Assembly: GCA_001314865.1 (NCBI GenBank)
Contig: LJZR01000017.1
Location: 1 to 64,000 of the forward strand
Direction of reading: 5' to 3'
Origin: Phormidesmis priestleyi Ana
Lineage (GTDB): Bacteria > Cyanobacteriota > Cyanobacteriia > Phormidesmidales > Phormidesmidaceae
DNA length: 64,000 nucleotides
The translations under genes were made by a program, and so were the position numbers. This document shows, in pieces, positions 1 to 64,000 of this stretch (position 1 is its first letter; every line of letters starts with the position of its first letter). The notes beneath the pieces were generated by a model that worked only from the letters and a program-made list of their open reading frames with translations, searched no databases and was not told the DNA's origin.

Positions 1-2
1 AC

Positions 3-86
3 GAACTGAGCGAAGCCATTGTCGATGGCATGATTGACCGCAGCATTCACGGCGATTATGAATTAGACCGTCTTATACTTAATTGA
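3..86 (+). CDS. C-terminal end of an unidentified protein (partial)
   Basis: An open frame enters from the left edge and ends at TGA after 27 codons, with the acidic, helical-looking tail ELSEAIVDGMIDRSIHGDYE. The codon pattern looks coding. Too little is present to assign a family. It points toward the convergent glcG-like gene, and the 184 bp between them show no clear terminator. Confidence 0.4.
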   Translation, partial: ELSEAIVDGMIDRSIHGDYELDRLILN

Positions 87-270
87 CCTGACCTACTTAG
101 CAGCGATACAGAGTGAGCTACATACATCTCTATCTGCGATTCTGTAGAGGATTCAAGTTGTGAAATGGGCGGTTTCTTTGCCATAACAGAATAAACGGAA
201 TAAACAGGATGAACAGCGGTATCGAGTTATCTCAAGTTGTATATATTCAGAGCAGATGATTCATCACTGT

Positions 271-708
271 TCAAACGTCATGAACATCATCCTCTACTAG
301 CAACGCTGTGAGGGCATCAATTCCCGCCTGAGCAACTTCTACATCTTGCTGACCTGTGCCCGAACCAACGCCAATAGCCCCTACGAGCTGGCCATGCACG
401 ATAATCGGCAGACCGCCTTTAAGGTTAGTCAACTGCCCCCCGGTTGCAAATGCCAGCTTGGCTTCAACATCGGCGGGCAACCCACCTGTCGGGACGCGGC
501 CCGATGCTGCTGTAATCGCTTTATGGGTCGCTGAGAGCTGACTGAGCACCTTGGCGCCGTCCATGCGTACAAAAGCGAGTAAGTTACCACCTGTATCTAC
601 AATCGCAATGCATTGAGGTACGTTCATGGCCTCCGCTGCTGCAATGGCGCCCTTTAGCCCGATCATTGCAGCAGCATGGGTCAGTTCTTGAGTTTGGCGT
701 AAATACAT
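271..708 (-). CDS. GlcG/HbpS family protein
   Basis: A 145-aa protein with the GlcG/HbpS (DUF336) pattern: an N-terminal helix rich in Ala, the strand IAIVDTGGNLLAFVRMDGA at about residues 34-52, and a Gly-rich C-terminal half (GGLPIIVHGQLVGAIGVGSG). The family includes heme-binding HbpS and proteins encoded beside organic-acid and aromatic catabolic genes, often without a known reaction. The ATG has an AGAGAGAA stretch just upstream. It is the last gene of a minus-strand run GntR, amidohydrolase, GlcG with short gaps (32 and 48 bp), so it is probably co-transcribed with them. A role in stabilising or assisting the amidohydrolase pathway is inference. Confidence 0.85.
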   Translation of the reverse strand: MYLRQTQELTHAAAMIGLKGAIAAAEAMNVPQCIAIVDTGGNLLAFVRMDGAKVLSQLSATHKAITAASGRVPTGGLPADVEAKLAFATGGQLTNLKGGLPIIVHGQLVGAIGVGSGTGQQDVEVAQAGIDALTALLVEDDVHDV

Positions 709-756
709 GAAATTCTCTCTTTATGATTATTGAATTCTCGTACTATTTTGCTGACA

Positions 757-1902
757 TTATTTTGCTGACACAATGGCTGCGATCAGATTACTCCCTGGCG
801 AGCCCTGGTGCTCATTACCAGCCGAGGCCAAAATCATTGGATCGCCCGTGACGGAGGCAACCACAGCATTGGCAACTGCTTTCGCAATGATACCTGCGTA
901 GCCAGAGAGAAAATCACTATGAAGAGTATGGCGGCGATCTCTTACAGCTGTCACCGCGTCTGCGCCGCAGTTTACAAATATCTGAGTGATGTACTGCTGT
1001 TGCTCAGTTGTCAGCGGTGAGTTCACAACCATGCCAGCACTGTTTAAGGCATGATAGATACCCGCCGTATCTAGCTGATCAACCATCACGCCATGCCCTA
1101 CTTTGTAAGCACTCACAGATCGCTCAGAATTGCCCATAATTAGCACCCGACAGGCTGACTGTTCGCCGCCAGCAGACACTGAACCTCGCTGGGTATAGAG
1201 ATGGCGATCGCGGTTAATAACCCCATTATCGGTTAACTTCTCTTCAGGAATCTCCTGTAAAGCCAGGGCAATCCCTAGCGCACTCGCACCCTTGGATAGA
1301 GAGCTGGCCTGTCCCAGATTTTGACTCACAACTGCCGCTCCCCGCTGAGCAGCGTCCGCTAGGCGAGCGGGCGTCATTGCTGGACATTTCACTTCAACAC
1401 AGTGCACATCTTCTAGCTGGGTAATGCCAGCATCTGCGATCGCGGCTGTTACGGCCTCAGCCACCAACTTTACCTGCGTCAGTGTGCCATATTCCTCCGG
1501 CTGCAATACCCGTGTATTGGCAACGCCTACGCTTAAGCGTTTATCAGTCGGCGGTTGAGTCGGCGGCTGAGTTGGCGGCTGAGTTGGCGCTGCCACCATT
1601 TGACGCGTAAACACAGTGTAGTGAGGGCTCATTAGCCCGCCACAAAGACCAATCATCATCATCGGGATGCGATCAAACACCGCTTGAGGAGATATCTGGA
1701 GATAATCTGCGAGCAACAGCTGCAAACAAAGCGACGCATAGCCTCGGGCATAGCCTGTGCCTTCCGTTTGAGCGATAATACCAATAATGTTCTCTGCTAC
1801 GATTTGGCCCGATTCCAGCTTGTTCTTCAACTCGCTAACATCGTCAGGTGCATCCATCGGCAGGCGAAAGACGTCAATATTAGTCCAGTCTTGAGGTTCC
1901 AT
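757..1902 (-). CDS. Divergent ring-opening amidohydrolase (cyanuric acid amidohydrolase/barbiturase family)
   Basis: A 381-aa protein of the three-domain AtzD/barbiturase family, which hydrolyses cyclic ureides such as cyanuric acid or barbiturate. The middle-domain pair is intact: EVKCP supplies the Lys and SVSAGGE the Ser. By-eye alignment with the paralogue at 7597-8685 shows Gln45 where the first-domain Lys should be (IIAQTEGTG against ILGKTEGNG), no Ser at the first-domain position, and Asn for the third-domain Lys (FVNCGAD against FAKAEAD). The third-domain Ser (ASAGNEHQG) is kept. A repeated PTQPPTQPP linker at about residues 106-117 comes from a short in-frame tandem repeat. It may have a changed substrate or be a partner subunit. 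It lies in an operon with the GntR regulator. Confidence 0.85.
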   Translation of the reverse strand: MEPQDWTNIDVFRLPMDAPDDVSELKNKLESGQIVAENIIGIIAQTEGTGYARGYASLCLQLLLADYLQISPQAVFDRIPMMMIGLCGGLMSPHYTVFTRQMVAAPTQPPTQPPTQPPTDKRLSVGVANTRVLQPEEYGTLTQVKLVAEAVTAAIADAGITQLEDVHCVEVKCPAMTPARLADAAQRGAAVVSQNLGQASSLSKGASALGIALALQEIPEEKLTDNGVINRDRHLYTQRGSVSAGGEQSACRVLIMGNSERSVSAYKVGHGVMVDQLDTAGIYHALNSAGMVVNSPLTTEQQQYITQIFVNCGADAVTAVRDRRHTLHSDFLSGYAGIIAKAVANAVVASVTGDPMILASAGNEHQGSPGSNLIAAIVSAK

Positions 1903-1934
1903 AGTTTTTGGGTTGTGACTGATAAAAAGTAAAG

Positions 1935-2624
1935 TCAGATTTCTGAGGTATTTAGAACGCTGCGAGCGGCGTTCAGCGTCGAATTAATATGATCTAAAGA
2001 TAAGGCGATCGCCCGATCTACATCCTGCGTTTTAAACGCGGCTAATATCTCTCGATGTTCCTGCTCAGAGTCGTCTCGCTGCGTTATGTTTTGTGAAAAA
2101 GAAAGATTTATATAGATAGTGGCAATATCTGAGAGGCGCTCTAGCACGCTCTGCAAATGTTGATTGGGATGAGCGCCATAAAGCTGCGTATGAAAATCAC
2201 GGTTGAGCGCAATCCAGCAAGTCGGATCATGCTCGGCTTCCATTTGATCTAACACAGATGTCGCCCGCTGGATTTGCTCAGGCGTAATATGAGCAACCCC
2301 CCGGCGAATGCTGCTAGGCAACAGCGCCGTGCGCACTTCAAAAATATCTTCGAGTTCGGCTAACGTTGGAACATGAACAACCGCCCCCCGAAAAGCATCC
2401 AAATCAATTAAGCCTTGACTATTTAGCTCCCAGAGGGCTTCGCGAACCGGCGTGACACTCACCTTTAGCGCTGCTGCTAGTTCCGACTGAACCAAACGAG
2501 TCCCTGGCAGTAGCTCTCCTGCAAGAATAGCCTCTCGCAGGTAGCTCACGACGTTGGACTGAGTCGTCGGAGAGGCGCACTTAGCACCTGATAGCGACCC
2601 TGATAGCGATAACTTGGCAACCAT
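1935..2624 (-). CDS. GntR family regulator with FCD domain
   Basis: A 229-aa regulator. The N-terminal winged helix (about residues 20-90) has the GntR signature AILAGELLPGTRLVQSELA and VTPVREALWEL. The C-terminal all-helical FCD domain has likely metal or ligand residues in LNRDFHTQLYG and the later EHREILAAF. FCD regulators sense small acids and are usually repressors released by the pathway substrate. It is the first gene of the minus-strand operon with the divergent amidohydrolase and GlcG, so autoregulation is likely. A 13-bp AT-rich motif about 95-105 bp upstream of its start recurs at 5794-5806, ahead of the ABC transporter genes, and is a candidate operator. Confidence 0.9.
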   Translation of the reverse strand: MVAKLSLSGSLSGAKCASPTTQSNVVSYLREAILAGELLPGTRLVQSELAAALKVSVTPVREALWELNSQGLIDLDAFRGAVVHVPTLAELEDIFEVRTALLPSSIRRGVAHITPEQIQRATSVLDQMEAEHDPTCWIALNRDFHTQLYGAHPNQHLQSVLERLSDIATIYINLSFSQNITQRDDSEQEHREILAAFKTQDVDRAIALSLDHINSTLNAARSVLNTSEI

Positions 2625-2717
2625 AAGATCCTGTCAACAACGTCACGTTACATATGCACGCGATTTCACGCGATTTCGTAGCTTAGGCTACAGCATTGCA
2701 GCTGAATTATAGCTTTC

Positions 2718-2730
2718 ATATATCATATAT
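2718..2730. promoter_or_regulatory. Candidate GntR operator, copy 1
   Basis: ATATATCATATAT is a 13-bp palindrome around a central C; extended bases give ATCATATATGAT just to its right. The exact reverse complement occurs at 5794-5806. It lies between the divergence-facing ends of the GntR operon and pyrE-like gene, upstream of the GntR start. That the GntR protein binds it is inferred from the recurrence and position. Confidence 0.45.
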
Positions 2731-2840
2731 GATGTTTGAGGAAAAAGTCATACTTGTTCTTCCATCTTCTCTTTAACCTGTTTTGTTACCTGCTCTTGCT
2801 ATGAGGTTTTCCCTTGCGCTTCCAAATCCATTCCCTAGCA

Positions 2841-3419
2841 TCACATCGTTATCGGTATTCCTTGCTGGCAAAGCGGGCAATCACTAGGATTAATCGCATC
2901 CATGCCCTGCAAGGTGATTAGCACCTCAACCGGACAGGATAAATCGACCTCGAATATTCCTTTTGTCGCAATTAGCCCCACACCCACGGGTTCTGCATTG
3001 GCTTGGCGAACAATATCAATTAGTTGCTTGGCCGTTCCGCCTGTTGTGGTGATGTCATCAACAATTAAAACCCGTTCCTGGTGCTGAAATGAAAACCCAT
3101 CGATTAAGCGGTAACGATGATCTTTTTGACGGGCGATCGCCACCTTTGTATGTAACCGTTTGGCCACCTCAAAAGCAATAATGCTGCCCGCCTCATTTGC
3201 ACCCAAAACATAGTCAATATTAGCGCCCATCGCTATGCTCAATTTGTCAGCTAAGGTGTCAAATAAAAACGACATCGCTGTTGGATTTTGAAATAGCTTA
3301 ATGCACCGAAAAAAACGACTGCTATGGAAACCGCTCGCCAGCTGAAAATGGCCTTCTTGTATAGCACTGGTCGCCTCACATAGCTGCTGAAATCGAGCGT
3401 ATAACCCTAGCTCTGTCAT
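2841..3419 (-). CDS. Orotate phosphoribosyltransferase-like PRTase
   Basis: A 192-aa type I phosphoribosyltransferase. The PRPP-binding signature VLIVDDITTTGGT lies at about residues 117-129. The N-terminal FQLASGFHSSRFFR resembles the substrate loop of OPRTs but lacks the usual YxD pattern. It may be the cell's pyrE, joining orotate to PRPP in UMP synthesis. Its place between an amidohydrolase operon and an ABC transporter for a possible heterocycle suggests instead a PRTase acting on, or salvaging, an orotate-like ring. The C-terminal NPSDCPLCQQG carries a CxxC that could bind metal. It diverges from the binding-protein gene, whose start lies 70 bp away. Confidence 0.8.
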   Translation of the reverse strand: MTELGLYARFQQLCEATSAIQEGHFQLASGFHSSRFFRCIKLFQNPTAMSFLFDTLADKLSIAMGANIDYVLGANEAGSIIAFEVAKRLHTKVAIARQKDHRYRLIDGFSFQHQERVLIVDDITTTGGTAKQLIDIVRQANAEPVGVGLIATKGIFEVDLSCPVEVLITLQGMDAINPSDCPLCQQGIPITM

Positions 3420-3489
3420 CCTGTTTGCCTCAGTTGTTGTTGTTTTATCTGTTGTCTTGCCAAGGCTTCATCATACCCCTAAGGTCACT

Positions 3490-4662
3490 ATGAAAAAACC
3501 TACGAAAAGGTCTCTGTTCTCTAACTCCCTATTTACCCGGCCGTTTGGCTTCAGCGGCATGGCACTAGTCGCCCTACTGTTGATAACAGGCTGTCAGACG
3601 CCCTCTGAGGTAGCAGTCACCGAAGATATCTCGGCCGAAACCGCTACAGATGCTGAAGCCACTAAAGCTGCGGTTGATCCCCAATCATTAACACCTGTTA
3701 AGTTCACGCTTTCCTGGCTGCTGCAAGGGGTGGATGCGCCCATGACCCTAGCAATAGAACGGGGCTATTTTGCTGAAGAGGGATTAGATATTCAGTTTGA
3801 ACGTGGATTTGGTTCCGCTGATACAGCCAGCAAAATCGCCGCCAACCAATATGACATGGGCTTTGGCGATATGTACTCCATGATTGAGTTCAACCAGCAA
3901 AATCCCAACGAAAAGCTGGTTGCCGTCGCCGTACCTTATAACAAAGCGCCTTTTGTCTTAATCGCCCTGAAAGAATCTGGCATCAAATCGGTTCAAGACC
4001 TAGCCGGTAAAAAGCTCGGTGCCCCTGCGGGCGATGCCCCTCGTCGGCTTTGGCCCGTATTAGCCGAACAAGCCGGGGTCGATGCTGACTCTGTCGAATG
4101 GGTCACCATGGAGCCTAAACTCCGAGAGACTTTTTTACTTCAGGGAGAAGTCGATGCCATTAGTGGCTTTGTTTACTCTATGATGCCGTCTTTAGTAAAA
4201 GGGGGTAAAAGCGAAGAAGATCTGGACATTTTTTATTACATTGACAACGGCCTTGACTTCTACGGCAATGTGATACTAGTCAAAGAATCTTTTCTCAAAG
4301 AGAACGCCGAAACCGTCAAAGGATTCCTCAATGCCTACATAAGGGGAATGCAAGATACCTTGAAAGATCCGGTCGCGGGGCTAGATAGCGTCATCGCTGC
4401 CGGGGATGAGCTGATGGAGCGTGATGCCGAGAAGCTGAGGCTACAGATTGCTTTGAACAACTTACTCGTCAATGAAGAAGTGGAAACTATTGGCCTCGGT
4501 GCAGTTGATCCAGATCGACTCAAAGAGAGTATTGATCAAACCGTTAAAGGGTTTGGTTTATCAACGACACCTGCCATTGAGGAGGTTTTTGACAACAGTT
4601 ATCTACCGCCTTTAGAAGCGCGACAGGTGCCACCGGCCTCAGAGCGACAAAACTTAGAGTAG
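3490..4662 (+). CDS. ABC transporter substrate-binding lipoprotein (NMT1/TauT-SsuA type)
   Basis: A 390-aa binding protein for the ATPase and permease at 5842-7561. The start at 3490 (MKKPTKRSLF) is chosen over an upstream TTG because AAGG lies at the right distance and because it gives a normal lipoprotein signal ending in LLITGC. The mature part opens with PVKFTLSWLLQGVDAP and ERGYFAEEGLDIQFERGFGS, typical of NMT1/THI5-like proteins that bind pyrimidines, sulfonates or nitrate-like solutes. The amidohydrolases and PRTase around it suggest a cyclic ureide or pyrimidine as ligand; that is inference. The transporter genes are split by the acetamidase on the other strand. Confidence 0.88.
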   Translation: MKKPTKRSLFSNSLFTRPFGFSGMALVALLLITGCQTPSEVAVTEDISAETATDAEATKAAVDPQSLTPVKFTLSWLLQGVDAPMTLAIERGYFAEEGLDIQFERGFGSADTASKIAANQYDMGFGDMYSMIEFNQQNPNEKLVAVAVPYNKAPFVLIALKESGIKSVQDLAGKKLGAPAGDAPRRLWPVLAEQAGVDADSVEWVTMEPKLRETFLLQGEVDAISGFVYSMMPSLVKGGKSEEDLDIFYYIDNGLDFYGNVILVKESFLKENAETVKGFLNAYIRGMQDTLKDPVAGLDSVIAAGDELMERDAEKLRLQIALNNLLVNEEVETIGLGAVDPDRLKESIDQTVKGFGLSTTPAIEEVFDNSYLPPLEARQVPPASERQNLE

Positions 4663-4686
4663 TGAGTAGTGAGTAGTGAGTAGTGA
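4659..4686. repeat. Short tandem repeat (7-bp unit GTAGTGA)
   Basis: About four copies of a 7-bp GTAGTGA unit start at the stop codon of the binding-protein gene, with degenerate copies to about 4715. The unit places repeated stop codons right after the gene. No function is visible. Confidence 0.7.
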
Positions 4687-4729
4687 TGAGAGATGGGTGA
4701 TAAGTGAGTAGTGAGGAGTCACGATCTCT

Positions 4730-5698
4730 TTACAGTTCAATTAAACCCGGCAAAATCGCCTTGGGCAAAACCCCATGCACGCCTTTCATGGGCGCATTCA
4801 CTGCCTGGGTAATGTGAAAATGGATGCCTAAGCTACAAAGCATATAGGCATCCTCGGGGCTTAGCTTGAGCGTTTTTTGCAGTAAGTCCAACATTCGAGA
4901 AAGGGCGGATTGAAAGGCGTCATCCAGCGTGGCGGCAAAGCCCATGGTGATCCAGTCCGTGGCTGTTTCTGCCAATGGCAGAGGTAAATGGCTTAGGGTT
5001 GAATGCTTCAATAGCTGGATTTCGCCTGCCATTGAGGTTTCTAACCCCGTCAGGCAAACTTCTCCATCTCCTTGCAAACTGTGGCCATCCCCAATTGAAA
5101 AGAGTGCGCCTGGTAAAATGATTGGTAAAAATAGCCGACAGGGTGGCTGTAGCAGTCGGTTGTCTATATTGCCGCCATAGTCACCGGGTGGAATAGAGTT
5201 GCGATCGCACTCAGCTGTCGCTACACCCAAGGTTCCAAAAAAAGGCTCTAGCGGCAGTTTGATCCCACTCCCCACCGGAAACTCCACCAAACCAGCTGCC
5301 AAATCAATCGGGATAAACTTGAGAACCTCTTGGCCAAAGCGATCGGGGAGTCCGCCTTTGCCAGGACTCATGAGCGTAAACCCAACCGGTAGCAGCGGCC
5401 AAACCGCATTTAACCGAACTTCTAGCACCTCACCAGGCGCGGCTTCTTCTATATAAATGGGGCCAGTCAACAAATGGGGGCCTGCTGCAACTCGTCGCTC
5501 TTTTGACAAGCACTGACAAATTTCTAGAAAGGCGGGGGGTAAAAATTCGGGCGGTGCCTGCTGATAAACGGGCAATCCTGAAAAGGTTTCAACAGTTATC
5601 GTATCCCCTGAACAAACCGTCAGCGCGGGCGGCAGCTGAGAAGAAAAACCACCAAAATGAACTGTTTCGCAAGTTGCTTTTAAGATATGGTGAGCCAT
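4730..5698 (-). CDS. Acetamidase/formamidase family protein
   Basis: A 322-aa member of the FmdA/AmdA family, which hydrolyses formamide or acetamide to the acid and ammonia. Visible family segments are VCSGDTITVETFSG near residue 28, GPIYIEEAAPGEVLEV, the central FFGTLGVA and PPGDYGGNIDNR, and SIGDGHSLQGDGEVC with its metal-binding Asp and His. It is transcribed away from the ABC ATPase gene, sharing a 143-bp control region with a perfect 21-bp palindrome. In this cluster it may release ammonia from a small amide left after ring opening; the true substrate cannot be read from sequence. Confidence 0.9.
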   Translation of the reverse strand: MAHHILKATCETVHFGGFSSQLPPALTVCSGDTITVETFSGLPVYQQAPPEFLPPAFLEICQCLSKERRVAAGPHLLTGPIYIEEAAPGEVLEVRLNAVWPLLPVGFTLMSPGKGGLPDRFGQEVLKFIPIDLAAGLVEFPVGSGIKLPLEPFFGTLGVATAECDRNSIPPGDYGGNIDNRLLQPPCRLFLPIILPGALFSIGDGHSLQGDGEVCLTGLETSMAGEIQLLKHSTLSHLPLPLAETATDWITMGFAATLDDAFQSALSRMLDLLQKTLKLSPEDAYMLCSLGIHFHITQAVNAPMKGVHGVLPKAILPGLIEL

Positions 5699-5789
5699 GC
5701 CAGAAAACAGGACTCGTTTAGTCCCAATTTAAAGAGAATTTAAAGAGCATTCTGTAGCCGTAATTACAGTTCGTTAGGGCATTTCTCTC

Positions 5790-5810
5790 AATAATATATG
5801 ATATATTATT
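5790..5810. promoter_or_regulatory. Perfect 21-bp palindrome, candidate GntR operator, copy 2
   Basis: Arms AATAATATAT and ATATATTATT meet around one central G. Its core at 5794-5806 is the exact reverse complement of the motif at 2718-2730. It sits in the divergent region between the acetamidase and ABC ATPase genes, 32 bp before the ATPase start, where a repressor could control both. Confidence 0.5.
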
Positions 5811-5841
5811 TTTGGATTTCATTGCCAAATCCTTCTGAGCT

Positions 5842-6693
5842 ATGGCTATGGCTGAACAGATATCCCTGACAGCTTTGGGCTCAAAACAGCCCTTGCAACA
5901 ATCTTCATCAGAGACTAGCGCCGATCTCACCTTTCAAGATGTCAGTTTGCAATACAGGATGTCAGGCCATCCTATGCAAGTTATCAAGCAGGTTTCGCTC
6001 ACGGTTGCACCGTCTGAGTTTGTTTCAATTGTGGGGCCGAGCGGCTGTGGGAAAACCTCGCTGTTACGGATGATTTCAGGGCTTAACCCCGCCCATTCGG
6101 GACAGGTTTGTTTTCGGGGAGAGCCCATTACTAAGCCGCTTAGCAATGTCGGGATTGCCTTTCAAAATCCGGTTCTCTTACCCTGGCGTACCACCCTGCA
6201 AAATGTATTGCTGCCTTTAGAAGTCATCCCGACCCATAAGCGGCAGATTAAAACTCATCGCGATCGCTATGAGCGCATGGCCCAAGATCTGCTGACCACC
6301 GTCGGCCTTGAAGACTTTAAAAATCACTATCCTCAGCAGCTCTCGGGCGGCATGAAACAGCGCGCTTCACTCTGCCGGGCCTTGATTCATCAGCCCGAAC
6401 TGCTGCTGCTAGATGAGCCCTTTGCGGCCCTAGACGCTTTTACGCGCGAAGAGATGTGGGAATTACTGCAACGGCTTTGGGAGCGATCGCAATGCACCAG
6501 CGTACTGGTCACCCACAACCTGCGCGAAGCCATCTTCCTGTCAGATACCGTCTATGTAATGGGGCCTCGGCCTAGTCAAATCGTACATACCCTAAAAGTT
6601 GACTTGCCCCGTCCTCGGACTTTAGATATGTGCTTCACCGAATCCTTTCATCAAATGTACTCCGAACTCAGACGACACATCCAGCGCAAGTAA
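5842..6693 (+). CDS. ABC transporter ATPase (SsuB/TauB-like)
   Basis: A 283-aa importer ATPase. Walker A is GPSGCGKTSLL, the Q-loop is in FQNPVLLPW, the signature is LSGGMKQR, Walker B is LLLLDEPFAALD and the switch His is in VLVTHNLREA. The closest subfamily by pattern is the nitrate/sulfonate/taurine/HMP group that pairs with NMT1-type binding proteins, matching the neighbour at 3490. It has about 25 extra N-terminal residues before the domain. The permease follows after a 64-bp gap. A 21-bp palindrome immediately upstream suggests regulation by the GntR protein. Confidence 0.93.
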   Translation: MAMAEQISLTALGSKQPLQQSSSETSADLTFQDVSLQYRMSGHPMQVIKQVSLTVAPSEFVSIVGPSGCGKTSLLRMISGLNPAHSGQVCFRGEPITKPLSNVGIAFQNPVLLPWRTTLQNVLLPLEVIPTHKRQIKTHRDRYERMAQDLLTTVGLEDFKNHYPQQLSGGMKQRASLCRALIHQPELLLLDEPFAALDAFTREEMWELLQRLWERSQCTSVLVTHNLREAIFLSDTVYVMGPRPSQIVHTLKVDLPRPRTLDMCFTESFHQMYSELRRHIQRK

Positions 6694-6757
6694 CTTGAGA
6701 GAACAAACTTGTACTGAGCGTAGCCTTTAACCAACCTTGCTTAAGAGAATAACCGCT

Positions 6758-7561
6758 ATGGTTTTAACCCAACAGAAACCGATTAACGCTTCCCCGTACA
6801 GCCTTGAATCTTGGGTGAATTCTAAACACAGCAGTTACCTGTTACCGCTCATCACCACAGTCCTGCTATTTATTGTTTGGGAGATTTCCGTTCGCCTGTT
6901 TTCCGTTCCAGAGTTTATCTTGCCAGCGCCCTCTGCGATTTTGGCAGAAATTCCTCAATGGGGTAGGGCAGTCGCTAAAAATGCTTGGATTACCCTGGCA
7001 ACTACGCTAGTGGGTTTCTCCTTTGCCCTGTTGTCTGGAGTGTTAATCGGCTTCACTATTGGCTATTCAAAACTGGCCAATTTGACCATTTATCCTTTGT
7101 TGATTGGGTTTAACACCATTCCTAAAGTTGCATTGGTGCCGCTAATGTCAATTTGGTTTGGCATTGGCGCGGTGCCAGCGGTGATTACTGCATTCTTACT
7201 GGCATTTTTCCCTATTGCGGTGAATGTAGCCATTGGCCTTGCCACGGTAGAGTCGGAAATGCAAGATGTGCTCACATCTTTGGGGGCTTCCCGCTTTGAG
7301 GGCTTTCAAAAAGTAGGTTTTCCCCACACCATGCCCTACCTGTTTGCCTCGCTCAAAGTGGCTATTTCACAAGCCTTCATTGGGTCAGTGATTGCCGAAA
7401 CAGTGGCTTCTAATGGGGGCATTGGCTATGTCATTTTGTCGGCGAGTTCTAATTTCAACGTGCCTCTAGCGTTTTTGGCATTGCTTGCCCTCGCCGTGAT
7501 GGGGATTTTTCTCTACAGCATTTTTATGGTCTTAGAAAAGCGCTTTGTTCACTGGATTTAA
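6758..7561 (+). CDS. ABC transporter permease (SsuC/TauC-like)
   Basis: An inner-membrane permease of about 267 aa with around six membrane segments. The cytoplasmic EAA loop is TSLGASRFEGFQKVGFPHTM, which docks the ATPase. The ATG at 6758 is preferred over an in-frame TTG at 6737 because AAGAGA lies about 10 bp before it. Conserved segments such as GFNTIPKVALVPLMSIWFG mark the nitrate/sulfonate/pyrimidine importer family. The amidohydrolase begins 35 bp downstream, so substrate import and ring opening are probably translated from one message. Confidence 0.92.
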   Translation: MVLTQQKPINASPYSLESWVNSKHSSYLLPLITTVLLFIVWEISVRLFSVPEFILPAPSAILAEIPQWGRAVAKNAWITLATTLVGFSFALLSGVLIGFTIGYSKLANLTIYPLLIGFNTIPKVALVPLMSIWFGIGAVPAVITAFLLAFFPIAVNVAIGLATVESEMQDVLTSLGASRFEGFQKVGFPHTMPYLFASLKVAISQAFIGSVIAETVASNGGIGYVILSASSNFNVPLAFLALLALAVMGIFLYSIFMVLEKRFVHWI

Positions 7562-7596
7562 TCGTTCACTGAATGTAATCTCCTAACCCTTTTCCT

Positions 7597-8685
7597 ATGC
7601 GCATTGACCTTTACAAAATTCCTCAGAGTCGTCCTGATGATGTCTCTGGATTAGATGCTTTAGTTCAATCAGGTGAGATTAATCCTGCCCATATTATTGC
7701 TATTCTCGGTAAAACAGAAGGCAACGGCTGCGTTAATGATTTCACCCGAGGCTTTGCGATTCAAGCCCTAAAAGCCTATCTAGGCGGCAAAATTGGAGAT
7801 GCCGCCCGACAGGTTGTCTATATTATGTCAGGTGGTACAGAAGGTGTTTTGAGCCCGCATCTCAATGTCTTTACCCGTCAAGCGAGCACGCCTGACGCGC
7901 CGCGCCGCTGGGGATTAGTAATGGGAATTAGCCGTACCCGAGAGTTCTTGCCTGAAGAAATTGGCTCTTTAGCCATGGTCGAAACCGTTGCTCAATCGGT
8001 TAAAACGGCTCTTGACGATGCTGGATTGACCCCAGAGAATGTTCATTTTGTCCAAATAAAGTGTCCCCTAGTGCAGTCTAGCCAGATGCAGTCTAGCCAG
8101 ATGCAGTCTAGCCAGATGCCGCCTAGCCAAGGTAAACAAGTGGGCATTCAGCGTAGCAGCTATCAGTCTATGGCCTATTCACGCGCGGCTTCTGCGCTCG
8201 GTGTTGCCCTTGCGCTCGGTGAGATTCAGCCCACAGAAATTGCGGCGGAGGCTATCTGCCACGATTTTAGTCTCTATGCCACAACTGCCTCTGCTTCGGC
8301 AGGTGTGGAGCTTCAAAACTGCGAGATTTTTGTGTTGGGCAATGCGGCCCATGCCACAGGAGATTTGGTGGTGGGTCACGCAGTGATGCAACATGCGCTG
8401 GATGTTGAGGCCGTGAATCGTGCGATCGCAAATACGGGCCAGCCAGCCAGTCAGGTGGTCAACGTTTTTGCTAAAGCAGAAGCTGACCCTAGCGGTTATA
8501 TTTTAGAGCGGCGTCATACGATGTTAGATGACTCAGATATTAGCCATACTCGAATGTCACGAGCGGTCGTGGGTGCCGTGGTTGCCGCAGTCGTCCAAGA
8601 TCCGGCAGTTTACGTCTCGGGTGGCAGTGAACATCAAGGCCCACCGGGCGGCGGGCCAATTGCGGTTATCTCTCGTATTGTCTGA
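7597..8685 (+). CDS. Ring-opening amidohydrolase with complete Ser-Lys set (cyanuric acid amidohydrolase/barbiturase family)
   Basis: A 362-aa AtzD/barbiturase-family enzyme. All three Lys/Ser dyads are visible: Lys39 (GKTEGNG) with Ser78 (MSGGTEG), Lys155 (IKCP) with Ser234 (SASAGVE), and Lys293 (FAKAEAD) with Ser341 (VSGGSEHQG). The family attacks a ring carbonyl of cyanuric acid or barbiturate; sequence alone does not say which. An inserted QSSQMQSSQMQSSQM at about residues 160-175 comes from a 15-bp tandem repeat on the domain surface. It closes the plus-strand transporter operon. Its paralogue at 757-1902 has lost half of these residues. Confidence 0.9.
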   Translation: MRIDLYKIPQSRPDDVSGLDALVQSGEINPAHIIAILGKTEGNGCVNDFTRGFAIQALKAYLGGKIGDAARQVVYIMSGGTEGVLSPHLNVFTRQASTPDAPRRWGLVMGISRTREFLPEEIGSLAMVETVAQSVKTALDDAGLTPENVHFVQIKCPLVQSSQMQSSQMQSSQMPPSQGKQVGIQRSSYQSMAYSRAASALGVALALGEIQPTEIAAEAICHDFSLYATTASASAGVELQNCEIFVLGNAAHATGDLVVGHAVMQHALDVEAVNRAIANTGQPASQVVNVFAKAEADPSGYILERRHTMLDDSDISHTRMSRAVVGAVVAAVVQDPAVYVSGGSEHQGPPGGGPIAVISRIV

Positions 8686-8766
8686 TACCTGATTTACCTG
8701 ATTGCTCACCGAATACCGTTCTGATGCCTGATTGACTGAGCAAGCCACTGTGATTGGCGATTGCCG

Positions 8767-9192
8767 TTAATCGTTACGGTCTCGAAGAAACTCAATCATG
8801 TTTTGATCTTCGCCTCGGATGTGGTGCGCCAGCCATTCGGTGAGAAATTCCGTCAGGCGATCGCTCAGAACCACCTCTTGCTGATCGAATTGAGCCAGCA
8901 GACGAGAGACCTTTGCCAGCAGGTTATCGTGAACTTGCTTGTGGCGACCATAGCCGGGATAGTTGTGCATTAGCATGAGCGCTTCTTCATGCTGAAAATG
9001 CTCAGCAGTGTGGTCAGCCATGGTCTGAATCATCGCTTGTAGCCTGACCGGACTGGCAGCGGTTTGAATGGCCGCGTGAAGATCATTAACCATGTTAAAG
9101 AGGATCTGGTGCTCTTGATCAATCCGGGCATCGCCGATGAGGTATTCGTCTTGCCAATGGGCGATGGTCAGGGGGCTAGATGCGGTCATCAT
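8767..9192 (-). CDS. Bacteriohemerythrin
   Basis: A four-helix di-iron O2-binding protein of about 141 aa. The hemerythrin ligands are in order: His in HWQDEY and DQEHQILF, HTAEHFQHEEALM, HKQVHDNLL and HHIRGEDQNM. ATG codons at 9192 and 9189 are more likely starts than the in-frame TTG at 9207; no strong ribosome site is seen. Bacterial hemerythrins carry or sense O2, or protect iron enzymes. It stands alone, convergent with the amidohydrolase gene. Confidence 0.9.
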   Translation of the reverse strand: MMTASSPLTIAHWQDEYLIGDARIDQEHQILFNMVNDLHAAIQTAASPVRLQAMIQTMADHTAEHFQHEEALMLMHNYPGYGRHKQVHDNLLAKVSRLLAQFDQQEVVLSDRLTEFLTEWLAHHIRGEDQNMIEFLRDRND

Positions 9193-9388
9193 GATTAATT
9201 CAGTCAATTTAATTCAGTCAATGGTTTCTATCGTCGGGTGTCGATATTAGCAGAGCCTGGTAAAGATCGTGAACGCTGATACAAGACAGTCAACCCTGCT
9301 ATTTGATACTATCCCAGGATTAGAATTAACCCAATAGAACCAGTAGACCCAGGCTTATTACGTTACCGTTATCCCCCAGGAATAACCC

Positions 9389-9892
9389 ATGCTTGATATT
9401 AAAACCCCTCAACAAGCCCAAAGACTCGCCCACAAATCAACCTGGGCGACAGGCATTCTTACCTTATTCCTAACACCAGCCGGATACCTCTATACCGGGA
9501 GAAAGAAGTTAGCGCTGATCATCTCGGTATTCTGGCTACCGCTGATTCTGAGCAACACAGACAGCGATGATCTGAGTGCCCTGTTAGGATTTTTAATCAT
9601 TGGTGCCGCCATCGAAAATGTCATGGCTATCCACAAGGCCAGAAGGCTCATGAATAAGCGTGGCATCCCTACTAAACCCGACATTGAATACGAAGAAAAA
9701 CCGAGTAATCTGACAGTGACCTTGCTCAAACTGGCCCAGCAGAAAGGCGAGATGACCATGGCCGACTGCGTGATCCAAACCGGTAAAAGTCCTGAAGAAC
9801 TTCGCGCTACCCTACTAGAACTAGAGCGTCAAGATCTACTGAGATCGGGCAATCGCGAGAGTGACGGAGCCTGGGTTTACAGAATTGTCTAG
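9389..9892 (+). CDS. Small membrane protein with C-terminal winged-helix-like domain
   Basis: A 167-aa protein. Residues about 18-85 form two or three hydrophobic segments (TPAGYLYTGRKKLALIISVF; ALLGFLIIGAAIENVMAI). After a charged linker comes a helical domain, TMADCVIQTGKSPEELRATL, that looks like a winged helix. The first part resembles cyanobacterial proteins with a membrane hairpin and a YTGR motif near TM2 domains. No function is assigned. It is a single gene with a good ATG after AGGAAT. Confidence 0.6.
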   Translation: MLDIKTPQQAQRLAHKSTWATGILTLFLTPAGYLYTGRKKLALIISVFWLPLILSNTDSDDLSALLGFLIIGAAIENVMAIHKARRLMNKRGIPTKPDIEYEEKPSNLTVTLLKLAQQKGEMTMADCVIQTGKSPEELRATLLELERQDLLRSGNRESDGAWVYRIV

Positions 9893-10200
9893 GCTGGCGA
9901 CCCTTTCGGCATTCGCCTTATGGCCTTGGTCACTTGATAGCCTTAGTCACTTGGCTGGAATACAACAGCACAGCTAAAACTTTTACAAAACAACAGGCCG
10001 AGGACCTGTAGCCTACATTGGCAAAGCCTCGCCTTTGGCAATCTGCATCCACATACCGCTATATTTATCACTTATCTAGCAGCTTTTTCTAAAACCAATG
10101 GCTGAGCCGTTTCACCATTCACTGTTGTTGCTAACGCACTAACTCCGCATCCACATGGAGCAGTACCAGCCCTGCATAGTTGAGATAAATGCCGGCTCAT

Positions 10201-10450
10201 GACTCTATCAGACGCGCCCTAGACTTTATCGGACGCGCCCTAGACTCTATCGGACGCGCCTGAGACTCCATCGGACGCGCCCTAGACTCTATCAGACGCG
10301 CCCTAGACTCCATCGGACGCGCCCTAGACTCTATCAGACGCGCCCTAGACTCTATCAGACGCGCCCTAGACTCTATCAGACGCGCCTGAGACTCCATCGG
10401 ACGCGCCCTAGACTCTATCAGACGCGCCCTAAACTCTATCGGGCATGTCC
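10201..10450. repeat. 21-bp tandem repeat array (11 units plus a decayed one)
   Basis: Eleven exact-length 21-bp units run from 10201 to 10431, with a worn twelfth to 10450. Each begins GACTCTATC or GACTCCATC and ends CGCGCCCTA or CGCGCCTGA. Units vary at a few fixed positions (CAG/CGG, TCT/TCC, CTA/TGA). Because 21 is a multiple of three, one minus-strand frame reads as heptads of the type ESRARLI, but there is no start signal and I do not call a gene. Confidence 0.95.
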
Positions 10451-10550
10451 AGAAGTTGCTGGTAGACGGTAAGGCTGCGCCCTTTTGCGATGACTTTTGA
10501 TGGGCATCAGAAATTTTTGCGATCGCTCAAGTAGTTCCTGTTTTTGATTG

Positions 10551-10590
10551 AGCAGTGAAGAGCAGTGAAGAGCAGTGAAGAGCAGTGGAT
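10551..10590. repeat. 10-bp tandem repeat, four copies
   Basis: Four copies of AGCAGTGAAG, the last with one or two changes. It is intergenic, with no visible function. Confidence 0.85.
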
Positions 10591-10906
10591 TATTTTTGAC
10601 GAAGGATAGAAAACTTCATTTATCACCTCAAAGCTGTCAACCCTGACTAGCCTAGACAATTTCCTGAGACCGCAGACACGAATGCTAGAATTCGTATGTC
10701 TGAGCGTTGGCGGAGCCGCTCCTTCAAAGAATCGCAGGCAGAGGGTTGTAAAGAAGGAGTGGAGGAGTAGGGTTATTCCAGGTTACTGATGCTCAAGAAA
10801 AAGGGGAGAGGCTCTTCCTGCATAGCGATTTGATGATTTTTGGCTACTGATTTTTGGCTACCTCGATCTGACAATTTTAATAGAATAGCGGTAGTGTTTT
10901 TGGACT

Positions 10907-11869
10907 ATGCGAAGTTTCATCTCTCAAGATCGGGAAACGCCCTTTAATCCAGTTATTCTGTTAACCCTGTGCGTAGCACTGATCTCAGTTTCCTTTGCGC
11001 CCATTTTTATCCGCTTGAGTGAAACCGAACTAGGGGCGAATGCGACGGTCTTCAATCGCTTAGCTATTTTTCTGTTCAGCGCTGGCTCCGTTCGCCTCAC
11101 CCAGCAATGGTTATTTCCAGTAGCCGAGGTCGAGCAGGCAGAACCCCTCACCAGCCACAACTGGTTTTGTCTGGTGGGCGTGGGCATCAGTTCGGCAATT
11201 TCATTAGTGCTTTGGGCAATGTCGTTAGAATATACGACAGTGGCTAAGTGTATGCTGCTGAATAACTTGACACCTCTTTTTACTAGCTTGGCGGGATGGC
11301 TGCTACTTGGAAAGCGCTTCGATATCCGATTTTTGACCGGGATGGGGATCGCCTTGACCGGCGCAATAGCCCTAAGCCTAGAAGATATTCACGCTGCTGA
11401 GAGCCTCCTGCTAGGCGATATCTATGCTTTGCTGTCCGCCGCCTTTTTAGGCATTTATTTTTTATTAGTAGAGCAGCTTCGCAGTCGATTCTCAGCAACT
11501 ACTATTTTGCTGTGGCGCTGTGCGATCGGCACTGCCGCCCTTTTGCCAATTGTGCTGTTGACAGAAGGATCGGTTTTTCCAGGAACAAAAGTCGCCATTC
11601 TTGCGGTTTTGGGCCTCGGCTTAATTAGCGAGGGACTGGGCCAAAGACTACTCGCAGACTGTCTCAATAAACTATCGGCTAGCTTTGTTGCCCTATTTTT
11701 ATTACTAGAACCCATCATCAGCGCCCTGCTGGCTTGGCTGATTTTTGCCGAGCGCCTGAGCCCAGGCACATGGGTTGGCTTTGCCATAGTACTGACGGGT
11801 ATTTATCTGGCGCAGTCTAGCCCATCCTCAGTGCAAACCCTACCCTGCGAGCAGGTGCAGATACCGTAG
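10907..11869 (+). CDS. EamA/DMT family transporter
   Basis: A 320-aa integral membrane protein with about ten hydrophobic segments in two homologous halves, each an EamA domain. The family pattern is visible in FAPIFIRLSETELGANATVF at the start, LLNNLTPLFTSLAGWLLLGKR closing half one, and LFLLLEPIISALLAWLIFAERLSPGTWVGFAIVLTGIYLA closing half two (read in parts). Such proteins export or exchange small metabolites; the substrate is unknown. It is a single gene upstream of ttcA in the same direction, 149 bp apart. Confidence 0.9.
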   Translation: MRSFISQDRETPFNPVILLTLCVALISVSFAPIFIRLSETELGANATVFNRLAIFLFSAGSVRLTQQWLFPVAEVEQAEPLTSHNWFCLVGVGISSAISLVLWAMSLEYTTVAKCMLLNNLTPLFTSLAGWLLLGKRFDIRFLTGMGIALTGAIALSLEDIHAAESLLLGDIYALLSAAFLGIYFLLVEQLRSRFSATTILLWRCAIGTAALLPIVLLTEGSVFPGTKVAILAVLGLGLISEGLGQRLLADCLNKLSASFVALFLLLEPIISALLAWLIFAERLSPGTWVGFAIVLTGIYLAQSSPSSVQTLPCEQVQIP

Positions 11870-12018
11870 TAGGTAAGCGAAACGGGAAAAGGGGAACTTT
11901 TGAGCCTGATTTAAGAAAAACTGACGCCACTTGCTCCGACTCTTGATCGTCAGAGCGGTTTAGAGTCCTAAAATAGATCGCTAGCGATAAAGGATCTAAC
12001 CGACAGGAGAACAGGCCC

Positions 12019-12861
12019 ATGGCCGGAGTTAAGCAACCCACCTCCAACAACTTCAAAAAGTTGCAGAGTTTGCTGCGGGGGCGGGTAGGTAAAGCGATCG
12101 CCGACTATCACATGATCGAAGCGGGCGATCGGGTGATGGTTTGTCTCTCAGGCGGCAAAGATTCCTACGCCATGTTAGATCTTTTGCAACATTTGCAGCG
12201 GAGTGCTCCCAACCACTTTGACATTTTGGCTGTAAACCTAGATCAAAAGCAGCCGGGGTTTCCTGCGCACATCTTGCCAGAGTACTTTGAGGCGATTGGC
12301 GTAGCCTACCGGATTATTGAGCAAGACACCTACAGCACGGTCAAACGCTTGGTGCCTGAAGGCAAAACCATGTGTGGTCTATGTTCTCGCCTACGGCGAG
12401 GAGCCCTCTACCGCGTTGCAGCAGAAGAAGGCGCTACTAAAATTGCGCTGGGCCACCACCGAGACGACATGGTAGAAACGCTCTTTTTAAACTTATTTCA
12501 CGGGGGTAGGCTCAAGGCTATGCCGCCCAAATTGCTGACCGATGATCGCCGTCACATTGTGATCCGACCATTAGCCTATTGCGCCGAAAAAGATATTGCC
12601 CGCTATGCCCGCTACCGGGAGTTTCCGCTCATTCCCTGCACACTCTGTGGTTCTCAAGCTAATTTGCAGCGGGCTCAGCTCAAGCAAATGCTGCACGACT
12701 GGGAAAAGCAGTGGCCTGGTCGCACCGAAACGCTGTTCCGCAGCTTGCAAAATGTCACCCCCTCTCACCTTGCAGATCCGACTCTGTTCGACTTTGGGGG
12801 GCTAGAATCAGCCCGTATTATCCCGACGGCGGAGGAAGATTTGGTGCCTCACCACTTTTAG
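12019..12861 (+). CDS. ttcA: tRNA 2-thiocytidine(32) synthetase TtcA
   Basis: A 280-aa PP-loop ATPase that thiolates cytidine 32 of certain tRNAs. The PP-loop is [13 protein letters not shown] near residue 45. The Cys pair CGLC (in [15 protein letters not shown]) and the later CTLCGSQ are the TtcA cluster-binding pattern. [19 protein letters not shown] is the typical second nucleotide-binding segment. AGGAG precedes the ATG at a good distance. It appears monocistronic. Confidence 0.93.
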
Positions 12862-13152
12862 CATCTGCCCGCTTTGCGCTAATCCTGTAAGGCTACGTTG
12901 TAGCGGTCAATCCCAAGATCGGCAAGCTGAAAGTAAACCGTGATTTTTTAGCCGAGCGCTCAGTGCAACTGGGCTTGTCACCGCAAATCCCTCCCAAAAA
13001 ACTGACCAACTCGCTTAAGCCACACGCAACAGCAAAACAGGGCAACTTGGGGCCATACAGCCGATTCGTAAGCTGTGTTACTTATTAGTGACAAATGCCT
13101 GTGATAGGTTTTGTTTTTAAACTATTGCGATGTGGAATTTAAGGTAACGATT

Positions 13153-13983
13153 ATGGCGCGTACATTAGTGGGTCATCTCAAAGCTCTGTGGCGCTACCCG
13201 GTTAAATCCATGCAGGGAGAAACTCTAGAGATTTCAGAAGTCGGTGAGCAGGGATTGGTAGGCGATCGCACTTACGCCCTTTGGGATGTCAAAACCAGCC
13301 GTGTAGCCAGTGCCAAAAACCCTCAAAAATGGGCTACCCTCCTCAACTGTCAAGCAACCTTTACAAAAACACCCACCCTCAGCGAGCCCATGCCCCCTGT
13401 GCAAATTACATTACCCATGGGCACAACGGTCACGAGCACTCAGCCCGACATTAACCCCTTGCTCTCCGATTGGATTGAGCGAGAGGTACAGTTTCTCTCT
13501 TCTGCGCCAGCAAAACCCAGTCTCGATCAATACTGGCCAGATGTAGAGGGTCGAGAATATCGAGATACGGTAGTTGAACTGTTGATGCCAGAAGGGACTT
13601 TTTTTGATTCTTGCCCCATTCATGCGGTCACGGTTGCGACCCTAGAACGGTTAAAGGCACTATATCCAACCGGAGAGTTTGACCCCTGCCGATTTCGTCC
13701 TAATCTGTTGATTGACACCCAAGCAGATCAACCTGACTTTGTTGAAAATGATTGGATTGGCAAAACTCTCTTAATTGGGGATTCTGTAATACTAAAGATT
13801 GACACCAAATGCCCTCGATGTGTAGTGACTACATTGGCCCAAAATGGCTTGCCGCAAGATCTAGATATTTTACGAACAACCGCAAAATACAACGAGGTAA
13901 TTGCAGGGATTCGGCTGTCGGTAATACAGGGCGGAACTATCCACCAGGGAGATGCAGTATGGCTAGAAACGACCAACGCATAG
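13153..13983 (+). CDS. MOSC domain protein
   Basis: About 276 aa. It begins with a MOSC N-terminal beta barrel (LWRYPVKSMQGE, VGDRTYALWD) and continues with the MOSC domain (FRPNLLID; CPRCVVTT with the conserved Cys). MOSC proteins relate to the sulfurase domain of Moco sulfurase and to mARC, so a molybdenum-cofactor or sulfur-handling role is likely. The ATG at 13153 has AAGG upstream and gives the usual family start; the frame is open further upstream without a good signal. It is convergent with the PTOX gene. Confidence 0.88.
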   Translation: MARTLVGHLKALWRYPVKSMQGETLEISEVGEQGLVGDRTYALWDVKTSRVASAKNPQKWATLLNCQATFTKTPTLSEPMPPVQITLPMGTTVTSTQPDINPLLSDWIEREVQFLSSAPAKPSLDQYWPDVEGREYRDTVVELLMPEGTFFDSCPIHAVTVATLERLKALYPTGEFDPCRFRPNLLIDTQADQPDFVENDWIGKTLLIGDSVILKIDTKCPRCVVTTLAQNGLPQDLDILRTTAKYNEVIAGIRLSVIQGGTIHQGDAVWLETTNA

Positions 13984-14117
13984 AACATTTACCTCGTCCG
14001 ATACCTCGTCCGATTAAATTGCAAACGATGGATCATTGAAGGCTTTTTTAAAAAGGCTAAGCATCGGTAATGGTGCAAGCTATAAGAGTACAAGCTATCA
14101 GCCCATGTGCAATGAAC

Positions 14118-14165
14118 CCTTTTAGCCTAACCTCAGCAGTAGTCACTTGAGGTTAGGCTAAAAGG
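14118..14165. terminator. Bidirectional terminator hairpin with perfect 18-bp stem
   Basis: Left arm CCTTTTAGCCTAACCTCA pairs perfectly with the right arm at 14148-14165 around a 12-nt loop. It lies between the convergent MOSC and PTOX genes. Runs of A and T at the arm ends make it usable in both directions. A 15-bp degenerate repeat (GGAATTGCCCAA type) follows to about 14220. Confidence 0.8.
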
Positions 14166-14215
14166 AATTGCTCCAGGAATTTTCCAAGGAATTGCCCAAG
14201 GAATTACCCAAAGAA

Positions 14216-14893
14216 TTAATTGGGCATTACCTGCGGAACTGCCTGAGATGGCTTGGCATCAGCGCTAAGCGGTAAGTCTTGGCCTTCGGCTTTTTGGCAA
14301 GCGACCATAGTTTTAACATGTTCCATTTCATCATCTCGAATAGCCACAAATACATCATAGAGATTGTCGATTTTAGGGCGACGATGGGCCGGAACATGGG
14401 CCGTTTGAAACGCATCGAACATATACAAATCACCATCGCGGTAGTAGTCGATGGCAATTTGGGGGGCAGGTTCCCCTTCAAGATAAGTCTTTTCTTCTTT
14501 TAAAAATTTGTTGTAGCTAGCAAAGGCGTGCTGTTCTACTTGCTCCATAAAATTGTAAGCGGCCTTGGGGGAAACTAAATACAGTCCAATGACAATCCAG
14601 TAGTAAAGCAGCGCTGTGTGACGGGCCAAAAAACGGTCAATCCAATAGTCACCGCCGCCTAGCGCTTCCATAATCAATAGGTGATGCAGCTCATTCCAAG
14701 ATTCTGCAAAGTGAACTTTTAGCCAATCTATCCTGCGCCACCAGCCCAGGGTTTCATAAAGATGCAATACAGAGAGATAGGAAAAGTAGGGAACCCGAGC
14801 GACGGTCTCTAAAACGTAAAAACGAGGATAGGGGCGCTTTTTGTACACCACGTTAATCACAAAAACCAGAATGCCTACTAAGACTTTAATCAT
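14216..14893 (-). CDS. Alternative oxidase/plastid terminal oxidase-like plastoquinol oxidase
   Basis: A 225-aa di-iron quinol oxidase of the AOX/PTOX family, which passes electrons from plastoquinol to O2 at the membrane surface. The iron-ligand motifs appear in order: LETVARVPYF, HFAESWNELHHLLIME, EQVEQHAFASY and RDDEMEHVKTM. The C-terminal tail after residue 205 is low in complexity. AAGAGAG precedes the ATG. It diverges from the HxlR regulator gene. A 35-bp site 105 bp upstream of its start is repeated before hemF in the same orientation relative to the gene, so joint control with the hemF-ho-acsF group is likely. Confidence 0.92.
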   Translation of the reverse strand: MIKVLVGILVFVINVVYKKRPYPRFYVLETVARVPYFSYLSVLHLYETLGWWRRIDWLKVHFAESWNELHHLLIMEALGGGDYWIDRFLARHTALLYYWIVIGLYLVSPKAAYNFMEQVEQHAFASYNKFLKEEKTYLEGEPAPQIAIDYYRDGDLYMFDAFQTAHVPAHRRPKIDNLYDVFVAIRDDEMEHVKTMVACQKAEGQDLPLSADAKPSQAVPQVMPN

Positions 14894-14997
14894 ATTGAAC
14901 TCTCTTAAGTTTGGAGATTTGGATTGTCTGCGCTTCTATCCTCGCAAGTTCTTTCAAAAACGCAAGATCGTTTCTACCCAGTGCTTATGCGCCAAAA

Positions 14998-15032
14998 AGT
15001 AAAAAATTAAACTTACCCTAAGTAAAAAAATG
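14998..15032 (-). promoter_or_regulatory. Candidate HxlR-regulator operator upstream of PTOX
   Basis: Read toward PTOX the site contains TTTTTTTACTT, then ACTTAGGGTAAGT (a palindrome with arms ACTTA and TAAGT), then TTAATTTTTTACTT. Nearly the same bases occur at 15645-15680, read toward hemF. Both lie about 90-105 bp before the start codon they face. Repeated TTTACTT elements and a palindrome suit a dimeric winged-helix regulator. Confidence 0.7.
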
Positions 15033-15158
15033 GCGCGTGAGCGGCTTTAGAAGCATCTTAAGGAAAGCTTAAATTCATGATTTTTGCGCAGACCAGGCAT
15101 CTCGTAGCCAGAGGTATCGTGCAAAATAGAATGTCTGTGCTCGTTCATTGATCTCAAT

Positions 15159-15521
15159 ATGGCTGATTCCCTGGACTGCTTAACCTTTCAGTGCCCTATT
15201 CAGCATGTGCTAGACATGCTAGGCAGCAAGTGGTCAATTGTGATTCTCAGGGAGCTATGGAGCGGCGATCGCCGTACCCACGAGTTGCTCAGTGCCCTTC
15301 CTGGCATCAGTAGCAAAACGCTAACCATTCGGTTACGGAATCTAGAAGAGCATGGCATTGTTGAGCGGCGAGTATACGCGGAGGTTCCCCCTCGGGTGGA
15401 ATATACCCTGACCGACAAAGGCAGGGAGTTGCAGCCTGTATTAAACGCTCTCCATCAGGTGGGTGAGCAATGGCTAGAGCAAGAAAGCTGTGTTTGCCCC
15501 GTTCAACAACTGCCCACCTAG
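15159..15521 (+). CDS. HxlR-type regulator with four cysteines (ChlR-like candidate)
   Basis: A 120-aa winged-helix regulator with HxlR signatures CPIQHVLDMLGSKWSIVILR and ISSKTLTIRLRNLEEHGIV followed by the wing YTLTDKG. It has exactly four cysteines: Cys7 and Cys12 near the N terminus and Cys111 and Cys113 in the C-terminal CVCP. This could hold an iron-sulfur cluster. Synechococcus ChlR is described as using an O2-sensitive 4Fe-4S cluster to switch on pigment genes, and this gene lies next to the same kinds of targets, so a similar role is inferred. Paired sites flank the gene at 14998-15032 and 15645-15680. Confidence 0.88.
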   Translation: MADSLDCLTFQCPIQHVLDMLGSKWSIVILRELWSGDRRTHELLSALPGISSKTLTIRLRNLEEHGIVERRVYAEVPPRVEYTLTDKGRELQPVLNALHQVGEQWLEQESCVCPVQQLPT

Positions 15522-15644
15522 TCATTTCATGGTGTCGTTTCATAGTCGTTTCATAGTCGTCCCATAGTCATTTCATAACGAAACTTTGCAGTTTTGAGCA
15601 TGAGCAAGAAATTGTTACATGAGCGTTCTACGCCTGAGACTGCG

Positions 15645-15680
15645 CATTTTTTTACTTTGGGTAAGGTTAATTTTTTACTT
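15645..15680 (+). promoter_or_regulatory. Candidate HxlR-regulator operator upstream of hemF
   Basis: It contains CATTTTTTTACTT, GGGTAAGG and TTAATTTTTTACTT in the same order and spacing as the site facing PTOX, with only a few changed bases. It ends 87 bp before the hemF start. An 11-bp tandem repeat (GTCGTTTCATA type, about 15521-15577) lies just before it. Confidence 0.7.
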
Positions 15681-15767
15681 CGCGTTCCTAAGGTTCTTTT
15701 TTTAAACCTTCTTGTGGGCATTCCAAAACATTTATAGGCTCGTTTTATGTTTTAGAGCGAGTGTTAT

Positions 15768-16976
15768 ATGCCTGTGCGAACCGATTCACAATCCTTCCAA
15801 GCAGATGTTTTAGCAGATGTTTTACAGCCAGCGAACAACCAGAGTGTCTCCTCCCTCAAAAATATAGCTCCGCAGAAGCGCACAGCACCCCAAAAAACGA
15901 ACAAAAGTATGCTACCGGCTCCCCCCAAAGACTCTCGACAGCGCTTTAAGCGCTATGTACAAACCTTGCAAGACAATATCTGCACCGGGCTTGAACGCTT
16001 AGATGGTGAGGCGAGGTTTCAAGAGGATATTTGGCAGCGAGAGAACGGCGGCGGCGGTCGCACTCGGGTCATTCGAGAAGGCGGCGTTTTTGAGCAAGGT
16101 GGCGTGAATTTTTCGGAGGTGTGGGGAAAGGGATTACCCCCTGCGATTATCAGCCAGTACCCAGAGGCAACCGGACATGACTTTTACGTCACCGGCACCT
16201 CTATGGTATTACACCCACGCAATCCCTATGTGCCGACTGTTCATCTTAACTATCGCTACTTTGAAGCAGGCCCTGTGTGGTGGTTTGGTGGTGGGGTCGA
16301 TCTCACACCTTACTATCCGGTTGTAGAAGATGTGGTTCATTTCCACAGGACAATAAAACAAGCCTGCGATCAGCATCATCCTGATTTTTATTCGGTTTTT
16401 AAGCCGTGGTGTGATGAGTACTTTTATCTGAAGCATCGGCAAGAAACCCGTGGGGTAGGGGGCATTTTCTTTGACTATCTCAACAGCCAAAGCAGCCTTT
16501 ACAATGGCCCTCATCCTGAGGGCGCAGCAGCACAAAAAAATCAAGCAAGTCAAACCAGTCAAGAAGTAAACCAGCAGGGCACGCCAGCATCTCACGCAGA
16601 ATCTTACAGTTGGGAAGCGCTATTTTCCTTTGTGCAGAGCTGTGGAAACTCATTTTTGCCAGCCTATTTGCCGATTGCTGAGCGGCATAAGGAACAGCCT
16701 TATGGCCAACGCGAACGCAATTTTCAACTGTATCGTCGGGGCCGCTATGTGGAGTTTAACTTGGTGTACGACCGAGGAACGGTGTTTGGCCTGCAAACCC
16801 AGGGGCGTACTGAATCGATTTTAATGTCACTGCCGCCCTTAGCCCGTTGGGAATATAGCTATACCCCCGAACCGGGCACTCCAGAAGCAAATTTGTATGA
16901 CACTTTTCTGCGCCCTCAAGATTGGGCGAACTGGAAAACAACAAAAACAAAAGCAACAAAAACAACAACTGTCTAA
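15768..16976 (+). CDS. hemF: Oxygen-dependent coproporphyrinogen III oxidase
   Basis: A 402-aa HemF, which converts coproporphyrinogen III to protoporphyrinogen IX with O2. Core motifs are clear: [52 protein letters not shown] and [16 protein letters not shown]. It is longer than usual because of about 47 extra N-terminal residues (a second ATG at 15909 would remove them) and a low-complexity insert of about 35 residues after SLYNGPHP. It leads a cluster with heme oxygenase 24-33 bp downstream and acsF after that. It is probably controlled from the site at 15645-15680. Confidence 0.95.
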
Positions 16977-17009
16977 AGAACGCTCTATTCTTTTTCTGAG
17001 GTGCTTATT

Positions 17010-17771
17010 ATGTGCGCTCCTACTTCCATGTGTCCTCCTTTGGCACTTTGCTTAAGAGAAGGCACTCAACAGTCTCACAGCCTAGCTGAAAATACAGTTT
17101 TGATGAAATGCTTGCGCAATGGGCTGATCAGCGCAGAGCCTTTGCGGCAGTGGATGGCGAGCTTGTATTTTGTTTACAGTGCGCTAGAGCTGGAGATGTA
17201 TAATCACGCTGACCATCCGGTGATTGGCAGAATTTATTTTCCTCGCCTAGAGAGAACACTTCAGCTAGAGAACGATCTAGCCTTTTATTATGGCGATAAC
17301 TGGCGCCGCCAAATTCAGCCCTCTCGCAAAACAATTCGCTATGTGATGCGCCTTCATGCGATCGCCAACGATCAGCCTGCTCTGCTAGCAGCCCATGCCT
17401 ATGTTCGCTACATGGGCGATCTGTCGGGTGGTCAAGGGCTTCGCGCAAAAATTCGTTCAGCGCTGAAGCTGCCTGAGGGACTTGGAACAGCATTTTATGA
17501 GTTTGAAGGGTTGCCAACGGCTGAAACTCGGCGAGCATTCAAGGGAGTTTATAGAGATGCTCTCAATCAATTGCCAGTGGATACGCAGCTGGCTACCCAG
17601 CTAATTGAGGAGGCTAATTTGGCCTTTAAGCTCAATTGTGATGTGATGCATGAGCTAGCATCTCAGGTTAAGGCTACGGTGAGCGAAGCGACGTGGGAAC
17701 TCATTACCCATGAAAACCTACCCGGCAGTACAGCTCACCTGCCGCCGCCGATTGAATTAGTCTCAGCTTGA
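17010..17771 (+). CDS. ho: Heme oxygenase
   Basis: About 253 aa. It opens heme to biliverdin, the first step toward phycobilins, using O2 and reduced ferredoxin. The proximal His is in EGTQQSHSLAENT, and the distal helix is YMGDLSGGQGLR. The ATG at 17010 is preferred because GAGG ends 8 nt before it; an in-frame GTG at 17001 overlaps that site. Its place between hemF and acsF mirrors the low-oxygen chlAII-ho2-hemN set of Synechocystis, so it may be the second, ho2-like isoform; this needs the rest of the genome. Confidence 0.95.
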   Translation: MCAPTSMCPPLALCLREGTQQSHSLAENTVLMKCLRNGLISAEPLRQWMASLYFVYSALELEMYNHADHPVIGRIYFPRLERTLQLENDLAFYYGDNWRRQIQPSRKTIRYVMRLHAIANDQPALLAAHAYVRYMGDLSGGQGLRAKIRSALKLPEGLGTAFYEFEGLPTAETRRAFKGVYRDALNQLPVDTQLATQLIEEANLAFKLNCDVMHELASQVKATVSEATWELITHENLPGSTAHLPPPIELVSA

Positions 17772-17826
17772 TATGAGTCCCGGCTTGATATGAGTCCCGG
17801 ATTGATACTAGTCACGGCTTGATAGC

Positions 17827-17858
17827 GCGATCGCTCAAAAATTGAATCGAGCGATCGC
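17827..17858. terminator. HIP1-based hairpin between ho and acsF
   Basis: GCGATCGCTC and GAGCGATCGC form a 10-bp stem around a 12-nt loop. Both arms contain the HIP1 octamer. There is no T run, so it may attenuate transcription or protect the message rather than stop it. Just before it are degenerate copies of GGCTTGATATGAGTCCC. Confidence 0.45.
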
Positions 17859-17897
17859 AAACTTAAAACATAGATATTGAGAATGTGAGAAGAGCGT

Positions 17898-18968
17898 ATG
17901 ATCAGCACAGCAGCGTCAGGCAATAAGAGCCTTTTAGGAACAAAATCGACCATTGAAGAGAGTCTTTTAACACCCCGGTTTTACACCACAGATTTTGAGA
18001 AGGCAGCAGGATTAGATCTCTCTGAAGGGGAGACCGACCTAAAAGCAATGATCGCTGAAATGCGGGCGGACTATAACCGGCATCATTTTGTCCGAACAGA
18101 CCAGTTCAAACAGGACTGGAGCCATATTCAAGGCAAAGATAGAGAAGCGTTTGTTGACTATTTAGAACGCTCTTGCGTATCAGAATTTTCGGGCTTTTTA
18201 CTCTTTAAAGAACTCTCCCGACGCCTTAAAGATCGTCAGCCTTTACTGGCAGAAATTTTCTCGCTCATGGCCCGCGATGAAGCGCGTCATGCGGGTTTTC
18301 TCAACAAGGCAATGGCAGACTTTAACATCACGTTAGACCTTGCGAAACTCACGAAAAAACGCACCTATACATTTTTCCCAGTGGAATGGATTATTTATGC
18401 GGTGTATTTGTCTGAGAAAATTGGTTACTGGCGCTATATTTTGATTCATCGGCATTTGGCTAAGCATCCTGAAAATGCTTTTTATCCCTTATTTGACTAT
18501 TTTGAACCCTGGTGCCAGGATGAAAATCGTCATGGAGATATATTTAAGGCGTTGCTGCGATCGCAACCCAACATGTGGAAAACCTGGCAATCTCGCCTAT
18601 GGAGCCGCTTCTTTCTACTCTCTGTATTTGCCACTCACAGCCTCACCGTCCACGAGCGTACCGCATTTTATGAATCACTCGGACTCGATGCGACACAGTT
18701 TGATGTAGACGTTATCCGTGAAACCAACAACACTTCAGCCCGTGCTTTCCCTGTCATTCTCAACATAGATCATCCCGATTTCTTTAAACGGTTAGATCGC
18801 TGCGCAGCGCGCAACCTAAAGCTTAAAGCAATTGCCGAAAGCTCCGGCCCTAAACTGTGGCAATGGATCAGAAAAATTCCGTTGATAGCCGGTACTGTGT
18901 TAGATCTCATTCGACTTTATCTGATCAAACCGATTGATGCTGAAGCCTTACGAGAAGTGGTTCGATAA
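17898..18968 (+). CDS. acsF: Mg-protoporphyrin IX monomethyl ester oxidative cyclase
   Basis: A 356-aa di-iron AcsF/ChlA that forms the isocyclic ring of protochlorophyllide with O2. Diagnostic stretches are YNRHHFVRTDQF, CVSEFSGFLLFKELSRRL, MARDEARHAGFLNKAM and WCQDENRHGDIF, carrying the Glu and His iron ligands. The C terminus ends in a hydrophobic helix. It follows heme oxygenase by 126 bp on the same strand. Cyanobacteria often have two isoforms, one for low oxygen; the HxlR/ho/hemF context suggests this could be the low-oxygen one, but that is inference. Confidence 0.95.
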   Translation: MISTAASGNKSLLGTKSTIEESLLTPRFYTTDFEKAAGLDLSEGETDLKAMIAEMRADYNRHHFVRTDQFKQDWSHIQGKDREAFVDYLERSCVSEFSGFLLFKELSRRLKDRQPLLAEIFSLMARDEARHAGFLNKAMADFNITLDLAKLTKKRTYTFFPVEWIIYAVYLSEKIGYWRYILIHRHLAKHPENAFYPLFDYFEPWCQDENRHGDIFKALLRSQPNMWKTWQSRLWSRFFLLSVFATHSLTVHERTAFYESLGLDATQFDVDVIRETNNTSARAFPVILNIDHPDFFKRLDRCAARNLKLKAIAESSGPKLWQWIRKIPLIAGTVLDLIRLYLIKPIDAEALREVVR

Positions 18969-18994
18969 TGGTCATTTAGATGTAATGCTCATGA

Positions 18995-19070
18995 CTAAAC
19001 GCTTACATAACTAAGCGCTTACATAATTAAGCGCTTACATAATTAAGCGCTTACATAACTAAGCGCTTAA
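18995..19070. repeat. 16-bp tandem repeat, four copies, reaching into a gene end
   Basis: Four 16-bp units of the form CTAAGCGCTTACATAA run from 18995 to 19058, and a partial fifth continues to 19070. That last copy supplies the stop codon and final residues of the minus-strand gene ending at 19059. Each unit carries AAGCGCTT, a small palindrome. Confidence 0.9.
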
Positions 19071-19883
19071 TTGCTTTAGCTGCTCTAAACTCAAAACATC
19101 CACCGTCAGAACATAAACCGTGCTGCCCACATCAGGCGAATATACATTTAAATAAGAAATCTCGTCTGGATTATCGGGTGCAATCACTTCAAACACCCGA
19201 TGCCCTGTGTCGTCGATATCTTCTCGCTCAGTCAGTTGATAGCCCTGTGCCTCCAGCTGAGTAATTAACTGCTTAGCCATTTGACGAAAGTTACCGCTGA
19301 TTTTATGACAGCTTTCCACGCCATAGCAGCCAGACTCGGCACCTGTCAAATGCGGAAAATCATCACCCAAGCGAACCACCATGCCATATTCAGGACTAGC
19401 ATCAGGGAGTGAACTGACTTCCCCAGCAGCGGTAGTCGGCAATTCAACCCTGGGCGCAGGGGCAGTAGGAGCGACAGAGCCAGATGGCACAGGCTGAGAC
19501 TGAGACCGAGGCTGAGACTGTGGTTGAGGCCGAGGTGGGACAGCATCAGGAGGCATAATCTCGGCAGATATTAGAGGCTCTTCTGAAGGTAATTCTGGGA
19601 ATGCGACGACAGGCGCTGGTTGTAATTGAGACAGCGTAGGCGGACTCGGCTCAGCAGAGTTGGGGCGCTCGGCGATCGCGGGCAAACCTGCTGGCAGGCT
19701 GACAACATCCAGCGAAAGGGACTGCGAATCATCTGTTTCAGTAGTGGGCACTTCTCCTGAGGCTTCGACCGATGAAGCCTCCGACTCATTCGGCCACGGT
19801 AGCCTGAAAATCAGGCCATGAAAGCATAGGGAAAATAGAACGATTCCCCAAAATATTGGTTTTGACTTTTGAGTGCGCAACAC
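19059..19883 (-). CDS. Membrane-anchored proline-rich protein of unknown function
   Basis: A 274-aa protein. An N-terminal anchor (IFWGIVLFSLCFHGLIF) is followed by about 130 residues of Pro/Ser/Gln/Glu-rich linker with RPQPQSQPRSQSQP. A small globular C-terminal domain (about 165-274) contains a Cys pair in GCYGVESCHK, perhaps a disulfide. The layout resembles TonB-like periplasm-spanning proteins, but no TonB C-terminal motif is seen. It lies beside the iron-binding-protein gene futA, divergently, which makes an iron-uptake link possible but unproven. Its end is formed by a tandem repeat. Confidence 0.7.
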   Translation of the reverse strand: MLRTQKSKPIFWGIVLFSLCFHGLIFRLPWPNESEASSVEASGEVPTTETDDSQSLSLDVVSLPAGLPAIAERPNSAEPSPPTLSQLQPAPVVAFPELPSEEPLISAEIMPPDAVPPRPQPQSQPRSQSQPVPSGSVAPTAPAPRVELPTTAAGEVSSLPDASPEYGMVVRLGDDFPHLTGAESGCYGVESCHKISGNFRQMAKQLITQLEAQGYQLTEREDIDDTGHRVFEVIAPDNPDEISYLNVYSPDVGSTVYVLTVDVLSLEQLKQLSA

Positions 19884-20341
19884 TGACCGATGGGGGAGTT
19901 ATTTTTTGATAGAGCGACTAACCGTAAATTCTGCGGAGTTCATTGATAAGACACACAGTTAAGACCTACAGTTAAGACACACATCTCTTAATTAGGAAAG
20001 ACTCCTGCTAATATTACTGGCGAGCGTCCCTTAAAATCAACCCTGGAGCCTCACTCTACAGTGAACCGGCTTATACAATCTCTGTCATTCTCTGTCATTG
20101 AAGAGGATTTATAGCAAGGTCAACTGAAATAAGTTCTTATCAGCTGACAAAAAAAATCACCAAAATGACAGTGAATAACGACATACGCACTTATTCACGG
20201 GCTTATTCTAAGCGGGCATCATGCCGACCAGATCAGCCAAAAAGATACTTACACAAAGGTTACAAGCGTAAACATATAATCGAACTGCCTTTTTTCCTGA
20301 CTGTTCGTGGTAGCTTTTGGTCATTTTATTTTATTTTTATA
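19884..20341. other. Divergent intergenic region before futA
   Basis: No gene is seen. There are imperfect repeats of CACAGTTAAGAC near 19955-19985 and AT-rich stretches near 20320-20340 that probably contain the futA promoter, next to the Fur-like box. Confidence 0.4.
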
Positions 20342-20356
20342 TGAGAATAAATCTCA
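20342..20356. promoter_or_regulatory. Fur-like box upstream of futA
   Basis: TGAGAATAAATCTCA is a near-perfect 7-1-7 inverted repeat, the form known for Fur sites. It lies 61 bp before the futA start. Iron repression of futA by Fur is established in cyanobacteria; binding here is inferred. Confidence 0.7.
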
Positions 20357-20417
20357 TCAGTAGTAGAATGCTGTCATCCCAAATTTTACCGATCCCTATC
20401 AGCAAGGACAGCACAGT

Positions 20418-21470
20418 ATGAAGCTTTCACGACGATCATTAATGATTCGTGGCACTGCGGCCACCGCAGCCTTTGCAGCAACACAGGTATTTCGCCCTCG
20501 CAGAGCCAGCGCTCAGACAGGCGAAGTCAATCTTTATTCATCTCGCCACTACAACACAGATGACGAACTCTACGAAACCTTTACTAACCTCACAGGTATT
20601 CGAGTAAATTTGTTAGAAGGTGAAGCTGATGTATTACTAGAGCGGCTTAAAAGCGAAGGGGCCAATAGCCCAGCCGATGTATTTATGACCGTTGATGCAG
20701 GCATGTTATGGCGAGCTGAGCAAGCGGGTGTGTTTGCACCGATATCTTCTACCACCTTAACCAACCGGATTCCAGAGCACCTCCGACATCCTGACGGCAA
20801 ATGGTTTGGCTTTTCTAAAAGAGCTCGGGTAATCATGTACAACAAAGCAGCGGTCGATCCGGCAGATCTATCTACTTACGAAGATTTGGCTGATCCTCGC
20901 TGGCGTGGTCAAATTCTCACTCGCTCTTCAAGCCACATCTACAACCAGTCTTTGGTCGCCTCTTTAATTGAAACAAATGGGCTACAAGCCACAGAAGACT
21001 GGGCCGCTGCCCTGGTGAGTAATTTTGCTCGTAAGCCAGAAGGCAACGACCGAGCCCAAATCGAAGCGGCAGCAGCAGGACTAGGCAATTTGGCGATCGC
21101 CAACACCTACTATCTCCCTCGCTACCTAGAAGAAGAAACCCCTGCCAAAAAAGCAGTATTCGATCAAGTTGGCGTTTTCTTCCCAAATCAAGACGGTCGT
21201 GGAACCCATGTCAATATCAGCGGTGCGGGCGTAGTGGCAACTGCACCGCATGCGAATGCTGCTCAACAGTTTTTAGAATATCTAGCAGATACTGAAGCCC
21301 AAACGTTTTTTGCAAAAGCAAATAATGAGTATCCAGTGGTATCAGGAGCCGAGCTTGCACCAGCCGTAGCAGGCTTTGGCACCTTTAAAGACGATAGTAC
21401 TAACGTTTCTACTTACGGCATAAACCAGGCCGCAGCCGTACAGCTCATGGATAGGGTCGGCTGGGCTTAG
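20418..21470 (+). CDS. futA: Iron(III) ABC transporter periplasmic binding protein FutA
   Basis: A 350-aa iron-binding protein. The N terminus has a twin-arginine signal (SRRSLMIRG, then an Ala-rich stretch). The mature protein starts near QTGEVNLYSSRHYNTD, with the His and Tyr ligands of the FutA/IdiA family. Further Tyr ligands lie in IANTYYLPRYLEE. It delivers Fe(III) to FutB/FutC, which are not in this window. A Fur-like box upstream fits induction in low iron. Confidence 0.95.
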   Translation: MKLSRRSLMIRGTAATAAFAATQVFRPRRASAQTGEVNLYSSRHYNTDDELYETFTNLTGIRVNLLEGEADVLLERLKSEGANSPADVFMTVDAGMLWRAEQAGVFAPISSTTLTNRIPEHLRHPDGKWFGFSKRARVIMYNKAAVDPADLSTYEDLADPRWRGQILTRSSSHIYNQSLVASLIETNGLQATEDWAAALVSNFARKPEGNDRAQIEAAAAGLGNLAIANTYYLPRYLEEETPAKKAVFDQVGVFFPNQDGRGTHVNISGAGVVATAPHANAAQQFLEYLADTEAQTFFAKANNEYPVVSGAELAPAVAGFGTFKDDSTNVSTYGINQAAAVQLMDRVGWA

Positions 21471-22110
21471 CGCTAGAAAGTTGATCACATCATCGACCGC
21501 TCGGCAAAACCTCTGCGCCGATTAAATTCGCCAAAGCCCTGGGTCGTGTAATAGCGATGTCCTGTGCGCTCATTGAACACACAGATCTAGCCTCAGGGCT
21601 CTGGGGAAAGGACTTAATCCATGTCGATAATAGATAATCAGCAATAGGCAATTAACAATAAATAACCAACAATAGGCAACAGGCAATCAGCAATAGGCAA
21701 TCAGCAACAGGCAATCAGCAATAGGCAATCAATAGCAAATCCCTATAGGAATCTTGGTCTACCTGTAGAGTAGCAACTCATCCCCTCGCCAAGAGCGATA
21801 GACAGGTCAGAAAAAAGGCTACCCTCAAGGGATCATTAAGACTGTATAGTCCTGCTATATAAAGACTTTAAGCGTAGTTTTTTTGAGAAGTCGATGCCAT
21901 TTGTTCATAGTGAGCCTAATTATTTAATGAAATATAGGATCGTTGTGAAGATCATCTTCTGATAATTTTTCTTTATCATAGCTTCGCTTCTATGGGGCGC
22001 AATGTGAGCCCTCGAACAATACTGCCACTAAGCTCTCTGAATTGTCTTTCTAGGGAACTATGAATAGGGAATGAAAGTAGTCCTAATCAATTCTCTATGA
22101 TTGCTCCTAT
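21471..22110. other. 640-bp gene-free region
   Basis: No gene is seen. It contains degenerate tandem copies of a GGCAATCAGCAATA unit at about 21636-21734, then AT-rich sequence that should carry the promoter of the histidine kinase. Confidence 0.5.
21636..21734. repeat. Degenerate tandem repeat (GGCAATCAGCAATA unit)
   Basis: Six or so imperfect 14-15-bp copies alternate CAATAGG and CAACAGG. No coding frame is supported. Confidence 0.8.
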
Positions 22111-23934
22111 ATGGCAAAACCACGATTGCGTAATTTGCGTAAGCGCGTCAGACTACGCGACAAAATTGCGGCTGGATACTTAGGTGTTCTGATAATTTCA
22201 ATTGGTGGTGTCCTGCTCGGCTACCTCGTAGGTGATTATTTTGAGTACAAGTCTATTAAAACAGCAGAAGCTATTTCTGAGAGCTTAGATCATCTTAATC
22301 ACTTACAGGTCTCACTGCTTAGAACCCATAACTATAGATATCGATATCAATTGACATCTCAGAGCGAGGACGACTCGCTTCTAAATAATATTGACAACTT
22401 AATACAGCATCAATCAGAACTTGAGTCAACCTGGTTAACGTTGCAAAAATATACTGAAACAACGCCAGTAATATACGGCGTCAAAAATCCAACATTAATC
22501 CCTATTGAACGCTTTCTAATAAAGAACAATACGGCTTTCGAGGCTTACTGCGATGAGTTAGAGAAACTCGCTTTTGACCTTACCTCCCGACAGCCTCAAG
22601 TAAAAAATAGTGAAGCTTCAACTGTTAGTTTGAGATCAGCTGAGCCCAGTGTCAACATTTCCGATATAGATAATTTTTCTGAGGAACTCAGGACACTGAT
22701 TCAACAGATTAGATTACAATCCAATACGGCTAAGGCATCGATAGAATCTACTGATATTCTACGTTTTCAAATCTCAATAGGCTTTGTTTTAGTATCCATA
22801 GGCGTTGCATTGGCTTTGATTATAAAGCTTAGTCAGGCGATTACGGCTCCCTTAATTGCACTCAACCGGGTTGCTCGCGCTGTCACCAGTTCCCAAAATT
22901 TTACACTGCAAGCTCCTCTGCTGAGCTCTGATGAAGTCGGAGATTTGGCCGTTTCAATGAATCAACTCATTGTCTCTGTGCATGATCTCTTACAGCGGTT
23001 AGAAGACAAAACGCAGGCGATTACCGAACAAAAAACGAGTCTGGAACAGGCGATCGCAGCCTTACAAAATGCACAATTACAACTTATCCAGCAGGAAAAA
23101 ATGTCTGCATTAGGTAAGTTAGTTGCAGGAGTGGCCCATGAAATTAACAATCCAGTCAACTTTATTTACGGCAATATCGATCATACCAAACGGTATATCG
23201 AAGATTTGCTCTCGCTACTGTCGGTGTATCAGTTCTGTTATCCAGAACCGCTACCAAAAGTCCAAAACTGCCTTGAAGATCTTGATCTCGAATTTTTATC
23301 AAATGATTTGCCCAAGGTGATGCAGTCGATGCGACTAGGAGCCGAGCGCATCAAGCAAATTGTGGTATCTTTGCGTACCTTTTCTCGAATGGATGAGGCT
23401 GAGTATAAAACCGTTAATTTGCACGATGGGTTAGAGAGCACACTCGTCCTTTTGGAACACCGTCTTAAAGCCAATCCACCATCTCCGGCCATCCACATCA
23501 CAAAAACCTATGAAGATTTACCGCCTGTCGCCTGCTATGCAGGACAAATTAATCAGGTTTTTATGAATATTTTGACCAATGCAATTGATGCTTTAGAAGA
23601 ATCTCAGACCACGGATGCTGAAATTTTGATCTCCACTTCTGTACGCGCAGAACAAGCAATCATCACTATTTCAGACAACGGCCCTGGAATCACAAAAGCC
23701 ATCCAAGAAAAAATATTTGACCCCTTTTTCACAACCAAAGCGGTGGGCAAGGGAACCGGCATGGGGATGGCTATCAGCTATCAAATCGTTGTGAATAAGC
23801 ATCACGGTCAGCTGCTCTGTGACTCTTCTGTGGAAAAGGGCACAACATTTACTATCCAGTTACCCCTGAAACTGCTAGAGGGGAACCAGTCAACAGTTGA
23901 AGCCAAACAATTCAGTGTAAGCACTCCCTGTTAG
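22111..23934 (+). CDS. Membrane sensor histidine kinase
   Basis: A 607-aa kinase. Membrane segment 1 is at about residues 20-42 and segment 2 at about 222-242. They enclose a helical periplasmic sensor of about 180 residues without a recognised domain. A HAMP region and coiled coil (about 245-330) lead to the dimerisation helix with the phospho-acceptor His in [13 protein letters not shown]. The ATP domain has [10 protein letters not shown] (N box), ISDNGPGI and [13 protein letters not shown]. No receiver is fused and no response regulator is adjacent, so the partner is elsewhere. Confidence 0.92.
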
Positions 23935-23937
23935 CAG

Positions 23938-23992
23938 TCACCTGTTACGCTCACCTATTAGCATTCACCTATTAGCGTTCACCTATCAGCGT
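23938..23992. repeat. 14-15-bp tandem repeat after the histidine kinase
   Basis: Four copies of TCACCTATTAGCGT with small changes, in the gap before the convergent yebC gene. Confidence 0.8.
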
Positions 23993-24148
23993 TTGATAGG
24001 GACCAGTGGCACAGTGAAATGAACCCTATCGCTAGGGAACACCGCCTTAGCCTTAGTCACCTTGTGCAGTGAGCGATTGAGTAACTCAATACTGCTAAAA
24101 CCTGACCCAATGAGTTTGCTCAGGTTAGCTACCGAGTTAGTGCGATCG

Positions 24149-24913
24149 CTAAGCCTGAGTCATCACCTCATCACTCAAATCAAAATTCGCCGTCACTGAC
24201 TGCACATCGTCTGACTCTTCTAAGGCATCCATCATTTTCATCAGCGATGCCGCCAACTCTGGATCTTCTACCGTCACTGTATTCGCCGGAATCCATCGCA
24301 AATCCACCTCACGCACATCGTACGCCTTTGCTTTGAGCACCTTACTCACCGCCTCTAGGCTAGGCACATCACAAAAAACCTCCGCTCCCGGCAAATCTTC
24401 ATCAATTTCATCCACCAGCTCGTAAGACTCCGCCCCCGCTTCCAAGGCATCTTCAAACAGCGATTCTTCCTCTATTTGCCCCGCTAGCGTAATCACACCT
24501 TTGTGCTCAAACATCCAGCCCACACAGCCTGTTTCACCCAGGTTGCCGCCATTTTTACCAAAGGCCGAACGCAGATCTGCCGCGGCCCGATTGCGATTGT
24601 CTGTGAGGGCCTCTATCAGCACCGCCACACCGCCAGGGCCATAGCCTTCATAGCGAATCGCCTCAAAATCGCCTTCGCCTGCTAAGTTGCCGCAGCCTTT
24701 GGCGATCGCACGGTCAATATTGTCATTTGGAAAGCCCGCCGCCTTCGCCTTATCAATCGCCGTCCGCAGCTGAAAATTGCCATCTGGGTCACCGCCGCCC
24801 TGCTTCGCCGCCACAATAATTTCTCGCGACAGCTTTGCAAACGACTTACCCCGTGCCGAATCAACCCGCGCTTTTTGTCGCTTAATATTTGCCCACTTAC
24901 TATGTCCTGCCAT
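24149..24913 (-). CDS. yebC: YebC/PmpR family protein
   Basis: A 254-aa member of a near-universal family. The N terminus MAGHSKWANIKRQKARVDSA is diagnostic, followed by FAKLSREIIVAAKQGGGDPD and the YEGYGPGGVAVLIEALTDN signature. Members act as transcription factors or help ribosomes through proline-rich stretches. It lies 114 bp upstream of the glucokinase stop on the same strand side, so glk may be read first and yebC after it. Confidence 0.96.
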   Translation of the reverse strand: MAGHSKWANIKRQKARVDSARGKSFAKLSREIIVAAKQGGGDPDGNFQLRTAIDKAKAAGFPNDNIDRAIAKGCGNLAGEGDFEAIRYEGYGPGGVAVLIEALTDNRNRAAADLRSAFGKNGGNLGETGCVGWMFEHKGVITLAGQIEEESLFEDALEAGAESYELVDEIDEDLPGAEVFCDVPSLEAVSKVLKAKAYDVREVDLRWIPANTVTVEDPELAASLMKMMDALEESDDVQSVTANFDLSDEVMTQA

Positions 24914-25027
24914 CAGTCCTGCATCGCTTTACGGTTTGCCTGTTGCCTAATTGCTGCTTACTTGCTGCTTGTTTGCTGCAATTTTACTGCCTTCTTTGCG
25001 CGATGCAGTACCCGGTGCTGTCATCGT

Positions 25028-26113
25028 TCAGCCAGCGAGCCGCCCCTTTAGGTTTCGCGCCGCCTTAATCGTCGCGCCAATGAGCCCCACATGCTGATTG
25101 AGCACCACTCGCACCGGCACCTCATCTAGCAAATGGCTCACCCGCCCCTTGGTTTTAAAAGCCTGCATGAACTCACCGGTTGTAATCAGCGCCAAATTTT
25201 TCGCCGTTACCCCGCCGGCAATATACACCCCGCCTCGCGGCAAAAACTTCAGCGAAATATTGCCCGCTTCCGAGCCATAGGCCTTAATAAAAATTTCCAT
25301 TGTTTTTTGCGAAAGCAAATCAGTTTTGTCGGTCGCCGCCTGCGAAATCACCGCCGCCGGATCTTCCAAATTGCGCCGCTGTCCTGCCCTGCGCTCCCAG
25401 GCATCCATAATTTCGCCAATCTCTTTAGACTCACTGGCATACTGGCGATCGCGCAAAAACTGATAGATCGAAATAATGCCCTGCCCTGACACCACCCGCT
25501 CCTCTGACACCCGCGAAATGCCGTGCTTTTCGATCAAATACTTGCGTAGCTGAAACTCCAGCTCCGACTGCGGCGCAAAGTCCACATGGCCCCCCTCCGA
25601 CGGAAACACCGCATACTCCCCACCACAAGGCAGCAAAAAGCCCTGACCTAGCCCTGTACCAGCCCCCAGCACCGCCATGGGTGAGTTGTAATTCGGCACA
25701 CCCGTCTGCAACTCATAAATATCCTCTGGCTGCAAGCCCAGCACGCCATAGCCAATCGCCTCAAAATCGTTAATCAGCTCTACATGGGGAATCTCTAACG
25801 TGCCACTTAAAAACTCACCCCGCAAAAACCACGACAAATTCGTCAGCTGAGAAGTGTTATTCACAATCGGCCCTGCGATCGCAAAACAAGCCACCGCAGG
25901 CTCAACCACCGGCAGAGTCTGCGCTGCGGCCTTTAAAAAAGCCTTCACCATCGGCACAAACTCAGGATAATCCTGACTCGAAAACCGATCCTGATACAGC
26001 ACCTCCAAACCCACCTCATGACTCGCCCGCTGTTGCAGCTCGGCATCATCCACCTTCGCCAACCGCAAAATAGTCTTAGTCCCGCCAATATCACCCGAAA
26101 GCAGCTGTGCCAT
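25028..26113 (-). CDS. glk: Glucokinase
   Basis: A 361-aa ROK-unrelated bacterial glucokinase that makes glucose 6-phosphate from glucose and ATP. Visible motifs are GDIGGTKTILRL (phosphate loop), ELINDFEAIGYG with the catalytic Asp, GAGTGLGQGFLLP, and SEGGHVDFAP. The C terminus holds the adenosine segment GGVYIAGGVTAKN. Length and order are normal. Confidence 0.95.
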   Translation of the reverse strand: MAQLLSGDIGGTKTILRLAKVDDAELQQRASHEVGLEVLYQDRFSSQDYPEFVPMVKAFLKAAAQTLPVVEPAVACFAIAGPIVNNTSQLTNLSWFLRGEFLSGTLEIPHVELINDFEAIGYGVLGLQPEDIYELQTGVPNYNSPMAVLGAGTGLGQGFLLPCGGEYAVFPSEGGHVDFAPQSELEFQLRKYLIEKHGISRVSEERVVSGQGIISIYQFLRDRQYASESKEIGEIMDAWERRAGQRRNLEDPAAVISQAATDKTDLLSQKTMEIFIKAYGSEAGNISLKFLPRGGVYIAGGVTAKNLALITTGEFMQAFKTKGRVSHLLDEVPVRVVLNQHVGLIGATIKAARNLKGRLAG

Positions 26114-26363
26114 AAGTTCTATCTTGATCTGTATTTAATGTCTTCAATATTTCATCAGGAGCCTTATCGCCAGCACCTTCAACAGCGTAAGCAACTATAT
26201 CAAACCCATAACCAAACCCATACTAAGAGGCGTAAAAACTATTCACAATCTCCCACAAGAAAGAACCCCCAGTCCCTACTCCCTACCCCCTAACGCCCAA
26301 TTGCTTTTGCACTTATCTCCCAGAATCTATAAAATGGGGAACTTCTCAAATTAGGTAAGCGCT

Positions 26364-27647
26364 GTGACTCTCACCCCTCTCTCTAAGCCCACAACCTCAC
26401 CCCTTAACGACACTCCCAACAACGCCCTCACCCTCGCCGCCCGTCCCGACAAACTCGGTCGCTTTGGTCGCTTCGGCGGCAAGTACGTCCCTGAAACCCT
26501 CATGCCCGCTCTCAAAGAGCTAGAGGAAGCCTACTATCAGCACCGCGATCAAGCCGATTTTCAAACCGAGCTGAACGGCTTGCTCAAAGACTACGTGGGC
26601 AGGGCGAATCCTCTGTACTTCGCTGAGCGTCTCACCCAATATTACGCACCCAAAAGCAAGGGGCAAAACGGCAGCGGCCCACAAATTTACCTCAAGCGTG
26701 AAGACCTCAACCACACTGGCGCCCATAAAATCAACAACGCCTTGGGCCAAGTTCTGCTCGCCAACCGCATGGGCAAAAAACGCATCATCGCCGAAACCGG
26801 CGCTGGCCAGCATGGCGTCGCCACCGCCACCGTCTGCGCCCGATTTGGGATTGAATGCGTCATTTACATGGGCGTAGAAGACATGCAGCGTCAGGCGCTG
26901 AATGTGTTCCGTATGAAGCTGTTAGGCGCTACCGTCACGCCCGTAAGCGCAGGCTCCGGCACGCTTAAAGACGCCACCTCCGAAGCCATTCGCGACTGGG
27001 TGACGAATGTGGAAACCACTCACTATATTCTCGGCTCTGTCGCTGGCCCTCATCCCTACCCGATGATGGTTCGTGACTTTCACGGTGTGATCGGCACCGA
27101 AACGCGGGCACAGTGCCTAGAAAAATGGGGCGGCAAGCCCGATCTGCTGCTGGCCTGCGTCGGCGGCGGGTCTAACGCGATGGGCCTGTTTCACGAATTT
27201 GTAGAAGACAGCGAAGTGCGAATGATTGGCATAGAAGCCGCTGGCGAAGGCGCTGAAACCGACAAACATGCCGCCACCCTCACTAAGGGGCGAGTTGGCG
27301 TATTGCATGGTGCTATGAGCTACTTGCTGCAAAACAGCGAAGGTCAGGTAACCGAAGCTCATTCTATCAGTGCCGGACTTGACTACCCCGGCGTTGGGCC
27401 AGAGCACAGCTACTTCAAAGATTTGGGCCGCGCTGAATATTACAGCGTCACCGATGCTGAGGCGTTAGAAGCCTTTCAATTGGTGTCCCGGCTTGAAGGC
27501 ATTATCCCAGCGCTAGAAACCGCTCATGCTTTTGCATATTTAGAAACACTCTGTCCTACGCTCACCAATGAGAGAATTGTGATTAACTGTTCGGGGCGAG
27601 GCGACAAAGATGTGCAAACAATTGCAAAAGTGTTGAATTTTGAGTAG
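26364..27647 (+). CDS. trpB: Tryptophan synthase beta chain
   Basis: A 427-aa TrpB, which joins indole and serine using PLP. The PLP Lys is in [14 protein letters not shown], and the phosphate-binding loop is [28 protein letters not shown] marks the N-terminal domain. It starts with GTG; about 25 extra residues precede the core. No trpA or other trp gene is adjacent, as is common in cyanobacteria. Confidence 0.97.
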
Positions 27648-27678
27648 TTCATATCTTTTAGGTTGGGGCCGATAGGGC

Positions 27679-27776
27679 CCATTTCTATCGGTCCATTTCT
27701 ATCGGTCCATTTCTATCAGTCCTTTTCTATCAGTCCTTTTCTATCGGTCCTTTTCTATCGGCTCGTTTCCATCAGC
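27679..27776. repeat. 14-bp tandem repeat, seven copies
   Basis: Seven 14-bp units drift from CCATTTCTATCGGT through CCTTTTCTATCAGT to TCGTTTCCATCAGC. It ends 34 bp before the RNase D-like gene, in its leader region. Confidence 0.92.
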
Positions 27777-27810
27777 ATCACAGTTTGTTCTTTTATTTAG
27801 GAGAATTTAG

Positions 27811-28434
27811 GTGGAGAATTTTGAGGTTTGCGATCGCGACATATCCTCGCAGCTACTAGCGCGATACATGCAGGCAGAGGCCATTGCCGTTGACACCGAA
27901 ACCATGGGGTTGAATCCGCTGCGCGATCGCCTGTGCCTAATTCAGCTGAGCGATCCCGATGGCTATGTTAGCGCCATTCGCATCAGTCGCGGCCAAACCG
28001 AAGCCCCTAACCTTCAGCAGCTTTTAGAAGCCCAAACCATCACCAAAATTTTCCACTTTGCCCGCTTTGATTTAGCCACGCTTCAGCATCACCTTGGCAT
28101 CGTCACAAGCCCAGCTTTTTGCACTAAAATCGCCAGCAAAATTGCCCGCACCTACAGCCCCCGCCACGGCCTCAAAGCCCTAGTGCAAGAGTTAGAAGGC
28201 ATTGAGCTAGACAAATCTCAGCAAAGCTCCGACTGGGGCAACGTTAACGCCCTCAGCGAAGAACAGCTCAGCTACGCCGCCAACGATGTGCGCTATCTCC
28301 ATGCCCTGCGTCACAAGCTCACCGACATGCTCAAAAGAGAAGATCGCTGGACACTCTTTCAGCAATGCCTCGCCTGCCTACCCACCTTTGTATCGCTAGA
28401 TCTTAAACAATATAGCGGTATCTTTGAGCATTAA
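27811..28434 (+). CDS. RNase D-like 3'-5' exonuclease
   Basis: A 207-aa DEDDy exonuclease domain without the HRDC domain of full RNase D. Motifs: VDTETMGL (D and E of ExoI), HFARFDLATL (ExoII) and SYAANDVRYL (ExoIII with Tyr). It begins with GTG after AGGAGAATTTAG. Short RNase D forms are common in cyanobacteria and trim RNA 3' ends. It converges on murD with only 8 bp between stop codons. Confidence 0.9.
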   Translation: MENFEVCDRDISSQLLARYMQAEAIAVDTETMGLNPLRDRLCLIQLSDPDGYVSAIRISRGQTEAPNLQQLLEAQTITKIFHFARFDLATLQHHLGIVTSPAFCTKIASKIARTYSPRHGLKALVQELEGIELDKSQQSSDWGNVNALSEEQLSYAANDVRYLHALRHKLTDMLKREDRWTLFQQCLACLPTFVSLDLKQYSGIFEH

Positions 28435-28442
28435 GGGACTGA

Positions 28443-29792
28443 CTACATCTCCCCCAAATACTTCGTACAGACCTGTCTAAAGTCATCTCCCCTGACCTCA
28501 AAGTTGGCATATTGATCAAAGCTGGCACAGGCGGGTGAGAGCAACACCGTTTTAATCGATTGCTGTTTGCAGATATCGGCACTGCGCGCAATGGCTCGAT
28601 CCATCGTTTGAACATCTTCATAATGGGGATAGCCCGCCGCTTGTAACTGCTGCGCAAAAAATTCGGCAGCATCCCCAATCAGTAAAACCATTGCCGCTTT
28701 CTCTTTAATTTGAGCAATCCAAGCAGTGTCGTCCCCATCTTTTGCAGCGCCGCCCGCAATCAGAATGGCAGGGCCAGCGACCGATCGCAAGCCCACTTCG
28801 GCAGCATCGTAGTTAGTCGCTTTGCTGTCGTTAATAAAGTCCACACCGCGCCAGGTAGAGATATGCTCTAGCCGATGAGAAACTCCTGGAAAGGTAGACA
28901 CCCCTTCTGCGATCGCACGAGTATCAATACCCGCCAATTTAGCTGCTGCCACCGCCATCAGTAAATTCTGTTGATTGTGAACGCCAACCATTCTCAGCGC
29001 CCTGGTTTCAACTATTGGCTCACCCTTGTGTATCACCCAGCCCGATTCAATATAGGTATCGGGCATCAAAGGTGCGATCGCCTCTTTCCCATTCACACTC
29101 GTCCAATGCGTATCGGCTGAATATTCCGCCGCCTTGCTGCGCAAATACGGATCATCGCCATTCACAACCGCCGACTGCGACCGAGTTAATAAAGACGCCT
29201 TAATCGCGTAATAATTTTCAACCGTTTTATGGCGGCTTAGGTGGTCAGCCGTAAAGGTAGTCCACAGCCCAATCGTGGGAGCCAAAGAAGAAGAGGCCTC
29301 AATTTGGTAGCTGCTGAGTTCAGCAATGACCCAGTCCGGCGGCTCAGTGAGGGCAAGCTCGCAGGCCGCGTAGCCAATGTTGCCGCAAGCAGGCGCGTTG
29401 AGTCCCGCCGCCTTAAAAATAGCGGCCACCAGGGCGGTGGTCGTGGTTTTGCCATTGGTGCCGGTAATGCCTAACCAAGGCCGATCTCTGAGCGATCGCC
29501 AAGCTAGCTCCATTTCCCCAATGGTTTCAATGCCTTGCTCGCGAGCTTTGATCAAAGCAGGCGCATCCCAAGGCACTCCTGGACTCACTACCAGCAAGTC
29601 CAAATCCGGCCCCGGCGAAAAGGCATGGTTGAGCTTTACCGTAATCCCTTCGGCTTTGAGCCGTTTGGCATCGGACTGGTGGCGTTGGGCAATGCCACTA
29701 TCGCTCAGCGTGACCTGCCAGCCCTGACGAGCAAGCACCTTGGCAGCAGCAATTCCAGATCGACCCAGACCAATCACATGGGCTGTTTTCAT
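28443..29792 (-). CDS. murD: UDP-N-acetylmuramoylalanine-D-glutamate ligase MurD
   Basis: About 449 aa. It adds D-Glu to UDP-MurNAc-L-Ala in peptidoglycan synthesis. The N-terminal [18 protein letters not shown] is the UDP domain, [18 protein letters not shown] the ATP loop, and [19 protein letters not shown] the central-domain motif. The ATG at 29792 gives the family start [10 protein letters not shown]; the frame is open for 38 more codons upstream, but these read as unrelated residues and cross an 18-bp palindrome. Confidence 0.95.
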
Positions 29793-29814
29793 AGGCTCAA
29801 AATCTTCGCACTTT

Positions 29815-29832
29815 ATATGACATATGTCATAT
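29815..29832. promoter_or_regulatory. Perfect 18-bp palindrome before murD
   Basis: ATATGACATATGTCATAT is its own reverse complement and sits 23 bp upstream of the murD start. The place fits an operator or a 5'-UTR hairpin. No matching copy was seen elsewhere in the window. Confidence 0.5.
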
Positions 29833-29998
29833 TGCTCAGGAGATTGATAGAGGCTGAAAGCCTTACACAACAACAGGCAACATGACCAGAAAAGCAACGC
29901 ATCCATGCTTTTCTATAAGCCGCGATTGTATCGGACTGTGGGTAATTTTGATCACCGATTTGATCCAGAAATTTTGATCCAAAAATGCGACAAAACTC

Positions 29999-32146
29999 TC
30001 AGCTTTTTACAATTTCGCTAAAGTCCGCCAAAACGCGGGCATGGTTACGCAGCAGTCCTAACAAGTTCAGCCGGTTTTGCCGCACGCGAGCATCTTCGGC
30101 CATCACCATGACGCTCGTGTCACCGTCAAAGAAGTTTTCTAAAGCCGGGGCAGCTTGTTCTAAACCCGCAATCAGCTTGCTGTAGTCGCGTTCGGCCTTG
30201 GCCGCTTCCGTTTGCGGCACGAGCTTTTGCAAACTCTCGTAGAGCGCTTGTTCTGAGGATTGCTCAAACAGCTCCGGGCTCACCAAGCCGGTTGGATCAA
30301 GCACATCGGTCTCTAAATCGCCTTGGACGGCGAGCTTAGCGGCCCGGTTAACCGTTTCATACACCCGCGCCAAGCGGCCATCATTGCGAATCGTTTGGAG
30401 GAACTGAGCGCGATCGCGCACATCTAACAAGTCCCTCAGCGCCCTCGCCTGATAGTCAGCATCCTCACCAAACACCGCGTTGATCAAGTCATAGTCAATC
30501 CCCTGGCCATCCTGCAACAGCGTCCGCACCCGCTGCAAAAAGAAGTCGCTCAGCTGCAACGTTAGTTCCTCGGCATTGACACCCGTACGCGCCGAGGCAA
30601 AGCCCTGCACAATTTCAGCGGTAATATGCTGCAAGTTTAGCGCTAGCCCAGCGTCCCAAATAATGCTGACAATGGCATTTGCCGCCCGCCGCAGCGCAAA
30701 AGGATCAGATGATCCCTTTGGCAGCTTACCAATGCTAAAAATGCTCACCAAGGTATCTAGCCGGTCTGCGATTCCCACCACCTGACCGATGGTAGAAGTT
30801 GGTAGGCGATCGCCCGCCCCCCTCGGCAAATAATGCTCAAAAATCGCATCTGCTACTGCTGCGGGCTCGCCACTACCCAGCGCATATTTTTGACCGATGT
30901 AGCCTTGCAGCTCAGGAAACTCACCCACCATTTGAGTGACCAAATCTGCCTTACACAGCTTCGCTGCCCGAGTCGCCAGCTGCTTGTCTGCTTTGCTAAG
31001 GCCCAGCTGATCGCTCAGCAAGGCGGCAATATCGACCACGCGGTTCACCTTGTCGAGCACCGAACCCAGCTGCGCCTCAAAGGTCACCGTCTCTAGTTGA
31101 GGCACATAGGCCTCTAAAGGCCGTTTGCGATCTGCCTCAAAGAAAAACTTGCCATCGGCCAAGCGAGCCCGAATCACCCGCTCATTGCCCTGCGTAATGA
31201 GCGCTGCCTTAGCCGGATCGCCATTAGAAACCGTAATAAAATAAGGCAATAGCTCCTCTGACTCGGCACTGGCATACACCGGAAAATAGCGCTGATGACT
31301 CTCCATTTCCGTAATCGTGACCTGAGTGGGCAGTGCCAAAAACTCATCGTCAAACTTGCCCACCAAGGCAGTCGGCCACTCGACCAAATCCACCACTTCT
31401 GAGAGCAGCGATTCACTCACCGCCGCATGGCCGTTGACCGAGCTAGCCACCTTGGCAACCTGCTGCAATATAGTCTCGCGGCGAGCCGCCGGATCTACGG
31501 TGACATAGGCTTTTTGCAGCGCCGATACATAGTCTTGAGCCTGGTTTAATATAACGGGCTCAGCCGCCAAAACACGGTGACCGTGAGTGGTGCGATCGCT
31601 CACACACACCTCCGATCCATTTTCAATCGTCACGGGCAGCAGTTCGCCATCGAGCAGCGTCACCAGCCAGCGAATAGGCCGAGGAAACCGCACATCGCCA
31701 TCGCCCCAGCGCATAAAGCGATTGCCCTCTAGGCTTAAAATCCACTCTGGCACCATCTCTTGCAGCAGCTCAGCCGTTGCCCGGCCTGCAATCTTTTGCT
31801 GCACAAATACAAACTCGCCCTTACCAGTATCGCGAACTTCCAGCGCCTCTACACTCACCCCTCTAGACGCCGCAAATCCCTCAGCCGCCTTAGTGGGCTT
31901 GCCATCTTTAAAGGCCGCCTTAGCCGGTGGGCCTTTGGCCTCTTCCTCTCGGTCGGGCTGCCGCTCAGGCAATCCGCTAATGAGCACCGCCAAACGCCGA
32001 GGCGTACCGTAAAACTCGAAGCCGTCATTTTTTAAAAAGCTTTCTTCTAGCGCTGCCGGTAGCCTCGATTGCCACTGAGCGAGGGCCTCCGACACAAAGC
32101 TAGCAGGGAGTTCTTCGGTACCGACTTCTAATAAAAACGTAGCCAT
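29999..32146 (-). CDS. glyS: Glycyl-tRNA synthetase beta subunit
   Basis: A 715-aa beta chain of the alpha2beta2 enzyme, which binds tRNA-Gly. It opens with [20 protein letters not shown] and has [14 protein letters not shown], the [13 protein letters not shown] segment, the HD-like middle part and the Ala-rich anticodon domain at the end. The alpha subunit is not in this window. Full length is normal. Confidence 0.97.
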
Positions 32147-32309
32147 AAGATAAGTTCGCTCAAGGATTCTTCGCTAAAGATTGCTTCGCTAAAGGATTGC
32201 TGCTGTGCGTAAAAAGCCCCTTGATTATACAGATAAGCTCAGTCAGGCAAAGCATTCGTTTGGGTGCTGTTGTGGTGCTTATTTATTGGTTTGTCTGTTC
32301 GTCTTTATC

Positions 32310-32353
32310 GGTTTGCCTTTGGTTTGCCTTTGGTTTGCCTTTGGTTTGCCTCT
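32310..32353. repeat. 11-bp tandem repeat, four copies
   Basis: Four copies of GGTTTGCCTTT, the last with one change, upstream of the DUF3110 gene. A short open frame across it (68 codons) looks like low-complexity chance. Confidence 0.9.
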
Positions 32354-32464
32354 TAAAAGCAGCAGACTAGAGACAGATCAGAGGCAGTCATCTCCGGCAA
32401 CTATCCTCTAAAATCATCGGTACTGACTGCTGCACCCTAATCAATTTGAAAGAACCTACCGCCT

Positions 32465-32860
32465 ATGTCCGTTTATGTCATTTTATTCAACGCTCGCACA
32501 GATAACGAGGGAATGCATTCTTTGCGAGTGGGCGATCGCCATCAGGTCCTCATGTTTGAAGTCGAAGAAGATGCCATTCGCTTTAGCAACTTTTTAGAAG
32601 CGCAAGACTTCCCGCCTGCGACTGTAGAAGCCTTTGACCCAGAAGAAATCGAAGAATTTTGCCAGTCTGCCGGATATGAAGCCATGCGGGTTCCGGATGG
32701 GACGCTGTTAATGCCACCCGAAACTATGGTAGATAAAACCACATGGGACCCTAATGCTACGCCTGAAGAAAATTTATCCCAGGAAGGCCGTGGCAGTATT
32801 CAAGATGCTTCGACGGCTGAAATGGATCGCATTCGCGCCCAGCTTGAAAAGCTCCTATAG
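32465..32860 (+). CDS. DUF3110 family protein
   Basis: A 131-aa protein with the cyanobacterial/plastid DUF3110 pattern: VYVILFNARTDNEGMHSL, LMFEVEEDAIRFSNFLEAQD and FCQSAGYEAMRVPDGTLL. It is acidic and soluble, and its function is unknown. It probably forms an operon with murQ, whose start lies 31 bp downstream. Confidence 0.9.
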   Translation: MSVYVILFNARTDNEGMHSLRVGDRHQVLMFEVEEDAIRFSNFLEAQDFPPATVEAFDPEEIEEFCQSAGYEAMRVPDGTLLMPPETMVDKTTWDPNATPEENLSQEGRGSIQDASTAEMDRIRAQLEKLL

Positions 32861-32891
32861 TACTTTTCGTTTAATACTTTTCCTTTAAATC

Positions 32892-33806
32892 ATGACTGAC
32901 ATGCAAGATCGCGGACATCTCCTTACCGAGCAAAATAATCCTAACAGCCATAATCTGGACGAGCTTTCTACGCTAGAGATGGTGGATGTGTTTAATAAAG
33001 AAGATCAGCGCACGGTAGATGCGATCGCTCATGCCAGAACCCACTTAGCCCAGGCCATAAACCTCGCAGCCGCTTCTATGCGAGAAGGCGGACGACTGTT
33101 TTACATCGGCGCAGGGACGAGCGGGCGCTTAGGCGTGCTCGATGCTGCCGAATGTCCGCCTACATTTTGCACGCCGCCCGAAATGGTGCAGGGCATATTA
33201 GCCGGTGGCGCAGCGGCCCTACTGCGTAGCTCTGAAGCCTTAGAAGACGATGCCGAAGCCGGTGCCGAAACCATCATCGATCACAAAGTCACCAAGCGAG
33301 ATATCGTGGTGGGCATTACCGCAGGCGGCACCACGCCCTATGTGCATGGAGCGCTCAAAGCCGCCAAACAGTGCGGTGCCGGAACCATCTTTATGGCCTG
33401 TGTGCCTGCTGATCAGGTGCCTGTTGATGCCGATGTTGATATTCGCCTGATCGTTGGCCCAGAGGTACTCGCAGGCTCTACCCGGCTAAAAGCGGGCACC
33501 GTGACCAAGCTGGCTCTCAATATTCTTTCCACTGGTGTGATGGTCAAGCTTGGCAAGGTGTATGGCAATCGCATGGTCGATGTTGCCGTAACCAATACAA
33601 AGTTGCGCGATCGCGCCATTCGCATTCTCTGCGACCTCACCGATCTGGATCGATCCGCTGCGGGTGAGTTGTTAGACAGCAGTGATCTTCAAGTAAAGGT
33701 CGCTTTGGTAATGCATTTAGCAGGACTCAAAAAAGGAGATGCGATCGCCGTTTTAAACCAGGAAGATGGAAACTTGAGAGCCGCCCTAGCCAGTGCAACA
33801 GCGTAA
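32892..33806 (+). CDS. murQ: N-acetylmuramic acid 6-phosphate etherase MurQ
   Basis: A 304-aa SIS-domain lyase that splits the lactyl ether of MurNAc-6-P during cell-wall recycling. Signatures: FYIGAGTSGRLGVLDAAECP, GGAAALLRSSEALEDD with the catalytic Glu region, and GITAGGTTPYVHGALKAAK. The end is normal. It follows the DUF3110 gene closely. Confidence 0.96.
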   Translation: MTDMQDRGHLLTEQNNPNSHNLDELSTLEMVDVFNKEDQRTVDAIAHARTHLAQAINLAAASMREGGRLFYIGAGTSGRLGVLDAAECPPTFCTPPEMVQGILAGGAAALLRSSEALEDDAEAGAETIIDHKVTKRDIVVGITAGGTTPYVHGALKAAKQCGAGTIFMACVPADQVPVDADVDIRLIVGPEVLAGSTRLKAGTVTKLALNILSTGVMVKLGKVYGNRMVDVAVTNTKLRDRAIRILCDLTDLDRSAAGELLDSSDLQVKVALVMHLAGLKKGDAIAVLNQEDGNLRAALASATA

Positions 33807-33851
33807 AACAGCGTAAAAACAGCATAAAAACAAAGCTGCTGGCAAAAGCCG

Positions 33852-34256
33852 TTACTGACGCTCTATCACAACCGTGAGGTGAGCTACCATTGCGCCAATT
33901 ACGCCCACTGCTGCAACCACCGGAAAGAGCGCTGCGCCAATCGTACCGCCAATCACCCCGACCGTTAGCGGAATCTCAATGAGCGGGTGACCTTCTTCGT
34001 TTTTAATAATAATGCGGCGAATATTGCCTCGCTGAATCAGCGCTTTAATTTGGGAGACCAGTGCATCGCCTGAAATCTTAAATTCTTCAACCGTTACTTT
34101 TTTTTGGGCCCCTGCTTGAGCCCCTGCCTGAGCAGCACTGTCTTGAGTAGTACTCTCTTGAGCGGCGCTATCAGCAGGCATCACGGTAACATCCGAAACC
34201 TCGATGGGCTTTTCGGGGGGCTTTTCGGGGGGCTTTTCAAAATTAGTCGTCATCAC
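33852..34256 (-). CDS. DUF4342 family protein
   Basis: A 134-aa protein. The first 50 residues are low-complexity with in-frame repeats (EKPPEKPPEKP, AGAQAGAQ). The DUF4342 part has VEEFKISGDALVSQIKALIQ and NIRRIIIKNEEGHPLIEIPL, then a hydrophobic end of about 30 residues likely to span or touch a membrane. Function is unknown. It is convergent with murQ. Confidence 0.8.
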   Translation of the reverse strand: MMTTNFEKPPEKPPEKPIEVSDVTVMPADSAAQESTTQDSAAQAGAQAGAQKKVTVEEFKISGDALVSQIKALIQRGNIRRIIIKNEEGHPLIEIPLTVGVIGGTIGAALFPVVAAVGVIGAMVAHLTVVIERQ

Positions 34257-34553
34257 AAATTCCTTTTGTTTTGTAACGCTTTAAACTTTAAAACCAACTT
34301 ATGAAGAAGCTATGACGATCAGGAATGTGCTTTTAATCGATCAGCAGCAATTCCAAATTTCAACTCGCAGATGCGATTTTTGGCTTAATCCGAAACGAGT
34401 TGTTAGGTTTTAGCCATTCAAGGTTATAGGTCAGATTTGGCCATGATCTGAGGCGAACGAGAAATTAGAAATTAAGGGAAGGGGTTTGGACGTACATAGT
34501 TTGGAATGAGGTTGACTGACGAGCCAGATCGGGAGGTGGATGAGTTTGGCCTT

Positions 34554-35249
34554 TTACTCATCCACCGCTAGGGCTTGACCGAGTTTATGCAGGCGATCGC
34601 GATCTAGTAGCTCAATTTGAGCGCCCTGCATCATAATCAGGCCATCTTGACTAAGGCGATAAAAGGCCCTAGAAATAGTGGCTGGAATCGTTCCTAGTAG
34701 GGCAGCTAGCTGACTTTTAGTAACCTCTAACGTAATGATATTTGACTGGTTTTGAGTCTGACTTAGGTTAATTAAGTGAGCCGCTAAACGCTGTGGCACA
34801 TCTTTAAAGGAGAGTTCTTCGACTAAGCCCGTGAGGTGCCGCAGATGCATAGACAAATTAAGCAGCAGCCGAATAGTGAGGGCAGGATACCGTTGGAGTA
34901 AGTCCAAAAACTCAAACCTCGGAAAAAACAACAGCGTTGAGTCTTCTAACGCTTCGGCTGAGGCTGGATACCTTTTTCCATCTAAGGCAGGAACTTCTGC
35001 AAAATATTCTTGCTCGCTAAAAATATGAAGAATTTGCTCTTTACCCTGAGCGGCTAGTTTGAATATTTTAACGCGCCCCGTTTTTATCACAAAAAAACCG
35101 GTGGCTTCACTATCTTGGGTGAAAACAATCTCTCCCTTTTGATAGTGTTTGAGCTGAACAATCTGTGCCACGTAGGCAATATTTTCTGAGGAGGCGCCCT
35201 GAAATAGCGGCGTGAGTTCTAACCAGTGGTCAAATTCTAATGCACTCAA
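34554..35249 (-). CDS. Crp/Fnr family transcriptional regulator
   Basis: A 231-aa regulator with a cyclic-nucleotide-like sensor (LTPLFQGASSENIAYVAQIV, GFFVIKTGRVKIFKLAAQGK) and a C-terminal HTH (VTKSQLAALLGTIPATISRAF). It has no Fnr-type cysteine cluster, and the helix resembles the DNR/NnrR branch that responds to nitric oxide through heme. It diverges from the haemoglobin gene, with a TTGAC-N4-GTCAA palindrome between them, the class of site bound by Fnr/DNR proteins. Control of glbN and itself is inferred. Confidence 0.9.
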   Translation of the reverse strand: MSALEFDHWLELTPLFQGASSENIAYVAQIVQLKHYQKGEIVFTQDSEATGFFVIKTGRVKIFKLAAQGKEQILHIFSEQEYFAEVPALDGKRYPASAEALEDSTLLFFPRFEFLDLLQRYPALTIRLLLNLSMHLRHLTGLVEELSFKDVPQRLAAHLINLSQTQNQSNIITLEVTKSQLAALLGTIPATISRAFYRLSQDGLIMMQGAQIELLDRDRLHKLGQALAVDE

Positions 35250-35290
35250 TAATTTACCCTACTCAACTTGCCCGGATCATGGCGGCTCAT

Positions 35291-35304
35291 TTGACTTAAG
35301 TCAA
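35291..35304. promoter_or_regulatory. FNR/DNR-type palindromic box
   Basis: TTGACTTAAGTCAA is a perfect 14-bp palindrome matching the TTGAY-N4-RTCAA form. It lies 42 bp before the regulator start on one side and 59 bp before glbN on the other. Confidence 0.7.
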
Positions 35305-35362
35305 GGCGCTGTTGACTTGTTTTTTGTAAGCTGAGTTTGTAAACAAAACATCAAGGCAATAG

Positions 35363-35737
35363 ATGACAACATTGTTTGAAAAGTTAGGTGGCGCCGAGGC
35401 AGTGGATTTAGCTGTTGATAAGTTTTATGAGCGCGTGTTGAGCGATGAGAGAGTGAAGCATTTTTTTGTCAATACAGATATGGAGAAGCAGCGGGCTCAT
35501 CAGAAGGCTTTTTTGACCTATGCCTTTGGTGGTAGCGGTCAATATAACGGTCGCTATATGAGAGAAGCCCATAAGGAAATGGTTGCTAATCAAGGCTTAG
35601 CGGGAGAACATTTTGATGCAATCTCAGAAGATTTGCTAGCTACGCTCAAAGAGATGGGGGTTTCAGAGGAGCTTAGAGCGGAAGTGGCAGCAGTCGCCGC
35701 TGCTCCGCAGCATAAAAAAGATGTTTTAAATCAGTAA
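35363..35737 (+). CDS. glbN: Group I truncated haemoglobin
   Basis: A 124-aa trHb1. FEKLGGAEAVDLAVDKFYERV is the A/B helix region with distal Tyr, FLTYAFGGSGQY is the CD/E turn, and MREAHKEM holds the proximal His. Group I globins bind O2 and NO and can oxidise NO to nitrate. The regulator and operator beside it point to NO or O2 control. The cupin gene follows 29 bp downstream. Confidence 0.95.
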   Translation: MTTLFEKLGGAEAVDLAVDKFYERVLSDERVKHFFVNTDMEKQRAHQKAFLTYAFGGSGQYNGRYMREAHKEMVANQGLAGEHFDAISEDLLATLKEMGVSEELRAEVAAVAAAPQHKKDVLNQ

Positions 35738-35766
35738 AACTTAAGTGCAGGCTATAGGAAAAACAA

Positions 35767-36141
35767 ATGACGACAACGCTCTCATCAGCTCTTTCATCAA
35801 CGCTCTCATCAACACTCTCATCAATGCAAGCCTCTGCCGTACAAATCCACGAGCAGTTCGCATATCCAGCATCAGGCATTCATAAAAAGGTGCTGTTTAA
35901 GGACAACAACTGTCAATATACGCTGATGTGCCTAGCCGCTGGTACGAATATTGCAGAACATTCTGCGCCACGCAATGCTACCGTTCAGGTTTTGGCTGGC
36001 CGAGGTGTGCTAACCATCAGCGGTCAACATATTTCGCTAGAACCGGGTGTGTTTGTGGTGATGCCCGCTAACGCACCCCATGCCCTTCATGCCAGCGAAA
36101 ACACAGCCTTTTTGCTGACACTTTCCGCGCCAGCTTGCTGA
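35767..36141 (+). CDS. Small cupin-domain protein
   Basis: A 124-aa protein. After a repeated N-terminal SSALSSTLSSTLSS (a tandem DNA repeat) it has a single cupin barrel: AAGTNIAEHSAPRNATVQVL for motif 1 and PGVFVVMPANAPHALHA for motif 2, with His residues for one metal. An alternative ATG at 35824 would skip the repeat. It likely shares a message with glbN. Members in this position often respond to nitrosative stress; this is inference. Confidence 0.82.
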   Translation: MTTTLSSALSSTLSSTLSSMQASAVQIHEQFAYPASGIHKKVLFKDNNCQYTLMCLAAGTNIAEHSAPRNATVQVLAGRGVLTISGQHISLEPGVFVVMPANAPHALHASENTAFLLTLSAPAC

Positions 36142-36212
36142 ATTTGCCTGTTCACTTAGTCAATAGGTGGAAATAGGTGTAAGGGATAGGCAAATAAATA
36201 AAGTACCGCTTT

Positions 36213-36299
36213 CCCCTCACCCTAAATCCCTCTCCCTGAGGGAGAGGGACTTTGACTCTGGCTCCCTTCTCCTCTAGGGAGAAGGGTTGGGGATGAGGG
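36213..36299. repeat. Multi-hairpin intergenic repeat element
   Basis: Outer arms CCCTCACCC and GGGGATGAGGG enclose two strong hairpins: TCCCTCTCCC/GGGAGAGGGA with a 3-nt loop, and CCCTTCTCC with GGGAGAAGGG. It looks like a REP- or MITE-type element. Its right end GATGAGGGCCTCGGTCAT recurs almost exactly at 57907-57924. Confidence 0.8.
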
Positions 36300-36411
36300 C
36301 CTCGGTCATGATGACAGTTGGGACATTATTGAGGCGCACTTCCCTAAATAGGTTTTACCAGTGGGTCGGTTTTACCAGTGGGTCGGTTTTACCAGTAGGT
36401 AAGCAGTCAAG

Positions 36412-36468
36412 CAAAATAAATTACCTGATACTAACAGAAGGTTGAACTTACTCGTAACGCCCCCTTAA
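36412..36468 (+). repeat. 57-bp dispersed repeat, copy 1
   Basis: It matches 44554-44610 over 57 bp with several mismatches; shared pieces include AAATAAATTAC, ACTAACAGA and ACTCGTAA. It lies right before mtgA. Confidence 0.8.
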
Positions 36469-36496
36469 CCTACCTTTAATCACACTGATTGACCTA

Positions 36497-37273
36497 TTGT
36501 TAGAATTGTCAGCTTTATGTCATTCGCTCTGCTTTCTGTTTCTTCGTGTCTTTGTGTATAGACGAACCCCCAGTAAAAAACGCTTCCGCCCTTTCCGCCT
36601 GCTCTGGCGAGTAATCGCTTTTTTTGTATGGCTGTGGGCGCTATCCGTGCCGCTAGTGTTGCTGCTGCGGTTCGTTCCCCCGCCGACTACGAGCTTTATG
36701 CTGCAAGCTGCGGTTCGCAATGGTTTCTATGCCTATCGCTGGCAGCCCTACGAGCAAATTTCACCTGATATGGCTTTGGCTGTGATCGCAGCGGAAGACC
36801 AGCGCTTTCCCATGCATAGCGGGTTTGACATAGATGCCATCAACGCTGCCCTGAGAGATGCCGAAGAGGGGGCTAGCCTACGTGGCGCGAGCACCATCAC
36901 CCAGCAAGTTGCCAAAAACTTGTTCCTGTGGCCAGGGCGCAGCTTTGTGCGCAAAGGCGTAGAAGCTTGGCTGACAGTCTTAATAGAGCTGATGTGGAAC
37001 AAGCAGCGGATCTTGGAAATGTATTTGAACATCGCGCAATTGAGCGATCGCACCTTTGGCGTAGAAGCCGCCAGTCAGCAGTTTTTTCAAGTTTCGGCTC
37101 AAAACCTCACTGCCGAAGAAGCCGCCCTTCTCGCCGCTGTGCTCCCTGGCCCAGAACTTTACAGCGTCGAAGCCCCATCCTGGGAAGTGCTAGATCGCCA
37201 GAATTGGATTCTCACCCAAATGAATCAGCTTGGCGGCACAGGCTATCTTCAGCAGTTGAAAGGTAGCACTTGA
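36497..37273 (+). CDS. mtgA: Monofunctional peptidoglycan glycosyltransferase
   Basis: A GT51 enzyme of up to 258 aa that polymerises lipid II. A membrane anchor (VIAFFVWLWALSVPLVLLL) precedes the catalytic domain with AAEDQRFPMHSGFD (catalytic Glu), GASTITQQVAKNLFLWPGR and WNKQRILEMYLNIAQ. The start is unsure: TTG at 36497 or GTG at 36554 (MYRRTPSKKRF) both precede the anchor. No transpeptidase domain is present. Confidence 0.93.
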   Translation: MLELSALCHSLCFLFLRVFVYRRTPSKKRFRPFRLLWRVIAFFVWLWALSVPLVLLLRFVPPPTTSFMLQAAVRNGFYAYRWQPYEQISPDMALAVIAAEDQRFPMHSGFDIDAINAALRDAEEGASLRGASTITQQVAKNLFLWPGRSFVRKGVEAWLTVLIELMWNKQRILEMYLNIAQLSDRTFGVEAASQQFFQVSAQNLTAEEAALLAAVLPGPELYSVEAPSWEVLDRQNWILTQMNQLGGTGYLQQLKGST

Positions 37274-37328
37274 TCAGCCTTTTGGCAGCAGGGATATGCT
37301 TTTAATAAAAAAACACAGTCGCTGCCAT

Positions 37329-37877
37329 TCATGCAGCCGCGACACGTTGCCCTACGGCACTGGCAGGAGCCTTGCGCTCAGATTCTGTTGCAGTGTCGGG
37401 ATAAACGACTAAAACAGAACAAGGCGCATGGTGCGTAATGTAGTTGCTGACGCTACCCAGCATTACTTCGGTCATACCGCGCCGCTGGTGGCTACCGATA
37501 ATCATCAGATCAATATCCATGGTTCGGGCCATTTCGCATAGTACCGAGCCAGGTGAGCCGTAAGGTTGAATACAGTCTGCATCTACGCCAGCCGCGATCG
37601 CTGCATCTGTTTTTTGTTTCAGTAGCGATTCAGAATGGTTAACGTAGTCTATCCAGGCGTCTTCAAACTGTTGCCGAGCATACCTGTCTAGGTAAATAGA
37701 TTCTGGAGAAAGCGCCATATAAGGTTGCGCTGGGCTACGCACATCATAAGAGTTGAGCACATGGGTGATCGTGAGTTTTGCGTTTAGGGCTTGGGCCATT
37801 GCGATCGCGGCTGCTAGCGCTTTGTTGCTAACCTCTGATTCGTCTATGGCCACCAAAATTTTATGAAACGGAATCAT
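37329..37877 (-). CDS. Universal stress protein (UspA family)
   Basis: A 182-aa single-Usp protein. It starts KILVAIDESEVSNKALAAAI and ends with the ATP-binding pattern GSHQRRGMTEVMLGSVSNYI. A 30-residue loop around residues 50-80 is longer than in minimal Usp proteins. The last 25 residues are a low-complexity tail. It stands alone. Confidence 0.93.
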   Translation of the reverse strand: MIPFHKILVAIDESEVSNKALAAAIAMAQALNAKLTITHVLNSYDVRSPAQPYMALSPESIYLDRYARQQFEDAWIDYVNHSESLLKQKTDAAIAAGVDADCIQPYGSPGSVLCEMARTMDIDLMIIGSHQRRGMTEVMLGSVSNYITHHAPCSVLVVYPDTATESERKAPASAVGQRVAAA

Positions 37878-38106
37878 TAGCTTATTTCCTCCGACATGTG
37901 AAAAACATGCAAAAAAGAGTGATAAAAAAGAGTGATAAAAAAGCTATCCAGAAAGAGTCGCTGTGTCCCACTTCATATCTTCCATCACCTGCAAATGCAG
38001 AGATATTGCATACTATCAGCGACCTGCACGTAGCCAGGATTATTACCAGCGGCAATCACCTCATAAGTAACCCAGTGTCATTAAATTAAAGATGAAACAG
38101 AGTCAC

Positions 38107-38185
38107 TGCATTGCCCCCTCAGTCCCCCAAGTTTGGGGAAGCCGGACTCAGAGCCTCCAAAACTTGGGGATCAGGGGGCGATGCA
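38107..38185. repeat. Hairpin-forming dispersed element, copy A
   Basis: Arms TGCATTGCCCCCT and AGGGGGCGATGCA, extended inward by CCCCAAGTTT/AAAACTTGGGG, form a long stem. The same left sequence TGCATTGCCCCC and right end CAGTATCTAC occur at 44737-44850 and 48619-48775, in the same orientation. Confidence 0.85.
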
Positions 38186-38304
38186 GTATCTACAATTTAA
38201 TGATGCCAACCTACTTAATACGAGGTCTGTTCTGCGTGAGGATTAATCTATATGACCAAACTATTGATAAAATTTGAGGAATTTGTGAAGACGAAGGCGT
38301 ATAT

Positions 38305-38343
38305 TCAAACACACTGCTCAAACACACTGCTCAAACACACTGC
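38305..38343. repeat. 13-bp tandem repeat, three copies
   Basis: Three copies of TCAAACACACTGC. It is intergenic. Confidence 0.9.
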
Positions 38344-38417
38344 GCTTTAGGCTCACTATTCTCTCATTTTGTCTCTCATACTAAATGTAAAGATGAGAAA
38401 TGAATCGCGTCTGCTAA

Positions 38418-38477
38418 ATGAGCCTCAAAAATATGAGCCTCAAAAATATGAGCCTCAAAAATATGAGCCTCAAAAAT
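38418..38477. repeat. 15-bp tandem repeat, four copies
   Basis: Four exact copies of ATGAGCCTCAAAAAT. On the minus strand they would read EAHIF-type residues, but no gene is supported. Confidence 0.92.
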
Positions 38478-38720
38478 AATATTGAACAGCCTCACAATTT
38501 CCTCACTTTTGCGGCCTAAACTCAAAACATAAGAACATGACACACCTCCCATAACACACACCCTCATAACATACACAAACCCAAAAACAATATCCTCGTA
38601 AGCACTCGGCAGGCGACTCAAATATTGAGAGTCTCTTTTAACCGGGTGCTTGCGTGCGTGTCATTTCATCGTCAAATCTGACATAATTTGCACAGGTAAA
38701 GTCGCAATACACAGGTTTGC

Positions 38721-41333
38721 ATGAAGTTTTTGCTAGTGGAAGACGACGTAGCGTTGGCGGGCGCGTTAGAGCAACTGCTCGCAGAACACCATTATGTAAT
38801 GGACTTAGCAACTGACGGCATTATGGGGCGGGAGATGGCAGAATCCTTTCCCTATGATTTAATTTTGCTCGATTGGTCACTGCCCAAGCTAGACGGCGTA
38901 GCCCTATGCGAATATCTGCGAAACGAAGGCAACTACACGCCGATTATTTTGCTAACGGGCCATAATGCCAGCACAGACAAAGTTGCTGGGCTAGATGCAG
39001 GCGCTGACGATTACCTAGTTAAGCCTTTTGGCTTTGAGGAGTTGTTAGCGCGAATTAGAGCCTTACTACGCCGAGCTGAGGGGATTGTCTCACCGGTGTT
39101 GCAGTGGGGCGATTTATGCCTAGATCCGCGCAGCAGTGAGGTGACCTGCCGGAGCGTGCCCATTGCGATTACGCCTAAGGAATATGCACTGCTAGAGCTA
39201 TTTTTGCGCAACCCCAGCCGTATTTTTAGCTTAGATAATTTGTTAGATCGGGTGTGGCCCTTTGATGAAACCCCCAACGTGGGCTCGGTGCGAACCCACA
39301 TTAAAGGACTCCGCCAAAAGCTAAAACAGGCCGGACTGCCCGATATCATTGCGACGGTATATGGGCTAGGCTATCGGCTGAAGTCGGCTGAATTTGTTAG
39401 ATCCACCGCCAATAAAGCCTCTGAAGCGCCAGCCAGCACCAGCCCGCTAGACTTAACCGCGCTGTGGCAGGGCGTGAGTGAAACCTATCTCAATCGAGTG
39501 GTTAAGGTCGCTAACATTTTGCGAGGGTTGCTCCCTGGGCTAATAGAAAAACCGGTTGCAAAAAGTCTTTTAACCGAAGCACATTCGCTTGCAGGCTCAC
39601 TCGGAAGTTTTGGCTTTGAGTCAGCGACAACAAACTGCCGAGCAATCGAAACAATTCTGAGCACGAATGCCTATTTAAGCGCCCAGCATATTCATCAGCT
39701 AGAGACGTTGATTACCCAGGTGCAACAGACGCTAGAAGAAGGACTCGTCAAGTCTGTCGTCACGCCTGGGCAAGCATCTGTACCGATGTCTTTACGAGAC
39801 CAGCCAGACCAGCTAGACCAGTCTACTGTTGGCCTGTCTACTGCTATTAGCGCGTCTATTAGCGCGTCTACTGGCGCGTCTATACCCACTTCAATTGAGC
39901 TACTGCCTGGGCAGCGCTTTCAACTGCTGATGGTAAAAGCCAGGCATCACCGCGATGAAAGTTGGCTGCATGCGCTCATCGCAAAAGCTGACTTTCATCA
40001 GCTAGAAGTTAGCACGGTGGAAAGCATTGAGCAGGCCAGAGCAATGATTTTTCCAGCGGTAGAGGCCGATAGTGTTGAGCCGCTTCCTCTGGGACCGCTT
40101 CCTCAGAGGCCGCTTCCTCTGGGGCCACTTCCTCAGGGGCTACTTCCTCATATTGTCGTGTTCGATTTTGCTGGCTCTGAACACCTGCCCGATAACAACA
40201 GCCCCGAACTCAGGCTGTTAGCCGAGCTTCAGTCGGCCAGGGCCTCTATCCCAACCCTGGTGCTCACATCTGCTGCCAAGTTTGAAAATCGAGTGAGAAT
40301 GGCCAGGCTCGGCGTTGCCGGACTGCTACAGACGCCTGTGACCCCTACAGAAGTGCTAGCAGCGGCGAGGCAAGTCCTACAAAAGGGTGTGCCGCCGACC
40401 GCCAAGCTGTTAATTGTCGATGACGATCCGGCGATGCTGGTGCTGTTGCAAAGTATTTTGGAGCCTTGGGGCTTTCAGCTCAAGTTTTTGAGCGATCCGC
40501 AAAATTTTTGGCAGGTGTTGCAGTGCTTTGAGCCGGATTTGCTGCTGCTGGATGCAAAAATGCCGGAGATTAGCGGGTTTGACCTGTGTCAGGTCATTCG
40601 CAATGCGCCCAACTGGCAAGAAATACCGGTATTGTTTATGTCGGCCCATACCGATGCAGACACCATTCAGCAAGTGTTTTCGGCAGGGGCCGATGACTAT
40701 ATTCGCAAGCCGATTGTGGCGCCAGAACTGGTGGCGCGGGTACTAAGCTGGCTAGAGCGATCGCGCACTCGGCGGCTCCGGGCCGATGTCGATAGTCTGA
40801 CCGGTATCGCCAATCGGCAAAAGTCTATGCAATTAATTAACCAGATGATGGGTTTAGCCAAGCGGCAAGGAGAAACCCTGTGCTTTGCCATTATGGATTT
40901 TGACCACTTAAAGCACATTAACGACGAATATGGTCATCCCATGGGCGATCGCGTTTTAAGACGCTTTGGCGATCATCTGCGGTCAACCTTTCGCGCCGAA
41001 GATGTCGTGGGTCGCTGGGGCGGAGAAGAGTTTGTCATTGGGCTCTATGGCATGAGTCGTCAGGAAGGCACCCAGCGACTGCGTCGTTTTTCACAGGATT
41101 GGCAGCAGACGACTCTGCACCCTGTTGCCGACAGCACTGCCAGTAACACTGCCAGTAACCCAGAGAAAATAGACCCTATAGCCCCAGTGCCTACCCGTGC
41201 AATCACCTTTACGGCTGGCATTGCCGTTTATCCCCATGATGGCAACAACTTACAGGAGATTTATCGATCGGCTGATAAAGCCTTACATAAAGCTAAATTA
41301 GCGGGCTGTAATCGCATTTTTTCGGTAATGTAG
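38721..41333 (+). CDS. Multidomain response regulator REC-wHTH-Hpt-REC-REC-GGDEF
   Basis: An 870-aa signalling protein. REC1 (1-120, acceptor Asp51 in LLDWSLPKLDG) and an OmpR-type winged helix (about 125-225, ending YGLGYRLKS) form a normal DNA-binding regulator. An Hpt domain follows with His288 in AHSLAGSLGSFGF. Then come a worn receiver (about 400-528), a full receiver (about 554-670, LLLLDAKMPEISG) and a GGDEF domain with an intact active site GGEEF near residue 770, so it probably makes cyclic di-GMP. Linkers contain in-frame repeats (SASISASTGAS; a PLPLGPLPQ region at about 450-475). The CBS-PAS kinase follows after 152 bp. Confidence 0.93.
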   Translation: MKFLLVEDDVALAGALEQLLAEHHYVMDLATDGIMGREMAESFPYDLILLDWSLPKLDGVALCEYLRNEGNYTPIILLTGHNASTDKVAGLDAGADDYLVKPFGFEELLARIRALLRRAEGIVSPVLQWGDLCLDPRSSEVTCRSVPIAITPKEYALLELFLRNPSRIFSLDNLLDRVWPFDETPNVGSVRTHIKGLRQKLKQAGLPDIIATVYGLGYRLKSAEFVRSTANKASEAPASTSPLDLTALWQGVSETYLNRVVKVANILRGLLPGLIEKPVAKSLLTEAHSLAGSLGSFGFESATTNCRAIETILSTNAYLSAQHIHQLETLITQVQQTLEEGLVKSVVTPGQASVPMSLRDQPDQLDQSTVGLSTAISASISASTGASIPTSIELLPGQRFQLLMVKARHHRDESWLHALIAKADFHQLEVSTVESIEQARAMIFPAVEADSVEPLPLGPLPQRPLPLGPLPQGLLPHIVVFDFAGSEHLPDNNSPELRLLAELQSARASIPTLVLTSAAKFENRVRMARLGVAGLLQTPVTPTEVLAAARQVLQKGVPPTAKLLIVDDDPAMLVLLQSILEPWGFQLKFLSDPQNFWQVLQCFEPDLLLLDAKMPEISGFDLCQVIRNAPNWQEIPVLFMSAHTDADTIQQVFSAGADDYIRKPIVAPELVARVLSWLERSRTRRLRADVDSLTGIANRQKSMQLINQMMGLAKRQGETLCFAIMDFDHLKHINDEYGHPMGDRVLRRFGDHLRSTFRAEDVVGRWGGEEFVIGLYGMSRQEGTQRLRRFSQDWQQTTLHPVADSTASNTASNPEKIDPIAPVPTRAITFTAGIAVYPHDGNNLQEIYRSADKALHKAKLAGCNRIFSVM

Positions 41334-41485
41334 CAGGTTTAGAGTCTCCTTTAGCGCAATCTGAAAGATAATGGCCAGAGCAAATAGCAGTCCACATAAA
41401 ATCGTCATATTTTTAAACTAGGGTGGCAAAAGTCGGGCTAGTGCTAAAAACTTTCAAGGTATATAGGGCCTAGTAGATACTGAAA

Positions 41486-44002
41486 ATGCAGCCAGATCCA
41501 CTTGACCCCAACTTTGCTGAAGCAACATCTTTGCATCCTGCGGTAGTGCCCGTATTAGTGTGCGTACCCCCAAATACGCCCACCGCAGAGGCGATCGCTC
41601 TTATGAGCGAAGCGCAAACCAGCTATGTGCTCATTACCCAGCAACAGCGACCCATTGGCATTTTTACCGAACGAGACTTAGTTCGCCTCATTGCCTCCTC
41701 GCAGTTCGCGCCCAGTCAACCGATTTCAACCGTAATGAGCGCATCGGTTAAAACGCTTTGCACTGCTGATATTCAAGACACCTTGAGAATTTTTCAGCAA
41801 ATGCAGCAGCATCAGCTGCGCCATTTACCGGTGGTTAATGAAAGCCAACAACTCGTGGGCATTGTCACCAAAGAGAGCCTACGACAAACCTTAACATTCT
41901 CTACCTTGCTTAAGCTTAAGCAAGTTGAAGAAGTGATGCAAACCGAGGTCATTTGTGCGTCTGCGGACACCATGGTCAGGCAAATTGCCAAAAAAATGAA
42001 CGAGCATCGGGTGAGCTGTGTGGTGATTTTAGACGCAGGCGATCGCCCTGTTGGCATCATTACAGAACACGATATTGTGCAGTTTCAAACCCTGGGGTTG
42101 GCTCTGGATCAAACCCCCGCCCAAACCGTGATGAGCACGCCGCTGCTACCCATTCACCCCAAAGATTCGCTCTGGAAAACCCACCAGCAAATGAACCAGC
42201 GCCGAGTTCGGCGCTTTGTAGTGTGTAGGCCCGACGGTGAACTCGCGGGCCTCATTACCCAAAGCAGCCTGCTGCAAGCCCTAAACCCGGCTGAAGTGCA
42301 GCAGATGATTGAACTATTGCAGCAAGAAGCCGAACAGTTGCGCACCGAACATCAGGCTTTGTTAGAAGCGCGCAACCGTGAGTTACGAGCGAGGCAGGCC
42401 GTTTTAACCGAAAAACTAAAAACCGAGCAGGCAGAACATCAAAAAGCGGACGACCAAATTCGGTTTCAGGCAGGGCTACTAGATGTTGTTGCTCAAGCAG
42501 TGATTGCCACTGACCAAGCAGGCTATATTCTCTATTGGAATCGCTATGCCCAAACCCTGTATGGTTGGTCAGCCGAAGCCGTTATGGGTCGATCTATTTT
42601 GGAGATTATGCCCGATCTTAAGGCCCAGGCCAAAGCAGCGGCCTTGATTAATCGTTTACGCCAACAAGAAGTTTGGTCAGGAGAGCTTTTAGTTCAGCGG
42701 CAAGATGGATCTCAGTTCCCTGCTTGGGTGGTTCTTTCTCCAACTTGCAACGAGCAGGGGCAGGTATGTGGCATTGTCGGCATTGCCGATGATATTAGCG
42801 ATCGCAAACGCCTAGAAGCCGAACGCAGTGCCGCCGATACTGCACTCAAGCTGGCCTATCGCAAGCTCGACCAAAGCCATGAGGCGCTAGAGTCGAGAGT
42901 GGCTACGCGCACAGCGGCCCTGCGTCAGGCTGAGCACCGCTGGCGATCGCTCTTAGAGGAAGTGCAGCTAGTCGTGATTGGGCTTGATCTCACCGGCAAG
43001 GTCACCTATGCCAATCCCTTTTTCTTAGAGCTAGTCGGCTACACTGCCGAAGCCGTTATCCATGCAGATTGGGTGAGTTGTTTTATCTCGCCATCTGAGC
43101 GGGCTCAAGTGAGTGACTATTTTCAACAGCTCAATCTTCAGCGAGAGATTCCCTCCCAGCATCAAAACACTATCCTCACCAAATCCGGCAAAGAACGTAT
43201 CATTGTTTGGAAAAACACTTTGCTGCGCGATTTGCAAAACAACGTCATTGGCTCAATGAGCATTGGCGAAGATATCACCGAGCGCTTTGCAATCGACCGG
43301 ATTAAAGGAGAATTTGTGGCGATGGTCAGTCATGAGCTACGCACCCCGCTCACGGCCATTCATGGCGGTGTAAAGCTGCTCAGTCAGGGGATTGTGCCCA
43401 GCCAGTCAGATCAGGGGCAAGCCCTTTTTCAGGTGGTGGTGCAAAGCTCCCAGCGCTTGGTGAGGCTAGTGGACGATATTTTAACCCTTGAACGATTAGA
43501 GTCGGGAGAATACCCGCTGCATAAACAATTCATTAATTCACAAACGGTCACTCGCCAAGTCACCGACGCCCTCCGAGTGATGGCCCGCGAAGCCAACATG
43601 GTGATTGAAGTGTGTGATCCGGGGATTCCTATCTTGGCCGATAGCGATCGCATCACTCAAGTGCTCACCAACCTACTCGACAATGCGATTAAGTTTTCTC
43701 CCCCCGGTTCTACCATTCACCTCACCGTCGAGTCTCGGGAGGGCCAGGGTGACCCCCATGTTTTATTTGCAGTGTGCGATCAGGGTAAGGGCATTCCGGC
43801 TGAACAGCAGCCCACCATCTTTGAGCGATTTGTTCAAGCAGACCAAACCGGCAACCGCGAAAAAGGCGGTACAGGCTTGGGGCTGACGATTTGCCGCAAC
43901 ATTGTAGAACAGCATGGCGGCAAAATTTGGGTTGAGAGTCGTTTGGGCGAAGGCAGCTGCTTCTTTGTTACACTGCCGATTGAACCTTCAAAAACATCGT
44001 GA
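41486..44002 (+). CDS. CBS-CBS-PAS-PAS histidine kinase
   Basis: An 838-aa soluble kinase with no membrane segment. Residues about 10-270 hold four CBS motifs (for example PIGIFTERDLVRLI, PVGIITEHDIVQF), which often bind adenine nucleotides. A coiled coil (about 275-330) leads to PAS1 (about 335-455) and PAS2 (about 490-610). The dimerisation helix has MVSHELRTPLTAIHGG and the ATP domain NLLDNAIKFSPPGSTI, DQGKGI and GTGLGLTICRNIV. It lies between the REC-wHTH-Hpt-GGDEF protein and a lone receiver, so the three may form one phosphorelay. Confidence 0.94.
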   Translation: MQPDPLDPNFAEATSLHPAVVPVLVCVPPNTPTAEAIALMSEAQTSYVLITQQQRPIGIFTERDLVRLIASSQFAPSQPISTVMSASVKTLCTADIQDTLRIFQQMQQHQLRHLPVVNESQQLVGIVTKESLRQTLTFSTLLKLKQVEEVMQTEVICASADTMVRQIAKKMNEHRVSCVVILDAGDRPVGIITEHDIVQFQTLGLALDQTPAQTVMSTPLLPIHPKDSLWKTHQQMNQRRVRRFVVCRPDGELAGLITQSSLLQALNPAEVQQMIELLQQEAEQLRTEHQALLEARNRELRARQAVLTEKLKTEQAEHQKADDQIRFQAGLLDVVAQAVIATDQAGYILYWNRYAQTLYGWSAEAVMGRSILEIMPDLKAQAKAAALINRLRQQEVWSGELLVQRQDGSQFPAWVVLSPTCNEQGQVCGIVGIADDISDRKRLEAERSAADTALKLAYRKLDQSHEALESRVATRTAALRQAEHRWRSLLEEVQLVVIGLDLTGKVTYANPFFLELVGYTAEAVIHADWVSCFISPSERAQVSDYFQQLNLQREIPSQHQNTILTKSGKERIIVWKNTLLRDLQNNVIGSMSIGEDITERFAIDRIKGEFVAMVSHELRTPLTAIHGGVKLLSQGIVPSQSDQGQALFQVVVQSSQRLVRLVDDILTLERLESGEYPLHKQFINSQTVTRQVTDALRVMAREANMVIEVCDPGIPILADSDRITQVLTNLLDNAIKFSPPGSTIHLTVESREGQGDPHVLFAVCDQGKGIPAEQQPTIFERFVQADQTGNREKGGTGLGLTICRNIVEQHGGKIWVESRLGEGSCFFVTLPIEPSKTS

Positions 44003-44026
44003 GTAAGCGTAAGGAAGCGTAAGGAA

Positions 44027-44091
44027 GCAGTCAGTAAGCAGTAAGCAAGCAGTCAGTAAGCAGTAAGCAAGCAGTCAGTAAGCAGCAAGTC
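44027..44091. repeat. 22-bp tandem repeat, three copies
   Basis: Units begin GCAGTCAGTAAGCAGTAAGC; the third ends early with one change. It fills the gap between the kinase and the receiver gene, leaving the receiver's start just to its right. Confidence 0.9.
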
Positions 44092-44102
44092 AGGTAAATT
44101 AA

Positions 44103-44480
44103 GTGACTCGACAAATTTTAGCCATTGACGACGAAGAAGCTATTCGGATTATTCTTAAAGCCTCGTTAGAATTTACCGCCGGGTGGACGGTGCTGACAGC
44201 GGCATCTGGCCAAGCAGGTTTTGCGATCGCTCAAACCGAACAGCCCGACGCTATTTTACTGGATGTAATGATGCCAGAAACAGACGGGATTACCTTGTTT
44301 CATCAGCTTCAGGCCGAGGCCTCTACTCAAAAAATACCGATCATTTTTCTTACTGCCCAGGCCAGAGAAGTAGAGCGCAAAAGGCTAGAAGCGTTAGGAT
44401 GTGGCGTAATTTTAAAGCCGTTTGAGCCGGAGATAATTGCGCAACAAGTGCGGACATTATTGGACTGGCAAAAAAGCTAG
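44103..44480 (+). CDS. Stand-alone receiver-domain response regulator
   Basis: A 125-aa CheY-like receiver. Acid residues are in LAIDDEEA, the acceptor Asp in ILLDVMMPETDG, and the Lys in GVILKPFEPEII. It starts with GTG. There is no output domain, so it passes phosphate or binds a partner. It lies directly after the CBS-PAS kinase, its likely donor. Confidence 0.93.
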   Translation: MTRQILAIDDEEAIRIILKASLEFTAGWTVLTAASGQAGFAIAQTEQPDAILLDVMMPETDGITLFHQLQAEASTQKIPIIFLTAQAREVERKRLEALGCGVILKPFEPEIIAQQVRTLLDWQKS

Positions 44481-44553
44481 GAGAGAATACGAGAAGAGAA
44501 TACGAGAAGAGAATCTTAAAAGAAAATCTAGAAGAGAATATTAAGTAGCCAAG

Positions 44554-44610
44554 CCAAATAAATTACAAAACACTAACAGACGATTTAACTCACTCGTAAT
44601 GCCCCCTTAA
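44554..44610 (+). repeat. 57-bp dispersed repeat, copy 2
   Basis: It is the partner of 36412-36468, in the same orientation. Here it continues into AAATATAAGATTTGGGGGGC, a second G-rich stretch lacking at copy 1. Confidence 0.8.
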
Positions 44611-44736
44611 AAATATAAGATTTGGGGGGCGTCGGAATTTAGGTAATTTTTGCGGTGCCCCCTGGTGATTGCTGGCGAGTGAGTGAGTGATCTCGGTCGC
44701 CTATCGGCGTGCTCATTTGCTTGTAATCTGCCTATG

Positions 44737-44850
44737 TAAGTAGCTCAGCATCATTAAACTTATGAGGGCAACAGAATGACTGCATTGCCCCCCTGCCCCC
44801 CAAATTCAGTATCTACCCATTAATTCGACCTACCTACCTACTTATTTGCC
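44737..44850 (+). repeat. Dispersed element, copy C (upstream of hsdR)
   Basis: It shares TAAGTAGCTCA, GAGGGCAACAGAAT, CTGCATTGCCCCCCTGCCCC and CGACCTACCT with the copy at 48619-48775. It lacks the internal hairpin, as if the middle had been deleted. Confidence 0.85.
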
Positions 44851-44930
44851 TGTTTATGTATCTGCCTGCTTGTATGTCTGTAGGTATGTCTGCCTGTATC
44901 TCTGCCTGTATTTAAAAGCCCTACGCCTGA

Positions 44931-47900
44931 ATGCCCATGCAAATTTCGCGGAACTTCGCATTTCTCAACGTTCATAGTTTGGATTTGGTGAGGCTGGGTT
45001 CGCAGGCAGAGCAGTACTTTTTAGACGATCCCAATACTTGCTTGATCAAGCTTCGGCAGTTTGCAGAGCAGTTGGCACAGCTTTTGGCAGCTAAGGTGGG
45101 GCTGTACGAAAACCCCGAAGAAAGCCAGTTTGAACTGCTAAGACGACTAGAAGCCAAAGGCGCAATTACAGATCGCGCAGCACAGATCTTTCATGAAGTG
45201 CGGAAGGTGGGGAATCTGGCGACGCATGGCACCTATGGCGAGCAGGGTGTGGCGCTTAATCACCTAAAGTATGCGCGGTGGTTGGGCGTGTGGTTTCACA
45301 CTTCGTATGGCGATCGCACGTTTAAGTCAGGCCCGTTTATTCCGCCTGAGAACTCGCAGGAAGCGCTAGAGACAACACTAAAAACAACCGCAGAGGCGCT
45401 GAAGGAAGAACTCGCGCGGCTCCAGGCAGAGCTAGCGGCCAGTCAGCAGGATTTGAGCCTGACGCGATCGCAAGCTGAACAAGCCGCCGCCCAAGCACAG
45501 GAAGAAGCCGAACTGCGGCAGCTCGCCGAGAGGCTGTTGATTGAAACCGAAGCCGAAGCCGAAACGGCTAGAACGGCCTTTTTACAGCAGCTAAACGTGA
45601 TGCAAACGCAGGCGGCTGAGCAGCCTATCCCCTTGATTCAGGCCACGATTGAAAGGGCGCAGGCAATCGATGCGAATTTGGCGTTAGATGAGCGGGCAAC
45701 CCGTGGGCTGATTGACTCACAGCTGCGAGCCGTGGGCTGGGAGGTAGACTCACAAACGCTGCGCTATAGCCAGGGCACCCGGCCACAAAAAGGCAAAAAT
45801 TTGGCGATCGCAGAATGGCCGACCGCCAATGGTCGGGCTGACTATGTTTTATTTAGCGGCTTGCAGGTGCTGGCCGTGGTAGAAGCCAAGCGTCAGCAAA
45901 AGGATGTATCTGGCGCGATTGACCAGGCCAAGCGGTATAGCCGGGGCTACCAAATTAAAGGCGATGAGGTGCTCAGCGGCGGGCCTTGGGGCGCAAGTGA
46001 TCACACAGAAAGCTATCAGGTGCCGTTTGTGTTTGCCACTAATGGACGCAAGTTTTTGCGCCAGCTAGAAACCCAAAGCGGCATTTGGTTTTGCGATGTG
46101 CGCAAGGCGCAAAACTTAAGACGGGCGCTCAGCAGCTGGTACAGCCCCGCCGGACTGCTCGATACGCTCGCCCAAGACAGTGAGGCCGCACATGCGCGAC
46201 TGAAAACAGAGCCGTTTAACTACGGCTTTGAGCTGCGAGACTATCAGCGACAGGCGATTGAGGCCGTAGAAGCGGCCCTAGCGCAAGGGCAGCGAGATTT
46301 GCTGCTGGCGATGGCGACTGGCACGGGTAAAACCAAAACCTGCATTGCGCTGGTGTACCGGCTGCTGAAAACAAAGCGCTTTCGGCGAGTGCTGTTTTTG
46401 GTTGATCGCAGGGCGTTGGGTGAGCAGGCGACCAATGCGTTTCAGGACACGCGCATGGAGCGCCTGCAAACATTTGCAGAAATTTTTGAACTCAAGGAAC
46501 TCAAAGAGGCTTTGCCAGAGCGCGATACTAAGGTGCAAATTGGCACCGTGCAAAGCTTTGTGAATCGGTTGTTTTACGCCGATTCGGCTGCGGGGAATGG
46601 GGCCAGTAGCATCAGCGCTGACCAGTACGACTGCATTGTGGTCGATGAGTGCCATCGGGGCTATTTGCTCGACCGCGAACTCAGCGAAGACGAACTCAGC
46701 TTTCGAGACTTTGACGATTATGTGTCTAAGTATCGGCAGGTGTTGGACTATTTTGATGCGGTCAAAATTGGGCTCACGGCGACGCCTGCGTTGCACACGA
46801 CCGAAATTTTTGGGCAGCCGGTGTTTGCCTATGGCTATCGCGAGGCGGTGATTGATGGCTATTTGATAGATCATGAACCGCCGATTCGTCCGGTGACGGC
46901 GCTGGCCGAAGATGACATTGTGTGGCAGCCAGGGCAAAACGTGCAGTACCTTAATCCCCAAACGGGCGAGCTGGATTTGGTGAATGCGCCCGATGAAATT
47001 CGCGCAGATGTGGAGAAGTTTAACCGGCAGGTGATCACCACCGAGTTTAACCGGGTGGTGTGTGACTTTTTGGCGGAGCAAATTGACCCGCAGCAGGGCA
47101 AAACGCTGATTTTTTGTGTGAATGATCGGCATGCTGATTTGGTGACGGACTTATTGAAGCGATCGCTCGCGGAGCAATATGGCAGCATCAACGACGACGA
47201 TGTAATGAAAATTACCGGCGCAGCCGATAAGCCGCTAGAGCTAATTCGTCGCTACAAAAACGAGGTGAGTCCTAAAATTGCGGTCACGGTGGATTTGCTC
47301 ACTACGGGTATAGATGTGCCTGCCATTTGCAATTTGGTGTTTTTGCGGCGGGTGAAGTCTCGCATTTTGTACGAGCAGATGGTGGGCAGGGCAACGCGGC
47401 TATGCGATAACGTGGGCGACGGCACGCCCAAAGAAGTGTTTAGAATTTTTGATCCAGTAGGGCTGTACAAGGCGATTGAAAACTTTTCGACCATGAAGCC
47501 CGTGGTGAAAAATCCTAATATCTCATTTACTCAGCTGGTGAGCGAGCTAGAGACGCTCAGCGAGGCCAGTAGCGTGAGCGAAGTGATCGACCAGCTGGTG
47601 GTGAAGCTACAGCGCAAGCAGCGGCATGTGAGTGAGCCCACGCGCGACGCAATAGAGGCGTTGGCCGACATGCCCTTGGCGCAGGTGGCTGATTATTTAA
47701 GAACCTGTGAGCCCAGGGCAGCGGCAAGCTGGCTCACCGAGCGCAAGCAACTGGCCGAAATGCTTGATCGGCGAGAAGGCGGCGGCAGGCGACCGATGTT
47801 GGTGTCTTATCATGACGACTATTTACGACGGGTAGATCGCGGCTATGGGGTGGCAGAAGATGGCACAGAATACGCGAGGCCAGAGGATTATTTAGAGAGT

Positions 47901-48383
47901 TTTCAGCGCTTTATTACCGAAAACAAAAACATTATTCCGGCGCTGATAGTGGCGACGCAGCGGCCTCGGGAGCTGACCCGGCAGCAGCTTAAGCTATTGC
48001 GAGCAGCCTTGGCGCAGGCGGGCTATTCAGAAGCGCAGTTAAAGGCAGCTTGGCGATCGCAAACCAATGAAGAAATCGCCGCTTCGATTATTGGCTATGT
48101 GCGGCAGGCGGCCCTGGGCGATGCGCTATTGCCCTATGGCGAGCGGGTGCAGCGAGCGATGAAAAAGATATTGACCAGTCAGGCTTGGACACCGCCCCAG
48201 CGCAAGTGGTTGGAGCGCATTGGCAAGCAGCTAGAGCAGGAATATGTGGTGGATAGAGAAGCGCTAGATCAAGGTGCGTTTAAGACAGAAGGGGGCTTTG
48301 CCCGAATCGATAAGATTTTTAAGGGGCGGCTGGAGACGATTTTGCAGGAGATTAATGAGAATCTGTGGACGGATGTGAGTTAA
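44931..48383 (+). CDS. hsdR: Type I restriction enzyme R subunit (HsdR)
   Basis: An 1150-aa translocase/nuclease subunit. An N-terminal DUF4145 domain (about 1-140) and coiled coil (about 145-210) precede the HSDR_N nuclease with the PD-ExK residues in RADYVLF and VVEAKRQ. The helicase has Walker A ATGTGKT, VVDECHRG, LTATPALHTTEIFG and LYEQMVGRATRL. The C-terminal domain (about 900-1150) resembles EcoEI_R_C. It cuts DNA lacking the host methylation after translocation by the HsdR-HsdM-HsdS complex. Related repeats flank it, and hsdM starts 417 bp on. Confidence 0.96.
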   Translation: MPMQISRNFAFLNVHSLDLVRLGSQAEQYFLDDPNTCLIKLRQFAEQLAQLLAAKVGLYENPEESQFELLRRLEAKGAITDRAAQIFHEVRKVGNLATHGTYGEQGVALNHLKYARWLGVWFHTSYGDRTFKSGPFIPPENSQEALETTLKTTAEALKEELARLQAELAASQQDLSLTRSQAEQAAAQAQEEAELRQLAERLLIETEAEAETARTAFLQQLNVMQTQAAEQPIPLIQATIERAQAIDANLALDERATRGLIDSQLRAVGWEVDSQTLRYSQGTRPQKGKNLAIAEWPTANGRADYVLFSGLQVLAVVEAKRQQKDVSGAIDQAKRYSRGYQIKGDEVLSGGPWGASDHTESYQVPFVFATNGRKFLRQLETQSGIWFCDVRKAQNLRRALSSWYSPAGLLDTLAQDSEAAHARLKTEPFNYGFELRDYQRQAIEAVEAALAQGQRDLLLAMATGTGKTKTCIALVYRLLKTKRFRRVLFLVDRRALGEQATNAFQDTRMERLQTFAEIFELKELKEALPERDTKVQIGTVQSFVNRLFYADSAAGNGASSISADQYDCIVVDECHRGYLLDRELSEDELSFRDFDDYVSKYRQVLDYFDAVKIGLTATPALHTTEIFGQPVFAYGYREAVIDGYLIDHEPPIRPVTALAEDDIVWQPGQNVQYLNPQTGELDLVNAPDEIRADVEKFNRQVITTEFNRVVCDFLAEQIDPQQGKTLIFCVNDRHADLVTDLLKRSLAEQYGSINDDDVMKITGAADKPLELIRRYKNEVSPKIAVTVDLLTTGIDVPAICNLVFLRRVKSRILYEQMVGRATRLCDNVGDGTPKEVFRIFDPVGLYKAIENFSTMKPVVKNPNISFTQLVSELETLSEASSVSEVIDQLVVKLQRKQRHVSEPTRDAIEALADMPLAQVADYLRTCEPRAAASWLTERKQLAEMLDRREGGGRRPMLVSYHDDYLRRVDRGYGVAEDGTEYARPEDYLESFQRFITENKNIIPALIVATQRPRELTRQQLKLLRAALAQAGYSEAQLKAAWRSQTNEEIAASIIGYVRQAALGDALLPYGERVQRAMKKILTSQAWTPPQRKWLERIGKQLEQEYVVDREALDQGAFKTEGGFARIDKIFKGRLETILQEINENLWTDVS

Positions 48384-48510
48384 GTATGCAGTGGACTGGC
48401 AATCGGGCTTTGTGCGGTGAGGGCTGCGTAAGGCCGAGGTATGGCAGGAGTGAGAAGGGCAGGAGTGAGATCGGATATATTATTGGCGTAGTGATTCTGG
48501 AGTCGCCATT

Positions 48511-48621
48511 GATGACGCAATACCTAATTGACCAAGCCAGTGATCCTATTGATAAGCTCGTTCATCAAGTCGAAGCGATCGCAACGGCTACAGTGGTTTA
48601 CCACGAACTTAAGTTTGGCTA
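48511..48621 (+). pseudogene. Possible VapC (PIN toxin) remnant
   Basis: A 36-codon frame begins MTQYLID and ends ATATVVYHELKFG. These two pieces resemble the start (M-x-YLLDTN) and the helix-2 segment (IATSVITVAELRYG type) of VapC toxins, with the middle part missing. The frame stops where the dispersed element begins. It could also be a chance short frame; no antitoxin gene is seen. Confidence 0.35.
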
Positions 48622-48775
48622 AGTAGCTCAACAGAATGAAACCTATAAGGGCAACAGAATTACTGCATTGCCCCCCTGCCCCCCAAGCTTGGGGGGTTCT
48701 GAATCCGGCTTCCCCCAAGCTTGAGGGATTGAGGGGGCGTTCAGTATCTCCAAATCATTTCGACCTACCTGCTCA
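48619..48775 (+). repeat. Dispersed hairpin element, copy B (between hsdR and hsdM)
   Basis: The full-length form: CCCCCAAGCTTGGGGGG is a 17-bp near-palindrome, followed by CCCCCAAGCTTGAGGG and the right arm GAGGGGGCGTTCAG. Ends match copies at 44737-44850 and 38107-38185. Confidence 0.85.
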
Positions 48776-48799
48776 CAACACATTTTTTACAACGCCCCT

Positions 48800-50221
48800 A
48801 TGAATGTAACTTCTGATATCGTCCAAAAGCTTTGGAACCTCTGTAATGTGCTGCGCGACGATGGCATTACCTATTTGCAGTATGTCACTGAGCTAACCTA
48901 CTTGCTGTTTCTCAAAATGATGAAGGAGACTGAGCAAGAGAGTCTGCTGCCTGAGGGGAAGCGTTGGGATGATCTGGCGGGGCTAGAGGGGATTGATCAG
49001 CTTGAGTTTTACCAAGATCTGCTGCGAGATTTGGGGCGGGGAGAGACGCATTGGCGGGTGCAGTCGATATATGCCAATGCACAGACGGCGCTGAAGCAGC
49101 CGCGCATTATTAACAAACTGGTGACCAGCATTGATGAGCTGGACTGGTATTCGGCCAAGGAAGAAGGGTTGGGCGACCTGTATGAGGGGCTGTTGCAAAA
49201 GAATGCGGGTGAAAAAAAGTCGGGCGCGGGGCAGTACTTTACACCGCGTCCGTTGATTGACAGTGTGGTGGCGCTGATGCAGCCGCAGCCAGGGGAGAAA
49301 GTGCAAGATCCGGCAGCGGGGACGGGCGGCTTTTTGATTGCGGCGGATAAGTATGTAAAGCAGCAGACGGATGACTTGTTTGACCTGAGTGAGGCGCAGC
49401 AAATCTTTCAGCGGCAGCAGGCGTTTTATGGCATGGAGCTGGTGCAAGACGCGCATCGGCTGTTGCTGATGAATATGATGCTGCATGGCATTGAAAGTGA
49501 GGTGACGCTGGGCGACACGCTATCGCCCGAAGGAACGCGGATGCCCAAGGCGGATGTGATCCTCACGAATCCGCCTTTTGGCACGAAAAAGGGCGGCGGC
49601 AGTCCGACGCGGGATGATTTTACCTATCCGACTTCTAACAAGCAGCTGGCGTTTTTGCAGCATATTTATCGCAGCCTTAAGGCGGGCGGACGGGCGGCGG
49701 TGGTGCTGCCAGACAATGTGCTATTTGAGGCGGGGCAGGGGCAGAGTATTCGCGCTGATTTGATGGATAAGTGCAATTTGCATACGATATTGCGCTTGCC
49801 GACGGGGATTTTTTACTCGGCGGGGGTGAAGACGAATGTGTTGTTTTTTACCCGAGGGCAAACGGAAAAGGGCAATACTCGGGCGGTGTGGGTGTATGAC
49901 CTGCGTACGAATATGCCAAATTTTGGTAAGCGGACGCCTTTTACGCGGGCGTATTTTGCGGAGTTTGAGCAGTGCTATGGGGCGGATGCCAATGGCGGCA
50001 GTGAGCGGGTAGATCAGGGTGAGGGCGGGCGGTTTCGCTGTTTTGATCGGGCGTTTGTGGCGCAGCGGGGCGAGAATTTGGATATTTCGTGGCTGCGGGA
50101 TGAGAGTTTGCAGTCGGCGGATGATTTGCCGGAGCCGGATGCGATCGCGGCGGCCATTACCGAAAAGCTACAGGTTGCCATGGCTGAAATGGAGGCGTTG
50201 AGTGCGCTATTGGCGGAGTAG
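48800..50221 (+). CDS. hsdM: Type I restriction-modification methyltransferase (HsdM)
   Basis: A 473-aa N6-adenine methyltransferase subunit. The N-terminal HsdM_N helices start VTSDIVQKLWNLCNVLRDDG. The SAM site is DPAAGTGGFLIAADKYV, and the catalytic motif IV is NPPFG in VILTNPPFGTKKGGG. QYFTPRPLIDSVV is typical of type I M subunits. It methylates with HsdS and is also needed for cutting with HsdR. It is followed by a repeat array rather than directly by hsdS. Confidence 0.96.
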   Translation: MNVTSDIVQKLWNLCNVLRDDGITYLQYVTELTYLLFLKMMKETEQESLLPEGKRWDDLAGLEGIDQLEFYQDLLRDLGRGETHWRVQSIYANAQTALKQPRIINKLVTSIDELDWYSAKEEGLGDLYEGLLQKNAGEKKSGAGQYFTPRPLIDSVVALMQPQPGEKVQDPAAGTGGFLIAADKYVKQQTDDLFDLSEAQQIFQRQQAFYGMELVQDAHRLLLMNMMLHGIESEVTLGDTLSPEGTRMPKADVILTNPPFGTKKGGGSPTRDDFTYPTSNKQLAFLQHIYRSLKAGGRAAVVLPDNVLFEAGQGQSIRADLMDKCNLHTILRLPTGIFYSAGVKTNVLFFTRGQTEKGNTRAVWVYDLRTNMPNFGKRTPFTRAYFAEFEQCYGADANGGSERVDQGEGGRFRCFDRAFVAQRGENLDISWLRDESLQSADDLPEPDAIAAAITEKLQVAMAEMEALSALLAE

Positions 50222-51058
50222 CGAAAGGGCAAGTTCAGGTCATTTTTATAAGCTACGCTTAACAGTTAGCCACTCATTTATAAGCGCTAGCCGCTTTTGC
50301 TTATTGGTGAGCGGCTTTTGTTGATTAGTGAGCGGCTTTTGCTTAGGGGTTAGTGGCTTTTGTTTAGGGGTTAGTGGCTTTTGTTTAGGGGTTAGTAGCT
50401 TTTACTGATAGGTCAGCTACTAACCTATCAGTGTTTGTCGCTTTTGCTTACGGGTTAGCGGCTTTTGTTGATTAGTGAGCGGCTTTTATTTACGGATTAG
50501 TCGCTTTTGCTGATAGGTTAGCGGCTAGCCTATCAGCGTTTGTCGCTTTTGCTTACGGGTGAGCGGCTTTTGCTGGTTGGTCAGCGGCTTTTGCTTGTTG
50601 GTGAGCGGCTTTTGCTTACGGGTTGGCGGCTTTTGCTTACGGGTCAGCGGCTAATTGATAAGCGCTTATCGCTTTTGCTTGCTGGTTTGGCGCTGGGGGA
50701 AGTGTGCATTAATAATGGCCTTGCTTAGGGTGAGGGCCCAAGGGTGAAGGCCAAAGGTGACAAGGGCTTTTGTGCGTATTGTGAGGATTTGCTGTGAAAC
50801 AATTGACACTTCAAAAACGGGGCTGATAGGCTACTGACTGGGGTTGTTGAGCAATCTGCCAAACGACCCACCGCCCCGAAAAATTTAGTCGCTATCGGCA
50901 TTGGCTGGCACCAACACCGATAGCTCGCCCCAATGCTGAGCGTGCAGCAAGGAGGTTACGGCAATGATGCCATAGCCACCCTGACTTTTGGCAAGTTGGG
51001 GTGGCTAACTTTTTCGTGGCTTTCTTCTACACCCTTTTTGGAGACCTTTGGAGAAACC
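50222..51058. other. 837-bp gap between hsdM and the next gene
   Basis: The first half is a 21-bp repeat array (50290-50690). The rest has no convincing gene; a frame is open from 50933 into the small gene at 51059, but its first part reads poorly. Confidence 0.6.
50290..50690. repeat. 21-bp tandem array of about 18 units with two embedded hairpins
   Basis: Units of exactly 21 bp start at 50290, 50311, 50332 and so on to 50647, mostly of the form GCGGCTTTTGCTTACGGGT plus two bases. Units 6-7 and 11-12 differ: together they form inverted repeats (CTGATAGGT against ACCTATCAG, and GCTGATAGG against CCTATCAGC). These special pairs are five units (105 bp) apart, showing a higher-order repeat. One plus-strand frame reads RLLLTGE-like heptads, without a start signal. 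Confidence 0.95.
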
Positions 51059-51367
51059 ATGAAAACAACTCTAAACCCGCTGATAAACCCACTAATGCTA
51101 ATGACCGCGCAGCCGGAGGCGATAGAGGCGGGGCTTACTGAGCCGATGCCTTTGCCACAGCTTATACCGAGTGGTGTGGGCAATCGGGAAACGATTCGCC
51201 ATATTTTGCTGGGTAGCCCTGGCGCGGTGAGGCAAACGATTCATTTGCTGCATACGCTGCACTATGCCGAGACGGTATTGTGGAGTCCGGTAATGAGGAT
51301 TGAGGAAGCGTTGATGATTACGCCCGCACAAGGAGAGGCAATGAGCTTACTGCGTAGGTCGTTATAG
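51059..51367 (+). CDS. Small protein of unknown function between hsdM and hsdS
   Basis: About 102 aa, starting MKTTLNPLINPLMLMTAQPE after TTTGGAGAAACC. The second half, NRETIRHILLGSPGAVRQTI and LHTLHYAETVLWSPVM, looks like a folded helical domain, ending EAMSLLRRSL. I have a weak impression that similar short proteins occur near cyanobacterial mobile or defence genes. It has no toxin or antitoxin motif I can name. Its place within the hsd operon suggests an accessory role, but this is inference. Confidence 0.6.
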   Translation: MKTTLNPLINPLMLMTAQPEAIEAGLTEPMPLPQLIPSGVGNRETIRHILLGSPGAVRQTIHLLHTLHYAETVLWSPVMRIEEALMITPAQGEAMSLLRRSL

Positions 51368-51526
51368 ATTCTTGTCTTTAATAAAACAAGATAGCTTCAA
51401 GCAGGGAAATATCGATTTTTGTGTGAATATTTCCCTGCTTCCTCAGACCAAGTAGAATACAGCCTTTACTGCGTTTAACATCGTATGCGAATTAATATAG
51501 TCGCCTAGAAAAGTAGAGGAAGTTAC

Positions 51527-52930
51527 TTGACAGATTTAGGATTGTTGCCAGACAACTGGTGTTTAGTTTATCTTGGAGAAATTTTTTACTGGTCAAATGG
51601 CAAAGGACTGACCAAAAAGAACATGATTGGAGGTAAACATAAGGTTTATGGAGGTAACGGAATTGCAGGTTCACATACAAATTGGCTTTGTGAATCTGAA
51701 TCTATTGTAATTGGAAGGGTAGGTGCTCAATGTGGAAATGTTCATCTTGCAGTAGCAAAATCGTGGATTACTGATAATGCTATTTATTCTTCTCCTAGAA
51801 ATATCCCAATTAGCCTTGATTTTTTCTGTTACCTATTAAGGAATCAGAAACTCAATGAATTAGCAGGTGGTTCTGGACAGCCATACGTTTCCCAGGGGCT
51901 TCTTAACGATCTGAAGGTTCCCCTTCCTCCGCTTAATGAGCAGCGGCGCATTGTTGCCAAAATTGAAGCGCTGACGGATCGCAGCCGTAAAGCTCGCGAA
52001 GCCCTCGATGCTATTCCCCCCTTACTCGACCAGTTTCGCCAGTCGGTGCTGGCCGCAGCCTTTCGCGGCGACCTAACCGCCGATTGGCGAGCCGCTAACC
52101 CTAACGTAGAACCTGCGGAGAGAATATTGGAGAAAAGTGCTAACAAGCTGCACTATAGTCAACAAGAAATTAATCAGGAAATTAACAATTGCTACACGTA
52201 TCTGCCAGAAACTTGGACATGGACAAAACTCAAAGCCGTCATTCACAAAATTAAGGCTGGGAAAAATTTCAAATGCCCTGAAATCCCTGTCACAAAAGAC
52301 ACTGTAGGGCTAGTCAAGATTAGTGCGGTAACTTGGGGTGAGTTTAATTCTTTGGAGACCAAGACAGTTGAAGATCTCTCAAAGATTGATGTAAGTCTTT
52401 TTATAAAAAAAGGAGACCTCTTAGTTACAAGAGCAAATACGCTTGAGCTTGTTGGAGCTTCCGTTATAGTCAATGAAATAGATTATAAAATAATGCTGAG
52501 TGACAAAGTCTGGCGTATTGAAACATTGAACGTTGATAAGGATTATTTGAACTTCTATCTAAACTCTAAAGCTGGAAGAAAAGAAATAGAAAAAAGAGCT
52601 TCTGGCAATCAGCAGTCAATGCGTAACATATCACAACAGGCATTTTTAGATATCGTTATCGCTTTTCCACCAATAGAAGAGCAGATAGAAATATCTCGAC
52701 ACCTCAAATCTATTTTCTCCGGTTTTAAAAATATTCAAAGGCAGTATCAATATAGTTTGTCTGATTTAGAACAACTCGACCAATCCATTCTCGCCAAAGC
52801 CTTTCGCGGCGAACTCGTCCCCCAAGACCCCACCGATGAGCCCGCCAGCATTCTCCTCGATCGCATCCGCGCCGAACGCGAAAAAAACCAAAAGAATAAG
52901 AAGGCAGACAAGGGCAAAAAGAACTGCTAG
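51527..52930 (+). CDS. hsdS: Type I restriction-modification specificity subunit (HsdS)
   Basis: A 467-aa DNA-recognition subunit with two target-recognition domains. TRD1 (about 1-125) ends at the conserved LNEQRRIVAKIEALTDRSRK spacer helix; TRD2 (about 215-385) ends at the second spacer helix. The TRDs are AT-rich and the spacer and tail GC-rich, a sign of domain exchange. It starts with TTG (MTDLGLLPDNW) after AGAGGAAG. The last 117 bp of its conserved tail are duplicated downstream at 56857-56973, beyond the ietAS pair. Confidence 0.94.
   Translation: MTDLGLLPDNWCLVYLGEIFYWSNGKGLTKKNMIGGKHKVYGGNGIAGSHTNWLCESESIVIGRVGAQCGNVHLAVAKSWITDNAIYSSPRNIPISLDFFCYLLRNQKLNELAGGSGQPYVSQGLLNDLKVPLPPLNEQRRIVAKIEALTDRSRKAREALDAIPPLLDQFRQSVLAAAFRGDLTADWRAANPNVEPAERILEKSANKLHYSQQEINQEINNCYTYLPETWTWTKLKAVIHKIKAGKNFKCPEIPVTKDTVGLVKISAVTWGEFNSLETKTVEDLSKIDVSLFIKKGDLLVTRANTLELVGASVIVNEIDYKIMLSDKVWRIETLNVDKDYLNFYLNSKAGRKEIEKRASGNQQSMRNISQQAFLDIVIAFPPIEEQIEISRHLKSIFSGFKNIQRQYQYSLSDLEQLDQSILAKAFRGELVPQDPTDEPASILLDRIRAEREKNQKNKKADKGKKNC
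52771..52887 (+). repeat. 117-bp direct repeat, left copy (hsdS tail)
   Basis: Identical to 56857-56973 except for one C/T change at 52780/56866. It encodes QLDQSILAKAFRGELVPQDP and the following acidic helix. Together the copies bracket about 4 kb with the ietAS-like genes. Confidence 0.95.
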
Positions 52931-53080
52931 CACTAGGTTTCGACTGCATTTATCTTCCGAATATTTCGCTTAGTCTTCAAATGTATTGCGCTTGAACTCT
53001 CAATTACTGATTGTAATTATGGGGATATTACTTTTGGGTCAGACTTTAAGCTATTTGGTACAAAACTAGGTAACATATCA

Positions 53081-53100
53081 TAAAGTGTACGGGTACTTTA
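53081..53100. promoter_or_regulatory. Inverted repeat upstream of the ietA-like gene
   Basis: TAAAGT and ACTTTA arms lie 8 bp apart, ending 34 bp before the gene. It could be an operator or part of the promoter. Evidence is position only. Confidence 0.3.
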
Positions 53101-53134
53101 CGCACGGACTGCCTGTTAGGAACGGTTTAAGCTT

Positions 53135-54133
53135 ATGTCAACGGCTCGCCATATCATAGCGCTGTTAAAAAGCTACGTCGAAGGGCAGGAGCAGCAGTTC
53201 CATTCGGCTGCGCTTCAGATCGCCGCGCATGAAGCTAGGCTTGGGCACGGCAAACTCGCCAAAGAAATTAAGGACCTGATCGATCAATCTAAGAGCAATC
53301 GGACATCAATTGATCGCAAAGGTAGTCCAGTTCCCCTCGCTCAGCCCAAGGGAGAACTGGCAGAGTTACTTGCGGCAAGCTATCCCAAAACTAAACTGTC
53401 TGATATGGTGCTTTCTCCTGAAGTAGAAAGTCGCTTAAAGCGAATCTTATTAGAACAAAAACAGAAGAATCGACTCAGCGAATATAATCTCTCAGCCCGC
53501 CGCAAAATTTTACTAGTGGGGCCACCAGGCACGGGTAAAACAATGACGGCATCGGCTCTAGCCGGAGAGCTGCAACTCCCTTTGTTTTCCGTCATTCACA
53601 GTAGCCTTATCGGCAAGTTTATGGGCGAAACCGCAAGCCGCCTCAGACTCATTTTTAAGGCAATGCTAGATACCCGAGGTGTCTATTTTTTTGATGAATT
53701 TGATGCGATTGGCACTCAGCGCAGCAGCTCAAACGATGTCGGTGAAATTAGGCGCGTACTCAACTCATTTCTACTCTTTATCGAAAACGACGAAAGCGAG
53801 AGTTTAATTATTGCGGCAACGAACCATCCCAACCTGCTAGACGAAGCCCTGTTTCGCCGGTTTGACGATGTAATTGAATACGGCCTACCCAGCGAAAAGC
53901 TTATTCGTCGGTTTATAAAAACACGGCTTTCAATGTTTGAAACGCATTGGGATAGTTGGGACACCGTGACGGCAGCAGCCCGAGGCTTAAGCACAGCCGA
54001 AATCGCCCGAGCTACAGAAGAAGCTGCTAAGCATACGGTGCTATGTCATAGCCAAAAGATTAGTCAGCAAGATATAATCTCAGCGCTTAGAGAACGAAAA
54101 GAAATAGCTTCTCAACGAATAAACAAGCTCTAA
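53135..54133 (+). CDS. ietA: AAA ATPase of an ietAS-like pair
   Basis: A 332-aa AAA ATPase. A helical N-terminal part (about 1-115) precedes Walker A VGPPGTGKTMTAS, Walker B YFFDEFDAIG, sensor 1 IIAATNHP and the arginine-finger segment ALFRRFDDVIEYGLP. The next gene, a subtilisin-like protease, starts 8 bp after it. AAA ATPase plus subtilase pairs are known as IetA/IetS, first found as a plasmid stability system and later reported as a phage-defence system. The symbol rests on this gene pairing and motifs, not on a search. Confidence 0.82.
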   Translation: MSTARHIIALLKSYVEGQEQQFHSAALQIAAHEARLGHGKLAKEIKDLIDQSKSNRTSIDRKGSPVPLAQPKGELAELLAASYPKTKLSDMVLSPEVESRLKRILLEQKQKNRLSEYNLSARRKILLVGPPGTGKTMTASALAGELQLPLFSVIHSSLIGKFMGETASRLRLIFKAMLDTRGVYFFDEFDAIGTQRSSSNDVGEIRRVLNSFLLFIENDESESLIIAATNHPNLLDEALFRRFDDVIEYGLPSEKLIRRFIKTRLSMFETHWDSWDTVTAAARGLSTAEIARATEEAAKHTVLCHSQKISQQDIISALRERKEIASQRINKL

Positions 54134-54140
54134 TTATAGA

Positions 54141-56621
54141 ATGTCGAAGCAGAAACGTCAGTTTCCCCATATTTACCTCCCTAAAAATGGCAAAGTTGCA
54201 AAATATACTAAACCTAAAGGAGGAGGAGGTGGCAAATCCTCATTACCTGATAGAGATAGAGCAACTCATGCTAAAACCCTAGAGAAATCCATTAGCGACG
54301 TATTACAGGAAGCCGAGCAACAGCTCCATGCTCGCAATCCTAATATTGCTGACGAAACGCCTGGATTTTATTTAGAGTTTGAGCTTTTAGCTGAAAAATC
54401 TCATGTTTTTGAAACGCTAGAAAACCGCCCTAAAAAGATTGAGCTTGTTGCCGTTAAGGATGTACCAGGTAAGGAAGGAACAGTCCTAGCTACAGTTTTT
54501 GTGCCTGAGTCATCTGCGGATTACTATCTCGAAAAAGTAGAACAATACCGTGACGAAGAAACAAAAAAAGGTCGCCCCAAGAACGAACCGCTGATAGCGA
54601 GAATAGAAAAGGTTCAACTCGGAAAAGTTAGGTCGCTTTTTACAGATAGTCAGGCGCTTTTTCCTGCTGAAGGGCATGAAGTATGGTGGGAAGTTTGGCT
54701 GCGGAAGGAGCGGTACAGCTATTTTTGCCGAGCTGCTGAAGTGCTCAATATTCAAACCCAACCTCACAAAATCACTTTCCCAGAGCGTGAGATTGTGCTG
54801 GTGATGACGACTGCCGAATTGATAGCGCAGATACTTGAGAACTCGGGTGCGATCGCCGAACTCCGCATCGCCAAAGACACCCCCTCCATGTTTCTCGAAA
54901 TGGGGCCTTGCGAGCAAGGTGAATGGGTTGAAGAACTAGCAGAAAGGCTGATTGAGCCAGAGTCAGACGCGGTTGCCATATGCATGCTGGATAGTGGAGT
55001 AACGCGATCGCATAGATTACTTGGCCCAGGACTAGCCCCTGATGATATGCACACCGTCGATCCGACTTGGAGCGTTGGCGATAGCCATTATTGGAACGGT
55101 CACGGTACAGCCATGGCAGGCATTGCCCTATATCAAGATCTATGCGATGCCTTGACTTTTCAAAATGGACAAGTGCAGCTGCCCCATCGACTAGAATCAG
55201 TCAAAATATTGCCCAATACTGGCCAGAATGACCCTAAACTCTACGGTGCGATTACAGGACAGGGCATTTCCTTGCCGGAAATCAAAGCCCCTGAGCGTCA
55301 CAGAATATTTTGTATGGCAGTAACCAGCAATATCGAAGCGACTGATAGCGGAGTGCCTTCATCATGGTCAGCCGCAGTTGATAACCTTTGCTTCAATGAT
55401 GGTGACTTCCGCCGACTACTGATTATTTCTGCTGGCAACATCGCTCAAGACATTTTACGTAGCGACTATTTGAACATTAATGACGTTGAGATGGTCGAAA
55501 ATCCTGCGCAAGCATGGAATCCATTGGTAATAGGTGCCTATACCGAAAAATTGAATATTGTTGACCCCAGCTACAGCGGCTGGAATCCATTGGCTCCTGG
55601 CGGCGATCTATCACCGCGCAGCCGTACTTCTGTTGAATGGGAAAGCCAATGGCCAATCCGCCCCGATGTTGTCTTTGAAGGTGGAAACATGGCCTTTGAT
55701 GGGGAAGATCCTGCCATTTCTATTGATGATTTATCCCTGTTGACAACCTATTACGATCCTAGCCGAAGGATGTTTACCCATATGTGCGACACCAGCTGTG
55801 CAACAGCACTGGCTAGTTATATGGCTGCACGTATCATGTCAACGCACCCTAACTATTCTCCAGAAACGGTCAAAGCGCTGATAGTTCATTCAGCAGAATG
55901 GACGCCTGCAATGGCAACCCGTTTTAAGGGAGCCTCTTCCAAAACTGCGAAGCGCGCCTTGGTTAGACGCTATGGATACGGGGTTCCTAATTTAGAACGT
56001 GCTCTTCTCAGTGCTAATGATGACCTCACCCTTGTGATTGAAGACTCCCTTCAACCGTTTCATAAAAATGACTCTAAAATCGCCACTAAAGAGATGAACA
56101 TTCACAAGCTACCCTGGCCTAGTGAGCAATTAGAGGCACTAGGCGGAACTTCTGTAGAACTAAAAGTTACCTTGTCTTATTTTATTGAATCGAATCCTGG
56201 AGAGCGGGGATGGGCTTATCGCCATCGCTATGCTTCTCATGGATTGCGATTTAAGGTTAAGGATTCTCTAGAAAGCGACGAAGATTTTGCATGGAGAGTC
56301 AGCGAGGCTGCTCGGGATGAAAGCGAAGGTAAAAAGACGAGTGATCGCAAAGAAGAGAATTGGTTTCTTGGGCCAACAACTAGGGATTGTGGCTCCCTCC
56401 ATTGCGACATCTGGCAAGGAACGGCTGCCGCATTAGCACAAAAAGATGCGCTAGTCGTATTTCCGGTCGGTGGCTGGTGGAAAGAGAAGCAATATTTAGA
56501 AAAGTATGATAATCAGGCTCCATACGCTTTGATCCTTTCGATTCGTGTTCCCAAAGTAGAAATCGATGTTGATATTTACACCCCCGTTGCAAATAAAGCA
56601 GGTATCCCGATTTCTATCTAA
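54141..56621 (+). CDS. ietS: Subtilisin-like serine protease of an ietAS-like pair
   Basis: An 826-aa S8 protease. The catalytic triad is visible: Asp284 (MLDSGV), His321 (GHGTAMAG) and Ser552 (DTSCATALASYMAA). There is no signal peptide, so it works in the cytosol. The N-terminal 280 residues are a family-specific region with charged segments; the C-terminal 200 residues (after about 625) form a further domain with beta structure. It overlaps nothing and follows the AAA ATPase by 8 bp, implying one transcript. The likely role is abortive defence or toxin action restrained by the ATPase; the substrate is unknown. Confidence 0.85.
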   Translation: MSKQKRQFPHIYLPKNGKVAKYTKPKGGGGGKSSLPDRDRATHAKTLEKSISDVLQEAEQQLHARNPNIADETPGFYLEFELLAEKSHVFETLENRPKKIELVAVKDVPGKEGTVLATVFVPESSADYYLEKVEQYRDEETKKGRPKNEPLIARIEKVQLGKVRSLFTDSQALFPAEGHEVWWEVWLRKERYSYFCRAAEVLNIQTQPHKITFPEREIVLVMTTAELIAQILENSGAIAELRIAKDTPSMFLEMGPCEQGEWVEELAERLIEPESDAVAICMLDSGVTRSHRLLGPGLAPDDMHTVDPTWSVGDSHYWNGHGTAMAGIALYQDLCDALTFQNGQVQLPHRLESVKILPNTGQNDPKLYGAITGQGISLPEIKAPERHRIFCMAVTSNIEATDSGVPSSWSAAVDNLCFNDGDFRRLLIISAGNIAQDILRSDYLNINDVEMVENPAQAWNPLVIGAYTEKLNIVDPSYSGWNPLAPGGDLSPRSRTSVEWESQWPIRPDVVFEGGNMAFDGEDPAISIDDLSLLTTYYDPSRRMFTHMCDTSCATALASYMAARIMSTHPNYSPETVKALIVHSAEWTPAMATRFKGASSKTAKRALVRRYGYGVPNLERALLSANDDLTLVIEDSLQPFHKNDSKIATKEMNIHKLPWPSEQLEALGGTSVELKVTLSYFIESNPGERGWAYRHRYASHGLRFKVKDSLESDEDFAWRVSEAARDESEGKKTSDRKEENWFLGPTTRDCGSLHCDIWQGTAAALAQKDALVVFPVGGWWKEKQYLEKYDNQAPYALILSIRVPKVEIDVDIYTPVANKAGIPISI

Positions 56622-56782
56622 AGAAAAATTCTCTGACAATGATCAGAGGAGAAACATCCGCGTAAGAGAATCAGAAAAGATCGTGAAACGGTCGAGGAGA
56701 ATGGTGTCAAGCGGCTTTCTTCGTTGACAGTCAAATTTGATTATCGATAGCAGTTTTACCTCCAATTAAAGAGAAAAAGATT

Positions 56783-57025
56783 GTGCCCAGAATTGAAAAA
56801 TATTTTACTTTAGTTGCAAGAAAGACCTCTACTCATCAGGCTTGCAATAATTTTTCACAACTCGATCAATCCATTCTCGCCAAAGCCTTTCGCGGCGAAC
56901 TCGTCCCCCAAGACCCCACCGATGAGCCCGCCAGCATTCTCCTCGATCGCATCCGCGCCGAACGCGAAAAAAATAAAACACCCAAGAAAAAAAGCACCCA
57001 GAGAAAAAGCACCCAGAGAAAATAA
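56783..57025 (+). pseudogene. Duplicated hsdS 3' tail fragment
   Basis: An 80-codon frame whose last two thirds repeat the HsdS tail (QLDQSILAKAFRGELVPQDP and on), ending in KKKSTQRKSTQRK. The first 23 residues (MPRIEKYFTL...) are not recognisably HsdS. A GTG at 56783 could start it, but it lacks both recognition domains and cannot specify DNA. It is best read as the right-hand remnant of hsdS split from, or duplicated around, the ietAS-like cassette. Confidence 0.75.
56857..56973 (+). repeat. 117-bp direct repeat, right copy (hsdS tail)
   Basis: The right partner of 52771-52887, 116 of 117 bases the same, offset by 4086 bp. After it the two sequences diverge at once, apart from similar A-rich codons. 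Confidence 0.95.
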
Positions 57026-57211
57026 CCCGCTCCCCCATCTCTCATGCAACGCTAGTACAAACTAGCCAAAGCAACCACCCAAAACCACCCAGCTCACCCA
57101 AGCTGTAAAACCGCCGCGCCTACACAAAGATCACATAATTGCTCCCTACACTCACCCCAACATCCCTTTACGCTGCAACTCCCTACAAAAAATTGGAGCC
57201 CGGTATCCCTC

Positions 57212-57607
57212 ATGAGCACCCTCCAACTCAGCTGCCCCCTCCCCCTCCACACCCCATTCAACCTTAGAACCCAAACCCAACCCAACCCTCAAACCAACAC
57301 CCCGGCCACCCCCCAGGCCAGCGCGCCAACCCCTGCCCCCCGCAACGCACTTCCTACTGCGCCCAACCATCGAGTTTGTTGCTGCTACAGCAATCGCACC
57401 GCACAGTTTCAAATTATTCGAATCGTCACCATGGCCAACGGCATCGCCAGCGAGTTTTTAGAACGCACCGTATTGCCCTACGCCAAAGTTCTCTTCGAAG
57501 CCAACTCCCACGATCAGCTACAGATTCATACCGGCAATTTCATCACCTCTGTTCTCTCCGATACCATTCCGTGCCATCAACTCATCTATTCTGAAGAGTC
57601 TTTGTAA
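57212..57607 (+). CDS. DUF1830 family protein
   Basis: A 131-aa protein. The C-terminal 80 residues match the cyanobacterial DUF1830 pattern: CCYSNRTAQFQIIRI, LERTVLPYAKVLFEAN and HDQLQIHTGNF. The N-terminal 50 residues are a Pro/Thr/Gln-rich low-complexity stretch that may be partly non-translated if a later start is used. The function is unknown. Confidence 0.78.
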   Translation: MSTLQLSCPLPLHTPFNLRTQTQPNPQTNTPATPQASAPTPAPRNALPTAPNHRVCCCYSNRTAQFQIIRIVTMANGIASEFLERTVLPYAKVLFEANSHDQLQIHTGNFITSVLSDTIPCHQLIYSEESL

Positions 57608-58079
57608 CAATCCAGCCAAAAAAACTCAAATCATCATCCTTGAGTTTCTCAGTACAGCCCTACTCACTCTTGTAACAAAAAGAACCACAAACTCAGCACC
57701 GCTATTTAGCACCGATGATTTAGCACCTTCGCCCCAGGCGCAACATGCGATCGCACCTTCATAACTCCATAAAGTTTATGCAACTGTTGGCTTGCGCTTA
57801 AGCGTTATTTAATTTATCCATTATCATCTAACAATTATTATCAAAGTAGAATAAGTCTCCCTGCGGCCCTCTCCCTGCGGCCCTCTCCTGCGGCCCTTTC
57901 CCTGGAGATGAGGGCCTCCGTCATTCCAACAGCAAAGACATCATCAGGCCAAAAGCCCACCGCCCCAAGCGCCCCAAAGAAAATCTCTTTGGGCACCTCT
58001 CCCAAAAAATCAGAAAGCATCTATTTCAGACATTGCCAAAAAAATTGCCAAACAAGAATTACATGCTGGGTATTGTTAC
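57608..58079. other. 472-bp gap before the GDSL hydrolase gene
   Basis: No gene is supported. It has a CTCCCTGCGGCC-type 12-14-bp repeat (about 57856-57900) that runs into GATGAGGGCCTCCGTCAT at 57907-57924, the right end of the element found complete at 36213-36309. Confidence 0.55.
57907..57924. repeat. Partial copy of the multi-hairpin element (right end)
   Basis: GATGAGGGCCTCCGTCAT differs by one base from 36292-36309. The left part is replaced by short GC-rich tandem repeats. Confidence 0.7.
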
Positions 58080-59255
58080 ATGAACCGCTCTATGAACCGC
58101 TCTATGAAAAGTGCCAAAAAAATTGCCACAAACAATAAACGCCCATTCAGCGCAAAAATAGCCCGCTCAAAAATAGCGCATCTTGCCCTAGCCGCCACAA
58201 CCTCTGTCGTTTGCCTCCTCCCCCTCTCCGCCTCCGCCAAAACCTCCCCCAACGACATCACCGGCCTCAATATATTTGGCGACAGCCTCTCAGATGCAGG
58301 CAACTTATTTAACCTAACAGGGTTTCCACCCTCGCCGCCCTACACCCAAAGGTTTTCAAACGGCCCCCTGTGGGTAGAACAACTCGCAAGCAAACTGGGC
58401 CTTGCACCCGCACTATCAACTGCTGTACTGCCCGAACTCATTAGCGGAACCATACCACCCCCCACCCAAGGCATTAACTTTGCAATCGGCGGCAGCCTAA
58501 GTTCAGATATTAACGTCGGCGGCCCACCGCTGCCCGGCCTACAGCAGCAAATTGAAACCTTTGGGGGATTCAGTACCTTCATCCCGCCTGACCCCGACGC
58601 ACTTTACATCCTGCTAGCCGGTGGTAACGACTACAACGAAGCCCTGTTTAGGCCCTCATCGCTAACAGTGCCCTTAAGCGAACTGCCCAATCAGGTTACC
58701 GACAACCTCACCAATGCCGCCACCGCCCTAATTCAATCAGGCGCAAAGCACCTACTCGTAGGCAACCTGCCTAACCTGAGCGGCCAGCCCTTTAGCACCT
58801 TTCTCGATACCTTTAACCCCCAAAGCTCCGAGGTACTCAGCAACCTTTCCATACAGCACAACCAGCTCCTACAACAAAAGCTCACCCAGCTGCAAACCAC
58901 CTCAGGCGCTCACATTACCCAGCTCAATCTGGCAGACTTTTTTGCTTCAGCCACCCAAAACCCCGACGCCTTTGGCTTCACCAACGTCACAGAATCTTGC
59001 CTCACCAATTTTCAGCCAGGGTTTGTATTTGAAGGCATTTGCGACAATCCTGACGAGTTTTTGTTTTGGGATAATGTGCATCCTACCGAAGCCGGACATG
59101 GTGCGATCGCTCAATTCGCCTTCGCCACCCTAAGCGAAAAAGCACCCCCCACAAACCCACCCCAAAGCATTCCAGAACCCATCGGCGTTTTAGGATTGCT
59201 CATTGGAACCGGCATCGGCGTCATAACACTAAAAGATCGCCGCTCAGCGGCTTAA
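58080..59255 (+). CDS. Secreted GDSL/SGNH hydrolase with PEP-CTERM tail
   Basis: A 391-aa lipase/esterase-type protein. After a signal peptide (VVCLLPLSASA region) the SGNH blocks appear: FGDSLSDAGNLF with the Ser nucleophile, NFAIGGSLS, GGNDYNEAL and DNVHPTEAGH with Asp and His. The C terminus PEPIGVLGLLIGTGIGVITL plus KDRRSAA is a PEP-CTERM sorting signal, processed by an exosortase and common in cyanobacteria. The first codons repeat MNRSMNRSM, a short tandem repeat. The substrate is unknown. Confidence 0.93.
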   Translation: MNRSMNRSMKSAKKIATNNKRPFSAKIARSKIAHLALAATTSVVCLLPLSASAKTSPNDITGLNIFGDSLSDAGNLFNLTGFPPSPPYTQRFSNGPLWVEQLASKLGLAPALSTAVLPELISGTIPPPTQGINFAIGGSLSSDINVGGPPLPGLQQQIETFGGFSTFIPPDPDALYILLAGGNDYNEALFRPSSLTVPLSELPNQVTDNLTNAATALIQSGAKHLLVGNLPNLSGQPFSTFLDTFNPQSSEVLSNLSIQHNQLLQQKLTQLQTTSGAHITQLNLADFFASATQNPDAFGFTNVTESCLTNFQPGFVFEGICDNPDEFLFWDNVHPTEAGHGAIAQFAFATLSEKAPPTNPPQSIPEPIGVLGLLIGTGIGVITLKDRRSAA

Positions 59256-59287
59256 AAACAGGCAAATAAATCCATCCATCCCTGCAC

Positions 59288-60811
59288 TCATCCCACGCAA
59301 GGCAGCGTAATTGTAAACACACTGCCGCGTTCTACCTGGCTCTGTACCTGAATGTCGCCCCCATGCACCTTCGCGATCGCCAAAGCAATCGACAATCCCA
59401 ACCCCGATCCACCCGTCTGCCGAGAACGCGCCTTATTCAACCGATAAAAGCGATCAAAAATGCGTGATTGATCTTCCGGGGCGATGCCGATACCCGTATC
59501 TTGCACGGTAATCAAAGCCTGTCGTTTTTCACCTTCGGTAAAAGTAGTGCGAATGCTCTGGCGCAGTCGGATAATAACCCTGCCGCCCGGCGGTGTGTGC
59601 TGTAGCGCATTGCTCACCACATTCAAAATCAAACGGTAGAGATGCGCTTCATTACCCATAACCGTAATCGGCGGCTCTACCGGCTGATCAACCCTCAGCT
59701 GAATATCGTTCGCGATCGCCAGCGCGGCCAATTCTTCTTCAATATCGCTCAGCACATCCTGCAAACAACAAAAAGCTTGAATAGGCGTGATCTGAATATC
59801 TAGCCGAGACAGTAGAAGCAAGTCACTCACCAACGAAGTCAGGCGATGATTTTGGCGAGTAATCACCTGTAGGGTTTCCCGCGCTTCGTCGTCAGAAATA
59901 TGCGGCAATCGCAGCACCGACTCAGTTGTCGCCTGGGTAGCGGCCAGCGGCGTGCGCAATTCGTGAGCCGCATCGGCAGTAAACTGCTGAATTTTTTGGT
60001 ACGACCCCTGCACCGGCTTTAAAGCCACCCCCGCCAACCACCAGCTCGCCACCGCAATCAATCCCATCGTGATAGGCAAACTGAGCAAAATAATCCATTG
60101 AATCATGTCTAAATAGGCGGCAAAGTCGCTAAACGACCGACCCACCAGCAGCGTGCCCAAGCGGCTTTGATCGTTCAGGTTATTAATAGGCAAAGCAATT
60201 TGCCGGTACTGATTGCCTGACTCATCCCACAGGGTATGCCATGACACTTCTACACCCGTAAGAGGCAAGCCTTTGGGAAAAGTGCCCGCCGTAGCCATCA
60301 GTTCCTGATTGGGCGATAGCACCCGAAAGTAGTAGCTACTTTGGTACACAGTGCTGCCATGATGCCCCCGCGATTGTTCAAAAGGCACCCGACAAGGCTC
60401 TCCTGCCACACACAAATTCGGCAGTAAGCTTGAAGAAACCGCCTCTAGTTGCCCCTTAATTTGGCCATTCATTTGGCCATTTATTTGACCATTTATTTGG
60501 CCATTCATTTGACCATTCATTGAGCCATTACTACTGACAGTGAGAGTCTTTTCAATGGCATCATGAACCGTTTCGGCGACCGATTTTAGCTCGCGGTCGG
60601 CAGTCACACGATGGGCATGGGCGATCGCTTCATACACGCCAAATCCACTCAGCCCCAGTACAACCGCCATCACGCTGGTGTACCAAACCGTCAGCTGCCA
60701 GCGGCTGCGACGAAACAAATTAGTCTGCGTTTTATTCGGCGTTTTATTCGGCGTTTTATTCGGCGTTTTATTCGGCGTTTTATTCGGCGTTGAAACGATA
60801 TCCCATGCCAT
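59288..60811 (-). CDS. Membrane sensor histidine kinase paired with the RND-pump regulator
   Basis: About 507 aa from the chosen ATG (MAWDIVSTPNKTPNK). Membrane segment 1 (about 45-65) and segment 2 (about 230-255) enclose a sensor with an in-frame NGQI/NGQM repeat. The kinase core has FTADAAHELRTPLAA, LNVVSNALQHTPPGG, DTGIGIAPEDQ and GSGLGLSIALAIA. Its start overlaps the response-regulator end by 32 bp, so the two are translationally coupled. An upstream ATG at 60910 would lie deep in the regulator gene. It probably senses stress met by the efflux pump. Confidence 0.9.
   Translation of the reverse strand: MAWDIVSTPNKTPNKTPNKTPNKTPNKTQTNLFRRSRWQLTVWYTSVMAVVLGLSGFGVYEAIAHAHRVTADRELKSVAETVHDAIEKTLTVSSNGSMNGQMNGQINGQINGQMNGQIKGQLEAVSSSLLPNLCVAGEPCRVPFEQSRGHHGSTVYQSSYYFRVLSPNQELMATAGTFPKGLPLTGVEVSWHTLWDESGNQYRQIALPINNLNDQSRLGTLLVGRSFSDFAAYLDMIQWIILLSLPITMGLIAVASWWLAGVALKPVQGSYQKIQQFTADAAHELRTPLAATQATTESVLRLPHISDDEARETLQVITRQNHRLTSLVSDLLLLSRLDIQITPIQAFCCLQDVLSDIEEELAALAIANDIQLRVDQPVEPPITVMGNEAHLYRLILNVVSNALQHTPPGGRVIIRLRQSIRTTFTEGEKRQALITVQDTGIGIAPEDQSRIFDRFYRLNKARSRQTGGSGLGLSIALAIAKVHGGDIQVQSQVERGSVFTITLPCVG
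60455..60526. repeat. In-frame 12-bp tandem repeat in the kinase sensor domain
   Basis: About six 12-bp units of ATTCATTTGGCC type (seen on the plus strand) encode NGQM/NGQI tetrapeptides in the periplasmic loop. Copy changes alter Ile/Met only. Confidence 0.9.
60729..60788. repeat. 12-bp tandem repeat spanning the regulator stop codon and kinase start
   Basis: Five copies of GTTTTATTCGGC on the plus strand. In the regulator frame each reads N-A-E-stop; in the kinase frame each reads TPNK. Expansion therefore adds kinase residues without lengthening the regulator. Confidence 0.95.
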
Positions 60812-61472
60812 AGACAGTCTCAATGAGATTTTCACAGCCTTGTGGGGCGAGTTTGCGACGCAATAGTCGCATTTGGGCGGCAACCACATTGCTGTTGGGT
60901 TCAGCCCCAATCTCCCACAGCTGGTTTAGCACCTGGTCGCGCGTGAGGATTTGTTTGGGATGCTGCATTAAATACTCCAAGAGTTGAAACTCTTTTTGGG
61001 TGAGTTCAATGCGCTGTTCGTGGGGTTGCCCTGAGTGGCAAAAGGCTATTCTGCGATCGCAATCTAGCAGCAATGGCCCCACCTGTAGCTTACTGGGTTT
61101 TATATCGGGCGATCGCCGTCGTAGGGCTCGCAGTCGCGCCAGCAGCTCGGCCATGCTAAAGGGTTTTACCAAGTAGTCATCGGCCCCCGCATCAAGCCCA
61201 GTAATGCGATCTTCAATCTGGTCTTTAGCCGTCAAAATCAACACAGGGAGCGCATAATGAGAATCTCTCAACCACTGACACAGCTCAATTCCCGACTTTC
61301 CCGGCAGCATCCAGTCAAACACGCCCACCGTGTAAAGCAACGGGTCATGCGCCAGGTAAGCAAACGCCTCATCTCCTGACTGCACCCAGTCCACCACATA
61401 GGCTTCTTGGGTGAGTGTACGCTTAATGGCCTTGCCCAAGTCAGGCTCGTCTTCAACCAGCAGAATTCGCAT
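60780..61472 (-). CDS. OmpR-family response regulator
   Basis: A 230-aa regulator. The receiver starts MRILLVEDEPDLGKAIKRTL with the acceptor Asp in VFDWMLPGKSG and Lys in YLVKPFSMAEL. The winged helix ends TVYGMGYRFNAE. It lies 43 bp after the RND pump gene on the same strand and overlaps the kinase start, so the order is pump, regulator, kinase. It likely controls the pump operon. Its stop codon is part of a tandem repeat. Confidence 0.95.
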   Translation of the reverse strand: MRILLVEDEPDLGKAIKRTLTQEAYVVDWVQSGDEAFAYLAHDPLLYTVGVFDWMLPGKSGIELCQWLRDSHYALPVLILTAKDQIEDRITGLDAGADDYLVKPFSMAELLARLRALRRRSPDIKPSKLQVGPLLLDCDRRIAFCHSGQPHEQRIELTQKEFQLLEYLMQHPKQILTRDQVLNQLWEIGAEPNSNVVAAQMRLLRRKLAPQGCENLIETVYGMGYRFNAE

Positions 61473-61515
61473 ACAAAAAATTCAAGTCTATTTGCCAATC
61501 TTTATTTGCCAATCT

Positions 61516-64000
61516 TTATTTGCCAATCATTGGCTCCAGTTTTTTAGGAACCGATCGTCGTCTTCGTTGTTTTAGCCACACCGCCGCATCGTCAATGAAA
61601 GAATAGACCACCGGCACCACCACCAGCGTCAACAAGGTTGAAAACAGCAGACCGCCTAAAATCACCGTCGCAATCGGTGAATAGGCATCCATGCCAATTT
61701 CTGGGAAAAAGGCCAGCCGCACAATCACAATGACGGTAGTTAGGGTGGTCATAGTAATAGCCTTGAGCCTTACCGGGCCAGCCATGCGAATAGCCACATC
61801 GCGCGGAACACCCGCCTGACGCTGGGTCAAAATCAGCTCTAGCAGCAAAATCGCCGCCGACAAAGACAACCCCGAGAGAATCACAATCCCCAGAATCGAC
61901 ACGGTTGAAAGGGTTTGCTGGGCTACAATCAGCCCGCCGAATACCCCCACCAGCTGCAAAGGCACCGACAGCATCATCACCAACGGCTGTATGAATGAAC
62001 CAAACTGAATCACCAAAATCAGGTAAATCAAAATCAGCGACACCAACAGTCCTTTCAGCAAGCGGTCAAACTCGATCATCATGTCGGTCATATCGCCCAT
62101 AGAGTCGATGCCGTAGCCGGGGGGAAAAATGAGTTCTTGCCCGGCGCGCATTGCGATCGCCATCGACAAATCCATCGACGCTGGCCCTCCTTTACGGTAA
62201 TAGCCGTTCACATACACCACCCGCTTACCGTTGACATGCTCAATTAAGGTCGGGCCAGTTTGCCGTTGTAGGGTAGCGACGGTGTTTAGCGGCACCTGCT
62301 GCCCGGCAGGGGTGGTGATGTAAGTACCTGCCAAGCTATCAACAGTGGCGCGATCAGCTTCGGCATAGCGAACCAAAATGGAGTTTTGCCGCAGGTTAGG
62401 ACGGTTGTAATAGCGTTGGGTAAAGCCGCCATTGAGGGCATAGCGAGCCTGTTGGGCAACCATCCGCACATTCAGGCCCAGTTCCTGAGCGCGGCGGCGA
62501 TCTACCGTGAGCTGATATTCCGGCTGGGTGAGGGTCGCGCTGGTTTGAGCCATCACCAAACCGGGCGTGTCTTCGGCAATGCGGAGCACCCCTTCGGCCA
62601 AACGGTGCAGCACGGCCAGGTCTTCTCCATATACAGCGAGCTGAATGGGGGCAGCAGAAGTCGCCATCACATCTACGCCCATTTCTTTAAAGGCCATGCG
62701 GCGCACACCGGGAATGGTACGGCGAGCTTCGGCCTCCACGCTGTCCATAATTTGCCAAATGTCTCGTTGCCGATCGTCTTTAAGGGTGACCATCAGCGAA
62801 GCTGAGTTGACGCTGCCCATGCTGTAGCCGCTAAAGTAAGTGCTGTTGCGAGTTAGCTCAAAGCCCGTTTGCGACGACACCTTATCAATGTCGGGCTGAG
62901 CCAGTAATAACTGCTCTAGCTGATACACGCTCTCATCGGTTTTGGCAAAGGAGGTGCCTGCTTCCATTTCTAAGGAGGCCATAAACTGGCCAGAGTCTCC
63001 CAGGGGCATCATTTCTTGGGGCACAAAGGGATAGAGGGCGATCGCCAACACAATGGCCGAGGCTGCGATCGCTAGCGTAATTTCGCGATTGTTCATGCAG
63101 CGATCAAGCAGCCAGCCGTAGCCACGCTCCATAGCTTGAAACCCCGCCCGTACCGGCGTCATTAGCCATTGCAACCCGGTCTGTCGCGGTCGTTTCACCT
63201 CAGGCGACTTCAGCACAAAAGCAGCGATCAAAGGAATCAACGTAATCGACACAATCAGCGAAGCAATAAAGGCAAACACCATCGGCCAAACCAGCCCCAC
63301 AAACATCAGCCCCGTTAGCCCCCCCGAGAGGATCGTCGGTAGCAAGGCCGCAATCATCACACAGCTAGCAGCAGCACTGGCCAAAAAAACTTCCCCCGTG
63401 CCATGAATCGCCGCCTGCATAGGGCGCAACCCCTGGCGCAGCTTTTGATCAATAGCGTCAATAACAATAATTGAGTCATCCACCAGCTTGCCGATGGCCA
63501 TCATCATGCCAATCAAAGTAGATGAGTTGAGGGACATCTCAATCGGAATGAACGGCAGGGTCGAGAGAGCCAGGGAGGTCGGAATCGAGATCATAATGAT
63601 CGCCGTGGCCCGGAAGTCTTCTAAAAAGACCAAAATCACAATGCCTGCAAGCAGTACGCTGATCAGCAGCTCCTGAAAGGTGCTGTCGAGAATGATGTTG
63701 ACCAGGTAGGAGTTGTCGTAAGCTTCTTTAAATTCCAGCCCCGGATACTCCGCTTTAATGCGATCTAGCTCGGTTCGCACCTGCTTGATGACTTTGGGCG
63801 AACTAGAGTCCGGCTTTTGAATCACATTCACCGCAAGGGCGGCTTCTCCGCTGTAGCGGTAGCCGCTGCGCCGTTCCTCAAAGGTGTCTTTTACCGTCGC
63901 CACATCGCGGATATAAACCACCTGCCCGTTTTGCTCCAAAATGGGGTAGTCCATCACCTCTGCGGCACTCAGCGCCCGCTTGTCGGCCCGCACCAAAATT
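61516..64000 (-). CDS. RND efflux transporter, AcrB family (partial, N terminus beyond the window)
   Basis: About 828 C-terminal residues of an inner-membrane pump of the AcrB/MdtB type; roughly the first 220 residues lie outside. Membrane helix 4 has GKLVDDSIIVIDAIDQ with the paired Asp residues of the proton relay. The second half shows PQEMMPLGDSGQF, LVSLILIYLILVIQFGSF and LSGLSLSAAILLLELILTQR. It pumps drugs, metals or lipids with a fusion protein and outer-membrane channel encoded elsewhere, perhaps upstream. The frame runs to the edge without a true start. Confidence 0.95.
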   Translation of the reverse strand, partial: ILVRADKRALSAAEVMDYPILEQNGQVVYIRDVATVKDTFEERRSGYRYSGEAALAVNVIQKPDSSSPKVIKQVRTELDRIKAEYPGLEFKEAYDNSYLVNIILDSTFQELLISVLLAGIVILVFLEDFRATAIIMISIPTSLALSTLPFIPIEMSLNSSTLIGMMMAIGKLVDDSIIVIDAIDQKLRQGLRPMQAAIHGTGEVFLASAAASCVMIAALLPTILSGGLTGLMFVGLVWPMVFAFIASLIVSITLIPLIAAFVLKSPEVKRPRQTGLQWLMTPVRAGFQAMERGYGWLLDRCMNNREITLAIAASAIVLAIALYPFVPQEMMPLGDSGQFMASLEMEAGTSFAKTDESVYQLEQLLLAQPDIDKVSSQTGFELTRNSTYFSGYSMGSVNSASLMVTLKDDRQRDIWQIMDSVEAEARRTIPGVRRMAFKEMGVDVMATSAAPIQLAVYGEDLAVLHRLAEGVLRIAEDTPGLVMAQTSATLTQPEYQLTVDRRRAQELGLNVRMVAQQARYALNGGFTQRYYNRPNLRQNSILVRYAEADRATVDSLAGTYITTPAGQQVPLNTVATLQRQTGPTLIEHVNGKRVVYVNGYYRKGGPASMDLSMAIAMRAGQELIFPPGYGIDSMGDMTDMMIEFDRLLKGLLVSLILIYLILVIQFGSFIQPLVMMLSVPLQLVGVFGGLIVAQQTLSTVSILGIVILSGLSLSAAILLLELILTQRQAGVPRDVAIRMAGPVRLKAITMTTLTTVIVIVRLAFFPEIGMDAYSPIATVILGGLLFSTLLTLVVVPVVYSFIDDAAVWLKQRRRRSVPKKLEPMIGK

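Follow-up and report, generated by a model that had tools for sequence, protein, structure and literature searches.

The question raised by this locus is whether a gene for a plastoquinol oxidase (PTOX) and an operon for heme, bilin and chlorophyll enzymes, which lie on either side of a small regulatory gene, answer to one regulator. Two nearly identical 35 bp sites, here called A and B, flank that gene within the window (the whole 64,000 nt stretch of Phormidesmis priestleyi Ana DNA that was analysed), and the initial annotation proposed from them that a single HxlR protein controls both sides. The gene names given there (PTOX, HxlR, HemF, heme oxygenase and AcsF) hold against Pfam and NCBIfam profiles and TIGR02029, and the genes are arranged as follows.

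14216-14893, minus strand: PTOX, alternative oxidase family, 225 aa (Pfam AOX, 113.2 bits)
15159-15521, plus strand: chlR, 4Cys-type ChlR ortholog by its cysteines and identity, HxlR family, 120 aa (Pfam HxlR, 114.9 bits)
15768-16976, plus strand: hemF2, O2-dependent coproporphyrinogen III oxidase (NCBIfam PRK05330)
17010-17771, plus strand: heme oxygenase, named ho2 by position only (Pfam Heme_oxygenase, searched from 17013)
17898-18968, plus strand: acsFII, encoding AcsF (TIGR02029)

The PTOX residues E29, E68, H71, E120, E189 and H192, four Glu and two His that we take to be the iron ligands, are invariant in 19 aligned rows. By its alignment and cysteine pattern, the HxlR protein of the window is a ChlR ortholog of the 4Cys type. 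Its length and profile match are those of a small HxlR/MarR-type protein, and its cysteines, at positions 7, 12, 111 and 113, form an N-terminal C-X4-C-P (Cys 12-Pro 13) and a C-X-C on the C-terminal side. Thirty-four columns are invariant in an alignment of 17 rows, in which the window protein is 53-70% identical to the 16 others, one of them (from G011) lacking a counterpart of Cys 7; the closest ChlR found, that of G625, is 77% identical. Named genomes were scanned with peptide patterns that are not specific to cyanobacteria, as HxlR proteins from other phyla match them too; of 80 loci kept, at least six (L069-L074) are cyanobacterial and have a close ChlR. The ChlR proteins of L011 (Cys 7 and 14) and L020 (135 aa, Cys 18 and 25) appear to fit the published proteins of Synechococcus 7002 and Synechocystis 6803. 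In its available portions, PMC4500134 describes 4Cys-type ChlR as a low-oxygen activator in Synechocystis and Synechococcus 7002 and proposes a [4Fe-4S] cluster as the sensor. Some ChlR orthologs are encoded divergently from acsF-HO-HemN, as in the published 7002 arrangement; chlR diverges from acsF at 13 of 75 loci in the class-level draw and in three of 14 further rows. Among those 14, L069, L073 and L074 probably repeat the genomes G577, G616 and G607 of that draw.

The near-identity of the two sites stood up to closer comparison: 33 of 35 bases are equal, against 22 at the next-best place in the window and at most 23 in 60 dinucleotide shuffles, and sites A and B are the sole exact matches to the 18-mer TTTTTTACTTNGGGTAAG in the 5.93 Mb assembly. 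Site A lies about 105 bp from the PTOX start codon and site B about 88 bp from that of hemF, much as first described, with the HxlR gene between them. The elements of the two promoters are listed here.

15032 to 14998, minus strand: site A, directed to PTOX, a tandem box pair
15010-15031, minus strand: first ChlR-like box of site A, 12.3 bits, ranked second among 127,958 places in the window
14987-15008, minus strand: second ChlR-like box of site A, degenerate, in register with site B and below the listed matrix scores
14963-14973, minus strand: AAACnnTCTTG element of the PTOX promoter, as far from box 1 as its counterpart in site B
15645 to 15679, plus strand: site B, directed to hemF, a tandem box pair
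15646-15667, plus strand: first ChlR-like box of site B, directed to hemF, 10.7 bits, third-best place in the window
15669-15690, plus strand: second ChlR-like box of site B, 18.4 bits, best place in the window
15704-15714, plus strand: AAACnnTCTTG element of the hemF promoter, at an offset equal to that of its site A counterpart

The scores come from a 22 bp matrix whose training set, 420 bp of upstream sequence from each of 17 acsF genes located beside chlR in other genomes, includes close relatives (L010/L011; L175/L179/L210) and excludes both the window and all PTOX promoters. Its consensus is AATGCTTTACTTGAGGTAACTA, and 15 of the 17 promoters have their box 84-102 bp before the start codon, the other two at 157 and 264 bp. 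The three highest-ranking places in the window are boxes of sites A and B, with the next place at 8.1 bits, so that each site is made up of two boxes at a step of 23 bp. The same spacing is found in G625, G396 and G405, which carry the family code of the window. The first boxes read TTACT-N3-GGTAA, one mismatch from the ChlR motif TTMCC-N3/4-GGWAA as quoted in the accessible text of PMC5295598 and PMC13421787. The TTACT half-site, set against TTMCC, weighs against a ChlR reading, as do the 12.3 bits of site A beside the 19.0-32.7 bits of the training sites.

For ranking across the genome, two models, R1 and R2, were built from 27 and 23 hand-picked sites respectively. R1 contained the window's own boxes and was set aside as circular, whereas R2, from which the window was left out, gave site B the top rank and site A the next across the whole genome, with E values of 0.98 and 2.1, in a ranking that scored 150 of 1845 candidates and did not include the second box of site B. 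Given these E values, and a margin of 0.1 bit over a probable false match before a PstS-like gene, the motif alone is no proof of the sites. That match, at C127:37086 in the same genome (L300:1502-1519), is box-like and was rejected as a ChlR target; the gene below it was recognised as PstS-like by eye from its translation, and the match presumably resembles a phosphate-regulation site.

The AAACnnTCTTG element, present in both promoters, is an addition to the earlier description of the sites. In the promoters of G404 and G625 its register is occupied by AAACGGTCTTG and AAACAGTCTTG, and a CTTG follows the top box at a distance of 21 bp in 15 of 16 acsF promoters, in seven of nine chlR-PTOX promoters (those of the window and G404 left out) and in four of 14 other promoters, with three more of the last group having it at 20 bp. 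These observations bear on the thought, prompted by the 33 identical bases, that sites A and B are recent copies of one promoter that share no regulation. We consider this very improbable: the two promoters differ outside the boxes and the AAACnnTCTTG element, G625 and G404 keep that element at the same distance, and copying, which could explain the likeness, would nevertheless have copied a working site too.

The pairing of chlR with PTOX recurs beyond this genome. Among 388 class-level genomes, ChlR (E 1e-33 or better) is present in 76, PTOX (1e-50) in 71 and both in 25, with a Fisher p of 0.00075 that ignores relatedness and is not used as proof. At the 75 of 76 chlR loci that were examined (G629 left out), the divergent gene is PTOX at 10, nine of which have a box of at least 10 bits (G439 has 6.2), and AcsF at 13; it is neither at 52, of which 11 have a box and 41 do not. 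The addition of G197, from another draw, brings the PTOX-divergent loci to 11, in six family codes (f1, f5, f15, f19, f27 and f49). In the 300 bp before these 11 genes the best box scores 6.2-25.2 bits, and at least 10.3 in 10 of them, while a box is found before one of 17 PTOX genes located elsewhere in ChlR-positive genomes (26.6 bits, the next being 7.0) and before none of 39 in ChlR-negative genomes (highest 4.6 forward and 5.8 reverse). The chlR-linked PTOX genes other than that of the window differ in box score from those of ChlR-negative genomes (p 7e-7), whereas the unlinked PTOX genes of ChlR-positive genomes show no clear difference from them (p 0.056), most PTOX genes being unboxed. 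ChlR-negative here means having no match at E 1e-33; for genomes present in the phylum draw alone it means no match within the high-scoring group. The upstream test covers part of the PTOX genes, the 17 including that of G421, which has a broken ChlR match (1e-32).

The same counts speak to whether some other regulator, for instance a global redox or light factor, binds sites A and B. The box core is a single base from the published ChlR motif, boxes of at least 10 bits accompany chlR at 9 of 10 loci where PTOX diverges from it and at 11 of 52 other loci of the class-level draw, and ChlR-negative genomes carry none before the 39 PTOX genes; all 13 acsF-divergent loci also have a box, but these are the training loci and are not counted as evidence. 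We therefore give another regulator only a very slight chance, and prefer ChlR.

A further reading is that site A serves only the autoregulation of chlR, with the divergent PTOX gene a bystander. The box does sit in the shared divergent intergenic region, from which it could act on chlR, and in Acaryochloris marina chlR is itself up about 4-fold at low O2 (log2 1.92), according to the available text of PMC5295598. This is nonetheless unlikely, in our judgement. The box and CTTG element face PTOX as they face acsF, the chlR-PTOX pair recurs across the six family codes, and the same text gives A. marina ptox as more than 45-fold up at low O2. In G577 a PTOX gene with the 26.6 bit box lies on a contig other than that of chlR, so that the box can accompany PTOX and not only chlR; this genome is probably FACHB-63 (L069), whose acsF promoter is in the training set and whose PTOX promoter is not. 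Autoregulation is at least not general, since 41 of the 52 chlR loci with neither PTOX nor AcsF adjoining lack a box.

Individual genomes add detail to the reading in which ChlR acts on PTOX. G547 has two PTOX genes, with a box only at the copy beside chlR, and in G404, which has the family code of the window, PTOX, a response-regulator gene and an acsF gene 82% identical to that of the window follow one another in one direction behind one box. The PTOX of G410, in contrast, groups with that of the window in the tree yet has no box, which counts against this reading, as do the 6.2 bits of G439, the probable presence of the G577 acsF promoter in the training set and the missing first cysteine in the ChlR of G011. 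The tree, of 67 rows with G549 and G416 left out, does not unite the 12 chlR-linked or boxed genes in one clade, giving seven changes of which two are forced by starred branches, and 25 open forks. As the tree splits these genes, a single origin of chlR-linked PTOX is not claimed.

The proposal that one regulator serves both promoters thus finds good support in sequence comparison: the central gene encodes a ChlR ortholog, a matrix trained elsewhere finds both sites, and the chlR-PTOX pair is present in 10 more genomes, nine of them boxed at more than 10 bits. Here, and in some further lineages, PTOX is probably a member of the ChlR regulon; this does not extend to every lineage, since the unlinked PTOX genes of ChlR-positive genomes are mostly unboxed.

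The operon on the other side encodes second copies of enzymes present elsewhere in the genome, an AcsF on C128 (58% identity) and a HemF on C108 (66% identity); which copy serves which condition we infer from position. HemN was not found in this genome (98.83% complete), its sole HemN-like match passing the HemW cut-off and failing that for HemN, so that a second O2-dependent HemF takes the place of the O2-independent HemN found in known ChlR operons. In G405 a response regulator, AcsF and HemF lie in the same direction beyond tandem boxes, the first about 500 bp away. An arrangement of hemF-ho divergent from acsF recurs at L301, L304, L307, L309, L318 and L326; two of the genomes concerned, G392 and G619 (L309 and L326), have no ChlR at E 1e-33 and have weaker boxes of 12.0 and 14.3 bits before hemF. 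In G404 and G406, in which ChlR is present, no box was found before the hemF-ho/acsF cluster (none above 8 bits at L304 of G404), and the unboxed cluster of G404 argues against the ChlR reading. Six genomes of the same genus have no match to ChlR (E 1e-30) or to PTOX (E 1e-50), which implies that this genome acquired the locus or that those six lost it, and that its presence varies within the genus.

By eye, short repeats of the type TTTCATAGTCGT are seen between chlR and site B (15521-15580 of the window), and a short tandem repeat built on AAGCGCTTACATAA lies right after acsFII (18995-19070).

Sites A and B are, we think very probably, ChlR-dependent promoters of PTOX and of hemF2-ho2-acsFII that are switched on at low O2. 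By analogy with the dimeric ChlRs that have been studied, the protein would gain a [4Fe-4S] cluster at low O2, bind in that form to the tandem boxes before PTOX and before hemF2-ho2-acsFII, and activate both as O2 falls. The support for this most likely reading comes, at this locus, from orthology, cysteines, boxes, promoter layout and the recurrent chlR-PTOX pair, and the cluster, the binding and the sign of regulation are carried over from the studied ChlRs. More tentatively, PTOX may keep the plastoquinone pool in its oxidised state under scarce O2 and thereby allow the step directly after HemF, the oxidation of protoporphyrinogen, to proceed. The accessible parts of two papers are consistent with such a role: in Chlamydomonas, mutational loss of both PTOX2 and cytochrome b6f leaves the plastoquinone pool reduced and impairs protoporphyrinogen oxidase (PMC6499784), and for cyanobacterial HemJ plastoquinone has been suggested as the acceptor in a review (PMC7133116). 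O2 scavenging or service as an electron valve are given as alternative roles of PTOX in the portion of PMC6616624 available.

The system resembles the ChlR regulon of Synechocystis 6803 and Synechococcus 7002, given in the available text of PMC4500134 as chlAII/acsFII-ho2-hemN, desF and psbA1, in having a 4Cys-type ChlR and in placing acsFII and a heme oxygenase under a palindromic box. It differs in the PTOX gene across from chlR with its own tandem box, in the tandem boxes overall, in hemF2 in place of hemN, and in an operon that follows chlR on the same strand instead of diverging from it. That text also reports RNA-seq of Synechococcus 7002 in which the ChlR targets named number only four and all belong to the acsFII operon, a result that weighs against a link to PTOX. 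In A. marina, as far as the available text of PMC5295598 goes, the strongly induced ptox is AM1_1551, the locus tag before chlR (AM1_1552), an adjacency shared with the locus described here and a low-O2 response like the one proposed for it; unlike the operon in the window, acsF-ho-hemN (AM1_0465-0467) lies away from ptox and chlR. The motif search in that text gave a ChlR site upstream of AM1_0466, and the text does not attribute ptox to ChlR. The view of the initial annotation that PTOX is a new member of this regulon stands for the attribution of PTOX to ChlR, and gives way for the regulator and the acsFII-ho2 link, which are known, and for the low-O2 response of a ptox beside chlR, which is already published (PMC5295598). 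Among the matches listed from the open-access literature, mostly as titles and abstract openings, we recognised none that links ChlR to PTOX or to fermentation genes. ChlR was known before, as were its tetrapyrrole targets; new here are the link to PTOX, the operon variant with hemF2 and the hint that the regulon is wider.

That hint comes from ChlR-type boxes beside chlR in other genomes. AdhE followed by PFL lies behind such a box in G550 and G513 (34 and 127 bp from the match), PFL with its activase and AdhE in G532 (about 500 bp), PEP synthase at six loci (G129, G157, G213, G255, G262 and CG2_30_40_61; about 300 bp), and an NrdG-like gene in G521, G551 and G614 (about 300-440 bp; the one that was scanned falls below the NrdG cut-off). 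The boxes beside chlR before adhE, pfl, PEP synthase and NrdG-like genes were noted at L205, L216, L209, L193, L218, L224, L227, L219, L203 and L215. The tandem-box promoter of G625 faces a gene for a ribosome hibernation factor (about 200 bp), followed by a pentapeptide-repeat gene (L196:1831-2699). Downstream of PTOX itself and co-oriented with it, G011 has AdhE and PFL, and G580 has PFL and its activase, the gaps measuring 330-370 bp. Several of the boxes outside PTOX promoters are 200-500 bp from the gene named, so the target is unsure at the longer gaps. Together the boxes and adjacencies suggest a general low-oxygen regulon.

FNR-type low-oxygen regulons of other bacteria place an O2-sensitive Fe-S regulator beside oxidase and tetrapyrrole genes. 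The ChlR loci are alike in having a presumptive regulator of this kind adjoining oxidase, tetrapyrrole and, in other genomes, fermentation genes, and differ in that ChlR is of the HxlR/MarR type and not of the CRP/FNR family. It is conceivable, though we lean somewhat against it, the more so for the long gaps before several of the named genes, that ChlR is the cyanobacterial counterpart of FNR. Its regulon would then vary by lineage and include PTOX, tetrapyrrole isoenzymes (HemF2 or HemN, HO2, AcsFII), fermentation enzymes (AdhE, PFL and its activase, PEP synthase) and an NrdG-like protein for anaerobic nucleotide reduction, and within it PTOX would feed oxidised plastoquinone to protoporphyrinogen oxidation and couple pigment synthesis to the quinone pool under scarce O2.

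Were the wider pattern to be borne out, cyanobacteria would have in ChlR a general switch for low oxygen. Information on cyanobacterial PTOX is called scarce in the available part of a review (PMC6616624). Control of PTOX by the regulator that governs heme, bilin and chlorophyll synthesis at low oxygen would give the enzyme a testable role, that of keeping plastoquinone oxidised at low O2.
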